Shown here piece after piece: positions 1-59,974 of a DNA stretch of 59,974 bases. The number at the start of each line of letters is the position of its first letter. Position 1 is the first letter of the stretch. Source of the stretch: Anabaena sp. UHCC 0187 (GTDB lineage Bacteria; Cyanobacteriota; Cyanobacteriia; Cyanobacteriales; Nostocaceae); the NCBI RefSeq assembly GCF_009712035.1, contig NZ_VILB01000011.1, positions 1 through 59,974 of the forward strand, in the 5' to 3' direction. The position numbers were made by a program, and so were the translations under genes. The notes under the pieces are model-generated. The model was not told where the DNA came from. It worked only from the letters and a program-made list of their open reading frames with translations, and did not search any database.

Positions 1-1
1 G

Positions 2-91
2 GTTGTTAAATTTTTACATTCTTGTAAATCTCTGCAAGTTCAGCAAGTAGGTAAAAAATGGGAAGTGGGTGTTAAAAAGTCGGAACTATGA
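2..91 (+). CDS. C-terminal end of a CDS entering from the left (partial)
   Basis: An open frame runs from the window edge to a TGA at 89-91 and gives 29 residues with a basic tail ending KKWEVGVKKSEL. No start is visible because the gene would begin outside the window. The family cannot be recognised. It may be chance, since 29 codons without a stop is weak evidence. Confidence 0.25.
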   Translation, partial: VVKFLHSCKSLQVQQVGKKWEVGVKKSEL

Positions 92-370
92 TTTGTGTGA
101 TTTATTTGATTTGGATGATTAATTTGATGGAGGTTAAATCGACTGCAAAACTTCCAATCTGTAGCTGCTACCTAATGCAATCGCAAAGCGTTACCTAGTA
201 GTCTGTCAAGAACTAATTCACGGGTAAATAGATTTTTTTAATTTTTCTTCTTTCCTTCTTCCTTCGTGTTCTATCCCTACGGGACGCTGCGCGAACGCGT
301 CTTCGTGGTTCATTCGTTTATCCGTCAAAATTTATTTGACAGACCACTAGTACCATCTAAATAAAAATAG
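92..370. other. Intergenic stretch with a GC-rich palindromic repeat
   Basis: No convincing ORF is seen. Positions about 275-303 hold a GC-rich, palindrome-like string (CTACGGGACGCTGCGCGAAC) of the type dispersed in Nostoc/Anabaena genomes, set in AT-rich sequence. A TCTGTCAAGAAC / GTCAAATTTATTTGACAG neighbourhood around 200-350 is also repetitive. Confidence 0.4.
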
Positions 371-628
371 CAAGTATCCGGACTGAGTGAATCATCAAAT
401 AAAATTGCTGAAAAACCCACCCAAAGAGTTATCTCTACCTACCTAGAACCAAAATCTCATCCTTCCGAGAGGCAGCAAGCTGCTAGTTTACTGCGATCAT
501 TGGAGTGGGGTGGATTTTGGATACAGTTGATTTTAAGCATTATTTCTGGACTGATTTTAGGGTTCTTATTTTTTTGCGACGATCCTCCTCACCGCCTTCT
601 TATGATAACGAAGCATAAAGATAAATAA
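371..628 (+). pseudogene. Truncated DUF3611-like membrane protein (remnant)
   Basis: Frame 371-628 has no ATG near its beginning but reads like the N-terminal part of a cyanobacterial DUF3611 protein: a polar stretch with PTQRVISTYLEPKS, then LEWGGFWIQLILSIISG, a first membrane segment with an aromatic/Gln start, ending in GFLFF. After that the frame runs into unrelated basic residues and a TAA at 626. DUF3611 proteins usually have several membrane helices, so only the front of the gene is left. The next remnant, phosphoketolase, begins 13 bp downstream. The family call is from memory of the motif pattern and is tentative. Confidence 0.38.
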
Positions 629-641
629 AGAGGGAAGAACC

Positions 642-872
642 GTGAAAGCAATTGATCGGACTAGGGTATTAGAAATTGAGCATGAGGAGTTGGAGCAATT
701 TCTCCGAGGCTGCGGCTGGACACCTTACTTTGTGGAAGGTAACGAACCGGAAAAGATGCACGAACTTATGGCCTGCACCTTGGACAAAGCGATCGCAGAT
801 ATCGAGCATAAGCATTACATTGACAAACACGGTGAAGACTTGCCAGAAATCCGCAATTGGAAGTGGGGGTAG
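642..872 (+). pseudogene. Phosphoketolase (XFP) remnant with large internal deletion
   Basis: This 76-codon frame joins two separated parts of D-xylulose-5-phosphate/fructose-6-phosphate phosphoketolase. Residues about 8-52 match the region with EELEQFLRGCGWTPYFVEG, EPEKMHELMA and LDKAIADI, which in the full enzyme (about 800 aa) lies in the N-terminal third. Residues about 53-76 (HYIDKHGEDLPEIRNWKW) are the extreme C-terminus. Roughly 500 intervening residues and the true N-terminus are missing, so the thiamine-diphosphate active site is gone. A GTG at 642 preceded by AGAGGGAA could still start translation. The full enzyme produces acetyl-phosphate from sugar phosphates. Neighbouring PPK2 and HPF remnants suggest a decayed energy/stress island. 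Confidence 0.75.
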
Positions 873-995
873 TGAAAATGAAAGTCAAAAATTCCATCTC
901 TTCCTCTCTGCGACTCTGCGCCTCTGCGTGTTAGCGAAGCCCGAAAGATTCATACCAGCCAACCACAAAACTCAAACAATTAAAGGAGTTGCAAT

Positions 996-1766
996 ATGTT
1001 CATCAAAGCCAAAACCCTCGAAGGTTTCAAATTGAATAGCTTCAACGGTGAAATCGGGCAGGTCAAAGAATTTTACTTCGACGACCAGCACTGGACGATT
1101 CGCTACCTAGTGGCCGACACCAGAGATTGGCTGACGGGCAGACAGGTGCTAATTTCACCCTACGTGCTTGGCGATCCGGATCAGGGACAGCAGTACATCA
1201 CCGTCTATTTGACCAAAGAGCAGATTGAGAATAGTCCATCCTTGGACAGTTCCAAACCCGTATCACAACAGTTTGAGATGGATTATCATGTATATTATGG
1301 TTATCCAATGTATTGGGGTGGCTCATATATGTGGGGAGCTTACCCCTATATTCAGCGAGATCGTGAACAATGGTCTAAATCTAGCCCAGCAGAGAAAAAA
1401 GAAGATCCCAATTTGCGGAGTACCCGTGAGGTGAGTGGCTATCATATTCAAGCTACAGATGGCGAGATCGGTCACGTTGAGGACTTTATCATTGATTATG
1501 AAACCTGGGCGATTCGGTATCTAATCGTTGATACAGTCAATTGGTGGTCGGGGAAAAAAGTTCTGCTTTCACCGCAATGGATTGAGCGCGTGAGTTGGGG
1601 TGAGTCAAAAGTCTTCATCAATCTGCCCCGCGAAATCATCCAGCGATCGCCGGAATATATACAGGATACCGTGCTAATCCGGGATTACGAGACTCGACTG
1701 CATCAACATTACAATCGCCAAGGCTACTGGGTTGATAGCTCGAAGGATCTGGTGCAAATCCGGTAA
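996..1766 (+). CDS. PRC-barrel domain protein (two tandem PRC barrels)
   Basis: 256 aa with a good Shine-Dalgarno (AAGGAG at 983-988). Two copies of a PRC-barrel unit are visible. The first, about residues 1-70, contains GEIGQVKEFYFDDQHWTIRY and a VADTRDWLTGR turn. The second, about residues 145-215, contains GEIGHVEDFIIDYETWAIRY and VDTVNWWSGKK. They are joined by a Tyr/Gly-rich linker (MDYHVYYGYPMYWGG). PRC barrels occur in the photosynthetic reaction centre H subunit and RimM; stand-alone bacterial versions often sit in stress-response gene groups. Its neighbours (HPF-like, phosphoketolase stub, thioredoxin) fit a stress island. Substrate or partner is unknown. Confidence 0.85.
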   Translation: MFIKAKTLEGFKLNSFNGEIGQVKEFYFDDQHWTIRYLVADTRDWLTGRQVLISPYVLGDPDQGQQYITVYLTKEQIENSPSLDSSKPVSQQFEMDYHVYYGYPMYWGGSYMWGAYPYIQRDREQWSKSSPAEKKEDPNLRSTREVSGYHIQATDGEIGHVEDFIIDYETWAIRYLIVDTVNWWSGKKVLLSPQWIERVSWGESKVFINLPREIIQRSPEYIQDTVLIRDYETRLHQHYNRQGYWVDSSKDLVQIR

Positions 1767-1914
1767 ACTGTGTGCGAATAATATCTGGGCGCAATCTGTC
1801 TGACCGAACAATTTTAGATTTTGGATTGGGAATTTTCGGTACAGCTTCCCAGCCTCTTCACTGCGGAATTAATCGAAAATACTCGCTGCGCCGTGTGCTT
1901 CGCTAACGCCAATC

Positions 1915-2061
1915 TAAAATCCTCAAGCTCTCACCCGGCTAGTGGTAGCTGGCATCATTTATACCAAGTTGCAAGAATTGGATCTCAAGTATCCAAACGT
2001 CAGTAAAGAAAAACATCAAGAACTGTTGGTTGCAAAAGCAATGCTGGAAAGTAATCGGTAA
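1915..2061 (+). pseudogene. Polyphosphate kinase 2 C-terminal remnant
   Basis: In the frame ending with TAA at 2059-2061, the peptide LVVAGIIYTKLQELDLKYP followed by VSKEKHQELLVAKAMLES resembles the C-terminal end of PPK2-family polyphosphate kinases. In that family it follows the RN-L-V-V-A-x-I-I segment after the nucleotide-binding core. No Walker motifs or upstream PPK2 sequence precede it; instead 1880-1915 is palindromic repeat sequence. I infer that a repeat or deletion removed the rest of the gene. Confidence 0.5.
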
Positions 2062-2093
2062 AGGCTGCTGCTAGAGCGATTTGGGGAACGAAA

Positions 2094-2126
2094 GGCGAAG
2101 ATATGTGCTGCATGATAGAAGCCTGA
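2094..2126 (+). pseudogene. Short duplicate of an HPF-like gene segment
   Basis: Bases 2099-2122 match 4467-4490, inside the intact HPF-like gene, at 23 of 24 positions. Both encode D-M-(C/R)-C-M-I-E-A in frame; here a TGA follows directly at 2124-2126. This is either a leftover of a second HPF/RaiA-type gene or the footprint of a rearrangement between the two sites about 2.4 kb apart. Confidence 0.55.
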
Positions 2127-2155
2127 ATTACAGAACATAAAAAAGGAGATATGCC

Positions 2156-2398
2156 ATGAATGCTATCAAGATTGAAATTTTGGGTACAGGCTGCAAAAAG
2201 TGCCAACAGCTAGAAGCCAATGCTCAAGAAGCGGTAGCTAATCTCAATTTAACTGCTGAAGTTCTACACATTACCGACCCAATCGAAATTGCTAAACGAG
2301 GTGTGATGTCTACTCCCGCCATGACAATCAATGGCAAAGTTGCCAGCAAAGGTCAAGTCATAAGTGTCGAACAGATTAAGCCTCTATTACAGCGTTAA
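2156..2398 (+). CDS. Small thioredoxin-like protein with CKKC active site
   Basis: 80 aa, with AAGGAG at 2143-2148 upstream of the ATG. The sequence begins with a beta strand (IKIEILGTGC) and carries C13-K-K-C16, the CxxC of the MTH895/TM0996-type mini-thioredoxins, then a cis-proline segment (MSTPAMTINGK) and a C-terminal helix. This family (thioredoxin_3, redox-active disulfide protein 2) is usually encoded next to a DUF318/ArsP-like permease, exactly as here, with a 12-bp gap. Role: probably thiol-disulfide chemistry serving the permease or handling of a metal or metalloid. That function is inference from the gene pair. Confidence 0.88.
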   Translation: MNAIKIEILGTGCKKCQQLEANAQEAVANLNLTAEVLHITDPIEIAKRGVMSTPAMTINGKVASKGQVISVEQIKPLLQR

Positions 2399-2410
2399 AG
2401 GGGCCAATTT

Positions 2411-3409
2411 ATGTTCGATCCATTTTATCCGTTTGATTGGTTGGCAATCCAAATTGTCACCCAAATCTTGGGCTTGCCGATTTCATCGCATTTAGGGTCA
2501 AGTCTGCACTTCTTTCTTTACGATGTACCAAAAGTCTTAACATTACTGATTGTAATTAGCTTCATTGTTGGAACATTTCAAAGCTTTTTAGAACCAGAGC
2601 GCGTTCGCTCTTTGCTAGAAGGAAAGCGTACTTTTGCAGGAAATATTTTGGCGGCAATGGTAGGAATATTTACACCATTCTGTTCTTGCTCTGCGGTTCC
2701 TTTGTTTATCGGCTTTTTGGAAGCAGGTGTACCTTTAGGCGTGACCTTTTCTTATCTGATGGCAGCGCCAATGGTAAATGAGGTTGCTGTTATCCTTCTC
2801 TGGGGATTATTTGGGTTGAAGGTGACGCTGATCTACATTGGCTTTGGTGTGGGTTTAGCGATCGCTTCTGGATACATCATCGGACTCATGAAATTAGAAA
2901 AATGGGTAGAACCATTTGTTTGGGAACTGCAAAAATCTCATCAAGCAATACCTCTAGAAGGGGAAGACAACCTAGAAACAGTGGCGTTAAATTGGGGACA
3001 AAGATTTGAGCAAGGAAGATTCCAATCCAGTGAAATTGTGCGATCGGTTTGGCTTTATGTGGTAATTGGGATTGCGATCGGTGCAGGGATTCATGGTTAT
3101 GTGCCGACAGATTTTATTATTAAATATGCAGGCGCGAATAATCCTTTTGCAGTGCTGATTGCAGTAATTTTGGGTGTTCCACTCTATGCCAATATTGCGG
3201 GTGTAATGCCAATTACTGAAGCTTTAGTAAATAAAGGAATGCCTATGGGTACAGTTTTAGCTTTCACCATGGCGGTAACAGCACTATCTCTTCCGGAAAT
3301 AGTGATTCTTAAAAAAGTCCTACGACCACAGCTATTAGCTGTATTTATTGGGTTGATGACCGTTGGCATTATCAGCATTGGCTACATATTCAACGCCATA
3401 ATTAATTGA
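2411..3409 (+). CDS. DUF318/ArsP-family permease
   Basis: 332 aa, very hydrophobic, about eight membrane helices. The family hallmark F-C-S-C-S-A-V-P sits at about residue 95 after GIFTP and before GFLEAGVPLG, and a second half repeats the pattern (GVPLYANIAGVMPITEALV). These permeases are proposed to export organoarsenicals or other thiol-reactive species; the Cys pair in a membrane helix is characteristic. It follows the CKKC mini-thioredoxin by 12 bp, a conserved pair, so they are probably co-transcribed. No ArsR regulator is seen nearby. Substrate is not determinable from sequence. Confidence 0.85.
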   Translation: MFDPFYPFDWLAIQIVTQILGLPISSHLGSSLHFFLYDVPKVLTLLIVISFIVGTFQSFLEPERVRSLLEGKRTFAGNILAAMVGIFTPFCSCSAVPLFIGFLEAGVPLGVTFSYLMAAPMVNEVAVILLWGLFGLKVTLIYIGFGVGLAIASGYIIGLMKLEKWVEPFVWELQKSHQAIPLEGEDNLETVALNWGQRFEQGRFQSSEIVRSVWLYVVIGIAIGAGIHGYVPTDFIIKYAGANNPFAVLIAVILGVPLYANIAGVMPITEALVNKGMPMGTVLAFTMAVTALSLPEIVILKKVLRPQLLAVFIGLMTVGIISIGYIFNAIIN

Positions 3410-3436
3410 CTTGCTCCCTTACAATTGGGAAATTAT

Positions 3437-3529
3437 ATGAATACACAAGACCTTATAGACACCGCAAGGATGCTTACTCAACTGCCAAAAGCTTGTGTAA
3501 ACAACCAAGGGAAATCGGCGATGGGATAA
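3437..3529 (+). pseudogene. Possible N-terminal stub of class I fructose-bisphosphate aldolase
   Basis: An ATG at 3437 opens a 30-codon frame beginning MNTQDLIDTARMLTQ. This resembles the first residues of cyanobacterial class I aldolases, where it is followed by a GLLAMDES segment that is absent here. Only about 14 residues are alike, so the call is speculative. It is listed because the same stretch holds remnants of phosphoketolase and PPK2. Confidence 0.22.
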
Positions 3530-3682
3530 GCAAATCAAAAGAGGTAGATAGACGAATTTCTGTCGAGAAAACAACTCAACCTCAGATAGAGTAAAGGTTA
3601 GGATAAATTTAATTATAATTGGAATTCAGAGAAATAAAGCGTCAATAACCCTACCCTAAAGAGGGATGGGGCTTGTAATTAA

Positions 3683-3853
3683 TATGGTTTTTCCAAAGGT
3701 GGGAATGGACGTAAATATGGTGGAACTACAACAAGGCATGGATTTATAAAAGGTGATTTTGTAGAAGCTACCCAAGGTAAGAAAACATTTTTTGGTTGCG
3801 TTAGAAATGGTTCAAAAAGTCTTTCTAGTCCTAGAGAAAATGCACCTACTTAA
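3683..3853 (+). pseudogene. C-terminal remnant of an IscB-type (RRXRR/HNH) protein
   Basis: In the frame ending with TAA at 3851, the peptide FSKGGNGRKYGGTTTRHGF followed by IKGDFVEATQGKKTFFG closely follows the C-terminal module of cyanobacterial IscB-type proteins, which carry K-G-G-x-R-x-K-Y-G-G-T, then R-K-G-D-x-V-x-A and G-W-V. The upstream RuvC/HNH portion is absent: a stop precedes 3683. The usual downstream SVSDANWKRLG block is also missing. IscB is the OMEGA nuclease related to Cas9. Only this scar of about 40 recognisable residues remains, so no nuclease activity is expected. Confidence 0.55.
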
Positions 3854-3965
3854 ACAAGAATTTCGAGATATATTTGATATCGAAGCACTGCTGCAAACAG
3901 ATCACGCAGAATTTTGGGCAGATGGAGTAATTAAACTATTAGATTGCAATCCTATTTCTCCATAA
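3801..3965 (+). pseudogene. Transposase-like fragment (uncertain)
   Basis: Frame 3801-3965 (ATG at 3807, 52 codons) contains VLEKMHLLKQEFRDIFDIEA, which recalls the K-x-L-K-x-E-F-R-x-I-F-E segment of ISL3-like transposases. The end (WADGVIKLLDCNPISP) is compatible with a degenerate continuation. It overlaps the IscB-like remnant in another frame, so the boundary between two mobile-element scars probably lies near 3800. Family assignment is weak. Confidence 0.28.
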
Positions 3966-4301
3966 AAGGAGAGGTAGAACCATTTGTTTTTGTTATTGAT
4001 AACTGGAAGATTTAATTCGATATTCTGATAGAAAAACTATGTTGTTAGATTTCAAAAAACTCCCCAGGAAGGATGCTTATTCCTACCTTTGACTCCAAAA
4101 CACTACATTATTTCGGGATTAGAAAAAATGGGGGTCGGGAATAAAAATAGCGATAGCGAAGCTGACCGAAGGTATCGCTTTGGTGGATCTGCTCATACTG
4201 TTCTACCCAATCTGGCGGGCGTTCACCTGACCAGTTTGCAAACTCAATTAGGTCATTCCATCTAAATATTAAGCCAATCACAATTACAACAGAAGAACAT
4301 C
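3966..4301. other. Degenerate region with possible recombinase tail and palindromic repeat
   Basis: No intact gene. Positions 4150-4178 carry a palindromic repeat (GCGATAGCGAAGC...GGTATCGC) of the same type as 6441-6469. The frame 4182-4265 ends with HTVLPNLAGVHLTSLQTQLG followed by HSI and TAA; the L-x-x-L-G-H-S pattern resembles the end of tyrosine recombinases, but only about 20 residues are comparable. Together with the flanking stubs this looks like a decayed mobile-element landing site. Confidence 0.3.
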
Positions 4302-4667
4302 ATGCAAATCCAAATCCATACCGGACATAACATCGAAGGTCACGAAGCACTCGCCAATCAGGTTAGTGATGTAGTGGCAGAGAGTCTGAGCCGATTCAGC
4401 GATAACATCACTCAAGTTGATGTTCATCTGAGTGATGAGAACAGCGACAAGAAGGGCGGCAATGACGATATGCGCTGCATGATAGAAGCCCATCTCGCAG
4501 GATACCACCCCCTGGCGGTAACAGATCAGGCAGAAACCTTAGACCAAGCTGTTGACGGGGCTGCGGAGAAATTGACCAACTTGATTGAACACACCCTTGG
4601 GCGACGGTCGCATCAAGCGAGTCATCGGACTGACCCACCTTTGTCTAGTTCAATTAATAGTCATTGA
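4302..4667 (+). CDS. HPF/RaiA-like ribosome-associated stress protein (short form)
   Basis: 121 aa. The N-terminal 100 residues have the beta-alpha-beta-beta-beta-alpha pattern of the sigma-54 modulation/S30EA family: MQIQIHTGHNIEGHEAL, then a helix, ITQVDVHLSDEN, the strand CMIEAHLAGYHPLAV, and a final helix DQAVDGAAEKLTNLIEHTLG. The C-terminal tail (about 20 residues) is polar and low in complexity. Long-form HPF adds a dimerisation domain that is lacking here. The role in the family is binding the 30S subunit during stress or stationary phase, giving hibernating ribosomes. A 24-bp near-copy of its coding sequence lies at 2099-2122. Confidence 0.8.
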   Translation: MQIQIHTGHNIEGHEALANQVSDVVAESLSRFSDNITQVDVHLSDENSDKKGGNDDMRCMIEAHLAGYHPLAVTDQAETLDQAVDGAAEKLTNLIEHTLGRRSHQASHRTDPPLSSSINSH

Positions 4668-4844
4668 AGGAGACAGGAGGCAGAAGGAGTAAATCAGTAG
4701 TTTGCAATCAAAGTTTGATTATTTCTGTCTGTGAAACGATTGATAACAATTTGCTGTAAATCCCGAATTTTTACTCTGAAATTGCCAAAGATTTTAACTA
4801 ACCTGATACAAATTTGAGCAAAAAATTTACTAAAGAGGTAAATC

Positions 4845-5987
4845 ATGAACTTATTCACTATTGATGAATTAACCACTTTAACCACAGCGTCAAACCCGAC
4901 CTCTATCTCAATCTATGCACCAATAGAGCGTTTAGGAGTCGAAACCAAACAAAATCCAATTCGATTAAAGAATTTGGTTCGACAAGCGGAAGAACAATTG
5001 CTGGCGCTGGGAATGCGTGGACAGGATGCCAAAGAGTTGCTGCAACCCATCCATGAACTAGATGCAAATGATGACTTCTGGCAACATCAAAGCGATGGAT
5101 TGGCAATTTTTCTATCTCCCAATCAGTTCCGCTACTACTGTTTACCGATCACTTTCCCTGAATTAACGGTAGTTGGCGATCGCTTCCACATCAAACCACT
5201 ATTGCAATTAATGTCCGGGGATGGGACGTTTTCTGTTCTAGCTTTGAGCCAAAACCAAGTGCGGTTATTTCAAGGAACCCGTTATCACCTGGATGAAGTT
5301 GAGTTAACGGATGTACCGACCAATATTGCAGCAGCCTTGCAGTACGATGATCTCGAAAAAAACCTCCAAGTACATACAGGTTCATCACAAGGCAATACTG
5401 GGATTTTTCATGGACAAGGAGGCGGAAACGAAGATCACAAAAATGATTTATTGCGTTACTTTCGCCAAGTTAACAACGGTTTAGAGTCTTTCTTCACAAA
5501 CCAGCAAACACCGCTAATTTTGGCAGGAGTTGATTATCTATTGCCGATTTACCACGAGGCAAATACTTATGCCCACTTGCTACCCAATGGTATCACGGGT
5601 AATCCAGAAACTTTGAGTTTGGAAGAACTGCATACCCAGGCTTGGCAGATTGCACAACCCTATTTTGATCTCGCCAAAGGATCAACAATTTCCCATTACG
5701 AGGAACTACAAGGTAGCGAAAAAACGGCTAATACTATCGAAAAAGTTGTATCTGCCGCTTATTTCCAGCGTGTTGAAACCTTGTTTGTGCCTATTGATAA
5801 AACTGTTTGGGGAGTATTCAATCCAGAAGGGAATTCCATTCAGATTCATGCTCAACAGGAAATAGGTGATGAAGATTTGCTCGATCTGGCAGCACTACAT
5901 ACGCTGACCAATGGGGGAACGGTTTACGCCGTAGCACAGGGAGATGTACCTGAACATAAAGCGATAGCTGCTATCCTGCGCTATTGA
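4845..5987 (+). CDS. baeRF-family protein (archaeo-eukaryotic release factor-like)
   Basis: 380 aa, preceded by AGAGGT. The N-terminal half has the features of the bacterial baeRF3-like proteins: SISIYAPIERLGVETKQNPI, RLKNLVRQAEEQLLALG, and LAIFLSPNQFRYYCLPI with FHIKPLLQLM. The C-terminal half holds an Rossmann/L7Ae-like region (ILAGVDYLLPIYHEAN) and VDKTVWGVFNPEGNSI-like strands. The family is related to eRF1/Pelota and is predicted to act in stress-related ribosome rescue or RNA handling, but no biochemical role is established. It lies between an HPF-like and a PII-like gene, consistent with a stress/translation group. Confidence 0.7.
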   Translation: MNLFTIDELTTLTTASNPTSISIYAPIERLGVETKQNPIRLKNLVRQAEEQLLALGMRGQDAKELLQPIHELDANDDFWQHQSDGLAIFLSPNQFRYYCLPITFPELTVVGDRFHIKPLLQLMSGDGTFSVLALSQNQVRLFQGTRYHLDEVELTDVPTNIAAALQYDDLEKNLQVHTGSSQGNTGIFHGQGGGNEDHKNDLLRYFRQVNNGLESFFTNQQTPLILAGVDYLLPIYHEANTYAHLLPNGITGNPETLSLEELHTQAWQIAQPYFDLAKGSTISHYEELQGSEKTANTIEKVVSAAYFQRVETLFVPIDKTVWGVFNPEGNSIQIHAQQEIGDEDLLDLAALHTLTNGGTVYAVAQGDVPEHKAIAAILRY

Positions 5988-6034
5988 AAGCCGCTGCGGT
6001 GAAGGAATTAAATCTTTATTCTGGAGAATTGCCC

Positions 6035-6358
6035 ATGTCCCCCTCATCCCCACCCATCGAATCGGCTGTACTGGTTGTCATCATTGGTGAAACCGTCTTG
6101 CAAAGTCCCATTATCAATCTGCTGAAAGACTTAGACGTAAGTGGTTATACTATCTCCCAAGCCCAAGGCGCAGGTCGCCACGGCAGCCGTAGGGGAGATA
6201 TGGTCAGCTATAACACTAATATTGAGATCAAAACCGTTGTGTCTCAGGAAGTCTCGGAGGCGATCTTCTCCGGTCTGGTCGAGTATCAATCTAATCATGC
6301 CTTGATCGCTTTTCGACAAAATGTTGAAGCCTTGACTGGATTTAAAATAAGCACATAG
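6035..6358 (+). CDS. PII-like signalling protein
   Basis: 107 aa from the ATG at 6035, which has a TGGAG element at 6022-6026; an in-frame TTG at 5984 would overlap the previous stop and seems less likely. The fold of the PII superfamily is visible: strand LVVIIGETVLQSPIINLL, then VSGYTISQAQGAGRHGSRRG (the T-loop region with a G-x-G-R-H-G motif) and IEIKTVVSQEVSEAIFSGLV. It lacks the uridylylated Tyr context of GlnB and resembles PII-like sensors such as SbtB or CutA-like proteins that bind nucleotides. The partner is unknown; the upstream baeRF gene may be co-transcribed. Confidence 0.7.
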   Translation: MSPSSPPIESAVLVVIIGETVLQSPIINLLKDLDVSGYTISQAQGAGRHGSRRGDMVSYNTNIEIKTVVSQEVSEAIFSGLVEYQSNHALIAFRQNVEALTGFKIST

Positions 6359-6440
6359 TGATGAAGCCAGTAATATGCTAAACCTTTGATGACTTAATTT
6401 AACGATTTGCAGAAGTCCCCACCTTTTAATTGAGGGGCAA

Positions 6441-6469
6441 GCGATAGCGAAGCGCTCCGCAGGAATCGC
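6441..6469. repeat. Palindromic repeat GCGATAGCGAAGC-type
   Basis: GCGATAGCGAAGCG followed by CTCCGCAGGAATCGC. Related copies are at 4150-4178 and, more degenerate, at 9223-9253. Such HIP-like palindromic repeats are dispersed between genes in Nostocales genomes. Confidence 0.55.
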
Positions 6470-6518
6470 GCTACAGGGTATGTTACAATGACCAGAGTTA
6501 TTTCTCAAACAAAATGCA

Positions 6519-6770
6519 ATGCGACAAGTTTCAGTTTCAGAAGTAAAGGAAGATTTTGCTTACATTATGGATAGCGCCCAACAAGAACCCATTCTTGTTA
6601 AGGAACATGATCGCAATTATGTGGCTATTATTTCGATGAATGATTATGAGGATTTGGTAAAGATTAAAAATCTGCGTTTAAAAAATATATCGGCGGATTT
6701 AGGGGCAGAAGCTCAGGCAAATGGACTAACCTTAGAACTGTTAAACGAGATACTTAACAGTGATGCTTAA
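6519..6770 (+). CDS. Phd/YefM-family antitoxin
   Basis: 83 aa. The N-terminal MRQVSVSEVKEDFAYIMDS is a typical Phd/YefM DNA-binding half, followed by EPILVKEHDRNYVAIISMND and the helix YEDLVKIKNLRLKN. Antitoxins of this family repress their own operon and neutralise the partner toxin through the C-terminal segment. The stop codon overlaps the ATG (6763) of a PIN-domain toxin that is cut after 24 codons, so the antitoxin is now without an intact partner. Confidence 0.85.
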   Translation: MRQVSVSEVKEDFAYIMDSAQQEPILVKEHDRNYVAIISMNDYEDLVKIKNLRLKNISADLGAEAQANGLTLELLNEILNSDA

Positions 6771-6837
6771 TCGCTATGTTTTGGATGCTAATGTCTTAGT
6801 TAGTGCTGTTTTATCTCCTAGTTCTACTGCTAAATAA
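6763..6837 (+). pseudogene. PIN-domain toxin, truncated after 24 codons
   Basis: ATG at 6763 overlaps the antitoxin stop by 8 bp. The sequence MLNRYVLDANVLVSAVLSPS contains the first acidic PIN residue (D in VLDANVLVSA), the usual start of VapC-like ribonucleases, but TAA follows 24 codons in. The remaining roughly 110 residues with the other acidic residues are absent. The break lies where the minus-strand cassette at 6830-8325 begins, so an insertion with loss of the toxin remainder is the simplest reading. Confidence 0.7.
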
Positions 6838-7945
6838 CCTCATTAAAACTAATACCATAATCATCTGAATCATTTTCACTACTTACAAAATATGCACGGA
6901 TTGCAAGATGATCATTTTCGACAATATGTAAATGATTTAGATAATTTTTTGCTCTGGGAAATACACGCCAACTCACTGGTCGATGTGATATAGAATCAAC
7001 TCCACTTTCTGTCAAAGAGAATAAATTATCTCCAATTTCAATTACTGCACCAAACAAACCAGATCTAACTGCTAAAACACGAGAGGAAATTGGCAAGTTG
7101 AGAAGCGTAGTATTCTTAGTTTTTATATCTCGTAATATATTAATATCTTTTCCTATTACTTCACCATTGTTTAAAAGTGAGAATAGTTTTCTCCCTGCCA
7201 TCCAAGAATAAATAATAGAGGCTTGGCTGTCATTATCAATTTTTATAGTTTCAGGAGTTTGTCTTTTTAGTCTATTTAGATTGGAATAGAAGCTATCAGG
7301 TATATTAATTTCTTGAGGTTTTTCTGGAAGTTCGGCAAAAACTGATACGTAAGATCCATCTTGAGAGTTAGTAATCAGATTATTCCCAATCCATTCACAG
7401 TCATATGAATTAATCTCAATAGTCTTAATGTCTTCGCTTTCTCTAATTGTTGTATTGCGTGGAAAGGCAGTAATTATACCGTTCGATCCTGCGGCAATAG
7501 CAATTCTCAAATTATCATTTGCAGATATTTTATACGCATATTTTCCCCACAATTGAAATCGTGTATTCTGAACAAGCCTCTTAGAATCAAAGTCAAGTCT
7601 CACTGTATCGACACCATTTTCATCAGCAATGTAAAGGCGGTTACTGTATACATTAATGTCAGTTGACCAAGCCTTCAGTAGTAGTGTTTCTCCCAATTTA
7701 TGCTCTTTAAGCTGTTCTTCTTCAATGTATATTTTCTGATACTCATCCTCGACTAAATTTAAACCGTTGCGGCAATCTTTCAAGAAATTATATAAAGGCC
7801 GCTTGTCTGAAATATTAGACAGCAGACCCTCCCAGTTATAGATTGATATTTGTGAATTTGCACTAACTAAAAACAGTATTCCAGAGTAGATAAATGAATC
7901 AATAAAATCGCCTTCAATTTTGATAGAAATATATTCACGGCTCAT
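6830..7945 (-). CDS. Unrecognised 371-aa protein, propeller-like composition
   Basis: I do not recognise this protein. It is soluble with no signal peptide or membrane segment, and rich in alternating short strands with aromatic and Asn/Asp turns (for example SIYSGILF-type, RLYIADENGVDTVRLDF, IAIAAGSNGIITAFPRN, GNNLITNSQDGSYVSVF, LFGAVIEIGDNLFSL). This would suit a beta-propeller with degenerate blades, but no WD or Kelch signature is present. Its start overlaps the end of the 127-aa gene by 4 bp (ATGA), so the two are co-translated. The gene ends within the truncated PIN toxin on the other strand, marking an insertion joint. Function unknown. Confidence 0.6.
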   Translation of the reverse strand: MSREYISIKIEGDFIDSFIYSGILFLVSANSQISIYNWEGLLSNISDKRPLYNFLKDCRNGLNLVEDEYQKIYIEEEQLKEHKLGETLLLKAWSTDINVYSNRLYIADENGVDTVRLDFDSKRLVQNTRFQLWGKYAYKISANDNLRIAIAAGSNGIITAFPRNTTIRESEDIKTIEINSYDCEWIGNNLITNSQDGSYVSVFAELPEKPQEINIPDSFYSNLNRLKRQTPETIKIDNDSQASIIYSWMAGRKLFSLLNNGEVIGKDINILRDIKTKNTTLLNLPISSRVLAVRSGLFGAVIEIGDNLFSLTESGVDSISHRPVSWRVFPRAKNYLNHLHIVENDHLAIRAYFVSSENDSDDYGISFNEVI

Positions 7946-8325
7946 CTAGAAAACTTCCCTCTTTGAATTCTACTTTTATCGGTTTTATCAATTAACTCCT
8001 CTTCACGCCAAAGTTCAAGGACTACGTCAGGGGGAATATCATCATCTTTAGGATGTACAGGATATCCATGCCACTCAGAATTAGGATCACACCGATACTT
8101 AGCTATATAAAGATCATTTGCTAAATCTTCCCCGATCTTTGATATTTTTGAATCTTTTCTCATTACAGCCCAGAATATTCCATCCTTATACCATTTTTTA
8201 GCACTAGCTATACCGAATAACTGAACCTCATTCCATTCTGGAACTTTCCAAACACTAGCAGTTTTTGAAGGCTTAGATGCTCTGTGTTTAGGATTTATCT
8301 TGTATGACGAGAATCTTGCAAGCAT
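7942..8325 (-). CDS. Unrecognised 127-aa protein, first gene of a two-gene cassette
   Basis: No family recognised. It has a basic N-terminus (SSYKINPKHRASKPSKTAS), a central aromatic part (KWYKDGIFWAVMRKDS), the segment WHGYPVHPKDDDIPPDVVLE and a charged C-terminus with LWREEELI. The WHGYP-x-H-P segment resembles short modules seen in some toxin- or defence-linked small proteins, but this is impression only. It overlaps the downstream 371-aa gene by 4 bp. AT-rich sequence upstream (8330-8400) contains TATACT on the coding strand as a possible -10. Confidence 0.55.
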   Translation of the reverse strand: MLARFSSYKINPKHRASKPSKTASVWKVPEWNEVQLFGIASAKKWYKDGIFWAVMRKDSKISKIGEDLANDLYIAKYRCDPNSEWHGYPVHPKDDDIPPDVVLELWREEELIDKTDKSRIQRGKFSR

Positions 8326-8456
8326 TTTTTCAAGTTAAAAATGAATTAGTTGAATATCTATAGTATTAGTATAATATCCTTGAAATTGCTGTACTGGCAA
8401 TATTTAAGGTAATGATATTCTACGTCTTACTGCCCCCCGTCAGCGCAAAAATTTGA

Positions 8457-8546
8457 CTAACCCAAATACTCATGGCGGAGTTTGCTTTTACTTTCTGCTT
8501 CTAAATATTCGGCAACCGAAAAACGGGAATCGGAGATTGCACCTAT
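8457..8546 (-). pseudogene. N-terminal stub of a Uma2-family nuclease
   Basis: On the minus strand the frame reads AISDSRFSVAEYLEAESKSK and then LRHEYLG followed by TAG. This matches the start of Uma2 (DUF820) proteins, where S-V-x-E-Y-L-x-x-E-x-x-S-x-x-R-H-E-Y is followed by I/L-x-G-E. The catalytic PD-(D/E)xK part is missing. An intact Uma2 gene of a different subtype lies at 23593. Confidence 0.5.
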
Positions 8547-8602
8547 ATATTTTTCCTCCACAAGCGATCGCTGATTGATTTTTTGCGAAATTGCGATATA
8601 AA

Positions 8603-8628
8603 TGTTATGCTTGACGTAATACATAACA
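8603..8628. promoter_or_regulatory. Probable HigA operator (TGTTATG-N12-CATAACA)
   Basis: A perfect 7-bp inverted repeat, TGTTATG at 8603-8609 and CATAACA at 8622-8628, lies immediately upstream of higB (ATG at 8636). HigBA systems are autoregulated by HigA binding such palindromes at their promoter, so this is the likely operator. The sequence match is direct; binding is inference. Confidence 0.6.
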
Positions 8629-8635
8629 CTTGCCT

Positions 8636-8920
8636 ATGCCTCAAAAATATAAAGACAAACGCACAGCCGAATTTGCTGCGGGCGATCGTGTCAAAGAATT
8701 TCAGGCATTTGAAAGACAAGCATACAAACGTCTAGAGATTCTAGAAGCCGCACCTAATAAGGAATCCTTAATGGCTTTGCCCAGTAACCATTTTGAGGCA
8801 CTAGGCGGAGATAGAAAAGGGCAGTACAGCATCCGCATAAATGACAAATGGCGTATTTGTTTTGAGTGGACAGAAACAGAAAATCACCCATTTAATATCG
8901 AAATTGTTGATTATCACTAA
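8636..8920 (+). CDS. higB: HigB-type toxin (RelE/ParE superfamily)
   Basis: 94 aa from ATG 8636; a TTG at 8630 would add two residues but overlaps the operator palindrome. RelE-fold features are present: a helical N-terminal half (KEFQAFERQAYKRLEILEAA), then FEALGGDRKGQYSIRINDKW followed by RICF, the strand pattern G-x-Y-S-I-R-I-N-x-K-W-R-I-C-F typical of HigB (plasmid maintenance system killer) proteins. These cleave mRNA at the ribosome. The toxin gene precedes its antitoxin by 14 bp, the reversed order characteristic of higBA. Confidence 0.88.
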   Translation: MPQKYKDKRTAEFAAGDRVKEFQAFERQAYKRLEILEAAPNKESLMALPSNHFEALGGDRKGQYSIRINDKWRICFEWTETENHPFNIEIVDYH

Positions 8921-8934
8921 AAGAGAAAACAACT

Positions 8935-9225
8935 ATGGCACGACCTGCAATTCACGCTGGCGAAATCTTATCCGATGAACTAAAAGAGCTTGGGATTAGC
9001 GCATCAGAACTAGCGCGATCGCTCCATATACCCACAAATCGGATTACGCAAATCCTCAAAGGGCAAAGAGGTATCACTGCTGACACAGCATTACGTCTAG
9101 GACGATGGTTTGGCACTGGTGCAGAACTATGGCTTAATTTGCAAAAAGCTTATGAGTTACGCCTAGCCGAAGAGTTAGCGGGAGAAGAAATTCAAAATAC
9201 GATTCAACCGTTAGTTAAAGTTTAG
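8935..9225 (+). CDS. higA: HigA-type antitoxin (HTH_3/XRE)
   Basis: 96 aa. The N-terminal RPAIHAGEILSDELKELGIS is the standard HigA opening, followed by the XRE helix-turn-helix ASELARSLHIPTNRITQILK and the segment RGITADTALRLGRWFGTGAE with LWLNLQKAYELR. It neutralises HigB and represses the operon. It lies 14 bp after higB and converges with the PIN/RHH pair, whose toxin ends at 9256. Confidence 0.92.
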   Translation: MARPAIHAGEILSDELKELGISASELARSLHIPTNRITQILKGQRGITADTALRLGRWFGTGAELWLNLQKAYELRLAEELAGEEIQNTIQPLVKV

Positions 9226-9255
9226 GCGATCTCCAAGCGCGACCTAGGAATCGCT

Positions 9256-9675
9256 TCAGTCAATAGACATCAAATTCTCAAAAGGATGACGATTTTTCCA
9301 TCGGTAAGTATTAAAGTCCCGAAAATCAACAGATAAAATCCGCCCATGCCCCAAATGTTCGGCAAGAATAATCAATGAAGCGTCCGCTAAATCCATTGGC
9401 AGAGAACTATATTGATTCATCAATTCACTGATTCTTTTCCCATCTTGAACTTTGAGATCAAAAACCTCAAAAGCACCAATTTCTAAGCTATGAATAAACG
9501 TCTGTTGAGCATTTGTGCCTGTACGTTTCAAGAGAATATGACAAACTTCCGTAATCACACACCATGTTGTAACCAGAGGCTCATCAATCGTATCTAAAAC
9601 TTCTTGAGCGAGAATATGATAATCATCACGGCGATTGATTAATGCTATCCAAAAGCCAGAATCAACGATGACCAT
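9256..9675 (-). CDS. PIN-domain toxin (VapC-like ribonuclease)
   Basis: About 139 aa from the ATG at 9675; an upstream in-frame start at 9750 would add 25 residues but lies inside the antitoxin gene. It begins MVIVDSGFWIALINRRDDYH, with the first PIN aspartate in VDSGFW. A middle acidic residue is in VITEVCHILLKR, and the later pair in LPMDLADASLI and LSVDFRDF. All four acidic positions expected for a metal-dependent RNase appear present. It overlaps the end of the RHH-type antitoxin by 14 bp, as in other coupled TA operons. Confidence 0.85.
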   Translation of the reverse strand: MVIVDSGFWIALINRRDDYHILAQEVLDTIDEPLVTTWCVITEVCHILLKRTGTNAQQTFIHSLEIGAFEVFDLKVQDGKRISELMNQYSSLPMDLADASLIILAEHLGHGRILSVDFRDFNTYRWKNRHPFENLMSID

Positions 9676-9925
9676 ATTTTTCGTTAAGACTTTCAGTGAG
9701 ATATTGCTTGTAATTAACCGACAAATCAGAGTCCCCTTCAGCACAACCAATCAGCCCTGATTCTCTAAGGAGTTGCAAAGGATTTACAGGGGATTCTTGA
9801 TGTAATTTTTCATAATAAAGATCGATCGCCACTTTCATAATGTCAGACGCACCTTGATTTGTCCGCTGGCGAATATAATTAAACTTACTAGCGCGATCGC
9901 TATCGAGCCTTGCATTAACCCTCAT
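9662..9925 (-). CDS. Ribbon-helix-helix type antitoxin
   Basis: 87 aa. The N-terminal MRVNARLDSDRASKFNYIRQ resembles a ribbon-helix-helix strand and first helix; GASDIMKVAIDLYYEKL forms the second helix. The C-terminal half (LLRESGLIGCAEGDSDLSVN, YKQYLTESLNEKYG) would be the toxin-neutralising tail. It is encoded directly upstream of, and overlaps, the PIN toxin. It probably represses this operon. Confidence 0.75.
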   Translation of the reverse strand: MRVNARLDSDRASKFNYIRQRTNQGASDIMKVAIDLYYEKLHQESPVNPLQLLRESGLIGCAEGDSDLSVNYKQYLTESLNEKYGHR

Positions 9926-10235
9926 AGACCAGAATAGGTTGAGGATAGTTGAGGATACTAATCAATTTAAATTATCTCTGTGCAGATTTAATTACTGCTA
10001 GTTTTGTGTATGTTATCAGTTATTTTATGTAGGCTGTATGTTATTTATTGTCTCGATATTTTAATTTATTTATCCAAGTCTGGATGTTATTTTTATTCTC
10101 TCATTTTCGGTTAATACTGTCTCCCTTAACCAGGTGCAAGATATGAGGTAATTTATTTAGTTTGGATGATTAAACCCAGAATACCGAGATAGACTGTATG
10201 ATAAATATAGTCTGTAAAGAAATGTAAATATTGTG
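9926..10235. other. Intergenic region between TA locus and SDR gene
   Basis: About 310 bp, AT-rich, with divergent genes on both sides, so it should hold promoters for both. No ORF with coding character, hairpin terminator or known repeat was recognised. Candidate elements such as TATAAT-like strings are too common here to assign. Confidence 0.4.
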
Positions 10236-10943
10236 ATGCTACAAGATAAAGTTATTGTCATTGTTGGTGCGACTGGTGGTATTGGTGCAACCTTAACTCG
10301 TCAATTAGCCCCCACAGGTGCGAGATTGGTACTTGCAGCTAGAGACGGGGAAAATTTAGCAGCATTAGCAAATGATTTATCAGGAGATGTACTGACAGTT
10401 CCTACAGATATTACTCAACCCCAAGAGGTGGATACGTTAATCCAAAGAACAATAGCCCAGTTTGGTCAAATTGATGTTTTGGTAAATGCAGCCGGAGCGG
10501 GTATTCTCAAAGGCTACAACAACATCGAACCAGGGGATTTAGATGCAATGGTGGATTTGAATTTGAAAGGCTGTTTTTACACCACTCAAGCCGCAGCAAA
10601 AGAGATGCAAAAACGTAAATCTGGTCATATTTGTAACGTTGTCGGTATTCTTGGTAAACATTCAATGCCCATGGCTGCGGCTTATTCTGCTTCTAAATTT
10701 GGCGTTGTGGGTTTTAGTAAATGTATGGCAGAAGAACTAAAACGCTTTGGTGTAAAAATTACGCTTTTTTACTTTGGGGGCATAGATTCCCCTTTTTGGG
10801 ATAAGGTAAATTTAAAAGTAGATCGCAATAAGATGCTCAGTTGTGAAACTGCGGCAAATGCTATTTTTTATGCTTTATCTGCTGAACCTCAAGCTATACC
10901 CATGGAAATTAATATTCAACCTGAGAGTCATTTATTTTTCTAG
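10236..10943 (+). CDS. SDR-family oxidoreductase
   Basis: 235 aa from ATG 10236 (a GTG lies one codon earlier). Classical short-chain dehydrogenase motifs are visible: the cofactor loop VIVGATGGIGAT (about residues 9-19), NAAGAG, and the catalytic Y150-x-x-x-K154 in AAAYSASKFGVVGF, with a serine-poor NVVGILG segment before it. The acidic/basic pattern LAARDG after strand 2 suggests NADP preference. Substrate is unknown; it lies 51 bp upstream of the HPPD gene, so a role near tyrosine or quinone metabolism is possible but unproven. Confidence 0.88.
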   Translation: MLQDKVIVIVGATGGIGATLTRQLAPTGARLVLAARDGENLAALANDLSGDVLTVPTDITQPQEVDTLIQRTIAQFGQIDVLVNAAGAGILKGYNNIEPGDLDAMVDLNLKGCFYTTQAAAKEMQKRKSGHICNVVGILGKHSMPMAAAYSASKFGVVGFSKCMAEELKRFGVKITLFYFGGIDSPFWDKVNLKVDRNKMLSCETAANAIFYALSAEPQAIPMEINIQPESHLFF

Positions 10944-10994
10944 TATGTAACAGATAAAAGTGATAGTAAATACTGGATTTAAAATAAATAAATT

Positions 10995-12059
10995 ATGCTG
11001 CGAATTGATCACGTTCACTTCTATGTCGAAGATGCCCAAAGGTGGCGAGATTGGTTTGTATATTGTCTGGGTTTCCAAGCAGTAAATGATGGCATTTTTC
11101 CAAGTCTTTCTCATCATCAAAAATCATTACATACTTATACAGAAGTTGTGAAAAGTGGATCTGTCTACTTTTTACTTTCTTCTCCCATTTTACCGATTAG
11201 CCCTGTGGCTGAATTTTTACGTCAACATCCTCCTGGTGTGGCTGATGTAGCTTTTGCTGTTGATGATATGGAAACTTTGATAGTAAGGGCTATAAGCCAT
11301 GGGGCAAAAATTCTCCAACCTGTTGAAGATGATGGATTTTGTAAGTATGCTAAAATTTCTGCTTGGGGTAGTTTAAATCATACATTAATTACTAGAAAAA
11401 AAGCAAAAATAGCAGATAGGGAAAATATTTCCCATCATTCTATTACGGCCATTGATCATCTAGTTTTGAATGTAGGAGTTGGTGAGTTAGAAACTGCTGT
11501 TAATTGGTATCAAGAAATCTTTGATTTTCAGCCTCAACAAAGTTTTAATATTAAAACTGATCGTTCGGGTTTGCATAGTCAGGTAATGATTTCTCCCCAT
11601 GGAAATATTCAATTACCAATTAATGAACCAGCTTCACCTAGTTCACAAATTCAGGAGTTTCTAGAGGTGAATCGAGGTGCAGGTATTCAACATATTGCTT
11701 TACTAATACCTAATCTTTTGGATGCAATTGCTCGGTTTCGGGCTGCTGGTTTATCCTTTCTTTCTATTCCCCAAAATTACTATTCTCAGTTACAACAAAG
11801 ATATAAATTTCCCCTCTCACCTCAAGAATTAAAAGCCATATCTCACCAGGAAATCCTCGTAGACTGGCATGAAGATGCTCCTTTAGGACAGTTATTATTA
11901 CAAATCTTCAGCCAACCAATTTTCTTTGAACCAACTTTTTTCTTTGAATTTATTGAACGTCGTTCTCTAGCTCAAGGTTTTGGGGAAGGTAACTTTATGG
12001 CTTTATTTCAAGCTATTGAAAGAGAACAAATTAAACGCGGTTCTGTTAGCAGTCATTAG
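10995..12059 (+). CDS. hppD: 4-hydroxyphenylpyruvate dioxygenase
   Basis: 354 aa, the normal length for HPPD. Two VOC/glyoxalase-like halves are seen. The three iron ligands are in place: H155 (AIDHLVLNVG), H233 (GIQHIALLI) and E318 (FFFEFIERR). The C-terminal helix GFGEGNFMALFQAIEREQ is diagnostic of the family. The enzyme makes homogentisate from 4-hydroxyphenylpyruvate; in cyanobacteria this feeds tocopherol synthesis. The SDR gene is just upstream on the same strand. Confidence 0.93.
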   Translation: MLRIDHVHFYVEDAQRWRDWFVYCLGFQAVNDGIFPSLSHHQKSLHTYTEVVKSGSVYFLLSSPILPISPVAEFLRQHPPGVADVAFAVDDMETLIVRAISHGAKILQPVEDDGFCKYAKISAWGSLNHTLITRKKAKIADRENISHHSITAIDHLVLNVGVGELETAVNWYQEIFDFQPQQSFNIKTDRSGLHSQVMISPHGNIQLPINEPASPSSQIQEFLEVNRGAGIQHIALLIPNLLDAIARFRAAGLSFLSIPQNYYSQLQQRYKFPLSPQELKAISHQEILVDWHEDAPLGQLLLQIFSQPIFFEPTFFFEFIERRSLAQGFGEGNFMALFQAIEREQIKRGSVSSH

Positions 12060-12093
12060 ATTTTGAATTGAATATTTAAAATCCAAAATTTTG

Positions 12094-12242
12094 GTAAGCA
12101 TTCAGCCGTCAGTTATCAGCTATCAGCAAGAATTGAATTGATAAGCATTGTGAATCTTAATTACTGATGTCAGTCTCCCAACTTCAAAACCCCTAAAATC
12201 CGATTTTAGCTGACTGCTGACCACTGATAGCTGAATGCTTAC
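12094..12242. repeat. MITE-like element with 13-bp terminal inverted repeats
   Basis: GTAAGCATTCAGC at 12094-12106 and its exact reverse complement at 12230-12242 bound about 149 bp. Further partly matching inward sequence consists of CAGTTATCAGCTATCAGC on one side and GACTGCTGACCACTGATAGC on the other. No coding capacity. This is the form of a non-autonomous, palindromic element; similar TCAG(C/T)-rich tracts occur at 51505-51530. Confidence 0.6.
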
Positions 12243-12250
12243 AAATTTGG

Positions 12251-12724
12251 TCACTGAGAACGTTTAATATTACCTGATTTTACCCAACCTTCTTTATCAG
12301 TATCCGCAATGCGAACTTTTTGCCATTTTTTATCGGGACTTTCTTCTAAAATAATCACTTTTTTATTAGCCCCAACTCCACCTGTAGTGGGAGAATTTGT
12401 ATCTGGTTCTCCTCTCAAACTTAGCCCTGCTGCCCAAGTAACAGTTCCTTCGTAAGCATCAGGTGGTAATGGCTTGGGTGATTCTGTGGGAGTTGGAGTA
12501 GGGCTAGATGTGGGATTAGGAGTAGCTTGTTTTTTAGCTTGAGTTTTGGGACTGATTTTAGGCTTTTTAGCTTGTTTAGAAGGATTATCATTAGGATAAA
12601 TCGGCTTGGGAGGTGTTACAGCGGTACGGTTGACAAAATAAAGCGCAACTGTCAAGCCAGTACCTAATAAAACTGCAAGGGCTAAAACAACACCAAGTAT
12701 AAATTTAAGTAAGTTTGTAAACAT
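12251..12724 (-). CDS. Membrane-anchored SH3-domain protein
   Basis: 157 aa from ATG 12724. The longer frame to 12772 reads into the GGGAACA heptamer repeat and is unlikely to be native. Residues about 5-30 (LLKFILGVVLALAVLLGTGL) form one N-terminal membrane helix. A Pro/Lys/Thr-rich linker follows (SPTPTPTESPKPLPPD). The C-terminal 50 residues form a bacterial SH3_3-type domain (AGLSLRGEPDTNSPTTGGV, VIILEESPDKKWQKVRI, GWVKSGNIKRSQ). Such proteins often bind the cell wall or periplasmic partners. The gene is 76 bp downstream of the Ycf46-type ATPase on the same strand. Confidence 0.78.
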   Translation of the reverse strand: MFTNLLKFILGVVLALAVLLGTGLTVALYFVNRTAVTPPKPIYPNDNPSKQAKKPKISPKTQAKKQATPNPTSSPTPTPTESPKPLPPDAYEGTVTWAAGLSLRGEPDTNSPTTGGVGANKKVIILEESPDKKWQKVRIADTDKEGWVKSGNIKRSQ

Positions 12725-12725
12725 A

Positions 12726-12762
12726 GGGAACAGGGAACAGGGAACAGGGAACAGGGAATAGA
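12726..12762. repeat. Tandem GGGAACA heptamer repeat
   Basis: About five consecutive 7-bp units of GGGAACA/GGGAATA. A second tract is at 49011-49040. Heptamer tandem repeats are a known feature of heterocyst-forming cyanobacterial genomes. Confidence 0.8.
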
Positions 12763-12800
12763 GAAGAAGCAAAAGTTTTTTAATTCTTAATTTTTAATTT

Positions 12801-14318
12801 TTAATTCTTCTCTTGACGTTGAATACGATCGCTTAAAGGACTGTATTTAGATGCTAGACGCGCCCTACCAGCGGCTGCCCATTCTTGGAGTTTTTGAATT
12901 TGCTCGACAGCAGTTCGCGCTAGGGGGATAATTTGACTAGCAGCTTCTAAAATATCATCAGTTGTAAAATCGCGGTTTTGACTAAAACCTATGTGCATGG
13001 CTTCAATTAAAGTTTGTTCAATTTCTGCACCGGAAAAATCGGGGGTTTCGTAAGCTAACCTCTCGATTTCATAGCTGTTCAAATTGTGGGGACGCAATCG
13101 GGATAAATGCACATTAAAAATTGCTTTTCTTTCTTCTTGACTGGGTAAACCGACAAAGAAAATCTCATCAAATCGCCCTTTTCTTAACATTTCCGGTGGT
13201 AAAGCCTGAATATCATTGGCGGTAGCCACGACAAACACAGGGGAAGTTTTTTCCGCTAACCAATTAATAAAAGTCCCAAATACTCGGCTAGTAGTTCCCG
13301 CATCACCTTTGCTACCTAAACCAGAAAAAGCCTTATCAATTTCATCAATCCAGAGTATACAGGGAGCGAGGGCTTCTGCTACTTGAATCATTTGCCTGGT
13401 GCGGGATTCCGACTCACCCACCAAACCGCCAAATAACCGCCCTACGTCTAAGCGTAACAGAGGTAAATGCCAATGATGGGCGATCGCTTTGGCGGTTAAA
13501 GATTTACCAGTTCCCTGAATTCCTACCAACATTAACCCACGGGGATGAGGTAAACCATATTGTCGCGCCTTTTCGGTAAACGAACCACCGCGCCGAATTA
13601 ACCAATCCTTCAAATTATCTAAACCACCAATATCAGTAATTTCCTCAGTGGCAGGGTAAAAATCAAGAATTTGGGTTTGGCGAATAGTTTGCCGCTTTTC
13701 TGCCAAAACTAAATCTACATCTTCCGGTTCTAATTGTCCATGAGTTGCAACTGCTCGCGCTAATACTCGGCGAATTCTTTCCATTGATAACCCCTGACAA
13801 GAACGCACCAAATCATCCAAAAATTTACCACCAGGAGGGTTTCCAGTTGCCTGTAACAACCGTTCCACCTCCATTTTGATTTCCGGGGCGTTAGGTAGGG
13901 GAAACTCAACCACCGTCAGCACTTCCGTTAAATCATCAGGAATAGCGACGCGAGGCGATAATAAAACAATATTTTTCGGTTGGGATTTCAGGAGTCGGGC
14001 TAAATTCCGGAGTTTCCGAGAAATGGCCACATCATCCAAAAACCGATGATAATCTCGTAAAATCAACACCGCAGGGGCAGCAGGATTTAATTTTTCCACA
14101 AACTCCAAAGCCTGTAACGGGTTACGTTTACCAAATCCCACATCATTGGGACTGCCCTGATAACCGTCCACAAAATCCCAAGTATACACCGGACGATTAC
14201 CTTGATTTATCGCCTCTTCCCGAATCGCCGCTTCTACCCGTTCTTCCTCATAAGTAGGAATATAGATCAATGGATAACGGGCGCGAAGTAACAATTTAAA
14301 CTCATCACGAAAGTTCAT
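12801..14318 (-). CDS. ycf46: Ycf46-type AAA+ ATPase
   Basis: 505 aa. The N-terminal [20 protein letters not shown] with [13 protein letters not shown] is typical of the Ycf46/Slr0374 family. The AAA module shows Walker [19 protein letters not shown], Walker [15 protein letters not shown], sensor 1 VVATAND and the arginine-finger region [17 protein letters not shown]. Members are found in cyanobacteria and some plastid genomes and have been linked to the response to low inorganic carbon; the biochemical target is not known. The SH3-domain gene follows on the same strand. Confidence 0.88.
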
Positions 14319-14449
14319 AAAATTAATAGTTCTTAAATTTAGAAGTTCAGGGTTTAAAAAAATCTCTGATTTATAATAACTCAGGTTGCCATTTATCTAG
14401 TTGAGGCTGATGAAAAAAACTTCGGCGTTGGTGAATGAAAGTGAATTTT

Positions 14450-14485
14450 TTGCACGCAGAGACGCAGAGGCGCGGAGAGGAGGAT
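14450..14485. repeat. CGCAGAGACGCAGAGG dispersed repeat
   Basis: GCACGCAGAGACGCAGAGG within the 299-bp gap 14319-14617. Related copies are at 35360-35400, 32881-32907 and 905-930. These are dispersed, non-coding, degenerate repeats. The rest of the gap is AT-rich without an ORF and should hold the divergent promoters. Confidence 0.6.
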
Positions 14486-14617
14486 TTTGAGAGGTGGAAT
14501 TTGTGGTTGGTTTACTTTTTTGGACAATTAATTTGTCCTATTGTCACATACTTGATTGGGAGATTGATGGTATTTTGTTTTTGCACCAACTCTTTTATCT
14601 TCATTCTCGTATAAACT

Positions 14618-15256
14618 ATGACACTCAATTTATATTTACTGCGACATGGTGAAACTACTTTTAGTCAAAGTGGTAATTTCTGCGGTGAAACTAATGCAGA
14701 ATTGACAGAAGAAGGTATGCAAATGGCATCGAGTTTTGCCGATGTTTATAAGAAGTTGCCCTGGGAAGCGGTTTATGTCAGTCCAATGAAGCGCACCGTT
14801 GCCACTGCCAAGCCATTTTGTGATGCTATTGGTATGGAGATGCAGGTGCGGGAAGGACTCAGAGAAGGTAGTTACGGACAATGGGAAAGCAAGAGTAAGT
14901 CCTTTGTTGAAGAAAGTTACCCAGAAAATTATGTAAAATGGTTGACAGAACCCGCTTGGAATGCACCCATTGGTGGAGAAACTGCGGTAGATATTGCTAA
15001 CCGTTCTATGCCTGTAATTGCGGAAATTCAGGAAAAACATCCCCAAGGTAATGTTTTGGTGGTTTCCCATAAAGCCACAATTCGGATTATGCTTTGCAGT
15101 TTACTGGGAATTGATTTAGGACGCTATCGCTATCGGGTAAATATTTTGGTCGCATCGGTAAGTATGGTTAAATTTGACGTTAATGGTCCCTTGTTGGAAA
15201 CATTAGGCGATCGCTATCATCTACCTGATCATATTCGTTCTCGTCCAGGAACTTAA
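14618..15256 (+). CDS. Histidine phosphatase family protein
   Basis: 212 aa. The RHG phosphatase motif is in LYLLRHGETTFSQSGNFCGE (catalytic His in RHGE), with a second conserved segment VYVSPMKRTVATAKPF, the acidic E in LREGSYGQWE, and the second catalytic His in VLVVSHKATIRIML. The family includes cofactor-dependent phosphoglycerate mutases and many phosphatases; the 212-aa length and sequence fit a phosphatase more than a mutase. The gene converges with GH57 and overlaps its stop by 4 bp. Confidence 0.87.
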   Translation: MTLNLYLLRHGETTFSQSGNFCGETNAELTEEGMQMASSFADVYKKLPWEAVYVSPMKRTVATAKPFCDAIGMEMQVREGLREGSYGQWESKSKSFVEESYPENYVKWLTEPAWNAPIGGETAVDIANRSMPVIAEIQEKHPQGNVLVVSHKATIRIMLCSLLGIDLGRYRYRVNILVASVSMVKFDVNGPLLETLGDRYHLPDHIRSRPGT

Positions 15257-16740
15257 AGTAATTGCTCTCCCTGACGGTAAATTTCCTGAGCGTAGTCTGT
15301 CCAAGTCCCTTGTCCCCAATAACGAAAACAGCTAGTTTGTAATAGGAGATTATGTAATAGCAGTTGGCGGTATTGACTGTCTTGAGTCAGATTTACACCT
15401 TCTTGATCAGATAATAAATTGTCGAATTTCTGATGAAATAAATTGCTCAATTTGTACATGGGAGATAAAACATTTTCGTATCCTTGCACCCAACTAATAT
15501 GATTTGTCCATGATGCCCCATCAATCTGAAAGTTGGGGTGATTTTTTTTCAGTTCTTGAATTGCAATTTCTACAGCATCTGCTTGATAATTATCTTCGGC
15601 AATTTGCGCCCAAATTTGATGTTGTCCACTTGCTTGACAGGGAGGAAAGTCTTCGGGTTGACAACCTGCTGCTGCTAATAATTCTAAATATTCTGTACCG
15701 CAAACACCAACCACACCAGTTTTACCTCCGCCATTTTGCACCATATTCTCCCAAGCTTGTTTAAAACCGCTAGGAAATTCGTTCATCATCACACCACCGT
15801 TTTCACCATCACCTATTTGACTAACTAGGGGAGGTACAACAACATCACCTAATTTTTGTTTAGATAAAGTTTTTGCTTCATAGTATGGCTGCATTTGGGC
15901 GACTAATTTAGTGTCTGAACCTTGAGTTTTTATCAATGCAGTAATACTAATTTCTTCTCCTTGGGAATTGCGAGCTATTAACCGATGTGGTAAATGTTTA
16001 TAATGTAAAGGCTGACCATTAATTGTTTCTACAGTATGTTCTTGTACCAATAACCAACGATAACCACATTCTTTCAAGGCTTTGATAAATGCAAATAAGG
16101 TATCTGGATGGTTTGGTAAGTGCATTTCTGGTGGGGAAAATCCTTTGACTCTTGCTAATGCTTCCCAGCCAAAAATTGCGGCAAAATAATGTTGCCAAGC
16201 GATAATATGGAGTTTAATATCTGCTATGGGTGTGGAAGGGATGACAGCATGACTCCACATAGTCCCCAACCATTCTACATAGGGCTGGTAGGTAGGATTG
16301 CAAGTGATGCGTTTGAGATTATCTAGAATATCACTTCTGCCCATTTGTTGCAGTCCCCACAAAAGATTACCAGAATAATCCAGCATTACACGGGGATTAC
16401 AACCTTGTGCAACTAATTCAGGAATAAAATCTCCCATGCGACTATAACAATTAGCAAAAGGGGCTGCATTGTGGTTATCTCCTTCTTGCTGGTGGGTAAA
16501 CATATATTGCAAATTACTGATCAATGCACCATGATTTCCTGCTGGGATGGTGGGTTGGTGCATATGTAGAGCGATCGCAAATACTGCATTAATATCTGCT
16601 AATTTCAGATTAGTAGTTGGTAAAAAAATAGGCTCATTGTGGTTAACTACAGTCAACACTTCTTTTTCCCAACCGCAGATATTTGGCAGATTATCAATAA
16701 TTGCTGGTAAATTGGGGAGATTATCTGGTAATTTAAACAT
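15253..16740 (-). CDS. Glycoside hydrolase family 57 protein
   Basis: 495 aa. The N-terminal catalytic strand with H-x-H is visible in AIALHMHQPTIPAGNHG, followed by YSRMGDFIPELVAQGCNPRV, VMLDYSGNLLWGLQQMG and HAVIPSTPIADIKLHIIAWQ, features of GH57 alpha-glucan enzymes. A later VQEHTVETINGQPLHYKHLP and GDGENGGVMMNEFPSGFKQA are typical of the cyanobacterial subgroup. Substrate is probably an alpha-glucan such as glycogen, but the catalytic Glu and Asp cannot be fixed by eye. It is convergent with the histidine phosphatase gene. Confidence 0.85.
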   Translation of the reverse strand: MFKLPDNLPNLPAIIDNLPNICGWEKEVLTVVNHNEPIFLPTTNLKLADINAVFAIALHMHQPTIPAGNHGALISNLQYMFTHQQEGDNHNAAPFANCYSRMGDFIPELVAQGCNPRVMLDYSGNLLWGLQQMGRSDILDNLKRITCNPTYQPYVEWLGTMWSHAVIPSTPIADIKLHIIAWQHYFAAIFGWEALARVKGFSPPEMHLPNHPDTLFAFIKALKECGYRWLLVQEHTVETINGQPLHYKHLPHRLIARNSQGEEISITALIKTQGSDTKLVAQMQPYYEAKTLSKQKLGDVVVPPLVSQIGDGENGGVMMNEFPSGFKQAWENMVQNGGGKTGVVGVCGTEYLELLAAAGCQPEDFPPCQASGQHQIWAQIAEDNYQADAVEIAIQELKKNHPNFQIDGASWTNHISWVQGYENVLSPMYKLSNLFHQKFDNLLSDQEGVNLTQDSQYRQLLLHNLLLQTSCFRYWGQGTWTDYAQEIYRQGEQLL

Positions 16741-17072
16741 TTATATGCCTCAAAAATAATGTATAACTACGCAACCAAGCCAGTCTGGCTATTCTCATCG
16801 GTGCAGTTCTTCCTGATGTTCCCATATTTGTGTTCTACTTTTTGATGAAGTTTGTTTACAGTTTACCAGAACAGCAAATTTGGTCTGAGGTTTATTAATC
16901 GTAATTAATCTATTTTATTAGTTGGTTATTATCAGTTTTATCTAAAAAGTCTTAATTAGGGCTGGCTGGAAAAGTCATAGAAAAGCAAGAGAAGAATTAA
17001 AAAAATCTTTTATGTGATAAAATAACAAAAACTTAAATCAATATTCTACTATTCCAACAATAAAAAAACTCT
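16741..17072. other. Divergent intergenic region between GH57 and glcD
   Basis: 332 bp, AT-rich. It must contain the promoters of both divergent genes. No further ORF, repeat or clear palindrome was recognised. A run of A residues at 17063-17070 directly precedes the glcD start. Confidence 0.4.
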
Positions 17073-18551
17073 ATGCTTACCCAAGAATCTCCCAAAACTC
17101 AAACCATAAACTGGAAGCCTATCATCAAAAAATTTGTCGCTGTTCTCGGTGAAAAAGGCGTAGTTCAACGTAAAGAAGAACTCCTGACTTATGAATGTGA
17201 TGGTTTAACCAGCTATAAACAACGTCCTCCCGTCGCAGTATTACCCCGCACTACAGAACAAGTATCAGAAATTGTCAAAATTTGCAATCAATTCTCCGTT
17301 CCCTTCATTGCTAGGGGTTCAGGAACAGGTTTATCTGGTGGGGCTTTACCATCGGAAAATTCTGTTTTAATTGTCACCTCCCTAATGAGAAAAATCCTCA
17401 GTATTGACTTAGAAAATCAGCGGGCTGTGGTGCAACCAGGAGTAATTAATAGTTGGGTGACACAAGCAGTTAGCGGCGCTGGTTTTTACTTTGCCCCTGA
17501 CCCCTCCAGTCAAATTATTTGTTCCATTGGTGGCAATATTGCCGAAAATTCTGGGGGAGTTCATTGTTTAAAATATGGTGTCACTACTAATCATGTTTTA
17601 GGTTTAAAACTTGTCCTTCCAGATGGTGCAATTGTTGATGTTGGTGGACAACTTCCTGAAACCCCAGGTTATGATTTAACAGGTGTATTTGTGGGTTCAG
17701 AAGGAACATTAGGAATTGCCACAGAAATCACTTTAAAAATTCTCAAAAGTGCCGAATCAATTTGTGTATTATTAGCAGATTTTACCAGCGTAGATGCTGC
17801 TGCTGCCACTGTTTCTGATATTATCAGTGCCGGAATTATTCCCGGTGGCATGGAAATGATGGATAACATTAGTATTAACGCTGTAGAAGATGTTGTTGCC
17901 ACTAATTGTTATCCCCGTGATGCCACAGCGATTTTATTAGTAGAAATTGATGGTTTAGAAGTTGAAGTTTCTGCAAATAAACAGCGAGTAATAGAAATTT
18001 GTAAAAAGAATGGGGCGCGAAATGTTACCAGTGCCAGTGACCCAGAAACGAGATTAAAATTATGGAAAGGTAGAAAAGCGGCTTTTGCGGCTGCGGGACA
18101 TATCAGCCCTGATTATTATGTGCAAGATGGGGTAATTCCTCGGACTCAATTACCTTATGTCCTTCAAGAAATTGAAAGATTAAGCAATGAATATGGTTAT
18201 CCCATTGCTAATGTTTTTCATGCTGGAGATGGGAATTTACACCCACTAATTTTATTTAATAATTCTGTACATGGGGAATTAGAAAAAGTAGAAGAATTGG
18301 GAGGAGAAATTCTCAAACTATGTGTAAGAGTAGGTGGTAGTATTTCCGGTGAACATGGTATTGGCGCTGATAAAAAATGTTATATGCCAGATATGTTTAG
18401 TGAAGCTGATTTAGAAACAATGCAATGGGTAAGACAGGTATTTAATCCTCAAGGTTTAGCAAATCCTGGGAAGATTTTCCCCACCCCCCGCACTTGTGGA
18501 GAAGCTGCGAAAGTATCTATTCAACAATTCCCAGGTGTAGAAAGATTCTAA
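17073..18551 (+). CDS. glcD: FAD-binding glycolate/D-lactate dehydrogenase (GlcD)
   Basis: 492 aa, full length. The PCMH-type FAD domain is clear: VPFIARGSGTGLSGGALP, PDPSSQIICSIGGNIAENSG, and YDLTGVFVGSEGTLGIATE. The C-terminal FAD-oxidase domain has NVFHAGDGNLHPLILF and GGSISGEHGIGADKK with conserved His residues. In cyanobacteria GlcD1 oxidises glycolate in photorespiration and can act on D-lactate. It is a single gene with no glcE or glcF next to it, as usual in cyanobacteria. A hairpin at 18618-18635 follows the stop. Confidence 0.92.
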   Translation: MLTQESPKTQTINWKPIIKKFVAVLGEKGVVQRKEELLTYECDGLTSYKQRPPVAVLPRTTEQVSEIVKICNQFSVPFIARGSGTGLSGGALPSENSVLIVTSLMRKILSIDLENQRAVVQPGVINSWVTQAVSGAGFYFAPDPSSQIICSIGGNIAENSGGVHCLKYGVTTNHVLGLKLVLPDGAIVDVGGQLPETPGYDLTGVFVGSEGTLGIATEITLKILKSAESICVLLADFTSVDAAAATVSDIISAGIIPGGMEMMDNISINAVEDVVATNCYPRDATAILLVEIDGLEVEVSANKQRVIEICKKNGARNVTSASDPETRLKLWKGRKAAFAAAGHISPDYYVQDGVIPRTQLPYVLQEIERLSNEYGYPIANVFHAGDGNLHPLILFNNSVHGELEKVEELGGEILKLCVRVGGSISGEHGIGADKKCYMPDMFSEADLETMQWVRQVFNPQGLANPGKIFPTPRTCGEAAKVSIQQFPGVERF

Positions 18552-18617
18552 GAGGATGTTTTAATGGTCTAATTTATTACTTGCTTTGGCGACTAAAAAT
18601 TACGGCTATATAGGTAA

Positions 18618-18635
18618 AACCCGCCTGCGCGGGTT
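18618..18635. terminator. Hairpin AACCCGC-CTGC-GCGGGTT after glcD
   Basis: Perfect 7-bp stem with a 4-base loop followed by AAAAA. The stem sequence CCCGCCTGCGCGGG is also a common dispersed repeat in cyanobacteria, so termination is possible but not certain; there is no T-run on the plus strand. Confidence 0.45.
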
Positions 18636-18746
18636 AAAAACATTGATTAACAATGGTAATATTAGACACTTATACTTTTAAGTGAAGACGCAAATATAAT
18701 ACATATAAGAAAAATTATTAAAATTTGTAAAGTTTTGTGATAATCT

Positions 18747-18774
18747 TTGTTAAGAGATGACAACTATTTATATA
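18747..18774 (+). promoter_or_regulatory. Candidate ocp promoter
   Basis: TTGTTA (18747-18752), 16-bp spacer and TATATA (18769-18774), about 60 bp before the ocp ATG. It overlaps an inverted AACTAT/ATAGTT pair. A reasonable sigma-70-like match in an AT-rich region; unproven. Confidence 0.4.
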
Positions 18775-18833
18775 TAGTTCCACCTTTTTACTTTGCCCGT
18801 TTAAAAAAAGTTTAGCGAGACTAGGTATCTACT

Positions 18834-19793
18834 ATGGCAATTACGATTGATTCCGCTCGGAATATTTTTCCTAACACATTATCTGCTGATGCGGTTCCAG
18901 CCACAATCGCCAGATTTAATCAACTCAGTGCCGAAGATCAACTGGCATGGACTTGGTTCGCTTATCTTGAAATGGGTAAAACAATTACAGTTGCGGCTCC
19001 TGGTGCTGCTAGTATGCAGTTTGCAGAAGCAACTTTAAATCAAATTCGGCAAATGAGTTTTCCTGAGCAAACACAGGTTATGTGTGACTTAGCAAACCAT
19101 TCTGATACACCGATTTGCCGTACTTATGCTGCTTGGTCTGCGAATATCAAGCTGGGATTTTGGTATCAACTTGGGATATGGATGGATCAGGCTATCGTTG
19201 CTCCAATTCCAGAGGGTTATCAGCTTTCTGCTAACGCCGAAGCCGTTTTACAAGCGGTTAGAGAACTGGATCAAGGTCAACAAATTACGGTATTACGCAG
19301 TGCTGTAGTTGACATGGGATTTGATTTAAGCAAATTGGGTGATTACAGCAGAGTTGCTGAACCTGTTGTTGTTCCTAAGGATATATCACAGCGGACTCAG
19401 GTGAAGATTGAAGGCATTAGTAATACAACCGTATTAAGCTACATGAACAACTTGAACGCCAATGACTTTGGCACGCTGATTCAGTTGTTTGCTGCTGACG
19501 GTGCGTTGCAACCTCCTTTCCAAAAGCCCATTGTGGGTAGAGATGCTGTATTTCGCTTTTTTAATGAAGAATGTCAGAATCTCAAATTAATTCCAGAACG
19601 TGGAGTTTCTGAACCCGCTGAAGATGGTTATACTCAAGTAAAAGTAACTGGTAAAGTTCAAACTCCTTGGTTTGGTGCTGCTGTAGGCATGAATATGGCT
19701 TGGCGGTTTTTGATAAATCCTGAAGGCAAAATTTTCTTTGTCGCAATTGATTTGTTGGCATCTCCTAAAGAACTTTTAAATTTGGTTCGCTAG
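18834..19793 (+). CDS. ocp: Orange carotenoid protein (OCP)
   Basis: 319 aa, full two-domain OCP. The N-terminal all-helical carotenoid domain (about 15-165) contains Y44 and W110, which stack on the carotenoid rings, and R155, the salt-bridge residue. After the linker (about 166-190), the C-terminal NTF2-like domain carries the carotenoid-keto ligands as Y203 and W290 (positions 201 and 288 in the Synechocystis protein; the linker here is two residues longer) and the salt-bridge partner E246. Under strong blue light OCP binds phycobilisomes and quenches excitation. The FRP gene follows 93 bp downstream, supporting an OCP1-type system. No carotenoid ketolase gene is adjacent. Confidence 0.97.
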   Translation: MAITIDSARNIFPNTLSADAVPATIARFNQLSAEDQLAWTWFAYLEMGKTITVAAPGAASMQFAEATLNQIRQMSFPEQTQVMCDLANHSDTPICRTYAAWSANIKLGFWYQLGIWMDQAIVAPIPEGYQLSANAEAVLQAVRELDQGQQITVLRSAVVDMGFDLSKLGDYSRVAEPVVVPKDISQRTQVKIEGISNTTVLSYMNNLNANDFGTLIQLFAADGALQPPFQKPIVGRDAVFRFFNEECQNLKLIPERGVSEPAEDGYTQVKVTGKVQTPWFGAAVGMNMAWRFLINPEGKIFFVAIDLLASPKELLNLVR

Positions 19794-19826
19794 AGCAATA
19801 TTTGGTTTAGATAAACAGTAATGGTG

Positions 19827-19853
19827 TAAGCGCTCTTGGGTAAAGGGCGCTTA
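19827..19853 (+). terminator. Hairpin between ocp and frp
   Basis: TAAGCGCTC at 19827-19835 pairs with GGGCGCTTA at 19845-19853 (9 bp with one G-T pair), then GTATTTTC. It is a weak intrinsic terminator or attenuator placed between ocp and frp, and could lower frp expression relative to ocp. Confidence 0.5.
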
Positions 19854-19886
19854 GTATTTTCAAGTAGTTCGTAAAGGGTAATCCAG

Positions 19887-20207
19887 GTGACAGAGGTTGA
19901 TTGGTCTGAAGTTGAGAAGAAGGTAGCTAAAGAGGCTTTTGATAGAGCATATCAGCGAGAAATTAATGCTTTGCTCGAGGAAGTTCGGCAAAGAGCAAGT
20001 ACAATTGTAGAGCTTCGTGATATGTGGCAGTTGCACGATTTCCTAAGTGCTAGGAGACATGAAATAGACGGCAAGTATGACTACAGATATTCAGTTCTTA
20101 TCTTTGTTTTTGCTGGTTTAGTTAAGGAAGGCTGGTTGGATATTAATGAATTAGCAGGACTACAAAAAGATAAACTGACTAAGGTAGCCGCGCTTGCACG
20201 TATGTGA
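19887..20207 (+). CDS. frp: Fluorescence recovery protein (FRP)
   Basis: 106 aa, GTG start at 19887. Family features include EKKVAKEAFDRAYQREINAL, the dimer helix with ELRDMWQLHDFLSARRHEID and GKYDYRYSVLIFVFAGLVKE. The conserved W, D and R patch (MWQLHDFLSARR) is the OCP-binding surface in studied homologues. FRP binds the OCP C-terminal domain and accelerates return of red OCP to the orange form, ending quenching. Its place directly after ocp on the same strand confirms the assignment. Confidence 0.95.
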   Translation: MTEVDWSEVEKKVAKEAFDRAYQREINALLEEVRQRASTIVELRDMWQLHDFLSARRHEIDGKYDYRYSVLIFVFAGLVKEGWLDINELAGLQKDKLTKVAALARM

Positions 20208-20575
20208 TGATTTGAAGAAGGAAATTCACGAAAACTTCCTATAAGTTGGATTTCATTCTTCAATCTGCCAAAATAGGTCACAAAAATTTTGCAATTGTGA
20301 TATTACTCTATAGCATTACCCAGTAGACATTGGGTAAAAATTACATCTGACTAATTTAAAAACCTCATAGAGACATGATCTGTCCAGGATTTTCTTACCT
20401 GTTACCTTGTCATAACGACAATTTTCCATGGCAACTTACGGATCATTTATGATTATTATAGGCGTATAAATACTTTTCTACTATTTTATAAAAAAATTAT
20501 ATCTTTATCTAATCCCGATAATACAATTACATTTTGTAGTTATATGGATATTAGCAATCTAGACTTATTTTAAAA
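20208..20575. other. Intergenic region, no gene seen
   Basis: 368 bp, AT-rich. No ORF of coding character, repeat or strong hairpin was recognised. It should contain the promoter of the GHL10 gene; TATAAA-like strings near 20480-20500 are candidates but are not distinctive here. Confidence 0.4.
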
Positions 20576-21817
20576 ATGAATTCTGTACTACGGCAGTTTT
20601 TTGGATATTTTTTGTGTTTGGGATTTGTAATCAGTTTAACAATATTTCCAATTTCTGCAAATTCTGGTTATACTCAAAATTCAAATTCTCTGTCTGTAAC
20701 TACAGAAATTCGTGGTGTTTGGCTGACTAATGTTGCCAGTGGTGTATTTTATATGCCTTGGGGAATTGACAGGGCTATAAATCAATTAGCAGCACTGAAT
20801 TTTAATACTATTTATCCGGTAGTTTGGAATCGAGGTTACACTTTTTATAAAAGTCCTTTAGCGAAAAAAGTTACAGGTTTAGATAGTCAGCCTTTGCTAA
20901 ATTTAATCCATAGAAAAAATGATTTTTTAGCCAAGTTAGTAAAATTAGCTAGAAGTAAAAATTTGACAATAATTCCTTGGTTTGAATATGGGTTAATGAC
21001 TCCCCCTGATTCTGCTTTGGCTAAACTACATCCAGATTGGTTAACTATTGGGCAAAAGGGTGTAGAATCTATATCTGAAAATTTACAAGAAGATATGATC
21101 AATGGGGTTTATAAACAAGCTTGGTTAAATCCTTTGCATCCTCAAGTCCAGAATTTTATCCGCGGTTTAATTTTAGAAGTTGTCAAAAATTATAATATAG
21201 ATGGTATTCAAGTTGATGATCATTTTGGAATGCCTGTACAGTTTGGTTATGATAATTTTACTGTGCAACTTTATCAAAAAGAACACAAGGGGGAAAAACC
21301 GCCGAGTAATCCTTTTGATCCAGAATGGATGCGTTGGAGGGCTAATAAAATTACTGAATTTATGGACAGTATTTCTAAGTCTGTCAAGGCAATTAAACCC
21401 TATGCAAAAGTATCTCTTTCTCCAAATTCACAATATTTTGCTTATAAATACTATTTACAAGATTGGGAAACTTGGGTGAAAAAAGATTTGATAGATGAGT
21501 TGATTTTACAGGTATATCGTAGTGAAAAAACTTCTTTTATTACCGAAATATCTAAACCTGCGGTAAAATTAGCTATGAGAAAAATTCCCGTAGCTATTGG
21601 CATATCAACAGGAACTTTATTAAAACCTGTGGATATTGACACAGTTAAGGAACAGATAAAAATAGTTCGTAATCAAAAGCTTTCTGGTTTCTCTTTTTTC
21701 TATTGGGAAAGTTTATGGGGTTATATTACTCCTGAATCACCTTATCAGCGTCGTCGGGCTTTTTTAAAGATGTTTAATACTCAAGCCCTTAGACCATTAA
21801 AATTAAAGAAATTATAA
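20576..21817 (+). CDS. Secreted family 10-like glycosyl hydrolase (GHL10, DUF187)
   Basis: 413 aa. Residues about 1-30 form a signal peptide (FFGYFLCLGFVISLTIFPIS, cleavage near SANS). The catalytic TIM-barrel of the GHL10/YngK type follows: EIRGVWLTNVASGVFYMPWG, LNFNTIYPVVWNRGYTFYKS, IIPWFEYGLM, WLNPLHPQVQNFIRGLILEV, DGIQVDDHFGMP and VSLSPNSQYFAYKYYLQDW. The acidic residues in IDGIQVDDHF are candidates for catalysis or binding. Family members act on peptidoglycan-related or other beta-linked glycans; substrate here is not known. The next gene starts on its last base. Confidence 0.88.
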   Translation: MNSVLRQFFGYFLCLGFVISLTIFPISANSGYTQNSNSLSVTTEIRGVWLTNVASGVFYMPWGIDRAINQLAALNFNTIYPVVWNRGYTFYKSPLAKKVTGLDSQPLLNLIHRKNDFLAKLVKLARSKNLTIIPWFEYGLMTPPDSALAKLHPDWLTIGQKGVESISENLQEDMINGVYKQAWLNPLHPQVQNFIRGLILEVVKNYNIDGIQVDDHFGMPVQFGYDNFTVQLYQKEHKGEKPPSNPFDPEWMRWRANKITEFMDSISKSVKAIKPYAKVSLSPNSQYFAYKYYLQDWETWVKKDLIDELILQVYRSEKTSFITEISKPAVKLAMRKIPVAIGISTGTLLKPVDIDTVKEQIKIVRNQKLSGFSFFYWESLWGYITPESPYQRRRAFLKMFNTQALRPLKLKKL

Positions 21818-22404
21818 TGCAATTATTACCTGTTAAAACTAAATATAGAATTCTAAACTTTACAATTAAATGGGTTTTTGCTACTTTAGTGGGTTTTTTA
21901 TCTAGTTTATTAATGATTGAAATTAGTGAAAAACCGGATATGGATGTTTTAGAAGCCGCTATGGGTAGTTTAGCCATCGCTATTCCCCAAAGTTATATCC
22001 TCAGAAAAACCATTTCTCCTGTAAAGTGGGTATTATCTACCCTTTTTCCTTGGGTAATTATTGCCGGAATTGGGATTGGTGTTTTGGGTTGGACTGTGAC
22101 TATTTCTACGTTTCTACCCACGCGACTTTTTACCGGGATTATTGTTGGTGCTGTTGGTGGTTTATTAATTGGGATGTCACAATGGTGGTTAGCTATTCCT
22201 CCATCATTTTCCTCAGCATGGAAATGGATATTTGTGAATATAGCAATTTGGATGATAGCTATACCGATTGGTTCAACTGTAGGCTTATTTTTGCACAGAA
22301 ATACTAATTTATTTTTAGGGGAAGTTGTAGGATTAGCTTTTACCTGGTTATTGGTGGCAATATTAACAGGAATTTCTGCGGTGAAAATAATCAAAGATTT
22401 GTAA
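21817..22404 (+). CDS. Membrane protein of unknown function
   Basis: 195 aa, very hydrophobic with about six membrane helices (for example WVFATLVGFLSSLLMIEI, LAIAIPQSYILRK, IVGAVGGLLIGMSQWWLA, WIFVNIAIWMIAIPIGSTVG, VVGLAFTWLLVAILTGIS). Repeated Gly-rich stretches and the Q-x-x-(W/I)-L pattern recall two similar halves. No family name recognised. Its ATG overlaps the stop of the GHL10 gene, so the two are translationally coupled and may act together at the envelope. Confidence 0.7.
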   Translation: MQLLPVKTKYRILNFTIKWVFATLVGFLSSLLMIEISEKPDMDVLEAAMGSLAIAIPQSYILRKTISPVKWVLSTLFPWVIIAGIGIGVLGWTVTISTFLPTRLFTGIIVGAVGGLLIGMSQWWLAIPPSFSSAWKWIFVNIAIWMIAIPIGSTVGLFLHRNTNLFLGEVVGLAFTWLLVAILTGISAVKIIKDL

Positions 22405-22480
22405 TAGAGGAGTCAGGAGTCAGGAGTCAGAAAGAAGGAAGGAAGAAGGAAGAAGGAAGAAGAGAGAAGAGAGAAGGGAT
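22405..22480. repeat. GGAGTCA and GGAAGAA tandem repeats
   Basis: AGGAGTCAGGAGTCAGGAGT at 22410-22432 is a heptamer tandem; then a purine-rich GGAAGAAGGAAGAA tract follows. The reverse complement of the first (GACTCCTGACTCCTGACTCC) appears at 29413-29438. Non-coding. Confidence 0.65.
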
Positions 22481-22578
22481 TTGGAAAATTACTCATTCCC
22501 TTTCCCAATATAAATTTTGTTCCTCATTCAATTGCATACGGTTATATAATTATCTTTGATTTTTAATTTTAAATTGTG

Positions 22579-23091
22579 ATGACTCTACCTAATTGGATTA
22601 CTTTTTCTCGATTACTGGGAATACCTTTTTTACTTTACGGTTTATACAATCCCACAAATCAAGCAAAATGGATATGTTTAACTATATTTTTAATTGCAGC
22701 GTTAACTGATTGGTTAGATGGATATTTAGCCAGAAAACTGAACCAAATTAGCGAGTTAGGTAAGTTTCTTGATCCTTTAGTAGATAAATTATTGGTACTT
22801 GCACCATTATTAGTATTAGTAGAATTAGGAAAAATTCCAGCTTGGGCAGTGTTTATAATTTTAGCACGGGAATTAGCGATCGCAGGTTGGCGAGTTAATC
22901 AAACCACCATCACCGGGGCAAATATTTGGGGTAAACTGAAAACAGTTAGTCAAATCATTGCCATATCTCTCCTAATTGCCCCGTTATCACCAACTTGGCA
23001 AACTCCGGTTTTAATTACCTTTTGGGTATCTGTAATATTGACAATTGTTTCGGGAATCATTTATCTCATTCCTCAAAAAATTAGCGAATAA
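22579..23091 (+). CDS. pgsA: CDP-diacylglycerol-glycerol-3-phosphate 3-phosphatidyltransferase
   Basis: 170 aa from ATG 22579 (a GTG lies one codon before). The CDP-alcohol phosphatidyltransferase signature D-x-x-D-G-x-x-A-R-x(8)-G-x-x-x-D-x-x-x-D is complete: TDWLDGYLARKLNQISELGK and FLDPLVDKLL. About five membrane helices. The enzyme makes phosphatidylglycerol phosphate, needed for phosphatidylglycerol, an essential thylakoid lipid. It converges with psb34; the hairpin at 23113-23137 lies between them. Confidence 0.93.
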   Translation: MTLPNWITFSRLLGIPFLLYGLYNPTNQAKWICLTIFLIAALTDWLDGYLARKLNQISELGKFLDPLVDKLLVLAPLLVLVELGKIPAWAVFIILARELAIAGWRVNQTTITGANIWGKLKTVSQIIAISLLIAPLSPTWQTPVLITFWVSVILTIVSGIIYLIPQKISE

Positions 23092-23106
23092 AATCAAAGT
23101 AGAGCA

Positions 23107-23137
23107 ATAAAAAACCCTGGCGAAACTGACCAGGGTT
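23107..23137 (-). terminator. Intrinsic terminator of psb34
   Basis: AACCCTGG at 23113-23120 pairs perfectly with CCAGGGTT at 23130-23137 around a 9-base loop. Read on the minus strand the stem is followed by TTTTTTATTG, a good U-tract, so it ends the psb34 transcript. It may also stop pgsA readthrough. Confidence 0.75.
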
Positions 23138-23190
23138 GATTAGGAGAAATTTTAAATGACGATTAGATACAAATACCGAAGCTGAAAATT

Positions 23191-23361
23191 TTAGCTAACC
23201 CCCAAGGTAATTAGAACTATAGAAGTTAAAAATAATATTGCTACTACACCTTGAAAAGCATAGCTGCTTTGTTGAGCTTTTGTAGGAAATTCTGCGTAGT
23301 AAAGTTTGGGTTCTTTGGCGTAGTTGTTAAGAATGCCTTTTTCGTCAGTGGTGGTATACAT
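23191..23361 (-). CDS. psb34: Psb34/Ssl1498-type small thylakoid protein
   Basis: 56 aa, so short that it is easily missed. The sequence starts MYTTTDEKGILNNYAKEPKL, followed by YYAEFPTKAQQSSYAFQ and one membrane helix (GVVAILFLTSIVLITLGVS). This matches the ssl1498 family (E-x-G-x-L-N-N-x-A-x-E-P-K-x-Y), whose T. elongatus member Psb34 was found in photosystem II assembly intermediates. A sigma-70-like promoter (TTGACA, 17 bp, TATATT) lies just upstream and a strong terminator downstream, so it is a monocistronic unit. Confidence 0.85.
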   Translation of the reverse strand: MYTTTDEKGILNNYAKEPKLYYAEFPTKAQQSSYAFQGVVAILFLTSIVLITLGVS

Positions 23362-23397
23362 AATTTTTTTTCTTTGGTTTGTTACTTTATGTAAACT

Positions 23398-23426
23398 AAT
23401 ATAACAAGATTGTTACAAACTGTCAA
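23398..23426 (-). promoter_or_regulatory. psb34 promoter (TTGACA-17-TATATT)
   Basis: On the minus strand, TTGACA (23426-23421), a 17-bp spacer and TATATT (23403-23398) form a near-consensus sigma-70 promoter. A start site near 23390 would give a 5' leader of about 30 nt before the psb34 ATG at 23361. Confidence 0.75.
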
Positions 23427-23592
23427 TAGAACTTGACAAAAAAATAGTTGATGCTATGGATAGTCCTTGCTTATCTGAAATTAGATGTTATTTTCGAGAT
23501 CAGCTTCGACGTTTAAGTGGGCTAAAATCAAATCAACTAACCCAGAGCCAAACTGACCCTAAGCAACTGCAAACCGTAGGAGGTAACGAACC

Positions 23593-24177
23593 ATGATCGC
23601 AGCCAAAGACAACGCCGCCTACCTCACCCCAGAAGAGTATTTCACTTGGGAAGAACAGCAACTAGAAAAACACGAACTGATCGACGGTCAAGTTTACGCT
23701 ATGACTGGCGGTAGCGTTAATCATAGCCGCATTGCAATTCGATTTACGACTATGGTTGATACCCATTTAGACGCTAGTAGTTGCATAATAGGTAACTCAG
23801 ACCTGAGAGTTAATATTGTTGGTACAAATAACTACACCTATCCCGATGTCAGCGTTGCCTGCGACGATCGCGATAAAACCACAACCCAATATATTACCTA
23901 CCCCTGCTTAATTGTTGAAGTTCTCTCAAAAACTACCGAAGCCTACGACAGAGGCGGCAAGTTCAGAATGTATCAAAATAACCCAATTTTGAAAGATTAC
24001 CTATTGGTTAGTTCCACTGCGATGGAAATAGATTTGTATCACAAAAATGATGCGGGACAATGGATGATTATTAACTATGGAGAAGGTGACACCATTGAAC
24101 TAAAAAGCATCAATCTTAGTTTCCCCATGGAACAAGTTTATCGTGGTTTAAGCCTTGAACCAGAGAATTGGCAATAG
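23593..24177 (+). CDS. Uma2-family PD-(D/E)xK nuclease-like protein
   Basis: 194 aa with a strong AGGAGG (23578-23583). The N-terminal AYLTPEEYFTWEEQQLEKHE and LIDGQVYAMTGGSVNHSRI is the standard Uma2 (DUF820) opening. The nuclease-like core has YTYPDVSVACDDRDK and CLIVEVLSKTTEAYDRGGKF, with D and E-x-L/V positions of the PD-(D/E)xK fold. These genes are highly multiplied in cyanobacteria; their function is unknown though often linked to mobile DNA. It lies 5' of the AAA/DUF4276 pair. Confidence 0.88.
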   Translation: MIAAKDNAAYLTPEEYFTWEEQQLEKHELIDGQVYAMTGGSVNHSRIAIRFTTMVDTHLDASSCIIGNSDLRVNIVGTNNYTYPDVSVACDDRDKTTTQYITYPCLIVEVLSKTTEAYDRGGKFRMYQNNPILKDYLLVSSTAMEIDLYHKNDAGQWMIINYGEGDTIELKSINLSFPMEQVYRGLSLEPENWQ

Positions 24178-24258
24178 AATAAAAGCATTACCCAATGTCC
24201 AAACTCTATAAATAGCAGCAAAAAAGTAGTATTCTTGCTTTTTAAGGTAGATTTAGTT

Positions 24259-25443
24259 ATGAAAATTGTTTCTATAAAAATTAAAAATTATCGAGCCTTT
24301 GAATTTCTAGAAATCACAGAAATTCCCACCTTTTGCGTCATCATCGGCGCTAATGGTACAGGTAAATCTACCCTATTCGATATTTTTGGCTTTCTCCGCG
24401 ATGCCCTAAAAAATAACATTCGTCAAGCCCTTCAGATCCGGGGTGGATTTAATCAAGTCGTCACCAGAGGCAAAGAACAAGAAGATATCGAAATAGAACT
24501 AAAATTCCGCATGAAAATTCTGGAGACAGAGCGCCTCGTTACTTATATTTTAATTGTTGGACAAGAAGAAAGACGACCCTTAGTTAAAAGAGAAATTCTC
24601 CGGTACAAACGCGGCGAATACGGTTCTCCCTATCACTTTCTCGACTTCCAGAAAGGTAAAGGTTATGCGATCACCAATGAAGAAAATTTTGAACAAACTG
24701 ACGAAGAATTAGAACGCGAAGAACAACAACTCGAATCTAGCGATATCTTAGCAATTAAAGGATTGGGGCAATTTCAACGCTTCAAAGCTGCTAGTGCCTT
24801 TCGTTCACTAATTGAAAATTGGCACGTTTCCGACTTCCATATCAGCGATGCCAGAGGTAGCAAAGATGTATCCTATGCCGAACACCTCACTCCTACAGGT
24901 GATAATATGGCAGTGGTTGCTCAATATATTTATCAAAACCATTCTGACATTTTTCAAGCTATTCTCAACAAAATGAAAGAAAGAGTTCCCGGTATTTCTA
25001 AAGTAGAAGCACAAGAAACAGAAGACGGTAGACTAATTCTCAAATTTCAAGACCAAGCTTTTAAAGACCCCTTCATTGATCGCTATGTTTCTGATGGCAC
25101 AATGAAAATGTTTGCCTATTTAATTCTACTCTTCGATCCTAAACCCCATCCTTTACTATGCGTCGAAGAACCCGAAAACCAACTTTATCCTAGTTTGCTT
25201 CACGAACTTGCTGAAGAATTTGCCAGTTATGCCCACAGAGGTGGACAAGTCTTTGTGTCTACCCACTCCCCCGACTTTCTTAATGCTGTTCCCCTAGAAA
25301 GTATTTTCTGGTTGACAAAAGAACAAGGAATTACCAAAATTTTTCGAGCTAGTGATAATGAAACTCTGAATAACTTAGTGAAAGCAGGAGATTTAGCCGG
25401 ATATCTCTGGAATCAAGGCTGGTTTGAAGGAGTCGCCCCCTGA
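24259..25443 (+). CDS. OLD/RecF-like AAA ATPase of a two-gene defence-type pair
   Basis: 394 aa from ATG 24259; an upstream TTG at 24235 is less likely. It starts MKIVSIKIKNYRAFEFLEI, the usual SMC/RecF-like N-terminus, with Walker A GANGTGKSTLFDIFGFLRDA. The C-terminal half holds the ABC-type signature region FIDRYVSDGTMKMFAYLILL, Walker B PLLCVEEPENQLYPSLLHEL and the H-loop VFVSTHSPDFLNAVPLES. The stop overlaps the start of a DUF4276 gene. ATPase plus TOPRIM-like partner is the plan of anti-phage pairs such as PARIS and AbiL; whether this is one of them cannot be settled by eye. Confidence 0.87.
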   Translation: MKIVSIKIKNYRAFEFLEITEIPTFCVIIGANGTGKSTLFDIFGFLRDALKNNIRQALQIRGGFNQVVTRGKEQEDIEIELKFRMKILETERLVTYILIVGQEERRPLVKREILRYKRGEYGSPYHFLDFQKGKGYAITNEENFEQTDEELEREEQQLESSDILAIKGLGQFQRFKAASAFRSLIENWHVSDFHISDARGSKDVSYAEHLTPTGDNMAVVAQYIYQNHSDIFQAILNKMKERVPGISKVEAQETEDGRLILKFQDQAFKDPFIDRYVSDGTMKMFAYLILLFDPKPHPLLCVEEPENQLYPSLLHELAEEFASYAHRGGQVFVSTHSPDFLNAVPLESIFWLTKEQGITKIFRASDNETLNNLVKAGDLAGYLWNQGWFEGVAP

Positions 25444-26006
25444 TGAGCTATAACCTGATTTTTTTACTAGAAGAACCTTCTATGAAAACTGTACTAGAGA
25501 CTATTCTTCCAAAATTAATTCCTGAACATATTAGCTATATTTGTATCCCCCATCAAGGCAAACAGGATCTTACTAAATCAATTCCTAAGAAGATCAAAGC
25601 CTTTAAGTTTAACCCCGACACAAAATTTATAATCGTTCATGATCAAGATTCCCATGATTGTAAAAAACTCAAATCAGAACTTTTAGAAATTTGTCAAAAT
25701 GCAGGGAACAAAAATATACTGATACGTATAATATGTCATGAACTAGAATCTTGGTTTTTAGGTGATTTAGTTGCAGTGGAAAAAGCATACAGACTAAAAC
25801 CCGAAAGTTTGAGTCAACAACAAAATAAAACAAAGTTTCGTAACCCCGATCAACTCAACTCCGCCAAAGAAGAACTCAGAAAGTTAGTTCCAGAATATTA
25901 CCCCGGTACTCATTCTAGGATGATCGCGCCCTATTTATCCTTGACTGAAAACAAATCTCGTAGTTTTCAAGTTTTTCTCGATGGCATCAATAAAATTCTC
26001 AACTAG
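25443..26006 (+). CDS. DUF4276/TOPRIM-like partner of the AAA ATPase
   Basis: 187 aa. It has an N-terminal strand with acidic residues (NLIFLLEEPSMKTVLETILP), then IIVHDQDSHDCKKLKSELLE, where the D-x-D fits the TOPRIM pattern of a Glu followed by DxD. The strand-helix IRIICHELESWFLGDLVAVE with WFLGD is typical of DUF4276. Its ATG overlaps the ATPase stop by one base, so the two proteins are produced together. Likely role: nuclease or effector controlled by the ATPase. A truncated HsdR frame follows at 26013, indicating a defence-gene neighbourhood. Confidence 0.78.
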   Translation: MSYNLIFLLEEPSMKTVLETILPKLIPEHISYICIPHQGKQDLTKSIPKKIKAFKFNPDTKFIIVHDQDSHDCKKLKSELLEICQNAGNKNILIRIICHELESWFLGDLVAVEKAYRLKPESLSQQQNKTKFRNPDQLNSAKEELRKLVPEYYPGTHSRMIAPYLSLTENKSRSFQVFLDGINKILN

Positions 26007-26012
26007 AGTAAC

Positions 26013-26120
26013 ATGATCCAATCTGAACTAGAACTCGAAGAAAACCTGATCAACCGTCTAACGGGACTAGTACCGCAAGGCGGAAGTCAAAAGTCAAAAG
26101 TCAAAAGTAATATGGCGTAA
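26013..26120 (+). pseudogene. N-terminal stub of type I restriction enzyme subunit R (HsdR)
   Basis: ATG at 26013 opens a 35-codon frame beginning MIQSELELEENLINRLTGL. This matches the start of HsdR proteins (I-Q-S-E-x-x-L-E-x-x-L-I-x-x-L). Thereafter it runs into a CAAAAGT heptamer tandem (26088-26110) and a stop. The rest of the about 1000-residue endonuclease/helicase is missing and no hsdM or hsdS is present. Confidence 0.5.
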
Positions 26121-26283
26121 GCTTTTTGGCGATTGAGAATGGTTGTTTTATTTACGCCGTGCTGTACTAGGCTACGAACCCGTCAACAGTGGAAATTAAT
26201 ATAATTGAAAATTGGGGTAAAAATGTTTTAGCAGTTCACAAACTAGTTGTAAACTGCTATGCAAAGAGAATTTCGTTTTTAAA

Positions 26284-26356
<73 letters not shown>

Positions 26357-26506
26357 GTTTCTTTCACTTAATCAATATAGCATAGCCTTTCCAAATTTTG
26401 CAAGGGGTTTGGGAAAATTTTTTTTCTGCATGGAAAAGGCTGATGGGAACGGTATTGAGCTATACTGACTCAGGATTTAACTGTTAATTTTATATTTTTA
26501 ATTTCG

Positions 26507-27091
26507 ATGCCCTCTGGTCAAACGCATGATCGCATTACTATTTGGTCTATGCCTGTGGTGGCGGGCATAACGCTGGTTTCCACTCACAGCAGTAATATGA
26601 CTTTGCTGGTGGCGGGTGGGTTTATGTTTGGGGGGCTGATGTTTGGCCCCGATTTGGATATTTACTCCCGTCAATTTCAGCGCTGGGGGTTTCTGCGGTG
26701 GATTTGGCTACCTTATCAAAAAAGTCTGCGGCATCGGTCTTTTCTATCCCACGGTCCGATTATTGGCACAACGTTACGGGTGGTGTATCTGACGACTTTT
26801 TTGGCGTTGGTGGCCATTGTGCTTGTGGTGGTTTTCACCAAGTTGGGAAATGTGGCTTGGAACTGGGGGGAAGTCTGGGCGACTTTGGGGAAAACTATCT
26901 ATATATATTATGGAGAATTTTTTGCTCTATTTCTCGGTTGCGAACTCGGTGCAATGAGTCATTCTTGCAGCGATTGGACTGTTTCTGGTTACAAGCGATT
27001 TCAAAAACAGGGTATTCAAGGTTTACTTCCCCGTGGCAAAATTAAGAAACGTAAAGTTAGCCCCAGTCGTCGCAGTGCAAAAAAGCGGTAA
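26507..27091 (+). CDS. DUF2227 family putative metal-binding membrane protein
   Basis: 194 aa. It begins PSGQTHDRITIWSMPVVAGI, typical of DUF2227, with later His/Asp-rich motifs: FGPDLDIYSRQFQRWG, SLRHRSFLSHGPIIGT and ELGAMSHSCSDW. These H-D and R-H-R-x-x-x-x-H positions suggest a metal site in a YdjM/LexA-regulated-hydrolase-like membrane fold. About three or four helices; the C-terminus is very basic (KKRKVSPSRRSAKKR). The function is unknown. The gene ends 5 bp before mazG. Confidence 0.82.
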   Translation: MPSGQTHDRITIWSMPVVAGITLVSTHSSNMTLLVAGGFMFGGLMFGPDLDIYSRQFQRWGFLRWIWLPYQKSLRHRSFLSHGPIIGTTLRVVYLTTFLALVAIVLVVVFTKLGNVAWNWGEVWATLGKTIYIYYGEFFALFLGCELGAMSHSCSDWTVSGYKRFQKQGIQGLLPRGKIKKRKVSPSRRSAKKR

Positions 27092-27096
27092 AAAAT

Positions 27097-27900
27097 ATGG
27101 AAGTTAATCAAACTTTGCTGGCGTTACAAGAATTAATTGATGTGGTGGCAAAATTAAGATCGCCTGAAGGTTGTCCTTGGGATTTGGCACAAACACCGGA
27201 AAGCCTGACTCCCTATGTGATTGAGGAAGCTTATGAGGTGGTTGATGCGATTCAAACTGGGGATAAAAAAGCGATCGCTGAAGAATTAGGTGATTTATTA
27301 TTACAAGTAGTATTACAAGCACAAATTGCCAGGGAAGCTAATGATTTTTCTCTTCAAGAAATCGCTGAAGGCATTTCTCAAAAGTTAATTCGTCGTCATC
27401 CTCATGTATTTGCTGATGTGAAGGTGGAAAGCATAGATGAGGTACACAAAAATTGGGAAACCATCAAAGCTGCGGAAAAAGGAGAAACTGTAGAAGCGCA
27501 AAAACTTAGTGATAAACTGCATCGTTATCGTCGCAGTCTTCCCCCCATAAATGCAGCGATGAAGATATCTGAAAAAGCTGCTAAGGTTGGTTTTGAGTGG
27601 AACAATGTTGATGAAGTTTGGGGAAAATTTCACGAAGAGTTAGGGGAATTTCAACAGGCTTTAGCTGAAGAAACAAAAGAAAGACAAGAATCAGAATTAG
27701 GTGATTTACTATTTGCAATTATTCAAGTTGCGAGATGGCATAATCTTGACCCCAGTAAAGGTTTACAAGGGACAAGTCAGCGATTTATTCAACGGTTACA
27801 AAAAATGGAGGATGTGATTGAACGTCCTTTTGCAGATTACAGTTTAGAAGAATTAGATGCTCTGTGGCAACAGGCTAAAGCTCAACTTTCTCAAAGTTAA
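27097..27900 (+). CDS. mazG: Nucleoside triphosphate pyrophosphohydrolase MazG
   Basis: 267 aa, the normal length for two-domain MazG. The first domain has [40 protein letters not shown] and [16 protein letters not shown] (the E-E-x-x-E...E-x-x-D metal motif). The second has [32 protein letters not shown] and [17 protein letters not shown]. It hydrolyses (d)NTPs to monophosphates and pyrophosphate, cleaning the nucleotide pool. Five bases separate it from the DUF2227 gene, so co-transcription is likely. Confidence 0.93.
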
Positions 27901-27932
27901 TTACTCATCCTTTCATAATTTTATTTTTGTGT

Positions 27933-29231
27933 ATGAATACTGGTGCTGATTTAATTCAAATTGCTCAACAAACCCGTCATGCTGCTACTAAGTTAGCTGT
28001 GCTATCAACTGAGGAAAAAAATCAAGCCATTGAAGCAATTTCTCAAGCTTTAGAATTGGCTAAGAATGATATTTTGGCAGCAAATCTGGCTGATTGTCAA
28101 GCAGCAACAGCCGCAGGAATTGCTAAACCCCTTTATAAACGGTTGCTTTTGGATGAACATAAATTAAGGGATGCGATCGCTGGTGTGCGTGATGTTGGTA
28201 AACTGGATGATCCTATTGGTAAGGTGCAAATTCATCGAGAAATTGACACAGGTTTAATTCTCAAACGTATTACCTGTCCTTTGGGAGTTCTAGGAATCAT
28301 TTTTGAAGCCCGTCCCGAAGCTGCAATTCAAATTGTTTCTTTAGCAATTAAATCGGGTAACGGTGTCATTCTCAAAGGTGGCAAAGAAGCCCTAAATTCT
28401 TGTGCAGCTATAGTTAAAGCCATTAAACAAGGATTATCTCACACAGCAGTTAATCCTGATGCGGTGCAATTGTTAACCACTAGATCAGAAATATTAGAAC
28501 TTTTGCAATTAGATAAATATGTAGATTTAATTATTCCTAGAGGTTCTAATGCTTTTGTGAAATTTGTCCAAGACAATACCCGCATTCCCGTATTAGGTCA
28601 TGCTGATGGAATTTGTCATCTTTATGTAGATCAAGCCGCTGATATTGATAAAGCTGTGAGTATTACTGTAGATTCTAAAATTCAATATCCTGCTGCTTGT
28701 AATGCCATTGAAACTTTGCTAGTTCATAGTAGCATTGCTGCCGAATTTCTCCCCCAAGTTGCCACAGCTTTACAAGCGCAAAATGTAGAATTAAGAGGTG
28801 ATGAACGCACCTTACAAATCTTACCTAATATTGCCCCAGCCACAGAAATAGACTGGCAAACAGAATACAGCGATTTGATTTTAGCTATTAAAATTGTTGA
28901 TTCTTTAAATGCAGCAATATCCCATATTGAAGATTATGGTTCTCGACACACAGAAGCAATTATCACTGAAGATATCACAGCCGCAGAAACTTTCCAAGGC
29001 TTAGTCAATGCAGCGGGAGTTTATCATAATTGTTCTACCCGGTTTGCTGATGGTTTCCGTTATGGATTTGGTGCAGAAGTGGGAATTAGTACCCAACAAA
29101 TGCCACCCCGTGGACCAGTTGGTTTAGAAGGTTTAATCACATATAAATATCAAATGTCTGGTAACGGACATATTGTGAAAACCTACACAGGTGCAAATGC
29201 AAAATCATTTACTCATCGTGATTTGGAATAA
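27933..29231 (+). CDS. proA: Glutamate-5-semialdehyde dehydrogenase
   Basis: 432 aa from ATG 27933 (an upstream TTG at 27927 adds two residues). Aldehyde-dehydrogenase superfamily, ProA type: [80 protein letters not shown] and the active-site cysteine in [14 protein letters not shown]. The C-terminus has [20 protein letters not shown]. Catalyses NADPH-dependent reduction of gamma-glutamyl phosphate in proline synthesis. The hairpin repeat at 29242-29270 follows immediately. Confidence 0.96.
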
Positions 29232-29241
29232 CAATTAAAAT

Positions 29242-29270
29242 CTCGTTCCCAGTCAGAGACTGGGAACGAG
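29242..29270. repeat. Perfect hairpin CTCGTTCCCAGTC/GACTGGGAACGAG
   Basis: A 13-bp perfect stem with loop AGA directly after proA. The same CTCGTTCCCAG(T/C) palindrome is a well-known dispersed element in cyanobacteria. No T-run follows, so its role as a terminator is doubtful, although a hairpin of this strength could protect the mRNA 3' end. Confidence 0.7.
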
Positions 29271-29340
29271 GTCAGCGAACAGGAAAGAAGGAGAGTGACT
29301 TTTATCGAACAGAATTCTGTGCGAGTGGGGGATGAATAAC

Positions 29341-29400
29341 CGGGTTTAAGACCCCCACCAAATCGTAGATTTGGTGGTCTTTAATCAGTCGCAGGTCTAA
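29341..29400. repeat. Hairpin repeat CCACCAAATC/GATTTGGTGG
   Basis: CCACCAAATC at 29355-29364 pairs with GATTTGGTGG at 29368-29377 (loop GTA), followed by TCTTTAATC. It is flanked by CGGGTTTAAGACCC and CGCAGGTCTAAATC, giving an extended palindromic dispersed repeat between proA and the Coq4-like gene. A GGAGTCA-type heptamer tract (reverse strand) follows at 29413-29438. Confidence 0.6.
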
Positions 29401-29490
29401 ATCTTCGATTGATTCTGACTCCTGACTCCTGACTCCTTCTTCAATAATCCTTCCTTTGATACATGAAAAATACTTTTATTATCCCCAATA

Positions 29491-30213
29491 ATGAAAACAT
29501 ACTTTCATTATTCACTGAAAATTATCATGGATAATATTATTACCTATAACAACGACAAAGGACTCTTAGCTTACATTCAATTTATCGCATCAAGAGCATT
29601 AAAAAACCAATACGATGGAACTGATCCAATATTTGATTTTGAAGATGCACTTGATCAAACAGAAATAGCACATTTAACTGTAGATGAATTGAAAAAAAAT
29701 CCAGAAATTAACGCCTTATTTACAGAACGTTGGCTACCTGCACCGATAAATTTAGATGAGTTAAGCAAGCTTCCAGAAGGAACTTTAGGTTATATTTATG
29801 CCAAGGAAATGAAAGCTAGAGGCTTTGATCCTAATTTCTATAAGAAAGTTGCTGTTGTTGATGATATTTCTTATTTGAAGATGCTTTGGAGAACTACCCA
29901 TGATATTTATCATGTAGTCACTGGCTTTGATACTGATGTGATGGGTGAATTGGGTTTACAAGCTTTTGTCTTAGCACAAAACCCCACTCCTATTAGTATC
30001 ATGTTAGTAAGTTTTGGCATGGTTTTAACTAGTCTTTATCAACCTACTAAACTCAACGTTGTCATGACGGAAATAGCACGTGGCTATAGTTTAGGTTCTC
30101 ATACTTCCGTCAAATTAATCTCTAAGAAATGGGATCAGTTTTGGAATGTCCCAATTAGTGAAATTCGCGCTCAATTACAAATGAATTTTCTTCCTGAATT
30201 AGCAGTAAAGTAA
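29491..30213 (+). CDS. Coq4-like protein
   Basis: 240 aa from the first ATG; an internal ATG at 29527 (MDNIITYNNDKG) may be the true start, since no clear ribosome site distinguishes them. The Coq4 hallmark H-D-x-x-H is in WRTTHDIYHVVTGFDTDVMG, followed by ELGLQAFVLAQNPTPISIML and the C-terminal helices. Coq4 in ubiquinone-making organisms acts on the quinone head group. Cyanobacteria do not make ubiquinone, and the gene lies 45 bp from the convergent end of the menF gene within a phylloquinone cluster, so a role in prenyl-quinone or isoprenoid-lipid handling is an attractive inference. Confidence 0.82.
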   Translation: MKTYFHYSLKIIMDNIITYNNDKGLLAYIQFIASRALKNQYDGTDPIFDFEDALDQTEIAHLTVDELKKNPEINALFTERWLPAPINLDELSKLPEGTLGYIYAKEMKARGFDPNFYKKVAVVDDISYLKMLWRTTHDIYHVVTGFDTDVMGELGLQAFVLAQNPTPISIMLVSFGMVLTSLYQPTKLNVVMTEIARGYSLGSHTSVKLISKKWDQFWNVPISEIRAQLQMNFLPELAVK

Positions 30214-30258
30214 AATAGGAGTCCTTAAACTTTTAATAAGTATCCATCAGTCCTCACT

Positions 30259-31674
30259 TCAAACCAATGCTTTTAATAAAGCTTGCAATTTAAGTTGCAC
30301 TTCTGCAAATTCTTTTTGAGGATCTGAACCAGCAACAATACCTGCACCCGCATATAGTCTGGCATAATTACCATCAATTAAAGCCGAACGAATTCCCACA
30401 ATAAATTCACAATTTCCTTCTCCGTCTACCCAACCTAACGGGGCTGCATATAAACCCCTTTCAAAACTTTCATAACGGCGAATTTCAGCACAAGCAATAT
30501 CTCTCGCAGCCCCGGCAACTGCTGGAGTAGGATGGAGTTTAGCAACGATTTGTAAAGGGTGAATATTATTGGGAACTACGGCGCTAATTGGTGTCCATAA
30601 ATGCTGGATATTAGATAATTGTCGCAGTCTGGGGGCTAAAACTTGGGGTAATAAACCTAGTTGAGATAAATGTTGAGTAATAAAATCGAGAACAAGTTTA
30701 TGTTCGTGTTTTTCTTTGGTACTATTGACTAAGTTGTTAGCATTTGCCGCATCTTCTATGGGTGTTTTTCCTCTGGGTGCAGAACCTGCCAAAGCATCAG
30801 TAATTAATTGTTGTTTGTAAATACTAATTAATCGTTCTGGACTAGCACCAATAAAGTTTTGTCCTTTGCCATTACTGGTAGAAAATATATAACAATTAGG
30901 ATGTAATTGGCGCAGGTTATTTAAAGATTGTAATAGGTTAAAATCATGATTAGCACTGACATCTAAGGTATCAGCTAAAACAATTTTTCTTAAATGATTA
31001 GCGTGAATTATTTCTAAAACTGATGAGACAGAAGTTTTGAATTTATCACCATTTTTAGTTATTCTTTTATATAGATTTAAAGGAAATTTATCAATATTTA
31101 TAGGATGATGATTCAAAGATTTAATAATTTCTAAATGGCGTTGTAAATTATCTAATATTTTTGTAATACTGACAGTAGAATTAATAATTGTATTCATTAT
31201 TAATGTGCAGCGATTATTTTTTAAAGCTATTTGCCAACAAGGTAAGAAAACCGTAGCCGAGGGAAATGGATAATCTGCTTTCTCGTGCTGATCAAAAAAA
31301 CTAAAAGTACAAAAAAATCGAGGTAGGGAAAAAGTCTGATTTTTATGAGAGATAGGAATTATATTTTTCAGGCAATTTTTAATAAATTCTTCTGATTTTG
31401 TAAATCTATCTTTACCAGAAATTTCTATTTTATCTAAAGTATCAATTGCTGCTATTGCTTCACCATTACTTTTATTTTCAAAATAAAAGTTTATGGTATT
31501 TTTCTGATTAAATTGATCAAAAACTAGCAAAGGATCAACCAAGCCAATCTCTAGGGGAATACTCACAATTTTACTATAATTATTGCGGCGGCAATTTTCC
31601 TGAATCTCTAATAGTAATTGATTGAGGTATTTGTAGTCTACAAAGGTGTGGCTGCGACATGGTGAAATTGTCAT
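30259..31674 (-). CDS. menF: Isochorismate synthase (phylloquinone pathway)
   Basis: 471 aa. Chorismate-binding enzyme motifs are present: NFIGASPERLISIYKQQLIT, the AGSAPRGKTPIEDAANANNL signature, STKEKHEHKLVLDFI, KLHPTPAVAG, and the C-terminal LYAAPLGWVDGEGNCEFIVG with LYAGAGIVAGSDPQKE. The enzyme isomerises chorismate to isochorismate, the first step to phylloquinone (photosystem I electron carrier). It is divergent from menA, with 279 bp between the starts serving as shared promoter space. Confidence 0.93.
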   Translation of the reverse strand: MTISPCRSHTFVDYKYLNQLLLEIQENCRRNNYSKIVSIPLEIGLVDPLLVFDQFNQKNTINFYFENKSNGEAIAAIDTLDKIEISGKDRFTKSEEFIKNCLKNIIPISHKNQTFSLPRFFCTFSFFDQHEKADYPFPSATVFLPCWQIALKNNRCTLIMNTIINSTVSITKILDNLQRHLEIIKSLNHHPINIDKFPLNLYKRITKNGDKFKTSVSSVLEIIHANHLRKIVLADTLDVSANHDFNLLQSLNNLRQLHPNCYIFSTSNGKGQNFIGASPERLISIYKQQLITDALAGSAPRGKTPIEDAANANNLVNSTKEKHEHKLVLDFITQHLSQLGLLPQVLAPRLRQLSNIQHLWTPISAVVPNNIHPLQIVAKLHPTPAVAGAARDIACAEIRRYESFERGLYAAPLGWVDGEGNCEFIVGIRSALIDGNYARLYAGAGIVAGSDPQKEFAEVQLKLQALLKALV

Positions 31675-31953
31675 GGATGTATAAGTTAATTTTTATTAAG
31701 TTATCTTCCTAAAATGTAATAAATCATGGTGGTATTTTTATAGGTAACATAATTCAGTTACCATTAACCAGCATAAACTTAGCTTGATTATGAGGTTAAT
31801 CCTGTTTTGGCTGCAAGATGGCAGGTTTTATGGCAGGATATTCACCTATAATCACAAAATTAACATTTTTTGGTAATTTACTAAAGGTAAACTGTAAAAT
31901 TATAAAATTTAATTGATAACTCAAGTCCTGATAATTTAACTAACTCACAACTA

Positions 31954-32853
31954 ATGACTTCAACTCAGATTTCACCACCTCAAGCTAAACTATGGATGGC
32001 GGCTATTAAACCGCCAATGTACAGTGTTGCTATTATGCCGATTTGGGTAGGTTCGGCGGTAGCATTTAGGGAAGTAAAGATTTTTAATATAACAATATTT
32101 TCTTTGTTTATTGGCGCAGCAATTTTAATTTTAGCTTGGGAAAATATTAGTAATGATGTATTTGATGCGGAAACAGGAATTGATCAAAATAAACATCATT
32201 CATTGGTGAATTTAACTGGTAACAGAACTTTAATGTTTTGGATAGGAAATCTGTGTTTAGGTTTGGGTTTGTTGGGGATAATAGCGATCGCTATTTTGCA
32301 AAAAGACCCCACAGTTATTGGTATAATCCTCTTATGCTGTGGTTTAGGCTACACTTACCAAGGTCCCCCCTTTCGCCTAGGATATCAGGGTTTAGGGGAA
32401 ATTCTTTGCTTTTTTGCCTTTGGCCCTTTGGGTATGAGTGCGGCTTATTATAGTCAAACTCAAACCTGGTCTATGACTAATTTAGCAGCTTCGGTAATTT
32501 TGGGCATTGTTACCAGTTTAGTATTATTTTGTTCTCATTTTCATCAAGTTGCAGATGACATAGCCGCAGGAAAGAAATCTCCTATTGTGCGTTTAGGAAC
32601 TCAAACAGGTGCAAAGGTTTTAGTGGGATTTACTGCTAGTATTTATCCTCTAACTTTGCTATTTGTGATTTTGAATATTTTCCCAATTTGGACATTATTA
32701 AGTTTCTTGAGTTTACCTTTTGCGGTGAAATTATGTCGTCACGTTTTAGAAAATCACAGCGAACCAGATAAAGTCAGTAATTCTAAATTCATTGCTATCA
32801 ATGTTCATTTTTTGAGTTGCTTATTTTTGGGTTTAGGATTTATTTTTGGTTAA
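31954..32853 (+). CDS. menA: 2-carboxy-1,4-naphthoquinone phytyltransferase
   Basis: 299 aa, UbiA-type membrane prenyltransferase with about eight helices. First Asp-rich motif in WENISNDVFDAETGIDQNKH (N-D-x-x-D), second in FHQVADDIAAGKKSPIVRLG. The opening KLWMAAIKPPMYSVAIMPIW and LGYTYQGPPFRLGYQGLGEI match cyanobacterial MenA, which transfers the phytyl chain onto the naphthoate ring. menC and menE follow on the same strand, separated from menA by a 92-bp gap holding a dispersed repeat. Confidence 0.93.
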   Translation: MTSTQISPPQAKLWMAAIKPPMYSVAIMPIWVGSAVAFREVKIFNITIFSLFIGAAILILAWENISNDVFDAETGIDQNKHHSLVNLTGNRTLMFWIGNLCLGLGLLGIIAIAILQKDPTVIGIILLCCGLGYTYQGPPFRLGYQGLGEILCFFAFGPLGMSAAYYSQTQTWSMTNLAASVILGIVTSLVLFCSHFHQVADDIAAGKKSPIVRLGTQTGAKVLVGFTASIYPLTLLFVILNIFPIWTLLSFLSLPFAVKLCRHVLENHSEPDKVSNSKFIAINVHFLSCLFLGLGFIFG

Positions 32854-32876
32854 GGGACTTCTTGCAAATAGAATAA

Positions 32877-32912
32877 ACTAACCACAGAGGCACAGAGGAC
32901 ACGGAGGAATGA
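32877..32912. repeat. AACCACAGAGGCACAGAGG dispersed repeat
   Basis: Copy of the degenerate CACAGAGG(C/A)ACAGAGG repeat in the menA-menC gap; related to 35360-35400 and 14450-14485. Flanked by matching AAGGGACTTCTTGCAAATAG and TTTGGAAGTCCCTTA, an inverted GGGACTTC/GAAGTCCC pair. Confidence 0.6.
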
Positions 32913-32945
32913 GGGTTTGAGTGTTTTTTTATTTGGAAGTCCCTT

Positions 32946-33890
32946 ATGGGTTATCAATTTTCTTTTCGTTACTTTAGTCAAAAATTTACAAATCCCATTA
33001 TTACTAATCATGGGGTTTGGGAAATCCGCGAATGTATCATTATTCGCTTGATTGATGCAAAAAATAATGTTAGTTGGGGGGAAATTTCCCCTATTTCTTG
33101 GTTTGGTTCAGAAACTATCAAACAAGCTTTAGATTTTTGTCGTCAACTTCCAAAAGCAATTACTCAAGAGATAATTTTAGAGATTCCAGATAATTTACCA
33201 GCTTGTCAATTTGCTTTTGAATCTGCTTTGGTTGTGGGAAAAGGTACTAGTTTTAATCTTACCTACAGCGGCTTATTATCAGCGGGGAAATTAGCTTTAA
33301 ATCAATGGGGTAATTTATGGGAACAAGGATATACAACATTTAAATGGAAAATTGCTGTTGATGATATAAATCAAGAATTAGAAATATTTGATTTACTAAT
33401 TTCCAGTTTACCAACTTCAGCAAAGTTACGTTTAGATGCTAATGGGGGACTTAGTTATCAAGAAGCTGAATTATGGTTACAAAAATGTGATCAGTTCTTA
33501 CCAAAAATTGAATTTATCGAACAACCTTTACCTGTAGATAAATTTAGAGAAATGCAAGAATTAAGTAATTCATATTTTACAACAATAGCCTTAGATGAAT
33601 CTATCGCCAATCTTCAGCAATTAGAATCATGTTTTCAGAAAGGTTGGCGAGGAATTTTTGTGATTAAACCGGGAATAGTCGGTTCACCATTTCGGTTAAA
33701 AGAGTTTTGCAAAAAACATCAAATTGATGTTGTATTTTCATCGGTATTTGAAACTGAAATTGGGAGACAAGCTGCATTACAATTAGCAGCAGAATTATCT
33801 AGTAATAACCGCGCTGTTGGTTTTGGAATTAACCACTTTTTTCAACCACAAGAATCAAACTGGCTAGAAAGTCTATGGAAAACCTGTTAG
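32946..33890 (+). CDS. menC: o-Succinylbenzoate synthase
   Basis: 314 aa, enolase superfamily. Catalytic lysines: the YTTFKWKIAVDD segment (K-x-K) and VIKPGIVGSPFRLKE. Metal ligands: D in RLDANGGLSYQEAELW, E in IEFIEQPLPVDKF and D in IALDESIANL. It dehydrates SHCHC to o-succinylbenzoate in the phylloquinone pathway. The end overlaps menE by 16 bp, implying translational coupling. Confidence 0.94.
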   Translation: MGYQFSFRYFSQKFTNPIITNHGVWEIRECIIIRLIDAKNNVSWGEISPISWFGSETIKQALDFCRQLPKAITQEIILEIPDNLPACQFAFESALVVGKGTSFNLTYSGLLSAGKLALNQWGNLWEQGYTTFKWKIAVDDINQELEIFDLLISSLPTSAKLRLDANGGLSYQEAELWLQKCDQFLPKIEFIEQPLPVDKFREMQELSNSYFTTIALDESIANLQQLESCFQKGWRGIFVIKPGIVGSPFRLKEFCKKHQIDVVFSSVFETEIGRQAALQLAAELSSNNRAVGFGINHFFQPQESNWLESLWKTC

Positions 33891-35200
33891 AAAATCTACA
33901 AAACTATGATTGGCTAATTTGTAATCATAGCCAAGAATTACCGCAAATAGCTACAGAATTATATTTAAAATTAACCCAGTTATCAAATCCAAAAATCATC
34001 ATTGCAGAAAGATCCCCAGTCAGATTTTTAGGAAGTTTTATTGCAGCTTGTGCGGCTAAATGTCCGGTTTTTCTCTGTAACCCAGATTGGAGTCAAAACG
34101 AATGGGAACAAGTCTTTAATTTAGTACAACCAGATATAGTTTTAGGAATAGATCATAATTTTTTAAAATCACCAATTATCAATTATGAATTACCAATTAC
34201 TAATGCTATCATGATTCCTACAGGTGGTTCATCAGGAAAGATTAAATTTGCCATTCATACATGGGAAACATTAACGGCTTCTGTGCAAGGATTTACAGAA
34301 TATTTTTCCATAAATGTAGTTAATTCATTTTGTATATTGCCATTGTATCATGTGAGTGGATTAATGCAATTTATGCGTTCCTTCACAACAGGAGGTAAAT
34401 TAGTAATTACCTCATCTAAAACATTAGAAATTTCTCAAATACCCAATATTAACCCGACTAATTTTTTTATATCTTTAGTTCCCACCCAATTACAAAAAAT
34501 CCTGCAAAATCCCGAATTAACTCAATGGCTATCAAAATTTTCTACAGTTCTGTTAGGAGGTGCGCCAGCTTGGGATGAACTATTAGAAAAAGCGAGATTT
34601 CATCAAATTAGATTAGCACCTACCTATGGCATGACAGAAACCGCTTCTCAAATAGCAACTCTTAAACCTGATGAATTTTTACAAGGTAAATTTAATAGTG
34701 GAAAAATTCTTCCCCATGCTAAAATCATTATTGATAATCCACCGGGAAATATAAATATTCAAAGTCAATCTTTAGCTTTGGGTTATTATCCCCAAATGTG
34801 GGAAAATAGAGATAACTTTGTAGTTGATGATATTGGTTTTTTAGACAATTACGGCTACTTACATATTATTGGCCGCAACAGTGACAAAATCATTACAGGT
34901 GGTGAAAACGTTTACCCCACAGAAATCGAATCAGCGATTAGAAAAACAAACATGGTAATAGATGTTTGTGTAATGGGTATAACTGATAAACATTGGGGAC
35001 AAGCATTAACAGCCATTTATATTCCCAAAGATAGAAATATCTCCCCCAGAGAAATTCAAACCCAAATAAAAAATCAATTGAGTCAATTCAAAATTCCCAA
35101 ACATTGGATTTCCCTACCAAACCTACCCCGTAACACCCAAGGTAAAATCAACCGTCAACAACTCCAAAAAATCGCCGAAGACTTTCTGAAAACTAAGTAG
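33875..35200 (+). CDS. menE: 2-Succinylbenzoate-CoA ligase
   Basis: 441 aa, ANL-family adenylating enzyme. The P-loop-like MIPTGGSSGKIKFAIHTWE, the APTYGMTETASQIATLKPDE motif, GYLHIIGRNSDKIITGGENV and the C-terminal catalytic lysine region LPRNTQGKINRQQLQ are all present. It activates o-succinylbenzoate to its CoA ester. It overlaps menC. menD and menB are not in the window. Confidence 0.94.
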   Translation: MENLLENLQNYDWLICNHSQELPQIATELYLKLTQLSNPKIIIAERSPVRFLGSFIAACAAKCPVFLCNPDWSQNEWEQVFNLVQPDIVLGIDHNFLKSPIINYELPITNAIMIPTGGSSGKIKFAIHTWETLTASVQGFTEYFSINVVNSFCILPLYHVSGLMQFMRSFTTGGKLVITSSKTLEISQIPNINPTNFFISLVPTQLQKILQNPELTQWLSKFSTVLLGGAPAWDELLEKARFHQIRLAPTYGMTETASQIATLKPDEFLQGKFNSGKILPHAKIIIDNPPGNINIQSQSLALGYYPQMWENRDNFVVDDIGFLDNYGYLHIIGRNSDKIITGGENVYPTEIESAIRKTNMVIDVCVMGITDKHWGQALTAIYIPKDRNISPREIQTQIKNQLSQFKIPKHWISLPNLPRNTQGKINRQQLQKIAEDFLKTK

Positions 35201-35213
35201 CTTGGCACAATTA

Positions 35214-35312
35214 AATATAAAACCTCTCTCCAAACCTCTCCCCTGCTAGGGGAGAGGCTTTGACTCCCCCTTCCCTGGTAGGGAAGGGGGTTGGGGGGTG
35301 AGGTTTATATTA
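35214..35312. repeat. Three-stem palindromic repeat (CTCTCCCC/CCCTTCCC type)
   Basis: Inner hairpin 1: CCTCTCCCC-TGCTA-GGGGAGAGG; inner hairpin 2: CCCCCTTCCC-TGGTA-GGGAAGGGGG. The whole is enclosed by AAACCTC (35220-35226) and GAGGTTT (35300-35306). It lies between the convergent menE and thioesterase genes. A dispersed cyanobacterial element with cloverleaf-like folding; it could also limit readthrough. Confidence 0.7.
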
Positions 35313-35341
35313 TATTTTTTAACGCCCACTTACTTAACTAA

Positions 35342-35791
35342 TTACCTAACCTCCTCCCTCGATCTTCTTCTCTCTGCGCCCTCTGCGTCTCTGTGGTTCG
35401 TTTCTAACCAATGATTCATATAATTTGGTAATTCCTGCTTATTTTTACTACTGGCATCAATACAAACGTGCCTAGTAATTGCCTTAGCAACCATTACTTC
35501 ATCTACTGTCATTTCATAGGTAATTTCAAACTTATCCGAACCTATTTTTTCCGGTAACAAACTAATCACTAAATTGTCACCACAATACATAGGAAGAAAA
35601 AAATCTACATTTGCATGAACAATAGGAAAAGCCACAGATGGATTAGTAAAAAATGATTTAAGATTAATACCAGAAGCTGCTAATGAAACCTCATAAGCTT
35701 CATGACAAATTCTGAAAATATTAGCGAAATAAACGACTCCAGCCGCATCAGTATCTTGAAATCGGACAGTGTAGTAATATGTAAAAGCCAT
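35342..35791 (-). CDS. 1,4-Dihydroxy-2-naphthoyl-CoA thioesterase (hotdog fold)
   Basis: 149 aa. The hotdog-fold start [20 protein letters not shown] holds the catalytic Asp of the 4-hydroxybenzoyl-CoA thioesterase type; [20 protein letters not shown] follows. It fits the cyanobacterial DHNA-CoA hydrolase that releases 1,4-dihydroxy-2-naphthoate for MenA. Oddity: the last about 17 residues ([17 protein letters not shown]) are encoded by a dispersed CTCTGCGTCTCTGTGG-type repeat, so a repeat insertion seems to have extended the protein. Confidence 0.87.
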
Positions 35792-35930
35792 GTTGAAAAT
35801 TTCCTCAATTAAAATCTGCTATCACACATCATTTTATTTCATATTAACTATTAATAATTAATAAAAACTAACCTATGGTTATTCGATATCTTTTGTAACA
35901 GCAAGTTTTTTATGCAATAATCACTAATGC

Positions 35931-35948
35931 AGTGTGATTTTGCACACT
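35931..35948. promoter_or_regulatory. Palindrome upstream of the Dpd-like operon
   Basis: AGTGTG-ATTTTG-CACACT, a perfect 6-bp inverted repeat with 6-bp spacer, 53 bp before the first ATG of the five-gene operon. A candidate operator; no regulator gene is known for it. Confidence 0.35.
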
Positions 35949-36000
35949 TGTTTTTTCAGCAACGTAACACAACAATAAAGATTAAAGCAAATCCTTGACT

Positions 36001-39000
36001 ATGAATATGATACAGCTTGGTTCATTAGTGCATTCTCAGACAAATAATTTAGGAGTAGCAAAGGTAGTTGATGTATCTGATACAAAAGCAACAGTTGAGT
36101 ATTTCTGTTCTGTTAGTCAACGCATATCCGAAACTTTCCTATTAAATGCCCTATCTAAAACCAAGCTACAACGTCAAACTCGATGCTATATCTGGCTAGA
36201 AAGCCAAGCTGTCTGGATAATAGGTAGAATCTGGGCTTGGGATGAAGAAATTGAGGAATATGAAGTTCACTTACCTGATAAAAAAGTGATTTTTGTCAGC
36301 GAAGAGGAAATTTATGTGCGCTGCAATATTCCTCAAGCAAACCCCATGGAAACTTTGTCAATCAAAGCTCATGAAACACCATATTTTTATGATAGACGAT
36401 TGACTTTTGTGCAAGCCCTGATTTCGCAACGTGCTGTCTGTCGGGGAATGACAGGATTAATATCTGCAAATATTCAGCTTTATCCTCATCAAGTTGAAGT
36501 TGTGCGGCGGGTGCTAGAAGACCCTATACAACGCTATTTGTTAGCAGATGAGGTGGGACTGGGAAAAACCATTGAAGCTGGTGTAATTCTGCGCCAATAC
36601 CTGTTAGATGAACCAAAAGGGCGGGCAGTAATTATAGTTCCCCAATATTTAGTAGCGCAATGGCGACAAGAATTAGAACAAAAATTTTATCTTTCCCATT
36701 TTCCTAAGCGAGTAGCCATCATTACTATTGATGAACTTCAGAAAATTAATCCCAAAGTAAAAGTTGATTTTGTGATTATAGATGAAGCTCATCATATTGC
36801 AGCTTTGGCAAATTCTCAAAATTCTGGAGAACGTCAAATATTTGAACTTTGTAAACATATTGCCCATAAAAGTGATCGCTTACTTTTATTATCTGCAACT
36901 CCTGTACTCAGTAATGAGAGAGATTTTTTGGCAATGTTACATCTGCTTGATCCTGACACCTATCACCTCAATGATTTAGTTGGGTTTCGCGCCAGAGTGG
37001 AAAATCGTCAACAGATTGGTAAACTTCTTTTCTCTTTTAAAGAAGGTGCAAATCCTTTTGTGATCAAATCTAATATTAAGCTGCTGCGTAGCCTATTTGC
37101 AGAAGATAAATATTTATTAAGTTTGGCGAATGATTTGGAAAATTGTTTACAAACAAAAGCCACGGAAACAGATGCAATTATTCAGTCTATTCGCATCCAT
37201 ATCAGCGAAACCTATCGTTTACATCGGCGAATGTTACGTAACCGTCGGGCTTCGGTAGAAGATGTTATTTTTGACAGAAATATTGTTCCTCAAGAAGAAT
37301 ATGATTTAGACGAGCGAGCAATTGATATTCACGAACTTCTTGATCAATGGCGTTCTCTTGCACCTCATCAACAGGAATATCAGCGGATTTATTTACTATT
37401 TTTCCTAGCATCTGGGACTTGGTTAGGAATTTTAGAACAGGTAATTACAGCCCGTCAAGGCAATAAGAACCAGTTACAAAAACTTGTGCAGGAGTTTGGA
37501 GAAAAAGATATCAATATCTTGATGCAAACACCAAAGTTTACAGGTGAAGAAGAGATTCTAACATCCTTACTGAAAACGATTCAACAACGTGCAGAAGAAG
37601 GAGAAAGGATTGATCATTTACAAACAATGCTGTTAAATCAGTTGGGTATTTATTTCAAACTACCGCCATCGGTGCGGCGAAATAAGCAAGATTTACTAAC
37701 AAAAATACAGCAGAGAATTCGTCGGCCTGTTTCTGATGATATTCTCCCCAAATTTGTTATTTTTACAAGTTTTGGACAAACCTGTACAGAAATTGTCCGC
37801 TATTTAATTCAGACTTTCCCAGAAACAGCAGTAGTTAGTCATCAAATTGGGGAATCACGAGCAAAGCTAGAGAAGAATTTAACTGATTTCCAGAATAACC
37901 CCAATTGCTTTATTCTTGTATGCGATCGCTCTGGGGAAGAAGGACATAATCTCCAGTTTGCAGACTGGTTAATTCATTTTGATATTCCCTTATCAACTAA
38001 CCGTTTAGAGCAAAGAATCGGCAGACTTGATCGCATTGGGAGTAAAATCAATTTCCAATCTTGTGTATTTCTGGGTATTTATTCAGAAGACAGTCCCCAT
38101 AATGCTTGGTTTCAACTATTAAAAAATGGTTTTAATATCTTTCAGCAATCAATTGCCAGTTTACAGTTTTATATAGATGAAAAATTGCCAGAATTAGAAA
38201 CAGTTTTGTTTGAATTGAGTGCTGCGGGAATATTAGCAATGGTTGAGCCACTCCAGGAACAAATCCAAGGAGAACTATTGAAGATTAATGAACAATATGC
38301 AATTGATGAAATTGATGCCCTTGATGATAATGCAACAGAATATTTTCAAACATTAGATGATGATGATGCTTGTCATCAACGAATGCAGCAAGCAACTGAA
38401 GCTTGGATTTGCCAAACCATCAACTTTCGGCGGAGTTTAGATGTGAATAAAGAAGGAGTAATTAGCTATTATCCTGATAAACATACCTTGGTATCATTAG
38501 ATGAACTAAAAACTCATTTCGCAGCTTGTACAAATAACATCGGCACTTTTAACCGCAGAGTTGCTAACAGAAATACTGAAGTTAATCTTTATCGAATTGG
38601 TGAAAGATTTATTGACTCCCTATCATCTTATATTAATTGGGATGATCGAGGACAATGCTTTGCGATGTGGAGATTTGCACCATCTTGGGATGCTAGTCCA
38701 GGGAGGGAATGGTTTGGTTTTCAATTCAACTATGTGATCGAAACCAACTTAGCCAAATGTGTTAAAAACCCCGCTCAATTAAAAACCATCCAAAGATTAG
38801 CAGACGGACTATTTGCACCCAGTTTAGAAACCATATTTATTGATGCTCGTCATGAACCCATGAGCATTGTTGAGGATGTAGAACTACTGGAAATATTACA
38901 AACTCCTTATAAAGCTAAAGGTAGTCCCTATCGAGATTACAACTTAGCTAAAAATCGCCTATCTATTCTTGATGATTTTGTTGAACCTAGTCAATGGGCT

Positions 39001-39318
39001 GATTTTTGTCGTCGTGCTAGTAATTCCAGTTTAAATCTATTATCTCAACGTCCAGATTTTCAAGAATTGTGTGAAAAAAGTGCTAACCGTGCCGAAGAAA
39101 AGCTTGGTAAAAGATTAGAACAACTTCGTTTAAGGATCAATAGATTTAATCAAGAACAGCAAATTAATGATCCACTATTACAGCAAGAACTTTTGGAAGA
39201 AACAGCATTAAACCAAGAAATTATTGCTGGAATTAGACAACCACATATTCGCTTAGATTCTGTAGGTTTTATCATTGTTTCTGGACAAAACTTACAGCTA
39301 AATCAGGAAAGTGAATAA
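36001..39318 (+). CDS. SNF2/RapA-like helicase (DpdE-like), first gene of five-gene operon
   Basis: 1105 aa from ATG 36001 (an upstream TTG at 35995 adds two). A SNF2-type superfamily 2 core is evident: Walker A LLADEVGLGKTIEAGVILRQ near residue 183, DEAH box VIIDEAHHIA near 261, motif III LLLLSATPVLS, and in the C-terminal RecA lobe ILVCDRSGEEGHNLQFADW with motif VI LEQRIGRLDRIGSKINF near 671. The N-terminal 150 residues look like a small beta domain; the C-terminal 350 residues are unassigned. The layout resembles RapA-like helicases and, by gene order, DpdE of the 7-deazaguanine DNA restriction cluster. It overlaps the next gene by one base. Confidence 0.82.
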   Translation: MNMIQLGSLVHSQTNNLGVAKVVDVSDTKATVEYFCSVSQRISETFLLNALSKTKLQRQTRCYIWLESQAVWIIGRIWAWDEEIEEYEVHLPDKKVIFVSEEEIYVRCNIPQANPMETLSIKAHETPYFYDRRLTFVQALISQRAVCRGMTGLISANIQLYPHQVEVVRRVLEDPIQRYLLADEVGLGKTIEAGVILRQYLLDEPKGRAVIIVPQYLVAQWRQELEQKFYLSHFPKRVAIITIDELQKINPKVKVDFVIIDEAHHIAALANSQNSGERQIFELCKHIAHKSDRLLLLSATPVLSNERDFLAMLHLLDPDTYHLNDLVGFRARVENRQQIGKLLFSFKEGANPFVIKSNIKLLRSLFAEDKYLLSLANDLENCLQTKATETDAIIQSIRIHISETYRLHRRMLRNRRASVEDVIFDRNIVPQEEYDLDERAIDIHELLDQWRSLAPHQQEYQRIYLLFFLASGTWLGILEQVITARQGNKNQLQKLVQEFGEKDINILMQTPKFTGEEEILTSLLKTIQQRAEEGERIDHLQTMLLNQLGIYFKLPPSVRRNKQDLLTKIQQRIRRPVSDDILPKFVIFTSFGQTCTEIVRYLIQTFPETAVVSHQIGESRAKLEKNLTDFQNNPNCFILVCDRSGEEGHNLQFADWLIHFDIPLSTNRLEQRIGRLDRIGSKINFQSCVFLGIYSEDSPHNAWFQLLKNGFNIFQQSIASLQFYIDEKLPELETVLFELSAAGILAMVEPLQEQIQGELLKINEQYAIDEIDALDDNATEYFQTLDDDDACHQRMQQATEAWICQTINFRRSLDVNKEGVISYYPDKHTLVSLDELKTHFAACTNNIGTFNRRVANRNTEVNLYRIGERFIDSLSSYINWDDRGQCFAMWRFAPSWDASPGREWFGFQFNYVIETNLAKCVKNPAQLKTIQRLADGLFAPSLETIFIDARHEPMSIVEDVELLEILQTPYKAKGSPYRDYNLAKNRLSILDDFVEPSQWADFCRRASNSSLNLLSQRPDFQELCEKSANRAEEKLGKRLEQLRLRINRFNQEQQINDPLLQQELLEETALNQEIIAGIRQPHIRLDSVGFIIVSGQNLQLNQESE

Positions 39319-41810
39319 TGACAGATTCATTTATCAAACTGAGAGAAATTCTGCACACAGGTAACATCCCTGAAGATACTAGCGATTTTCAAGAAGGGTG
39401 TTATCAACGTTTATTAAACGCACTGCGGAATCAATCTGGGGTAGGGGATATTGCCAGTTTAATTCGCCATATTCTGCGTTTTGAGGATGAAAAACAGGGT
39501 GGGAATTCGCAAATTTTACTGCAAATTCCTCGAAAACCTAATTTTCCTAATCGAGATATTTGGGAACAATCTGGTATGAATATACTAGCTGAAGATAGAG
39601 AATACTTTCTCATTAGTTCCCGTCCTTGGCAACCCCAATGGCTAAAATTTGCAGATCAATATCCCCCAGATACACCCTTATTTAAAGAAGAAAATCGCCG
39701 CAACTATGAACCAATAGTTGGTGATCCATTTCTACAAATAATGCAGTTAGATAAATATCTCAGCATTGGACAAAGAGAAGCTATTCGTGCAGTTTTAACT
39801 GCACCAAAAAACTCAACTTTAATCATTAATTTACCTACAGGTTCTGGGAAAAGTCTTTGCGCTCAATTACCAGCTTTGTTAAGTTCTAAAAATGGTAGTC
39901 TGACTGTGGTAGTTGTCCCCACAACATCACTAGCAATAGATCAAGAACGAGCATTAAAACAGTTTATTTATCATCCCACAGCATATTATAGTCATGATTC
40001 TTTCGAGGGACAAAAAAGGAAGCAAGAAATACGCAATCGGATTCATGCAGGAACTCAAAAAATAATTTTTACCTCACCAGAAAGCCTCATGGGTAGTCTT
40101 GCACGCCCTATTTATGAGGCTGCAAAACTGGGAATGTTGCAATATTTTGTGATTGATGAAGCCCACATGATTGAGCAATGGGGTAATGATTTTCGCCCCG
40201 CTTTTCAAGAACTTCCAGGCTTTATTAGAAATTTATGGAACTATAGTTCCTTCAACACATTATTACTCACAGCAACATTAACTGAATCTTGTTTAGATAC
40301 TCTAGAATCATTATTTGGTGAAGACTTACAAGTTATTTCTGCTGTGCAACTACGTCCAGAACCTGCTTACTGGTTTAGATGGTGTGATAGTGAAGAAAAG
40401 AGAAAACAAAGACTGATTGAATCACTGTATTACCTACCACGACCACTAATTATTTATGCAACAAAAGTTGATGATGTTAATAATTTAAAAAAGGAATTAT
40501 ATCAGGCTGAATTCAAACGTTGTGCAATTATGACAGGTCAATCTAGTGAGCAAGAAAGGTCACAATTAATCAAAAATTGGCGAGAACAAAATATTGACAT
40601 AGTTATTGCCACCTCTGCCTTTGGACTAGGTGTAGATCAAAGTGATGTGCGGGCAGTTATTCATGTTTGTATTCCCGAAAATATTAACCGTTTTTATCAA
40701 GAAGTAGGTAGAGGTGGAAGAGACGGTAAAGCTTGTTTATCACTGACATTGTATACAAGTAAAGATTACGATATAGCTACAGATATCAATGAAAATTCCG
40801 CCATAACTATCGAGAGAGGTTTACAACGTTGGCAAAGTATGTTTGACGCAAAGAAAATATTAACTAATGGTAGATTTCGAGTTCCTATCAATAAACCTCC
40901 TTCTTGGAAACCTGGAGATATTGATATGAATAGTGAGCAAAATACAGCTTGGAATTTGCGAACATTAACATTACTACAAAGGGTTAAATTAATTGATATT
41001 GATTCAGAAGAACCTCAAAAAGACTGGGACATCTCCAAAAATACTCGAATTATTAATATCCACAATGAAAAACATTTAGATCCATCCACATGGGAAGATG
41101 AAGTTGAACCTGTCCGACTACAACGTAAAAACTGGAGTTATCAAAATCTCAAACTTATGAAAGAAGCTTTAACAGCAAAGCGTTGTCTTTCAGAAATTTT
41201 TGCAGAAGCTTACACTATTTCTTCCCGCAATGTACCGCAACCTAGAAAAGTTGTAAAAGTTTCTCGCGCTTGTGGAGGTTGTCCTGTCTGTCGGCAAAAA
41301 GCTATCCAACCCTTTGCGGGAATTATGCCCTCCCCTAGTCGTGTTTGGCAAGAACCTAATTTTTTTGTTGGGGAGGAATTAGAACGCTTACTTGCAGGTA
41401 ACAAATTATTACTGATTTTTTATGAATCTTTAAATAATAGAAATACTAAAATACCCATAAATAATGTATTAAAATGGTTTGTAGAACAGGGCATCAGAAA
41501 TATGATTATTCCATCTGAGTTTGCAGAAACTTTAACTGAAGATATCAAGATAATCCCCAATGCTTTTATTTTTTTATGGGAAAAATATCAACCATTAAAA
41601 ATGCCCTATCTTCCGACATTAATTGTTCATTCTCCAGGAGAGAAACTACCGGATAACTACTTAACAATAAATAATAATTTTCAAGCTCCCCGGATTATTT
41701 TATTGCCAATAGATACCCCAGATCCTAGTCGTCCTGAGCGACGATTAATAGATATTTTTGCCGGAAAACAATTAAAATTTGCAGTTTTTTGTACGGAGAT
41801 TAGTTTATGA
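39318..41810 (+). CDS. RecQ-like DEAH helicase with Cys motif (DpdF-like)
   Basis: 830 aa. An N-terminal about 140-residue region of unknown fold is followed by a helicase core: Walker A INLPTGSGKSLCAQLPALLS (near 173), DEAH FVIDEAHMIEQWGNDFRPAF (near 280), SAT-like LLLTATLTES, IVIATSAFGLGVDQSDVRAV and motif VI RFYQEVGRGGRDGKACLSLT (near 461), all typical of RecQ/DinG-like enzymes. C652-G-G-C655-P-V-C658 may be part of a zinc site. The C-terminal 150 residues are unassigned. The gene is coupled to its neighbours on both sides by overlaps. Assignment as DpdF is from order and architecture, not a profile match. Confidence 0.82.
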   Translation: MTDSFIKLREILHTGNIPEDTSDFQEGCYQRLLNALRNQSGVGDIASLIRHILRFEDEKQGGNSQILLQIPRKPNFPNRDIWEQSGMNILAEDREYFLISSRPWQPQWLKFADQYPPDTPLFKEENRRNYEPIVGDPFLQIMQLDKYLSIGQREAIRAVLTAPKNSTLIINLPTGSGKSLCAQLPALLSSKNGSLTVVVVPTTSLAIDQERALKQFIYHPTAYYSHDSFEGQKRKQEIRNRIHAGTQKIIFTSPESLMGSLARPIYEAAKLGMLQYFVIDEAHMIEQWGNDFRPAFQELPGFIRNLWNYSSFNTLLLTATLTESCLDTLESLFGEDLQVISAVQLRPEPAYWFRWCDSEEKRKQRLIESLYYLPRPLIIYATKVDDVNNLKKELYQAEFKRCAIMTGQSSEQERSQLIKNWREQNIDIVIATSAFGLGVDQSDVRAVIHVCIPENINRFYQEVGRGGRDGKACLSLTLYTSKDYDIATDINENSAITIERGLQRWQSMFDAKKILTNGRFRVPINKPPSWKPGDIDMNSEQNTAWNLRTLTLLQRVKLIDIDSEEPQKDWDISKNTRIINIHNEKHLDPSTWEDEVEPVRLQRKNWSYQNLKLMKEALTAKRCLSEIFAEAYTISSRNVPQPRKVVKVSRACGGCPVCRQKAIQPFAGIMPSPSRVWQEPNFFVGEELERLLAGNKLLLIFYESLNNRNTKIPINNVLKWFVEQGIRNMIIPSEFAETLTEDIKIIPNAFIFLWEKYQPLKMPYLPTLIVHSPGEKLPDNYLTINNNFQAPRIILLPIDTPDPSRPERRLIDIFAGKQLKFAVFCTEISL

Positions 41811-42718
41811 GTGTACTTAAAGAACCTTTAGCAACACCCAGTAGATTTAAAGGTATTTTTCGATATTTGCTAAATACAGAATATCAGAAAGAGAAAAGAG
41901 AGAGATTAGAGCAAATACTTTCTCCTAATAAATTGGTTGAGCGTCTTCTTTCTTCCGAAGAAAAAGCCAGTGGTAAAAAAGCAGCACACCCGATGCTGCA
42001 TAACAACCTGAGAGAATGTATTAAATCTGGTCTGTTAATAGAAATTGATTATGAGATATCTATCAATCCCCTATTACCAAAAGAAGCCCGGAATCGTGAA
42101 TTAGGTGAACATTTATTACCTGATACTCTAGCTACTTTATTTTTTGCATCTGATAATAAAGATGAAGAAGATTTTGCACTTGTCTGCGCTTGGTTTTTGG
42201 CACAAGATATATATGATTCCCCCGGAAATTGGAAAGAATTACAATATGTTGTCACTGAACAAGGAGTTTCCGAATCCTTAGATTTAAAAATGTCTAGTAG
42301 TACACTTGCTGGTCAAATGAATGACTGGATGTGTTACATGGGTTTAGCTTGGGGTCATGCTTTAGAAGGAAAAAAAGTGATAGTTCCTGATCCTACGGCT
42401 TATATTAAACGTAATCTTTCACATTTATTTTCTGAACAAGAAAATAGAAAATTCCCTATTAGAGAATTTATTGATAGATTAGCCCAAAAGTGTCCTTTAT
42501 TTGAAACAGGTAAATTTCGAGATCAAATAGAAGCAAATATTGGTATTCGTCAACCTAACTATTTATCTACCAGTACAGCTTTCGCTTTATTTCGTCTCCA
42601 AGATGAAGGTTATATTCAGTTACTCAGAGAATCAGATGCTGATTTAATGTTGCTTCCAAAAGCGAATAATGAAGTTGATGATAATAGCAAAGTTTCACAC
42701 ATTATCTGGAAAGGGTAA
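41807..42718 (+). CDS. DpdG-like protein of the helicase/ATPase operon
   Basis: 303 aa, starting inside the end of the helicase gene (ATGA overlap). No enzyme motif is visible. The N-terminal residues about 1-100 (SRFKGIFRYLLNTE, LERLLSSEEKASGKKAAHPM, LRECIKSGLLIEIDYEISIN) look like a winged-helix-type DNA-binding arrangement. The middle has GHALEGKKVIVPDPTAYIKR and the C-terminus STSTAFALFRLQDEGYIQLL, another small helical/winged segment. It is likely a core structural or DNA-recognition subunit for the two helicases and the ATPase. Naming as DpdG-like is by position and size. Confidence 0.65.
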   Translation: MSVLKEPLATPSRFKGIFRYLLNTEYQKEKRERLEQILSPNKLVERLLSSEEKASGKKAAHPMLHNNLRECIKSGLLIEIDYEISINPLLPKEARNRELGEHLLPDTLATLFFASDNKDEEDFALVCAWFLAQDIYDSPGNWKELQYVVTEQGVSESLDLKMSSSTLAGQMNDWMCYMGLAWGHALEGKKVIVPDPTAYIKRNLSHLFSEQENRKFPIREFIDRLAQKCPLFETGKFRDQIEANIGIRQPNYLSTSTAFALFRLQDEGYIQLLRESDADLMLLPKANNEVDDNSKVSHIIWKG

Positions 42719-42723
42719 AAATT

Positions 42724-45700
42724 ATGACTTTTGAAAAATTTGTTTGTTGGAATTCAGAAAATATCCGTCGCGTTATGGATGTGGAAGCAACACAAGCAGA
42801 AAATCACATTTTCTTGGCTACCCATCATCCTATTAAAATGTATCTTCAGGAACTTATCAGAGATACTTCAGTAAGAGTCCCTTATAATGAACAGCAATTT
42901 CTTAAAGACTTTTTAGCTGAAAAAGATTTTGCTTTTGTACCAGTTTTAGGAACTTCTGGTACAGGTAAATCTCATTTAATTCGTTGGTTAGCAGCTAATA
43001 TTCAATCAACACCTCAAAGAAAAGTTTTATTAATTCCTAAAATTGGCACTAATTTAAAAGATATCATTAATTTAATTCTCCAAGGGATGGAAGGAGAAAA
43101 ATTTGATGAATATCGTCAGCGGATAAATCGAGCAACCAATACATTAACAGAAACTCAAGCACGAATTCAGTTACTTAATCAATTAGCAGCAGCAGTTGGT
43201 GATAATGGAAAACGGGATAAAAGTAAACTAACTGATGAAGAAAATTATCTGATTGAAGAATTAGATTCTCTACTATATGATCCATTTTTCCGAGAAAATT
43301 ATTGGTTAAAAGATAATGGGATTATTCACCGTTTAGTTATTCATATTCTCGGATATCGAGATACATTAGAAATTGTTGAAGAACGACGAGAATTTTCTCT
43401 TCATGATTTACCCAATGATGTTCATCATATTCAAAAAGCTAGTGAAAAATCTCGCAGTTTTTATACTGAACTTTGGAGTAATGACGACATTAAAAAAATT
43501 ACCGTAGATTGGTTAAATCTGCATTTAGATGAAGCCATTACTCAAGTTTTGAATTTAGGTCGTGAAGACTTACAAAGATTAATGCGTGAAGTGCGGGAAA
43601 CTTTAGCAGAACAAGGGATTGAATTAGTTTTACTGATTGAGGATTTTGCCAAATTACAAGGTATTGATAGAGAATTATTAGAAGCCGTTTTAGCTAGACC
43701 TCAACAACCAGGAAGTAAACCTTTATGTGCCATGAGAACAGCTTTAGCTTGTACCACAGGTTATTTTAAAGCTTTAATTGATACAGTGAAACAGCGTGTT
43801 ACTTTCAGTGTCAATCTTGATGTTGAAAAAATAGGTGAACAATCTTTAGTTACTCAAGTTGATATTCAAGAGTTTGTATCTAAATACCTGAATGCTGTGC
43901 GTTTAGAAAATGAAGTAATTTTAAATTGGGCTATTTCTGATCAACAAACAGATTTAAATGCAGAATCTTTAACAAATGCTTGTCGTGATTGTGAACATCG
44001 AGAAGCTTGTCATGCTGGTTTTGGTGCTGTTAATGAAATTGGGTTATATCCCTTTAATGCAATAGCTTTAAAACAGATGTTTGCTAAAGTTAATCAGAAA
44101 GAATTTAATCCCCGTATTCTCATTAAAGATGTCCTCAAATACACTTTAGAAAATGGTTATGATGATATTCAAAAAGGTATTTTTCCATCTGTGAGTTTGC
44201 AAAAACACTTTGGTAAAATGCGTCTAAGTGCCATGCTTCAGCAGGATATAAATATTAAAGATCCACAAAATTTTGATCGTCGTCAGGTACTTTTAGATTC
44301 ATGGGATGATGGGGATGAACTTTGTGATTTACCAACGGAGTTGCATACAGCTTTTAATTTACCACCCATAGGAGTAAAGATTAAGCCACTTTCCCAAATT
44401 ACAACTACAGTCGAGGAACAAAAACAAAAAAATGTATATATAACAGAACCCAAACCTGTTGTTAACACAAGTATAAAACTAGAAGGAATTCCCGAAAATT
44501 TAGCTAAAAAAATCGAGATTTTAAATAATTGGAATAATCAAAGTATTCTCCCTCAAGAAGGAGTAGCTAAAGATATCCGTGAATTTATCTTTCCCGCTAT
44601 TGCTCAGTATATCGAGTGGGATAATGAAATGTTATTAGAAAAGACATTTGCTAGTAATTATAGTAAATATTTCAAACAAAGAAATATCGTCTTTTATAGT
44701 CCCAGAGTTACTAGAGAAACCATTGCTGGAGTTAAATTAACCCTTCCTCTCAATCCAGATGATAAAGTTGATTTCAGGGAAACTGTGATCGCTTTTCAAG
44801 CTATCGTACTATATAGTCATTATAAACACTGGAAGTTCAAAGATGGCGATCGCTATTTTCGCACCTACAGCAAACAACTAGAAAAATGGAGTCAGTACGT
44901 CTTAACTGCAATTCGTCGTTATCCTCGTGAGTCTGGAGCAGCTTGGAATCCTCTCCCAGCAGCAGTAGAATTGTTATCAATAAGTTCCACAATGGCCGGA
45001 CATGATACTAATTCCTTAGACAAGTTAATTAACGCGTTATTTCTGGAAATAGATAATCAGGAAAATGTAAATCGCGCTTCCAGTTGGAAAAAGCTATTTG
45101 ATACTCTCAAAAAACACCGTCAAGACTTATTAGATATTGTCCAAAGTCGGATTGCTTGTACTAAAGGTTATTCGACTCAGTTTCAAATTATTGATTCAAC
45201 TCAAATTATTGAACCATTAGAAAAAATTAGAAAATCTTGGCAACCTCAATCTGAAATTCCCAGTGATGTTAATTGTGATATTCTTCAACCAATCTATAAA
45301 TCCCGTCAACAGGTAGATGAATTATTAGAAAAAGCTATTCTAGAAGAAACAGAAAGACAATTAGCTCTTTACCAATCTTTAGTAATGGAATTAGGAGATA
45401 ACTTTAAGAAAAAAGATGTTACTGATAAATTAAAAGTAGCAATGGAAAAAGCCAGAGAAGCCGCGGTGTTTCGAGGTAGGAAAAACTTTGATGATATGAC
45501 ATTGGTACTAAATCAGTTCGGACGGACAGCTACTTCTAGCTATATGGAATCAATGAAACGGTTACAGTCTGAGCAAGAAAATTGTCATGCTGAAATAGCC
45601 AAGCTGCTTCCGTATCTGAGTGAAGATTATCAAAAAGCTATGACAGATACTGAGGAATTTATTAAACATACTAATAATTTTCTTGATGCTTCTTTAGCTG

Positions 45701-45822
45701 AAGTCAAACAAAATATTAGTGATTTAGAAAAATCTGATGGTGCAACTATAGAAACCAGTCATCAAGCTATTCAGGATGGTTTAGCTAACTTACGTAAGTT
45801 ACTGATAGAAATTAAAGGATAA
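42724..45822 (+). CDS. Large P-loop ATPase with Cys cluster (DpdH-like)
   Basis: 1032 aa, 5 bp after the previous gene. Walker A VLGTSGTGKSHLIRWLAANI at about 76-90 and Walker B ELVLLIEDFAKLQGIDRELL at about 300-319 define an AAA/STAND-like NTPase. A Cys cluster C420-R-D-C423-x5-C429-H suggests zinc or Fe-S binding. The second half is largely helical, with a coiled-coil-rich C-terminal third (EKAREAAVFRGRKNFDDMTL, MKRLQSEQENCHAEIAKLLP). The size and position after the DpdG-like gene resemble DpdH; a motor or switch role in a DNA-restricting complex is inferred. Confidence 0.72.
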   Translation: MTFEKFVCWNSENIRRVMDVEATQAENHIFLATHHPIKMYLQELIRDTSVRVPYNEQQFLKDFLAEKDFAFVPVLGTSGTGKSHLIRWLAANIQSTPQRKVLLIPKIGTNLKDIINLILQGMEGEKFDEYRQRINRATNTLTETQARIQLLNQLAAAVGDNGKRDKSKLTDEENYLIEELDSLLYDPFFRENYWLKDNGIIHRLVIHILGYRDTLEIVEERREFSLHDLPNDVHHIQKASEKSRSFYTELWSNDDIKKITVDWLNLHLDEAITQVLNLGREDLQRLMREVRETLAEQGIELVLLIEDFAKLQGIDRELLEAVLARPQQPGSKPLCAMRTALACTTGYFKALIDTVKQRVTFSVNLDVEKIGEQSLVTQVDIQEFVSKYLNAVRLENEVILNWAISDQQTDLNAESLTNACRDCEHREACHAGFGAVNEIGLYPFNAIALKQMFAKVNQKEFNPRILIKDVLKYTLENGYDDIQKGIFPSVSLQKHFGKMRLSAMLQQDINIKDPQNFDRRQVLLDSWDDGDELCDLPTELHTAFNLPPIGVKIKPLSQITTTVEEQKQKNVYITEPKPVVNTSIKLEGIPENLAKKIEILNNWNNQSILPQEGVAKDIREFIFPAIAQYIEWDNEMLLEKTFASNYSKYFKQRNIVFYSPRVTRETIAGVKLTLPLNPDDKVDFRETVIAFQAIVLYSHYKHWKFKDGDRYFRTYSKQLEKWSQYVLTAIRRYPRESGAAWNPLPAAVELLSISSTMAGHDTNSLDKLINALFLEIDNQENVNRASSWKKLFDTLKKHRQDLLDIVQSRIACTKGYSTQFQIIDSTQIIEPLEKIRKSWQPQSEIPSDVNCDILQPIYKSRQQVDELLEKAILEETERQLALYQSLVMELGDNFKKKDVTDKLKVAMEKAREAAVFRGRKNFDDMTLVLNQFGRTATSSYMESMKRLQSEQENCHAEIAKLLPYLSEDYQKAMTDTEEFIKHTNNFLDASLAEVKQNISDLEKSDGATIETSHQAIQDGLANLRKLLIEIKG

Positions 45823-45827
45823 ATAAT

Positions 45828-46532
45828 ATGTTGATAGAAAAATCACAGGAACTAATTGAATTATCTCAGCGTAAAAATGCACTGCAAAATTATGCAAACA
45901 ATCTCCAAGGTTTTCAAACTAGAGAAGAACAAATTAGTGATTTTGTCACAGATATACAGCTAATTGTTCAAGCTGTAAAAGCTTTTCGGGAAAAAGGTAT
46001 TAGTAACATTACCTTGGATAAAAAATTAGATGATCTTCTGAATTTTATTATCCATGCTGAAGAGAATTTTCGGAAAACACCAGATTGGATTATTGATACT
46101 GAAAATTTTAATGCCAAGATTTTAAAAAAAGGCATAGATAATCTAACAAAAACCTTAGAACAGCAATTATCTACAAATTGGCAAATTTACTTATCCCAAA
46201 ATATGCCCAGCACTAATCATGAAATGCTCAATCTTTTATCTAAGGTTCAGGCATTTACTCATAATGTTCAACGAATACAACGCTTAGATAAAGAAATTAA
46301 ACAAGTAATTTATCCTAAAAATACCCAAGAACTTGAATTAGCCCAAACACGAATTGAAGAGTTAAAAGGGTGTTGGAATAGTTTAAGTTCTGATGAAGTA
46401 CCGGAGTCAGTTTTATGCTTACTCAGAGCAGCGGCTAATCAAGGTGCATCTTTGAATCTACTGACTCCAGAAGTTTTGAATTGGGTGAATATTTATGGTA
46501 TTGCTGATTCCTTGAAAATTAGATTAATCTGA
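45828..46532 (+). CDS. Coiled-coil protein, last gene of the Dpd-like operon
   Basis: 234 aa, 5 bp after the ATPase gene, so certainly part of the operon. It is mostly helical: LIEKSQELIELSQRKNALQN, EEQISDFVTDIQLIVQAVKA, DNLTKTLEQQLS, and NVQRIQRLDKEIKQVIYPKN. A compact C-terminal segment LLRAAANQGASLNLLTPEVL with NWVNIYGIADSLKIRL follows. No catalytic motif. It probably binds the coiled-coil end of the large ATPase. It might correspond to DpdI, which I cannot verify. Confidence 0.65.
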   Translation: MLIEKSQELIELSQRKNALQNYANNLQGFQTREEQISDFVTDIQLIVQAVKAFREKGISNITLDKKLDDLLNFIIHAEENFRKTPDWIIDTENFNAKILKKGIDNLTKTLEQQLSTNWQIYLSQNMPSTNHEMLNLLSKVQAFTHNVQRIQRLDKEIKQVIYPKNTQELELAQTRIEELKGCWNSLSSDEVPESVLCLLRAAANQGASLNLLTPEVLNWVNIYGIADSLKIRLI

Positions 46533-46592
46533 TCATTTTTTAATGATATCATATTCTCTTAATTAACCTAAATAGAAAATATTCGGATTAAT

Positions 46593-46648
46593 GTTCGTAG
46601 TGAGGACTTTAGTCCTCAAAATCAGGGCTAAAGCCCTGACTACAAACC
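46593..46648. repeat. Two-hairpin palindromic repeat truncating the DUF1016 gene
   Basis: GTTCGTAGT at the left and ACTACAAAC at the right form an outer stem. Inside are GAGGACT-TT-AGTCCTC and CAGGGCT-AA-AGCCCTG. This is a dispersed cyanobacterial element. Its right edge lies at the end of the DUF1016 frame (stop at 46640-46642), indicating that the element, or a deletion at it, removed the rest of that gene. Confidence 0.75.
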
Positions 46649-46993
46649 ATAATATTTGACTATATTGTGAGTCCATCCAAATTCTGCCACCATTGGTGGC
46701 AGAATTTCCTGAGAGTGGTAAGTTAGGTAAAAATCTCGCATTCTCCAAATATTGCGAGTAGAAAAACCACTAATACCTGGAAACTCTGCTTGTAAGTCTT
46801 TTGCTAACTGTTCTACGACTGATTTACCCCAATTAACATTCTGTTGTCGGGTAACAATCATCTTGCCAATATCCCAGTAAAGGTTAATCATTTCTCGATT
46901 AACTGCTTTGAGAGCATCGTATTGGGCTGCACGAATTCGTTGTTGTACTTCCATAAGTAGATGTCTATAATCATCAGAAATCTGATTACTCAT
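46640..46993 (-). pseudogene. DUF1016 (YhcG-type) nuclease, N-terminal fragment
   Basis: 117 codons. The N-terminal DUF1016 domain is clear: RHLLMEVQQRIRAAQYDALK, AVNREMINLYWDIGKMIVTR, GKSVVEQLAKDLQAEFPGIS and GFSTRNIWRMRDFYLTY. The full protein (about 340 aa) carries a C-terminal PD-(D/E)xK nuclease domain that is missing here; the frame ends in the palindromic repeat. YhcG-like proteins are often part of defence or restriction loci, fitting the adjacent Dpd-like operon. Confidence 0.78.
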
Positions 46994-47005
46994 AACTGCA
47001 ATGTT

Positions 47006-47209
47006 TTAATTAGCTGCGTAGACTAAACAGGCTTGCACATCTTCCCTTTCTAGCCAGAAATATCCTTCTAACAAAGTTTCGATAGTATCTCCTGTTGCTA
47101 ACATTCCTAAAATATGTTCAACAGCTAGACGACGACCATGAACGATTGGTTTACCGTCAAAGATTTGGGGGTCAAATGTGATTCTTTCTAATAATTTTTG
47201 TTTGCTCAT
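47006..47209 (-). CDS. DUF433 antitoxin-like protein
   Basis: 67 aa. RITFDPQIFDGKPIVHGRRL and AVEHILGMLATGDTIETLLE are the DUF433 signature (F/D-P-x-x-x-G-K-P-x-x-x-G-x-R), followed by YFWLEREDVQACLVYAA. DUF433 proteins pair with DUF5615/PIN-like toxins in TA loci. No such toxin is adjacent, so this may be an orphan. Confidence 0.82.
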   Translation of the reverse strand: MSKQKLLERITFDPQIFDGKPIVHGRRLAVEHILGMLATGDTIETLLEGYFWLEREDVQACLVYAAN

Positions 47210-47429
47210 AGTTTAGGTATTTAGTTTTTTGTTTTGGTAAGTTAGCGTAACTCACTTTACTAGCTGAAATTAAGGAGTTTGGTAAACCAAGAAGTAAATT
47301 TGCATCTATTTCTTGAGTAATAGTTGTTTTTGATGATTGAAAAGATGGTTGAAAATCTGCATTATGAGAGGCAGTGATCGAAATTCTTTTTCCCCATTTT
47401 ACATTGTTTAAGCATCAAGGAGAAAACCT
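47210..47429. other. Intergenic region, possible degenerate minus-strand frame
   Basis: 220 bp. On the minus strand an open frame without a start reads ISITASHNADFQPSFQSSKT and onward to about 47180, where it overlaps the DUF433 start. It has some coding character but no initiation codon, so it may be a decayed gene. Nothing else recognised. Confidence 0.25.
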
Positions 47430-47600
47430 ATGAACATGACTTTTATTAATCACAATCAATTACAAATTTCCTGGGAATTGCATGAAAAATTTTTAGCAGT
47501 CAATACCCAAAAAACAATTATTATTCCCTTGGATCATGTGGTGGCAGTTTCCACCGAACCACCCATTAGTCAAGAACCATTAATATTTGAATTGCGATAA
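47430..47600 (+). CDS. Small 56-aa protein, possible PH-like strand segment
   Basis: ATG at 47430 is preceded by a strong AAGGAGA at 47418-47424. The peptide begins MNMTFINHNQLQISWELHEK and continues FLAVNTQKTIIIPLDHVVAV with STEPPISQEPLIFELR. The pattern (two strands, then I-I-P-L-x-H-V-x-x-V) resembles the start of bacterial PH-like domains of longer cyanobacterial proteins. At 56 residues it is either a short independent protein or a 3'-truncated gene; the TAA at 47598 directly follows. Confidence 0.5.
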   Translation: MNMTFINHNQLQISWELHEKFLAVNTQKTIIIPLDHVVAVSTEPPISQEPLIFELR

Positions 47601-47640
47601 CACAAAAGCCTTCAGCTTAGTAATTTACCAACCAAAACTT

Positions 47641-49002
47641 TTAACCTTCACCAAAGTTACCGCCTAATTCTTGCTGTAAGCGATACAAAATAGTATTTTT
47701 ATCAACTTGTGATAATATTTCTTGAATGACAGTATTAGCACCCAATTGTCCCCAAGTACAGCCCTTTTCTAGATATAACTGTGCAGCTTTACCGACTGTG
47801 TAAGCACCATAACCAGCAATTCCCCCTTGGGTAATAGCACTCCCCACAAAAGTAGTAATATTAAGAGGATTATCACCACTAGCTATGGCTGCGGTACTTT
47901 TACCTAAACCTAATATAAAACTACTACCGATTTCGCTTAATAATAAACCACCAGAACTAAATAAAATTGTTTTTAATAATTTACTGGCTTCATAGCTAGT
48001 CATGGGTAAACCATACAATTTAGCCAAAGCTCGAATTAAAGCTAAATCGGTAATTAAACCACCAATCATATCTAAAAAAGCAATGGGATTTAAACCAATA
48101 GCGAGGGCTTTATATTGACTAAATCGCCAAATAATATCTTCTGCTTCTTTCTCGCGGATATCAATGGTTTTTTCGGCGATATTTTGCTCCGATTCCCTAG
48201 CTTGAATTAGTGCATTTAAAGCTAAAAGAGATCGTCCTTCTCTATTTAAGATAGTTAAGATTGTTTGCTTTAATTCATCTACTTGAGGTGGTGGGTTTTC
48301 CCATTCATAATTAATAGTTCCATCTGGATATTCTACCCTAACTTCCATGGGTGCAGGTTCAGCCGCTATCATGACAATTTCATCGGGTAATAAAGGCTTA
48401 TTTTGGATATTTCCTGCCCCTAATTGTTGGAGATTTTTGTAAATTGCATTTTTATCTGTTTCTGGATATAAATCAATTTTATTAAATACTAAAATTAAGG
48501 GTTTTTGGGCTTGACGTAATTCTAATAATCCCTGATATTCGGTTCTAGTAATATCCCCAGAAACCACAAACAATATTAAATCAGCCTGACGCGCTACGTC
48601 TCGTGCCATTTGCGCCCGTGCATCTCCGGCAATTTCATCTAAACCGGGAGTATCAATTAATTCAACTAATACCTTATCTCCGGGCTTCCAAGGCACAGAA
48701 CGCGGCCATTGAGTGACACCATTTAAAGGTCCTGTTTGCAGAATTTTTTCCCCTAACAAAGAGTTTAAGACTGCTGATTTTCCCCGACTAACTAAACCAA
48801 AAGCGGCAATTCTGATGACATTTGCATCTAATTTATTGAGGGTGGTATTTAAGGCTTCTATTTCCGGTTTTAGCAAACTTGCCAATTCTGGATTTGCTGC
48901 CATTTGTCCCGATTTACGGAGATATCCATACCAAGATAATGCTTGTCTGAGACTAGCACGGGCGCGGTTTAAATGGGTTTCTTGTAGGTTACGGTTACTC
49001 AC
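47641..49002 (-). CDS. Dynamin/Era-like GTPase with DUF697 domain
   Basis: 453 aa. The GTPase motifs are clear: G1 IAAFGLVSRGKSAVLNSLLG, G3 VELIDTPGLDEIAGDARAQM and G4 KPLILVFNKIDLYPET. The C-terminal 200 residues contain hydrophobic, Gly-rich segments (AIGLNPIAFLDMIGGLITDL, LFSSGGLLLSEIGSSFILGL, GNPLNITTFVGSAITQ-like) of the DUF697 type, expected to associate with membranes. Function in cyanobacteria unknown. A GGGAATA/GGGAACA heptamer tract lies immediately upstream. Confidence 0.87.
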   Translation of the reverse strand: MSNRNLQETHLNRARASLRQALSWYGYLRKSGQMAANPELASLLKPEIEALNTTLNKLDANVIRIAAFGLVSRGKSAVLNSLLGEKILQTGPLNGVTQWPRSVPWKPGDKVLVELIDTPGLDEIAGDARAQMARDVARQADLILFVVSGDITRTEYQGLLELRQAQKPLILVFNKIDLYPETDKNAIYKNLQQLGAGNIQNKPLLPDEIVMIAAEPAPMEVRVEYPDGTINYEWENPPPQVDELKQTILTILNREGRSLLALNALIQARESEQNIAEKTIDIREKEAEDIIWRFSQYKALAIGLNPIAFLDMIGGLITDLALIRALAKLYGLPMTSYEASKLLKTILFSSGGLLLSEIGSSFILGLGKSTAAIASGDNPLNITTFVGSAITQGGIAGYGAYTVGKAAQLYLEKGCTWGQLGANTVIQEILSQVDKNTILYRLQQELGGNFGEG

Positions 49003-49007
49003 AGGGG

Positions 49008-49042
49008 GCAGGGAATAGGGAATAGGGAACAGGGAACAGAAA
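49008..49042. repeat. Tandem GGGAACA/GGGAATA heptamer repeat
   Basis: About four 7-bp units immediately upstream of the GTPase start on its 5' side. Same repeat type as 12726-12762. Confidence 0.75.
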
Positions 49043-49133
49043 AATGCTCTTTATTCTCAAATATTGTCAGGGTTTAGGATTGTGCTTTACCCCTACAGAT
49101 TGATTCTTTAATTCTAACTTTATTTACTTAAAA

Positions 49134-49358
49134 TTAAGCTGCTGTTAATGACTTTCCGACAATTTGCGGTTCGGGTATTGGTTGTCCGTCTTCTAAATAA
49201 GATGAAATCAGCATTTCTAAAACTTCCTGAGCATTTTTTAAAGCCTCTTCGTAAGTGTCTCCATGGGTATGACAAAACTCTCCCCATTCAGGAAGACTTA
49301 CCACAAAGCATTTATCTTCTTCTGACCATTGAATAATGATTGTGTAATGATTATTCAT
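49134..49358 (-). CDS. hicB: HicB-family antitoxin
   Basis: 74 aa. YTIIIQWSEEDKCFVVSLPE and WGEFCHTHGDTYEEALKNAQ with EVLEMLISSYLEDGQPIPEP is the standard HicB core (degraded RNase-H-like fold). It lacks a separate DNA-binding domain, so regulation may depend on other elements. It overlaps the end of the toxin gene by 8 bp; the toxin is encoded first, as in most hicAB loci. Confidence 0.92.
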   Translation of the reverse strand: MNNHYTIIIQWSEEDKCFVVSLPEWGEFCHTHGDTYEEALKNAQEVLEMLISSYLEDGQPIPEPQIVGKSLTAA

Positions 49359-49581
49359 TTTCTGCTTCCTCTTGAGCTTTTTTAATTTCTTCTATTCTTT
49401 TAATAGCGTTATTAACGTCTTTCTCCTGGTATTCCTTCGCATCTTTTCCGTCTTTACCTGATATAGTAACTCTCCCAGATAACAAAGGATGATACCAGTT
49501 AGTATGACTACCTTTTCCAGTCCGACAAGTAAAACCTGATTGCAGTAATAAATTTTTCAGTTCTCTAATTTTTTTGGGCAT
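49351..49581 (-). CDS. hicA: HicA-family mRNA interferase toxin
   Basis: 76 aa. The dsRBD-like fold is seen with REL-K-x-L-L-x-x-x-G-F: KKIRELKNLLLQSGFTCRTG and KGSHTNWYHPLLSGRVTISG, containing the catalytic His in G-S-H. HicA cleaves mRNA; HicB inhibits it. The gene starts 14 bp after livG stops on the same strand, so it may be read from the transporter operon. The extra ETE/KKAQEEAENE tail is acidic and basic. Confidence 0.9.
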   Translation of the reverse strand: MPKKIRELKNLLLQSGFTCRTGKGSHTNWYHPLLSGRVTISGKDGKDAKEYQEKDVNNAIKRIEEIKKAQEEAENE

Positions 49582-49594
49582 ATTTAATACAATA

Positions 49595-50380
49595 TTATTG
49601 TCCCAAATATGCTTCTAAAACCTTGGTATTATTTTGGATTTCTGTAGGTGTACCAACGGCTAGATTTTGTCCTTCAGCTAATACCCAAACTCTATCACAT
49701 AAGGACATAATTACATCCATGTTATGCTCAATAATCAAAAATGTCATGCCGTCGTGACGATTCCACGCTAAAATGCGATCGCTTATTTCATCAATTAACC
49801 TGGGATTTACGCCAGCAGCAGGTTCATCTAACAATATTAACTTAGGATTAGTCATCAACGCTCGACCAATTTCTAAAAGTTTCCGTTGTCCTCCAGATAA
49901 ACCACCGGCATAATCAGCGGCTTTTTTTTCTAAACCTACTGACTCTAATAAAAACATTGCCCGTTCTTTTAATTGCTTTTCTTCTTTAGCAACAATGTGG
50001 GGTTGAAATTGCACTTGCCAAAAGTTCTCACCGGTTTGTTTTTGCGCCCCCAAAAGCATATTTTCTAATACTGATAACTTCGATAAAACCCGTGCAACTT
50101 GAAAGGTTCTCACTAATCCCTGTTGGGCAATTTGGTATGGTTGTAATTGATGAACAGGTTCACCATCAAAAATGACTCTACCTTTATCTGGACGGATAAA
50201 ATTAGAAAGTAAATTAAATAAAGTAGTTTTCCCAGCCCCATTGGGACCAATTAATCCAGTAATACTCCCTTTGATAACTTCAATATTAGCTTCTTGAACT
50301 GCTTTAATGCCGCCAAAACTTTTACAAAGCCCCGTTGCAGCTAATAGAGGTAATTGGGGTGATTCGATATTATTTACCAA
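49595..50380 (-). CDS. livG: LivG-type ABC transporter ATP-binding protein
   Basis: 261 aa. Walker A GLIGPNGAGKTTLFNLLSNF, signature GGLSGGQRKLLEIGRALM, Walker B LILLDEPAAGVNPRLID and H-loop TFLIIEHNMDVIMSLCDRVW are all intact. It belongs to the hydrophobic/branched-chain amino acid uptake class; in cyanobacteria the matching system is the N-I neutral amino acid transporter (NatA-type). It overlaps livM by 11 bp. The second ATPase (LivF), the second permease (LivH) and the binding protein are not in the window. Confidence 0.92.
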   Translation of the reverse strand: MVNNIESPQLPLLAATGLCKSFGGIKAVQEANIEVIKGSITGLIGPNGAGKTTLFNLLSNFIRPDKGRVIFDGEPVHQLQPYQIAQQGLVRTFQVARVLSKLSVLENMLLGAQKQTGENFWQVQFQPHIVAKEEKQLKERAMFLLESVGLEKKAADYAGGLSGGQRKLLEIGRALMTNPKLILLDEPAAGVNPRLIDEISDRILAWNRHDGMTFLIIEHNMDVIMSLCDRVWVLAEGQNLAVGTPTEIQNNTKVLEAYLGQ

Positions 50381-51503
50381 GAGTCAGTTCCTCCTTTTTC
50401 CCTAAAATACCTTGAGGCCGCCAAATCATCAACACCATTAAAAGTAACCCAATAAACATGATCCGAAAAGCACCTATGCGTTCTACATCTAGGGGAACAA
50501 TTTTGGGTAAAAATTCCCTAGTTAGGGCATCATAGGTAAAGAAAATAACTGCACCTAAAATAGTCCCCAAATTATTCCCAGAACCACCTAAAATTACCAT
50601 AATCCAGGCATCAAATGTCAGTTGAGGTTGGAAATTATCAGGATAAATTGCTCCTAGTTGCCAAGCAAAGAACGCCCCAGCAATTCCCGCAATTGCCCCA
50701 CCTAACATTAATGATTGTAGTTTATAGGAAAAGACGTTTTTTCCTAATGCTTTGGGAACTTCTTCATCTTCACGAATAGATTTTAGCACTCTTCCCCAAG
50801 GAGAACGGACTAAAATTTCTAACCGCCAAAATACAAAAGCCAAAATTAACAACACAAACAACATTAAACCCGCTTTGGGATTATAATTATACAGTCCGAT
50901 CACACCAGAAATATAAATTGCAGCAGCTAATAATCCTAAAGCAATTCCCACTATCAACCGCGAAGTAAATTCTTGTCGAATACTGCTATTTCTAATTGTA
51001 ATATTACGGGCAGAAATTTGAGCAGTTCGCACCCAACCCCACAAAGAAAATAATGTAATTCCTGTTAATAAAGTTAATACCCCAATCATCACCAAGCGGA
51101 AAAATAAATTGGGAGTTGTTGATAAAGGGATAACATAACTTTGCACACCGAAAGATCCCGATATCCACGCATTACCCACAGGTAACTCCTGGTTATTGAC
51201 GATCAATCGAATCAATTCACCTGTACCAATAGTGACAATTGAAAGATAATCTTCACGTAAGCGCAGAGTCGCAAAACCAATTAATAAACCTAGCATTGCG
51301 GCAACAATTGCCCCAATTCCCGCTGATAGCAGCAAGGGTACGCCCTTCAAACTTAACAAAACTGTTGTATATGCACCTAAAGTCATAAAAGCAATATGAC
51401 CAAAGTTAATTAAACCCGTAAAACCCCACTGTAAATTGAGTCCTAGTCCAAATAGGGCAAAGGTTGCAGTAGAAATAGCCAGAAAAATCAGATATTCAAT
51501 CAT
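50370..51503 (-). CDS. livM: LivM-type ABC transporter permease
   Basis: 377 aa, about nine to ten membrane helices. Family features include the N-terminal NLQWGFTGLINFGHIAFMTL, the EAA-like region WGRVLKSIREDEEVPKALGK, and GIAGAFFAWQLGAIYPDNFQ with FDAWIMVILGGSGNNLGTIL. It forms the inner-membrane path of a hydrophobic or neutral amino acid importer (NatC-type in cyanobacteria). The coding start is followed upstream by a TCAGT-rich repeat (51505-51530). Confidence 0.92.
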   Translation of the reverse strand: MIEYLIFLAISTATFALFGLGLNLQWGFTGLINFGHIAFMTLGAYTTVLLSLKGVPLLLSAGIGAIVAAMLGLLIGFATLRLREDYLSIVTIGTGELIRLIVNNQELPVGNAWISGSFGVQSYVIPLSTTPNLFFRLVMIGVLTLLTGITLFSLWGWVRTAQISARNITIRNSSIRQEFTSRLIVGIALGLLAAAIYISGVIGLYNYNPKAGLMLFVLLILAFVFWRLEILVRSPWGRVLKSIREDEEVPKALGKNVFSYKLQSLMLGGAIAGIAGAFFAWQLGAIYPDNFQPQLTFDAWIMVILGGSGNNLGTILGAVIFFTYDALTREFLPKIVPLDVERIGAFRIMFIGLLLMVLMIWRPQGILGKKEELTLGK

Positions 51504-51648
51504 AGGTTAGTCAGTTGTCAGTGGTTAGTGGTAATTATTTATTTGCTGCCCTGCTTCTTAGTGCCATAAATTGTAGTTTATCTTGAAGATTATTGAGGAT
51601 TACTGTTTTAATATAAAAAGTCAAATGGTATTAAATGGTAACAAATAT

Positions 51649-51849
51649 ATGAACTTACTACGGATTAGAATGCACCATCTCATTGAACAACTAGCTGAGG
51701 AGGAGTTGTATGGCGTTTGGAATATTATAGAAGCTTCCCATTATGACTTTTATATGCTTAAGGCTATAGAAGAACTTAAGGAATTTCAGCAACCGTGGGA
51801 TATGCTAACTCTAGAAGAAGCTACCAAACAATTGATGTTTTTACCCTAG
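51649..51849 (+). CDS. Small antitoxin-like protein
   Basis: 66 aa from ATG 51649 (an ATG-less upstream extension to 51583 is unlikely). MNLLRIRMHHLIEQLAEEEL and YGVWNIIEASHYDFYMLKAI with LEEATKQLMFLP have the helical, acidic look of antitoxins that precede RelE/ParE toxins in cyanobacteria. The following gene at 51934 is RelE-like. No DNA-binding motif is obvious. Confidence 0.6.
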   Translation: MNLLRIRMHHLIEQLAEEELYGVWNIIEASHYDFYMLKAIEELKEFQQPWDMLTLEEATKQLMFLP

Positions 51850-51933
51850 GGTAAACCAGGTATTTTACGCCATTTTTGCGTAAATCCTGGATCAGACTAT
51901 CTTCCCAATCCCTTTGAATCTAGGTAATGGTTA

Positions 51934-52191
51934 GTGAATCACGAAGTGCGTTACGCTAGGTCTTTTTTAATGGACCTTAAAAGTTTAGAACCTGCTGCCT
52001 ATGAACAGGTGTATAATTTTGTCTTTGTTACCTTAGCCGAAAAATTACAGCCCCATAACCTCCCAGAACTGCGACAGCTTGATCAGGAAGGGATTTTTTT
52101 TCGCTTTAGTTTAGATAAATACTTGATAGCTATAGAAATTAGGGGAGAAATAGTCAAATTCCTGCGTGTTGTGCCGATGCCAGATGTGTAA
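51934..52191 (+). CDS. RelE/ParE-like toxin
   Basis: 85 aa, GTG start. VRYARSFLMDLKSLEPAAYE, VYNFVFVTLAEKL and LRQLDQEGIFFRFSLDKYLI with AIEIRGEIVKFLRVVPMPDV show the RelE-superfamily order (helix-helix, then strands F-R-F-x-x-x-x-Y-x-I-x-x-E and the final F-L-R-V strand). The catalytic residues cannot be fixed. Together with the preceding 66-aa gene it makes a TA-like pair. Confidence 0.7.
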   Translation: MNHEVRYARSFLMDLKSLEPAAYEQVYNFVFVTLAEKLQPHNLPELRQLDQEGIFFRFSLDKYLIAIEIRGEIVKFLRVVPMPDV

Positions 52192-52316
52192 AGCAATATG
52201 AACCTAATATCCCCATATTCGTTATTCTATTAAAAACTGTATAAGACAAAGCAGGGATCGCCAAAACCATACATTAAACTTGTGTTTGACCAACACTTTA
52301 TTTGAGATTCCCATAT

Positions 52317-53903
52317 ATGGATGCTCAGGCACTTTGGCAACGATACCAAGATTGGTTATATTTACACGAGGGATTAGGACTATATCTAGATATTAGTCGG
52401 ATGCGGTTTGATGATGCGTTCGTGGCATCATTGCAGCCTAAATTTGACAAAGCGTTTGCGGATATGGCAGAATTAGAAAAAGGGGCGATCGCCAATCCCG
52501 ACGAAAACCGCATGGTAGGACATTACTGGTTGCGGAATCCAGACTTAGCCCCCACCCCCGAACTCACCCAAGAAATAGTTCAAACTTTAGAACAAATCGA
52601 AGCTTTTGCCGACCAGGTACACACCGGGTCCATTCATCCCCCCAAGGAATGCCGCTTCACAGATATCATCTCCATTGGTATTGGTGGTTCAGCCTTGGGT
52701 CCCCAATTTGTCGCTGAAGCCCTTTCCCCGGACTTACCTCCCTTACAAATTCACTTTATTGACAATTCCGACCCCACCGGAATTGATCGGGTTCTTGCCC
52801 AACTTGGCAATAAACTAGCCACAACCTTGGTATTAGTAATTTCCAAATCTGGAGGCACTCCCGAACCTCGCAACGGCATGATTGAGGTCAAACAAGCCTA
52901 CACAGACCAAAAATTAGACTTTGCTAAATATGCAGTCGCTATTACTGGACAAGATAGCAACTTGGATAAAGTCGCCAAATCTGAAAATTGGTTAGCCCGG
53001 TTCTTCATGTATGACTGGGTGGGTGGACGTACCTCGGAAATGTCCGCTGTCGGGCTAGTACCTGCGGCATTACAGGGCATTGATGTCCGTGCCATGCTGG
53101 ATGGTGCAAAAGAAATGGATGATGCCACCCGCGTCGCTGATCTCAAAAACAACCCAGCCGCTTTATTAGCCCTTGCTTGGTATTTCTCCGGAAATGGCAA
53201 AGGTGAAAAAGATATGGTGGTTCTCCCTTACAAAGACAGCTTGTTGCTATTTAGCCGCTATTTGCAACAACTGGTGATGGAATCTTTGGGTAAAGAAAAA
53301 GATTTAGACGGCAAAACTGTATATCAAGGGATTGCAGTTTATGGTAACAAAGGTTCAACCGACCAACACGCCTATGTGCAACAGTTGCGCGAAGGTGTCC
53401 CCAACTTCTTTGCCACCTTGATTGAAGTTTTGGAAGATCGTCAAGGAAAATCCGTAGAAGTTGATCCTGGTGTGACTTCTGGTGATTATCTCTGTGGTTT
53501 CTTGTTAGGAACTCGTCAAGCATTGTATGAGAATCACCGCGATTCCATTACAGTCAGTATTCCTCAAGTTAATGCTCGCACTGTGGGCGCGTTGATTGCA
53601 TTGTATGAACGGGCTGTAGGTTTATATGCCAGTTTAGTAAATGTCAATGCTTATCATCAACCAGGTGTGGAAGCTGGTAAAAAAGCCGCTGCTGTGATTC
53701 TGGATTTACAAAACCGAGTTTTAGAAGTGTTAAAAACTCAGAAAAAAGCACTTTCTATTTCTGAAGTTGCAGATATTGCCGGCGCTGCTGAGGAAGTTGA
53801 AGCAATTTACAAAATTCTCCGTCATTTACACAGTAATAATCGGGGTGTGGTGTTAACTGGTGATTTGGCTAAACCTGGCAGTTTAACTGTTTCTCTCGGT
53901 TAA
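52317..53903 (+). CDS. pgi: Glucose-6-phosphate isomerase
   Basis: 528 aa from ATG 52317, the usual length in cyanobacteria; an upstream TTG at 52302 would add five. PGI motifs are complete: [59 protein letters not shown] and the catalytic His/Gln region [20 protein letters not shown]. It interconverts glucose-6-phosphate and fructose-6-phosphate, linking glycogen, the oxidative pentose pathway and the Calvin cycle. A strong terminator follows at 53928-53968. Confidence 0.96.
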
Positions 53904-53927
53904 TAAAATTCTCTTCGTTAATTAATG

Positions 53928-53968
53928 AGATCCTCGATTTCTTTAGGAAGTCGGGGATCTTGTTTTTT
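53928..53968 (+). terminator. Intrinsic terminator after pgi
   Basis: AGATCCTCGA (53928-53937) pairs with TCGGGGATCT (53951-53960), 10 bp with one G-T pair, followed by TGTTTTTTG. A good Rho-independent terminator. Confidence 0.85.
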
Positions 53969-54098
53969 GTATTTCCTAGGTTGAATTAAGCGGAGTTTGA
54001 CTCAACCATAATAATATAGTTTCTTATTAGAGGATGGGCTTTATTTGTTATTGTAGAGATGATAATCTACTTACTCAAAAAATAGGAAAGATAAAAGC

Positions 54099-54716
54099 AT
54101 GAATAAGTTCTTTTCAACTTTAACTCTAACAACAGGTACAGCTTTAACTCTCATATTAACAGGAATAGCTCCATCTCAATTTGCAGGTATGATTCCCATC
54201 AGTAGTAAACCCGTTCTAGCGCAGACATCTATTAATTTAGATACTTTTCGTACAGCTTCCTTATCTAAACATAACAGTTATCGAGCTATTCACCGTAGTC
54301 CTAGCATGGCAATTAGTAGTTCAATCAATAATACTGCTCAAAGCTGGGCGCAATACCTGGCGACCAATGGATTGTTTCAACATAGCACCCCCAGTCAACG
54401 GAATAATGCTGGAGAAAATTTGTATGTTTACTACACTACGGCTACCTCAGTAGACCCAGCCACTCTTGCCAATTTAGCAATTAAGAGTTGGTACGACGAA
54501 GTTTCCGCTTATAACTACAATAATCCTGGGTTTTCTAGCGCCACTGGGCATTTTACCCAGGTCGTGTGGAAGAGTAGTACCCAATTAGGTTGTGGTGCAG
54601 CACAAGGCACTAAAACGATGAATGGCACTAAATTCAACGCTTTCTATGTCGTCTGTAATTATGCGCCCGCTGGTAACGTGCAAGGACAGTTTCCCGCTAA
54701 CGTGCTGAAACCGTAA
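54099..54716 (+). CDS. Secreted CAP-domain (SCP/PR-1) protein
   Basis: 205 aa. Residues about 1-42 form a signal peptide (FFSTLTLTTGTALTLILTGI, cleavage near VLAQTS). The CAP domain contains LSKHNSYRAIHRSPSMAISS, AQSWAQYLATNGLFQHSTPS, NNAGENLYVYYTTATS, GHFTQVVWKSSTQLGCGAA and FYVVCNYAPAGNVQGQFPAN. The conserved His and Glu residues of the CAP cavity are present. Such proteins are secreted in many cyanobacteria; the ligand or protease activity is not established. Confidence 0.9.
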   Translation: MNKFFSTLTLTTGTALTLILTGIAPSQFAGMIPISSKPVLAQTSINLDTFRTASLSKHNSYRAIHRSPSMAISSSINNTAQSWAQYLATNGLFQHSTPSQRNNAGENLYVYYTTATSVDPATLANLAIKSWYDEVSAYNYNNPGFSSATGHFTQVVWKSSTQLGCGAAQGTKTMNGTKFNAFYVVCNYAPAGNVQGQFPANVLKP

Positions 54717-54773
54717 TTAATTATCGTTGGGGGTTAGGCGGGGGAACGGGGACGGAAGAGAGAATAGTAATTT

Positions 54774-56258
54774 TTAATTAATTGATAAGTCTCGCAAATA
54801 GTAAAATTTATCTGTTTTCCCATCATTTCCTTTTTCTCTTCCTAAATAACCTGTTAATGGTGATGATAGTTCTATTAATAAATCATGAGTTATTTCATTT
54901 GTTAAATTTTGCTTATTAATTGCGTTGTAATGAACACGAATTTCTGTAACTGTTAGCTGTTGATGGGTTATTTGTAAATTATCGTTATTTTGTGCAGAGA
55001 GTTCTTTGACAGTTTTGATAATTTCTGAACGTAATTTAATATCCTGTTCTACTTGTACAATATATTTTTCAACTTCTTGATCAGATTGACCAGGTTTTAA
55101 ATATTCTTTGAGTTTAAATAAGTCTATTGAATTACGATATTTACTTTGCAGTTGAACTAGTTTTTCTAATGTTTCTGGGTTAATAATAGCCATATCTTGT
55201 ACTTTTGCTGCGTCGTTTAGTTGGGTTGTAGGTTCACCTGGTCCGATAATTAATTTGGTTGCTTGCTTAAATAGTTCTTGACTTTTTAAGCGAAGCATTC
55301 CTAAGTTTAGTAGCTGTACTGCTGTGGTATTAGGAATTTTTTTACCTGATTTACATTCGGAAACTAATGGATAAGGGTATGAACAAAATACATCTACTCC
55401 TCCAGCACCTCCTTTATGGAAATAATCAACTATAAAACCTAAAAATTCAAGGCTTTGACGGACTACATTTTCAAAGTCTGTACCTGCTTGATAATTACTT
55501 TTTCCTTCGTCTTGTTCTATGCTTCTATCTCCTAAAGCAGCAATTGTTTTTATCCAAGCTAAATCAGCATCTATTGTATTGGTAGTTGCTTCATTACTCC
55601 AACCTAAAAATACTTTGATTTCATTTTCTAATTGTTCTGCTGCTGGGTTATTATTGACTATTTGTGATAATGCAACTTGCAATTTTTCTAGTTCAGGATG
55701 TAGGGGAGGTTCTCGTTTTTCTAATTGTTGTTTGCGTCGAATAAAAACCTGATCACTTAATACGGGTTTATCTTCGGAAGCAGAAATGTTAGGTAAACCT
55801 ACAAACTTACCTAATTTATCTTGAATATTTGGATTAGCTGGAACTTCAATAAACTGAGGTAAATGATAAACGCGCAAATAAGCCAGAAAAAAATGCGGAC
55901 GGTTTTGTAATATTTCCTCAAATCTTTCTGGTTTCCAGATTGTTAATTGAGATAAAATATCTAATGGTGTTGTTTTATCTAGCATTTGACAACGTTCACA
56001 TTTAGCCCAAGTTTTAATTGAAACTGTCTCAGAATTAACCTGCTTGATAGCAGTTTGAGCAGTAAGTAAAAAACTTGAGCGATAGTATTTTTGAATTGAA
56101 AGTTGATTTGCTGAATCATCAACAGGATAAAGTGCAAATTTCTGCCCTGAATTTAGCAATGTTTGGGGAATAGCTACAATAATTCGCCCTTGTATTAAAG
56201 CCTCAAAATCGAGAGTAGAAATACATAGGGCTTTATCAATCAAAACTGATTTAATCAT
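54774..56258 (-). CDS. PD-(D/E)xK nuclease, third gene of a defence-like operon
   Basis: 494 aa. A nuclease core lies at about 259-310: GTDFENVVRQSLEFLGF, HKGGAGGVDVFCSYPYPLVS and ECKSGKK, giving E263, D289 and E301-x-K303, the Mrr-like PD-(D/E)xK arrangement. The N-terminal 150 residues contain C87-x-x-C90 (KCERCQML) and unassigned strands. The C-terminal 150 residues are helical (VQLQSKYRNSIDLFKLKEYL, RSEIIKTVKELSAQNNDN). It starts 2 bp after the ATPase gene. Likely effector of a two-component ATPase-nuclease system; not recognised as any named one. Confidence 0.78.
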   Translation of the reverse strand: MIKSVLIDKALCISTLDFEALIQGRIIVAIPQTLLNSGQKFALYPVDDSANQLSIQKYYRSSFLLTAQTAIKQVNSETVSIKTWAKCERCQMLDKTTPLDILSQLTIWKPERFEEILQNRPHFFLAYLRVYHLPQFIEVPANPNIQDKLGKFVGLPNISASEDKPVLSDQVFIRRKQQLEKREPPLHPELEKLQVALSQIVNNNPAAEQLENEIKVFLGWSNEATTNTIDADLAWIKTIAALGDRSIEQDEGKSNYQAGTDFENVVRQSLEFLGFIVDYFHKGGAGGVDVFCSYPYPLVSECKSGKKIPNTTAVQLLNLGMLRLKSQELFKQATKLIIGPGEPTTQLNDAAKVQDMAIINPETLEKLVQLQSKYRNSIDLFKLKEYLKPGQSDQEVEKYIVQVEQDIKLRSEIIKTVKELSAQNNDNLQITHQQLTVTEIRVHYNAINKQNLTNEITHDLLIELSSPLTGYLGREKGNDGKTDKFYYLRDLSIN

Positions 56259-56260
56259 GC

Positions 56261-58264
56261 TTAATTAAATAATTCACTCAAATCATCTGTATCGTCTATT
56301 TCTTCAGTAAGGGATGGATTTTTTGAGAAATCATTTAATAGTTCTTCTCCCTCTAAAGTTTCTTCATCTATTTGACCAGAAGGATCACTCAAAATTTCCA
56401 GTAATAACGGATTAATACGAGTTAAACTTTGGGCATACTCCAGCACTTGTTCTTCATTAAGTTGATAACTGTCGCGCTTCTGATAAACAGAATAGATGTC
56501 AATAAGTGGTCGAATTTCATCTTTATTTAAAGATACCCATTCTCCACCATATTCTTTGACAAGTTTATTGAGATAAGTGTAAGAATCCCAAGCTTTACGA
56601 ATTTTCTTTTCTTTAGAACGAACTAAACAGCCTCGTGTTAAGTCAAATCTTTCATAGTCGATTAAACGCCACATTCCCGCTCCTACTGTACGTCCATTTG
56701 AGTGTTGTAGAACGGCTACACCAATTTTGAACAGCTTGTCTTTTTCTTTGCCAACAAGTTTGAAATTTATCCAACCTTGATTAATTGACTGTGGCTCAAT
56801 TTCAGTAATATCTTCGATTATTACTTGTTCTAATTTCTCTCCTGTAGGAGTTTCACCTTCTAATTTATAACCTTTTAAACTTTGAAAACAAAAGCGTAAA
56901 GCATCAGCAATGATAGAATTATTCTTCTCATCCAGATAATCTCCAATATCTGCCTCACTCTCTATTTTTAATGCTATTTCAAATCGCTTTAATGGTTCCT
57001 TGGGTAGAATACTGTCATTAACCTTAACCTCAACTTTAAAATTTTCTGCACACCAGGATAAAGCTTCCCTAACAGTTGGTCTTTTTTTTGCATATTCCCT
57101 AAGATTAATTTCTTCAAAAGGGTAGGTTTTTTGAGGTGGTAATAAATTCCTAATTTCATAAAAATCCTTCAGCCAAAGGGTTACTAATTCAACTAGAGAA
57201 TCACCATCAATATTTCTTAAATCTATCGGTTTCCGTCCCGTATACTTTGAAAGTCTATCAGGCGTACCACCTGGTATCTCTAAAATCTTGTCCTTCCAAG
57301 TTTCAGGAAGCATTACTGTGAGAATTACAATACCTTTACCTAGTTCAGAATTTTCGAGAGTATCATGCAGAATTTTGACTAGATTGGCTATGACAATTTC
57401 TGTTGATAATCCATTATCAGTACAATTGTTTTTAACATCTATTTCGTCGAAACAAATGACAATAGAATTGTATTGACTAACTAAATTTAAAATTTGCTGA
57501 ATATTCTTGAGTGCTTCAGCTTCTCTATCTTGATTAGTTTTACTGGGATTTGGTAATCCTAGAACATCAGCATTAGACTTTGCTAATTCCTCACCTCTTA
57601 GCCATTTAATTGCAAAAGTTGCCTGAGTTTCTGAAAGCGTCCACAAAATAGCTCGGACAATATAGGGATCTGCATTTAGTTTTGTTTTGAGAACTTCTTT
57701 GATCAGCCTGTCCATTAAATTTTTGTTTTTAGCTGACCAACTTATACAAACTTTATCAAATCGTTCCAACAAATCTTGTGCAGAAAGGTTTGGAGCATTG
57801 GTGCTGATGGCTTTAAAGCCCTCATTTGCGATTGCTGCTGCTACTTCCTGCCATTGCATCACCCCTTGACTACCAGTTTTACTAAGACTATCTGCTAAAG
57901 TTTGCTGAAATTGATATTTAACTAGACTTAAATCGGTATAGTTATTAACGCTCGCATAGACAAATAAAGCACCTCCTTCTCGTTCTAATCTATGACGAAT
58001 ACGGCTGAGAAGATGAGTTTTACCAACTCCTTTTTGTGCGGTAATCGTAATTGATGTAACTTTCTCTTGACTGGATTGGCTGGTACGTACTAATTCAATT
58101 GCCTGAAAAACTTTATCAGAAACTTGGGCGTTTAGGGTTGGTACATCGGGGAATCCCTTTCCCCAGACATCCTGTTCTTTAGTGATTCCAGCGTTAGTAA
58201 ATGGATTGTGACTTTGAATGGCGGCATTGACCGCTTCTATTGGAGAGACAGAAATATTTGTCAT
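56261..58264 (-). CDS. ORC/AAA-like ATPase, second gene of a defence-like operon
   Basis: 667 aa. Walker A TITAQKGVGKTHLLSRIRHR (about 73-92) and Walker B YNSIVICFDEIDVKNNC (about 265-281) define an AAA/STAND-type ATPase; GIVILTVMLPETWKDKILEI has a sensor-like position. Residues about 380-500 (LREYAKKRPTVREALSWCAE) fit a winged-helix/lid region; the C-terminal part contains INFKLVGKEKDKLFKIGVAV and ends with a very acidic tail (EEIDDTDDLSELFN). It lies between a winged-helix protein and a nuclease gene. Confidence 0.75.
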   Translation of the reverse strand: MTNISVSPIEAVNAAIQSHNPFTNAGITKEQDVWGKGFPDVPTLNAQVSDKVFQAIELVRTSQSSQEKVTSITITAQKGVGKTHLLSRIRHRLEREGGALFVYASVNNYTDLSLVKYQFQQTLADSLSKTGSQGVMQWQEVAAAIANEGFKAISTNAPNLSAQDLLERFDKVCISWSAKNKNLMDRLIKEVLKTKLNADPYIVRAILWTLSETQATFAIKWLRGEELAKSNADVLGLPNPSKTNQDREAEALKNIQQILNLVSQYNSIVICFDEIDVKNNCTDNGLSTEIVIANLVKILHDTLENSELGKGIVILTVMLPETWKDKILEIPGGTPDRLSKYTGRKPIDLRNIDGDSLVELVTLWLKDFYEIRNLLPPQKTYPFEEINLREYAKKRPTVREALSWCAENFKVEVKVNDSILPKEPLKRFEIALKIESEADIGDYLDEKNNSIIADALRFCFQSLKGYKLEGETPTGEKLEQVIIEDITEIEPQSINQGWINFKLVGKEKDKLFKIGVAVLQHSNGRTVGAGMWRLIDYERFDLTRGCLVRSKEKKIRKAWDSYTYLNKLVKEYGGEWVSLNKDEIRPLIDIYSVYQKRDSYQLNEEQVLEYAQSLTRINPLLLEILSDPSGQIDEETLEGEELLNDFSKNPSLTEEIDDTDDLSELFN

Positions 58265-58315
58265 GGTTATTTTGTATAGTGTGAGGTACTACAAGGGGGA
58301 TTTGTGGCAATTTAA

Positions 58316-58984
58316 TTAACTTAAACGCTTTACGTAAGACCGCAATCCGGCTCCAGGAATGGTAATTGAATCTTCACGTTTATCAGGAGTCAAGTCTGGT
58401 ATTTCTCCAGCAATTAGCTGCACAATGTCGTTCTCCTGTATTTCCAATAGCCATTTTTGGAAATCTTCACGACTCACGCGATCTCCTATTTCTCTCCTAA
58501 TTCTGTAAATTGCTACTAAATCATTCAGATTGTAGTCCCTATTCAACTTGTCATAAACATCCAACGCGACAGACTTAAACTCCTCATAAGAACCAATCAC
58601 CGCACCACCAGACACAACCGGCGCAGCTACTACAACATCAATCTGACGCAACAATCGCAACAAAGAATTTCCTACCCAAGCACCAAGATTAGTATTAAAC
58701 TCAAACTCATCACTACGCAAACCCGCTTTCAACACATTTAAGCCCGTCGGTGACGTGAGAGTATAACTAATTGTAGAACCCTTTTTAGTAACAGTAACAG
58801 CCCCCTGCATTTCTAAATCCTCTAAAATAGCTTGATAATCCGCTTTATTCTGACTCTTGGAGTCTATCCGCTTCGTCAATTTACCCCTAGCCACTTTCTG
58901 CTGACTTCCTCCCAAATCCCACAATGCAAGCAGTAAGCGAGTTTTAGCATATAAAGTCTGTAAATTCTTGGCTTGGGTGTTCAT
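58316..58984 (-). CDS. Winged-helix protein, first gene of a defence-like operon
   Basis: 222 aa. Residues about 10-75 look like a winged helix: KTRLLLALWDLGGSQQKVAR, KADYQAILEDLEMQGAVTVT and KKGSTISYTLTSPTGLNVLK. The middle has LGAWVGNSLLRLLRQIDVVV, and the C-terminal half, DKLNRDYNLNDLVAIYRIRR followed by EDFQKWLLEIQENDIVQLI, forms a second small helical domain. It lies 51 bp upstream of the ATPase gene on the same strand. It may be the DNA-binding or target-recognition subunit, or the regulator, of the operon. Confidence 0.68.
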   Translation of the reverse strand: MNTQAKNLQTLYAKTRLLLALWDLGGSQQKVARGKLTKRIDSKSQNKADYQAILEDLEMQGAVTVTKKGSTISYTLTSPTGLNVLKAGLRSDEFEFNTNLGAWVGNSLLRLLRQIDVVVAAPVVSGGAVIGSYEEFKSVALDVYDKLNRDYNLNDLVAIYRIRREIGDRVSREDFQKWLLEIQENDIVQLIAGEIPDLTPDKREDSITIPGAGLRSYVKRLS

Positions 58985-59393
58985 ATTCAGTATCCTAATT
59001 AACTAAAAAGATATTATAAGTATTTTATTTGTTACTTGGACAAAGTTCAAATAATATTGACTATTTTGATGTAAATAAGACAAAAATCAATATTTTTTTA
59101 GAGAAAATTATCGTATTTTTAACCAATGAAAATACTGATTACAGAAATAAATAAACATTCAGTATTTATACCGTAAATACCCTAAACCAAGAAACTTAAT
59201 TGCATATTTCCTCAGAGGTAAGAAATTAGATTCGCTTATATCAGCAGAAAGATGGAAGACTGAAAAAAATAGTTCATGATTACACATAAATGCTATGCCC
59301 GTGCTTTTCTAGGGACGAAAAAACAACCAAAAGCTCAAATCTGCCTTGGCATCTGTACGGAGATAAAAAAGTCCTAAATTATGGAAATAAAGA
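58985..59393. other. Intergenic region upstream of the three-gene operon and the lipoprotein gene
   Basis: 409 bp, AT-rich. On the minus strand TATAAT occurs at 59018-59013, about 30 bp before the operon start, a candidate -10 with no clear -35. No ORF or strong repeat was recognised. Confidence 0.4.
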
Positions 59394-59879
59394 ATGAAGA
59401 CTATAGATAAAGAGCGTAAACTCGGCTTACGCGTGCAAGCAATACTGCTGTCAACATTACTTTCAGTTCTTTTATTAACTGGCTGTGGCGGTGGTTCTCA
59501 AAAAGCATCAGTACCCCCACCTGTTGATGATACAGCAGGTAGAACCATGAGCGATCGCTCTCCAGTTAATCAACCCGAAGCTAAAAAAGGATTGTCCACA
59601 GGTCAGAAAGTTGCACTTTTAGGAGGAGCAGCAGCCCTTTACTATCTCTATAACAAACAAAAAAACGCTCAAGGAACAGGAGAAAAAGGCAAATATTACC
59701 TCTCTAAAAATGGGCGCGTATATTACCGCGATGATCAAAACCGCGCTCACTGGGTAACTCCGCCCCCAGGTGGTATTCGTGTTCCCGAATCAGAAGCACA
59801 AAAGTATCAAGACTTCCAAGGTTATAACGGACGCACCACAGGTCGAGATCTCACTCAAGTACCAGATGCACGACAATAA
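59394..59879 (+). CDS. Lipoprotein of unknown function
   Basis: 161 aa. The N-terminus has a lipoprotein signal: basic KERKLGLR, hydrophobic core LLSTLLSVLLL and lipobox LLTGC, with the lipidated Cys at about position 32. A short Pro/Ser-rich linker follows, then a second hydrophobic stretch VALLGGAAALYYLYNKQK, and a C-terminal domain with GKYYLSKNGRVYYRDDQN and RAHWVTPPPGGIRVPESEAQ rich in Tyr and Pro. No family recognised. The next CDS starts 12 bp downstream. Confidence 0.75.
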   Translation: MKTIDKERKLGLRVQAILLSTLLSVLLLTGCGGGSQKASVPPPVDDTAGRTMSDRSPVNQPEAKKGLSTGQKVALLGGAAALYYLYNKQKNAQGTGEKGKYYLSKNGRVYYRDDQNRAHWVTPPPGGIRVPESEAQKYQDFQGYNGRTTGRDLTQVPDARQ

Positions 59880-59890
59880 GGACACAGATC

Positions 59891-59974
59891 ATGGTTAACG
59901 AATTCTTGCAAAAAGCGAAAGAGTTTCTCGTAGGCTTGGGCGATAAACGAGATCAAGAAGAGATACATCCCGCT
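59891..59974 (+). CDS. Start of a CDS running out of the window (partial)
   Basis: ATG at 59891 opens a frame of 28 codons to the window edge, beginning MVNEFLQKAKEFLVGLGDKR. Amphipathic helix-like start, possibly co-transcribed with the lipoprotein gene. The product cannot be identified. Confidence 0.5.
   Translation, partial: MVNEFLQKAKEFLVGLGDKRDQEEIHPA

What the first reader, a model, noticed from the sequence alone, without database searches (positions are those of the whole stretch)
36001..46532. Five-gene helicase/ATPase operon resembling dpdE-F-G-H, without DNA-modification genes
Seen: tight overlaps or 5-bp gaps join a SNF2-like helicase (1105 aa), a RecQ-like DEAH helicase with a Cys motif (830 aa), a 303-aa protein, a 1032-aa P-loop ATPase with a C-x-x-C-x5-C cluster and a coiled-coil protein (234 aa). 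Known: the 7-deazaguanine (Dpd) system couples modification proteins DpdA-C to restriction-associated proteins including helicase- and ATPase-type members; order and size fit E, F, G and H. Inference: no dpdA, dpdB or dpdC and no preQ0 gene lies in the window, so this may be a modification-independent anti-phage system or a restriction module in trans to a distant dpdA.
Basis: partly seen in the sequence, partly recalled or inferred. Interest (0 to 1): 0.87.

Follow-up and report, generated by a model that had tools for sequence, protein, structure and literature searches.

The report
Dpd restriction genes without DNA modification
A cyanobacterium carries five genes of a known DNA-marking phage-defence system but none of the genes that make the mark, and most related cyanobacteria found with these five genes are the same, so the five genes may form a defence that works without a self-label.

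Summary
Window 36001-46532 holds five intact, tightly packed genes: true dpdE, dpdF, dpdG and dpdH (all above NCBIfam cut-offs) and a dpdI-like gene (below cut-off, conserved position). The modification genes are not just beyond the window: dpdA, dpdB, DUF6884 (dpdC), dpdJ and dpdK have no match over cut-off anywhere in the 99.99%-complete genome. The form is common: in an even sample of 386 genomes of the phylum, 7 of 10 with DpdH lack DpdA over cut-off; of all 34 distinct DpdH genomes examined, 24 lack it. Fourteen of these 24 have a compact E-F-G-H-I form without J, and these do not form one clade. dN/dS is well below 1 in all five genes in the pairs examined. In three Microcoleaceae a 24-codon stub of a gene that accompanies dpdA remains just upstream of dpdE: a scar of lost modification genes. 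In the window's genus, four relatives show the empty site, which bounds the unit to these five genes. Best reading: a free-standing core of the Dpd restriction machinery that defends without the 7-deazaguanine self-mark. Activity is inferred, not shown. New variant of a known kind.

The parts
36001..39318 (+). dpdE: SNF2/RapA-like helicase or translocase (alternative TTG start at 35995)
   Evidence: NF041062 1087.6 bits, cut-off 500; PADLOC DpdE 2.6e-236; Pfam SNF2-rel_dom and Helicase_C
39318..41810 (+). dpdF: RecQ-like DEAH helicase with a CGGCPVC cluster
   Evidence: NF041063 932.7 bits, cut-off 550; PDB matches to RecQ-family helicases within residues 135-486
41807..42718 (+). dpdG: predicted multi-winged-helix protein; no nuclease fold recognised
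42724..45822 (+). dpdH: AAA-type ATPase with C-x2-C-x5-C cluster and helical C-terminal half
   Evidence: NF041065 920.9 bits, cut-off 450; Pfam AAA_22 34.8 bits, cut-off 27; model weak, pTM 0.42
45828..46532 (+). dpdI-like: helical/coiled-coil protein, last gene of the unit
   Evidence: NF041066 42.5 bits, below cut-off 150; orthologue at the same place in every locus whose contig reaches past dpdH
35342..35791 (-). left neighbour: 4HBT thioesterase next to menE (host gene, not part of the system)
   Evidence: Pfam 4HBT_2 63 bits; present in 16 of 16 genomes of the genus searched

Best explanation
The window holds a free-standing five-gene unit, dpdEFGHI: the core of the Dpd restriction operon, which in cyanobacteria has outlived the DNA-modification genes (fused dpdC-dpdA and a TGT-like companion) and, in this compact form, also dpdJ, dpdK and dpdD. 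Shown here: gene identities, genome-wide absence over cut-off of the modification genes and of J and K, repeated occurrence of the same five-gene form, dN/dS well below 1, a deletion scar in three relatives, and unit boundaries from empty sites. Inferred: it still acts against phages or other incoming DNA as a multi-ATPase complex. DpdG (winged helices) and DpdH (AAA ATPase with a Cys cluster) would recognise and assemble on target DNA, DpdI would act as adaptor, and DpdE (SNF2 translocase) with DpdF (RecQ-like helicase) would drive along or unwind it, blocking replication or handing it to a host exonuclease. No nuclease was recognised in the unit. Because no 7-deazaguanine mark is available, self must be told from non-self by something else, most simply a structural feature of invading or replicating DNA.
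For: Identities. Own genome: DpdA 0 matches, DpdB 0, DUF6884 0, c8 0, DpdK 0, DpdJ best 32 bits, cut-off 800. Phylum sample: DpdH over cut-off in 10 of 386 genomes, DpdA over cut-off in 6 of 386, both in 3, so 7 of 10 are A-less; one of them (G064) is a 6.0 Mb genome in 2 contigs. Named genomes: 22 of 29 DpdH genomes have no DpdA over cut-off. Compact E-F-G-H-I without J in 14 of the 32 loci whose J status is known. Not one clade: AU test rejects it; A needs at least 5 changes on the tree. dN/dS of the window's genes against G064: E 0.20, F 0.23, G 0.33, H 0.21, I 0.23. Scar: 24 residues from the end of c8 remain 120-135 bp upstream of dpdE in L051, L052, L057; one shuffle of each flank gave 0 hits. 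Empty site in 4 of 5 congeners fetched: the flanks of the G064 operon lie 51-613 bp apart instead of 10.7 kb. Nuclease hint: in L071 DpdI is fused to a 3'-5' exonuclease domain, 100 bits.
Against: No activity data, and expression was not examined. Several A-less loci are broken: L052 (E-F deletion fusion), L047 (stop in H), L064 (F split), L049 (scrambled), which fits decay after loss of the mark in some lineages. Five of 24 A-less genomes have DUF6884 over cut-off somewhere (L047, L049, L053, L054, L055). In L049 and L053 a sub-cut-off TGT-like match lies with it (one 481-aa frame; 4 kb apart), and L064 has a sub-cut-off pair under 1 kb apart with a stop inside, so modification in trans is possible there. 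Many of the 29 named genomes are drafts or MAGs of unstated completeness. The unit has no recognised nuclease, and a restriction module without its mark should harm its host unless it needs another trigger.
Confidence: 0.58

Rival explanations
1. Inverted logic (type IV-like): the unit attacks DNA that carries 7-deazaguanine or another hypermodified base brought by phages or plasmids, instead of sparing it. Cells without dpdA would then be safe by construction.
For: Loss of dpdA removes the conflict such a system would have with its own DNA. Precedent for targeting 7-deazaguanine phage DNA: GrwAB (PMC12137116, passages read); 182 viruses with DpdA/DpdA2 and/or a G+ synthesis gene are counted in PMC6884629 (passages read). 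Cyanobacterial plasmids carry dpdA-type genes without a dpdH match on the same record (Nostoc NIES-3756, Allocoleopsis PCC 7113, Scytonema NIES-4073, Picosynechococcus PCC 73109).
Against: Complete loci with DpdA keep the same E-F-G-H-I genes, which would then attack their own DNA unless specificity changed. No reader domain for a modified base was recognised. Whether phages of these hosts carry such bases was not established: the cyanobacterial DpdA query matched 1 of 50,697 phage records, but it seems too diverged from phage DpdA to test this.
Confidence: 0.13
2. The mark is made in trans by an enzyme not recognised by the profiles, so this is an ordinary restriction-modification system with a distant partner.
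For: A strong QueC match (180 bits or more) is present in 30 of 34 genomes, 258 bits in the own genome, so preQ0 could be made. Three other A-less genomes have a DUF6884 plus TGT-like pair elsewhere.
Against: In the own genome and in G064 neither DpdA, DpdB, c8 nor DUF6884 gives any match at E 0.001. QueC also serves tRNA modification (general knowledge).
Confidence: 0.11
3. A decaying remnant of a full dpd island, not yet erased.
For: Scar of the lost companion gene in three loci; broken genes in L047, L049, L052, L064 and G197.
Against: Nine of 14 compact A-less loci have all five genes full length; four of the other five are cut by contig ends. dN/dS of the ten compact pairs lies between 0.10 and 0.57, mostly 0.2-0.35. 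The same five genes are kept while the others are lost.
Confidence: 0.1
4. Domestication for a host task such as repair of stalled forks or recycling of RNA polymerase (DpdE resembles RapA).
For: Same left chromosomal neighbour in G000, G064 and G048 of one genus; RapA profile 186.6 bits, below its cut-off of 576.
Against: Patchy: 3 of the 9 same-genus genomes listed have DpdH, and four relatives show an empty site. One pair of loci looks as if it swapped the F-C-terminus/G/H/I block, which is more like defence genes.
Confidence: 0.08

Closest known systems
Dpd (7-deazapurine in DNA) system, restriction operon dpdD-dpdK
   Same: DpdE, F, G, H equivalogs and a DpdI-like protein in the usual order
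   Different: In the own genome no dpdA, dpdB, DUF6884, dpdJ or dpdK over cut-off; dpdD was not searched genome-wide but is absent from the locus
DISARM / ARMADA / BRIGADE and related YprA-helicase systems (PMC12458937, abstract start and passages read)
   Same: Several large helicases per operon; DpdE scores 163 bits on DrmD, below cut-off 610
   Different: The YprA-type helicase (DpdJ in Dpd) is absent in the compact form
GrwAB, modification-dependent restriction of 7-deazaguanine phages (PMC12137116, passages read)
   Same: Only as a possible logic: attack on modified DNA without a host mark
   Different: Described there as resembling the GmrSD family; no such protein among the five

Membership tests
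Dpd system | DpdE, DpdF, DpdG, DpdH equivalogs | tested here: met
   All four over NCBIfam cut-offs
Dpd system | DpdI | tested here: inconclusive
   42.5 bits, cut-off 150; the DpdI part of the DpdA-bearing locus L071 also scores below it, 57.7; position conserved
Dpd system | Gene order E-F-G-H-I | tested here: met
   same order E-F-G-H plus an unnamed fifth gene in the annotated plasmids of Nostoc C057 and Enterobacter
Dpd system | DpdA transglycosylase in the genome | tested here: not met
   0 matches in G000; the same search finds DpdA over cut-off in 6 of 386 genomes of the phylum
Dpd system | DpdB | tested here: not met
   0 of 34 genomes over cut-off, own genome 0; it is also missing from the 10 DpdA-bearing genomes of that set, so a weak criterion here
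Dpd system | DpdC (DUF6884) | tested here: not met
   Own genome 0 matches; 15 of 34 genomes over cut-off
Dpd system | DpdJ and DpdK | tested here: not met
   J best 32 bits against 800; K 0 matches
Dpd system | DpdD | not tested
   Not searched genome-wide; not in the locus
Dpd system | dPreQ0 or dADG in genomic DNA | not testable with these tools
   Needs mass spectrometry
DISARM | DrmD equivalog and methyltransferase | tested here: not met
   DpdE scores 163.2 bits on DrmD, cut-off 610; no methyltransferase family among the five. That these features define DISARM is recalled

The most novel reading that the evidence does not exclude
dpdEFGHI is the minimal, modification-independent engine of the Dpd family: a complete defence system on its own that repeatedly shed its self-marking half in cyanobacteria, while the marking half circulates separately on plasmids, where it could serve as a passport against hosts that carry the engine.
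Probability: 0.33. Interest if true: 0.82.

Novelty: new variant of a known kind. Interest (0 to 1): 0.62.

Why it matters
The restriction half of Dpd has no worked-out mechanism (PMC12707154 says the restriction activity tied to the ADG mark has not been further explored; passage read). A natural five-gene form without marks, J, K or D suggests which genes are the core and gives a small, clean system for reconstitution. It also shows that a survey anchored on dpdA and dpdB misses cyanobacterial members: PMC11888242 required dpdAB and reported one unique cyanobacterial island, without restriction genes (section read).

Tried and rejected

Literature: searches listed no paper on dpdE-I without dpdA, judged from listings and from the passages read. 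The key Dpd papers Thiaville 2016, Yuan 2018, Gedara 2023 and de Crecy-Lagard 2024 are not held, so prior mention there is not excluded.
Full report
What is there. The window (contig C2, bases 1-59974 of an 814,808-base contig) contains five genes on the + strand at 36001-46532, with junctions of -1, -4, +5 and +5 nt. NCBIfam equivalog profiles name the first four DpdE, DpdF, DpdG and DpdH, each well over its curated cut-off; the fifth matches DpdI at 42.5 bits, below the cut-off of 150. PADLOC profiles agree for the first four and give nothing for the fifth. The contig of a same-genus hit (G048, 10,298 bases) has the length and match of a contig of Dolichospermum sp. ST_sed8, so the window most likely comes from that genus (inference).

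Is dpdA elsewhere? Not by these profiles. The own genome is rated 99.99% complete (57 contigs). DpdA: 0 matches. DpdB: 0. DUF6884, the DpdC domain: 0. c8, a gene of about 280 codons that stands next to dpdA in five of the DpdA-bearing loci: 0. DpdK: 0. DpdJ: best 32 bits against a cut-off of 800, i.e. other helicases. QueC, for preQ0, is present (258 bits), as it is at 180 bits or more in 30 of 34 genomes searched; since it also serves tRNA modification it says little about DNA.

How common is it? In an even sample of 386 genomes of the phylum, DpdH is over cut-off in 10 and DpdA in 6. Both occur in 3 (G197, G103, G027, 7 to 9 kb apart; the DpdA of G197 is cut short at 302 of 406 positions and its DpdE too), DpdH alone in 7, DpdA alone in 3. 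Three further DpdH and five further DpdA genomes had only sub-cut-off matches and are not counted. A pattern search in named genomes gave 29 loci. Of their 29 genomes 7 have DpdA over cut-off: Amazonocrinis, Chamaesiphon, an uncultured cyanobacterium, Aliterella atlantica and three Bacillota. Four others have weaker TGT-like matches: L049 44.4 bits, L053 21.7, L055 67, L064 20.1. The alignment that seeded the pattern search held cyanobacterial sequences only, five of eight A-less, so the second count is biased; the first is not. Many named genomes are drafts or MAGs. As a small control from other phyla, 10 plasmid records carry DpdH. Eight of the nine non-cyanobacterial ones also carry a DpdA match on the same record, the ninth (Deinococcus) a DUF6884/TGT-like protein below cut-off, and the one cyanobacterial plasmid (Nostoc sp. 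C057) none; the chromosome of C057 was not searched. So the A-less state looks like a cyanobacterial trait, on limited evidence.

Architecture. The fullest cyanobacterial loci read [DpdC-DpdA fusion][c8] E F G H I J K D (profile names for A, C, J, K, D). DpdJ and DpdK are over cut-off in the same 16 of 34 genomes. Fourteen A-less loci have E-F-G-H-I and no J (two more, L070 and L075, are cut by contig ends and not counted; their genomes have no J over cut-off); eight A-less loci still have J, some broken. Two DpdA-bearing loci, G103 and L073, have no DpdJ or DpdK over cut-off but carry diverged J-like genes. E-F-G-H-I is thus the part that stays.

History. On a tree of the five concatenated proteins (34 rows, quick search) presence of A needs at least 5 changes and presence of J 3. 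Holding the 14 compact rows together, or all 24 A-less rows, is rejected by the AU test. Such counts cannot tell gain from loss, but a scar can. In L051, L052 and L057 (Microcoleaceae and a related Oscillatoriales MAG in the same clade of the tree) a stretch matching c8 residues 249-272 of 286 lies 120-135 bp upstream of dpdE, on the right strand, at E 1.9e-6 to 2.7e-4, with no hit in one mononucleotide shuffle of each flank. A whole-genome search found the remnant in the genomes of L051 and L052 at the same places and in that of L050 on another contig, but not at E 0.001 in that of L057; a further remnant lies away from the operon in that of L059. No fuller c8 copy was found in these genomes. 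In the window's own genus no scar was found, but the unit can be bounded. In G064 the operon lies between the thioesterase gene and a gene with a HopA1-family domain (name from Pfam only). In G101, G125, G764 and G763 these two flanks lie 51 to 613 bp apart, against 10.7 kb in G064; of these four, G101 and G125 are known to lack DpdH genome-wide, the other two were looked at only here. A fifth relative, G243, matched only the left flank. In the window itself homology to G101 stops about 22 bp before the dpdE ATG, and the right flank differs from that of G064. The segment that differs in G064 runs from about 140 bp before dpdE to just after dpdI and holds no other gene.

Is it maintained? Nei-Gojobori dN/dS between the window and G064 is 0.20, 0.23, 0.33, 0.21, 0.23 for E to I at dS 0.37-0.47; the ten compact pairs range from 0.10 to 0.57, the highest values being F and I of L050-L052, where L052 carries a deletion. 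Pairs with DpdA or J look alike. Catalytic motifs of E, F and H are present in the window's genes and in G064; the same simple patterns are missed in F of some loci both with and without DpdA. Nine of 14 compact loci have all five genes full length (one of them, L057, has a run of unknown residues in dpdH), four are cut by contig ends, one (L052) is truly damaged. This argues against simple decay in these lineages; it does not show function.

How it may work. E is an SNF2/RapA-type translocase and F a RecQ-type helicase. G is modelled with confidence as a protein of winged helices. H is an AAA-type ATPase with a conserved Cys cluster. I is helical by its weak Pfam and NCBIfam matches (inference), and in one DpdA-bearing locus (L071) it is fused behind a 3'-5' exonuclease domain, a hint that the complex works with an exonuclease. 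No nuclease was recognised in the compact unit, and DpdK, the PLD-type protein of full systems, is absent. I therefore favour a DNA-bound multi-ATPase that blocks or unwinds invading DNA and leaves degradation to host enzymes. In one pair of A-less loci (L055, L065) E is about 97% and J about 85% identical in DNA, while the block from the C-terminus of F through I drops to 52-78%. A block swap of this kind would fit target specificity lying in F-G-H-I; it is one clear case in ten pairs compared.

What it is not shown to be. No plating, expression or modification data exist here. Five of 24 A-less genomes have DUF6884 over cut-off (L047, L049, L053, L054, L055); L049 and L053 have a sub-cut-off TGT-like match with it, and L064 has a sub-cut-off pair with a stop inside. 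Modification in trans is therefore possible there, though not seen in the window's genome by these profiles. Membership: these are bona fide Dpd restriction proteins, but the modification features that define the system were tested and not met, so it should not be filed as a Dpd system proper; 'Dpd-derived, modification-free variant' is the fitting label.

Prior work. PMC11888242 (section read) required dpdAB and reported one unique cyanobacterial island lacking all restriction genes. DpdB is over cut-off in 0 of 34 genomes here, which would explain why such a survey misses them. PMC12458937 (passages read) discusses DpdJ and relatives of Dpd; the passages seen do not mention a J-less, A-less E-I unit. 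The founding Dpd papers could not be read.

Noticed in passing
L119 (Nostoc NIES-3756 plasmid), L121 (Picosynechococcus PCC 73109 plasmid): Gene annotated dpdA (about 700 aa) followed by a DEAD helicase, a second transglycosylase and another DEAD helicase, with no dpdH match on the record: a different partner set for DpdA.
   Followed up: partly
L120 (Allocoleopsis PCC 7113 plasmid): QueD-type gene, dpdA, a DndB-like gene, a 1672-aa helicase and a PLD protein on a 26 kb plasmid: another DpdA variant without a dpdH match.
   Followed up: no
G401 C17:174030-178244, G410 C65:30680-34936, G386 C5:111758-115993, G408 C8:34240-38223: Second, diverged DpdJ-like helicases in frames of 1655-1927 aa, with diverged DpdK-like genes next to them; recalls BRIGADE, which PMC12458937 reports only from halophilic archaea.
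   Followed up: no
L071:13184-14545: DpdI fused to an N-terminal 3'-5' exonuclease domain (DNA_pol_A_exo1, 100 bits).
   Followed up: partly
L055 against L065: Block of F-C-terminus, G, H and I much less alike than flanking E and J, as after a cassette swap.
   Followed up: partly
L054, L055, L064, L065, between dpdE and dpdF: About 690-950 bp with at most a short ORF separates dpdE and dpdF in this clade; gaps of that length were not seen in the other loci (G103 has about 440 bp).
   Followed up: no
L060: MAG named Tatlockia (Legionellaceae) whose operon nests among cyanobacteria in the tree: mis-binned contig or transfer.
   Followed up: no
window 24235-26006: AAA_21/AAA_15-type ATPase (402 aa) followed by a 187-aa ORF with 1-bp overlap; possibly another two-gene defence unit.
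   Followed up: no
MT835580.1 (phage collection): Unannotated 'Bacteriophage sp.' record from faeces matching both DpdA and DpdH; may be a bacterial fragment or a mobile Dpd carrier.
   Followed up: no
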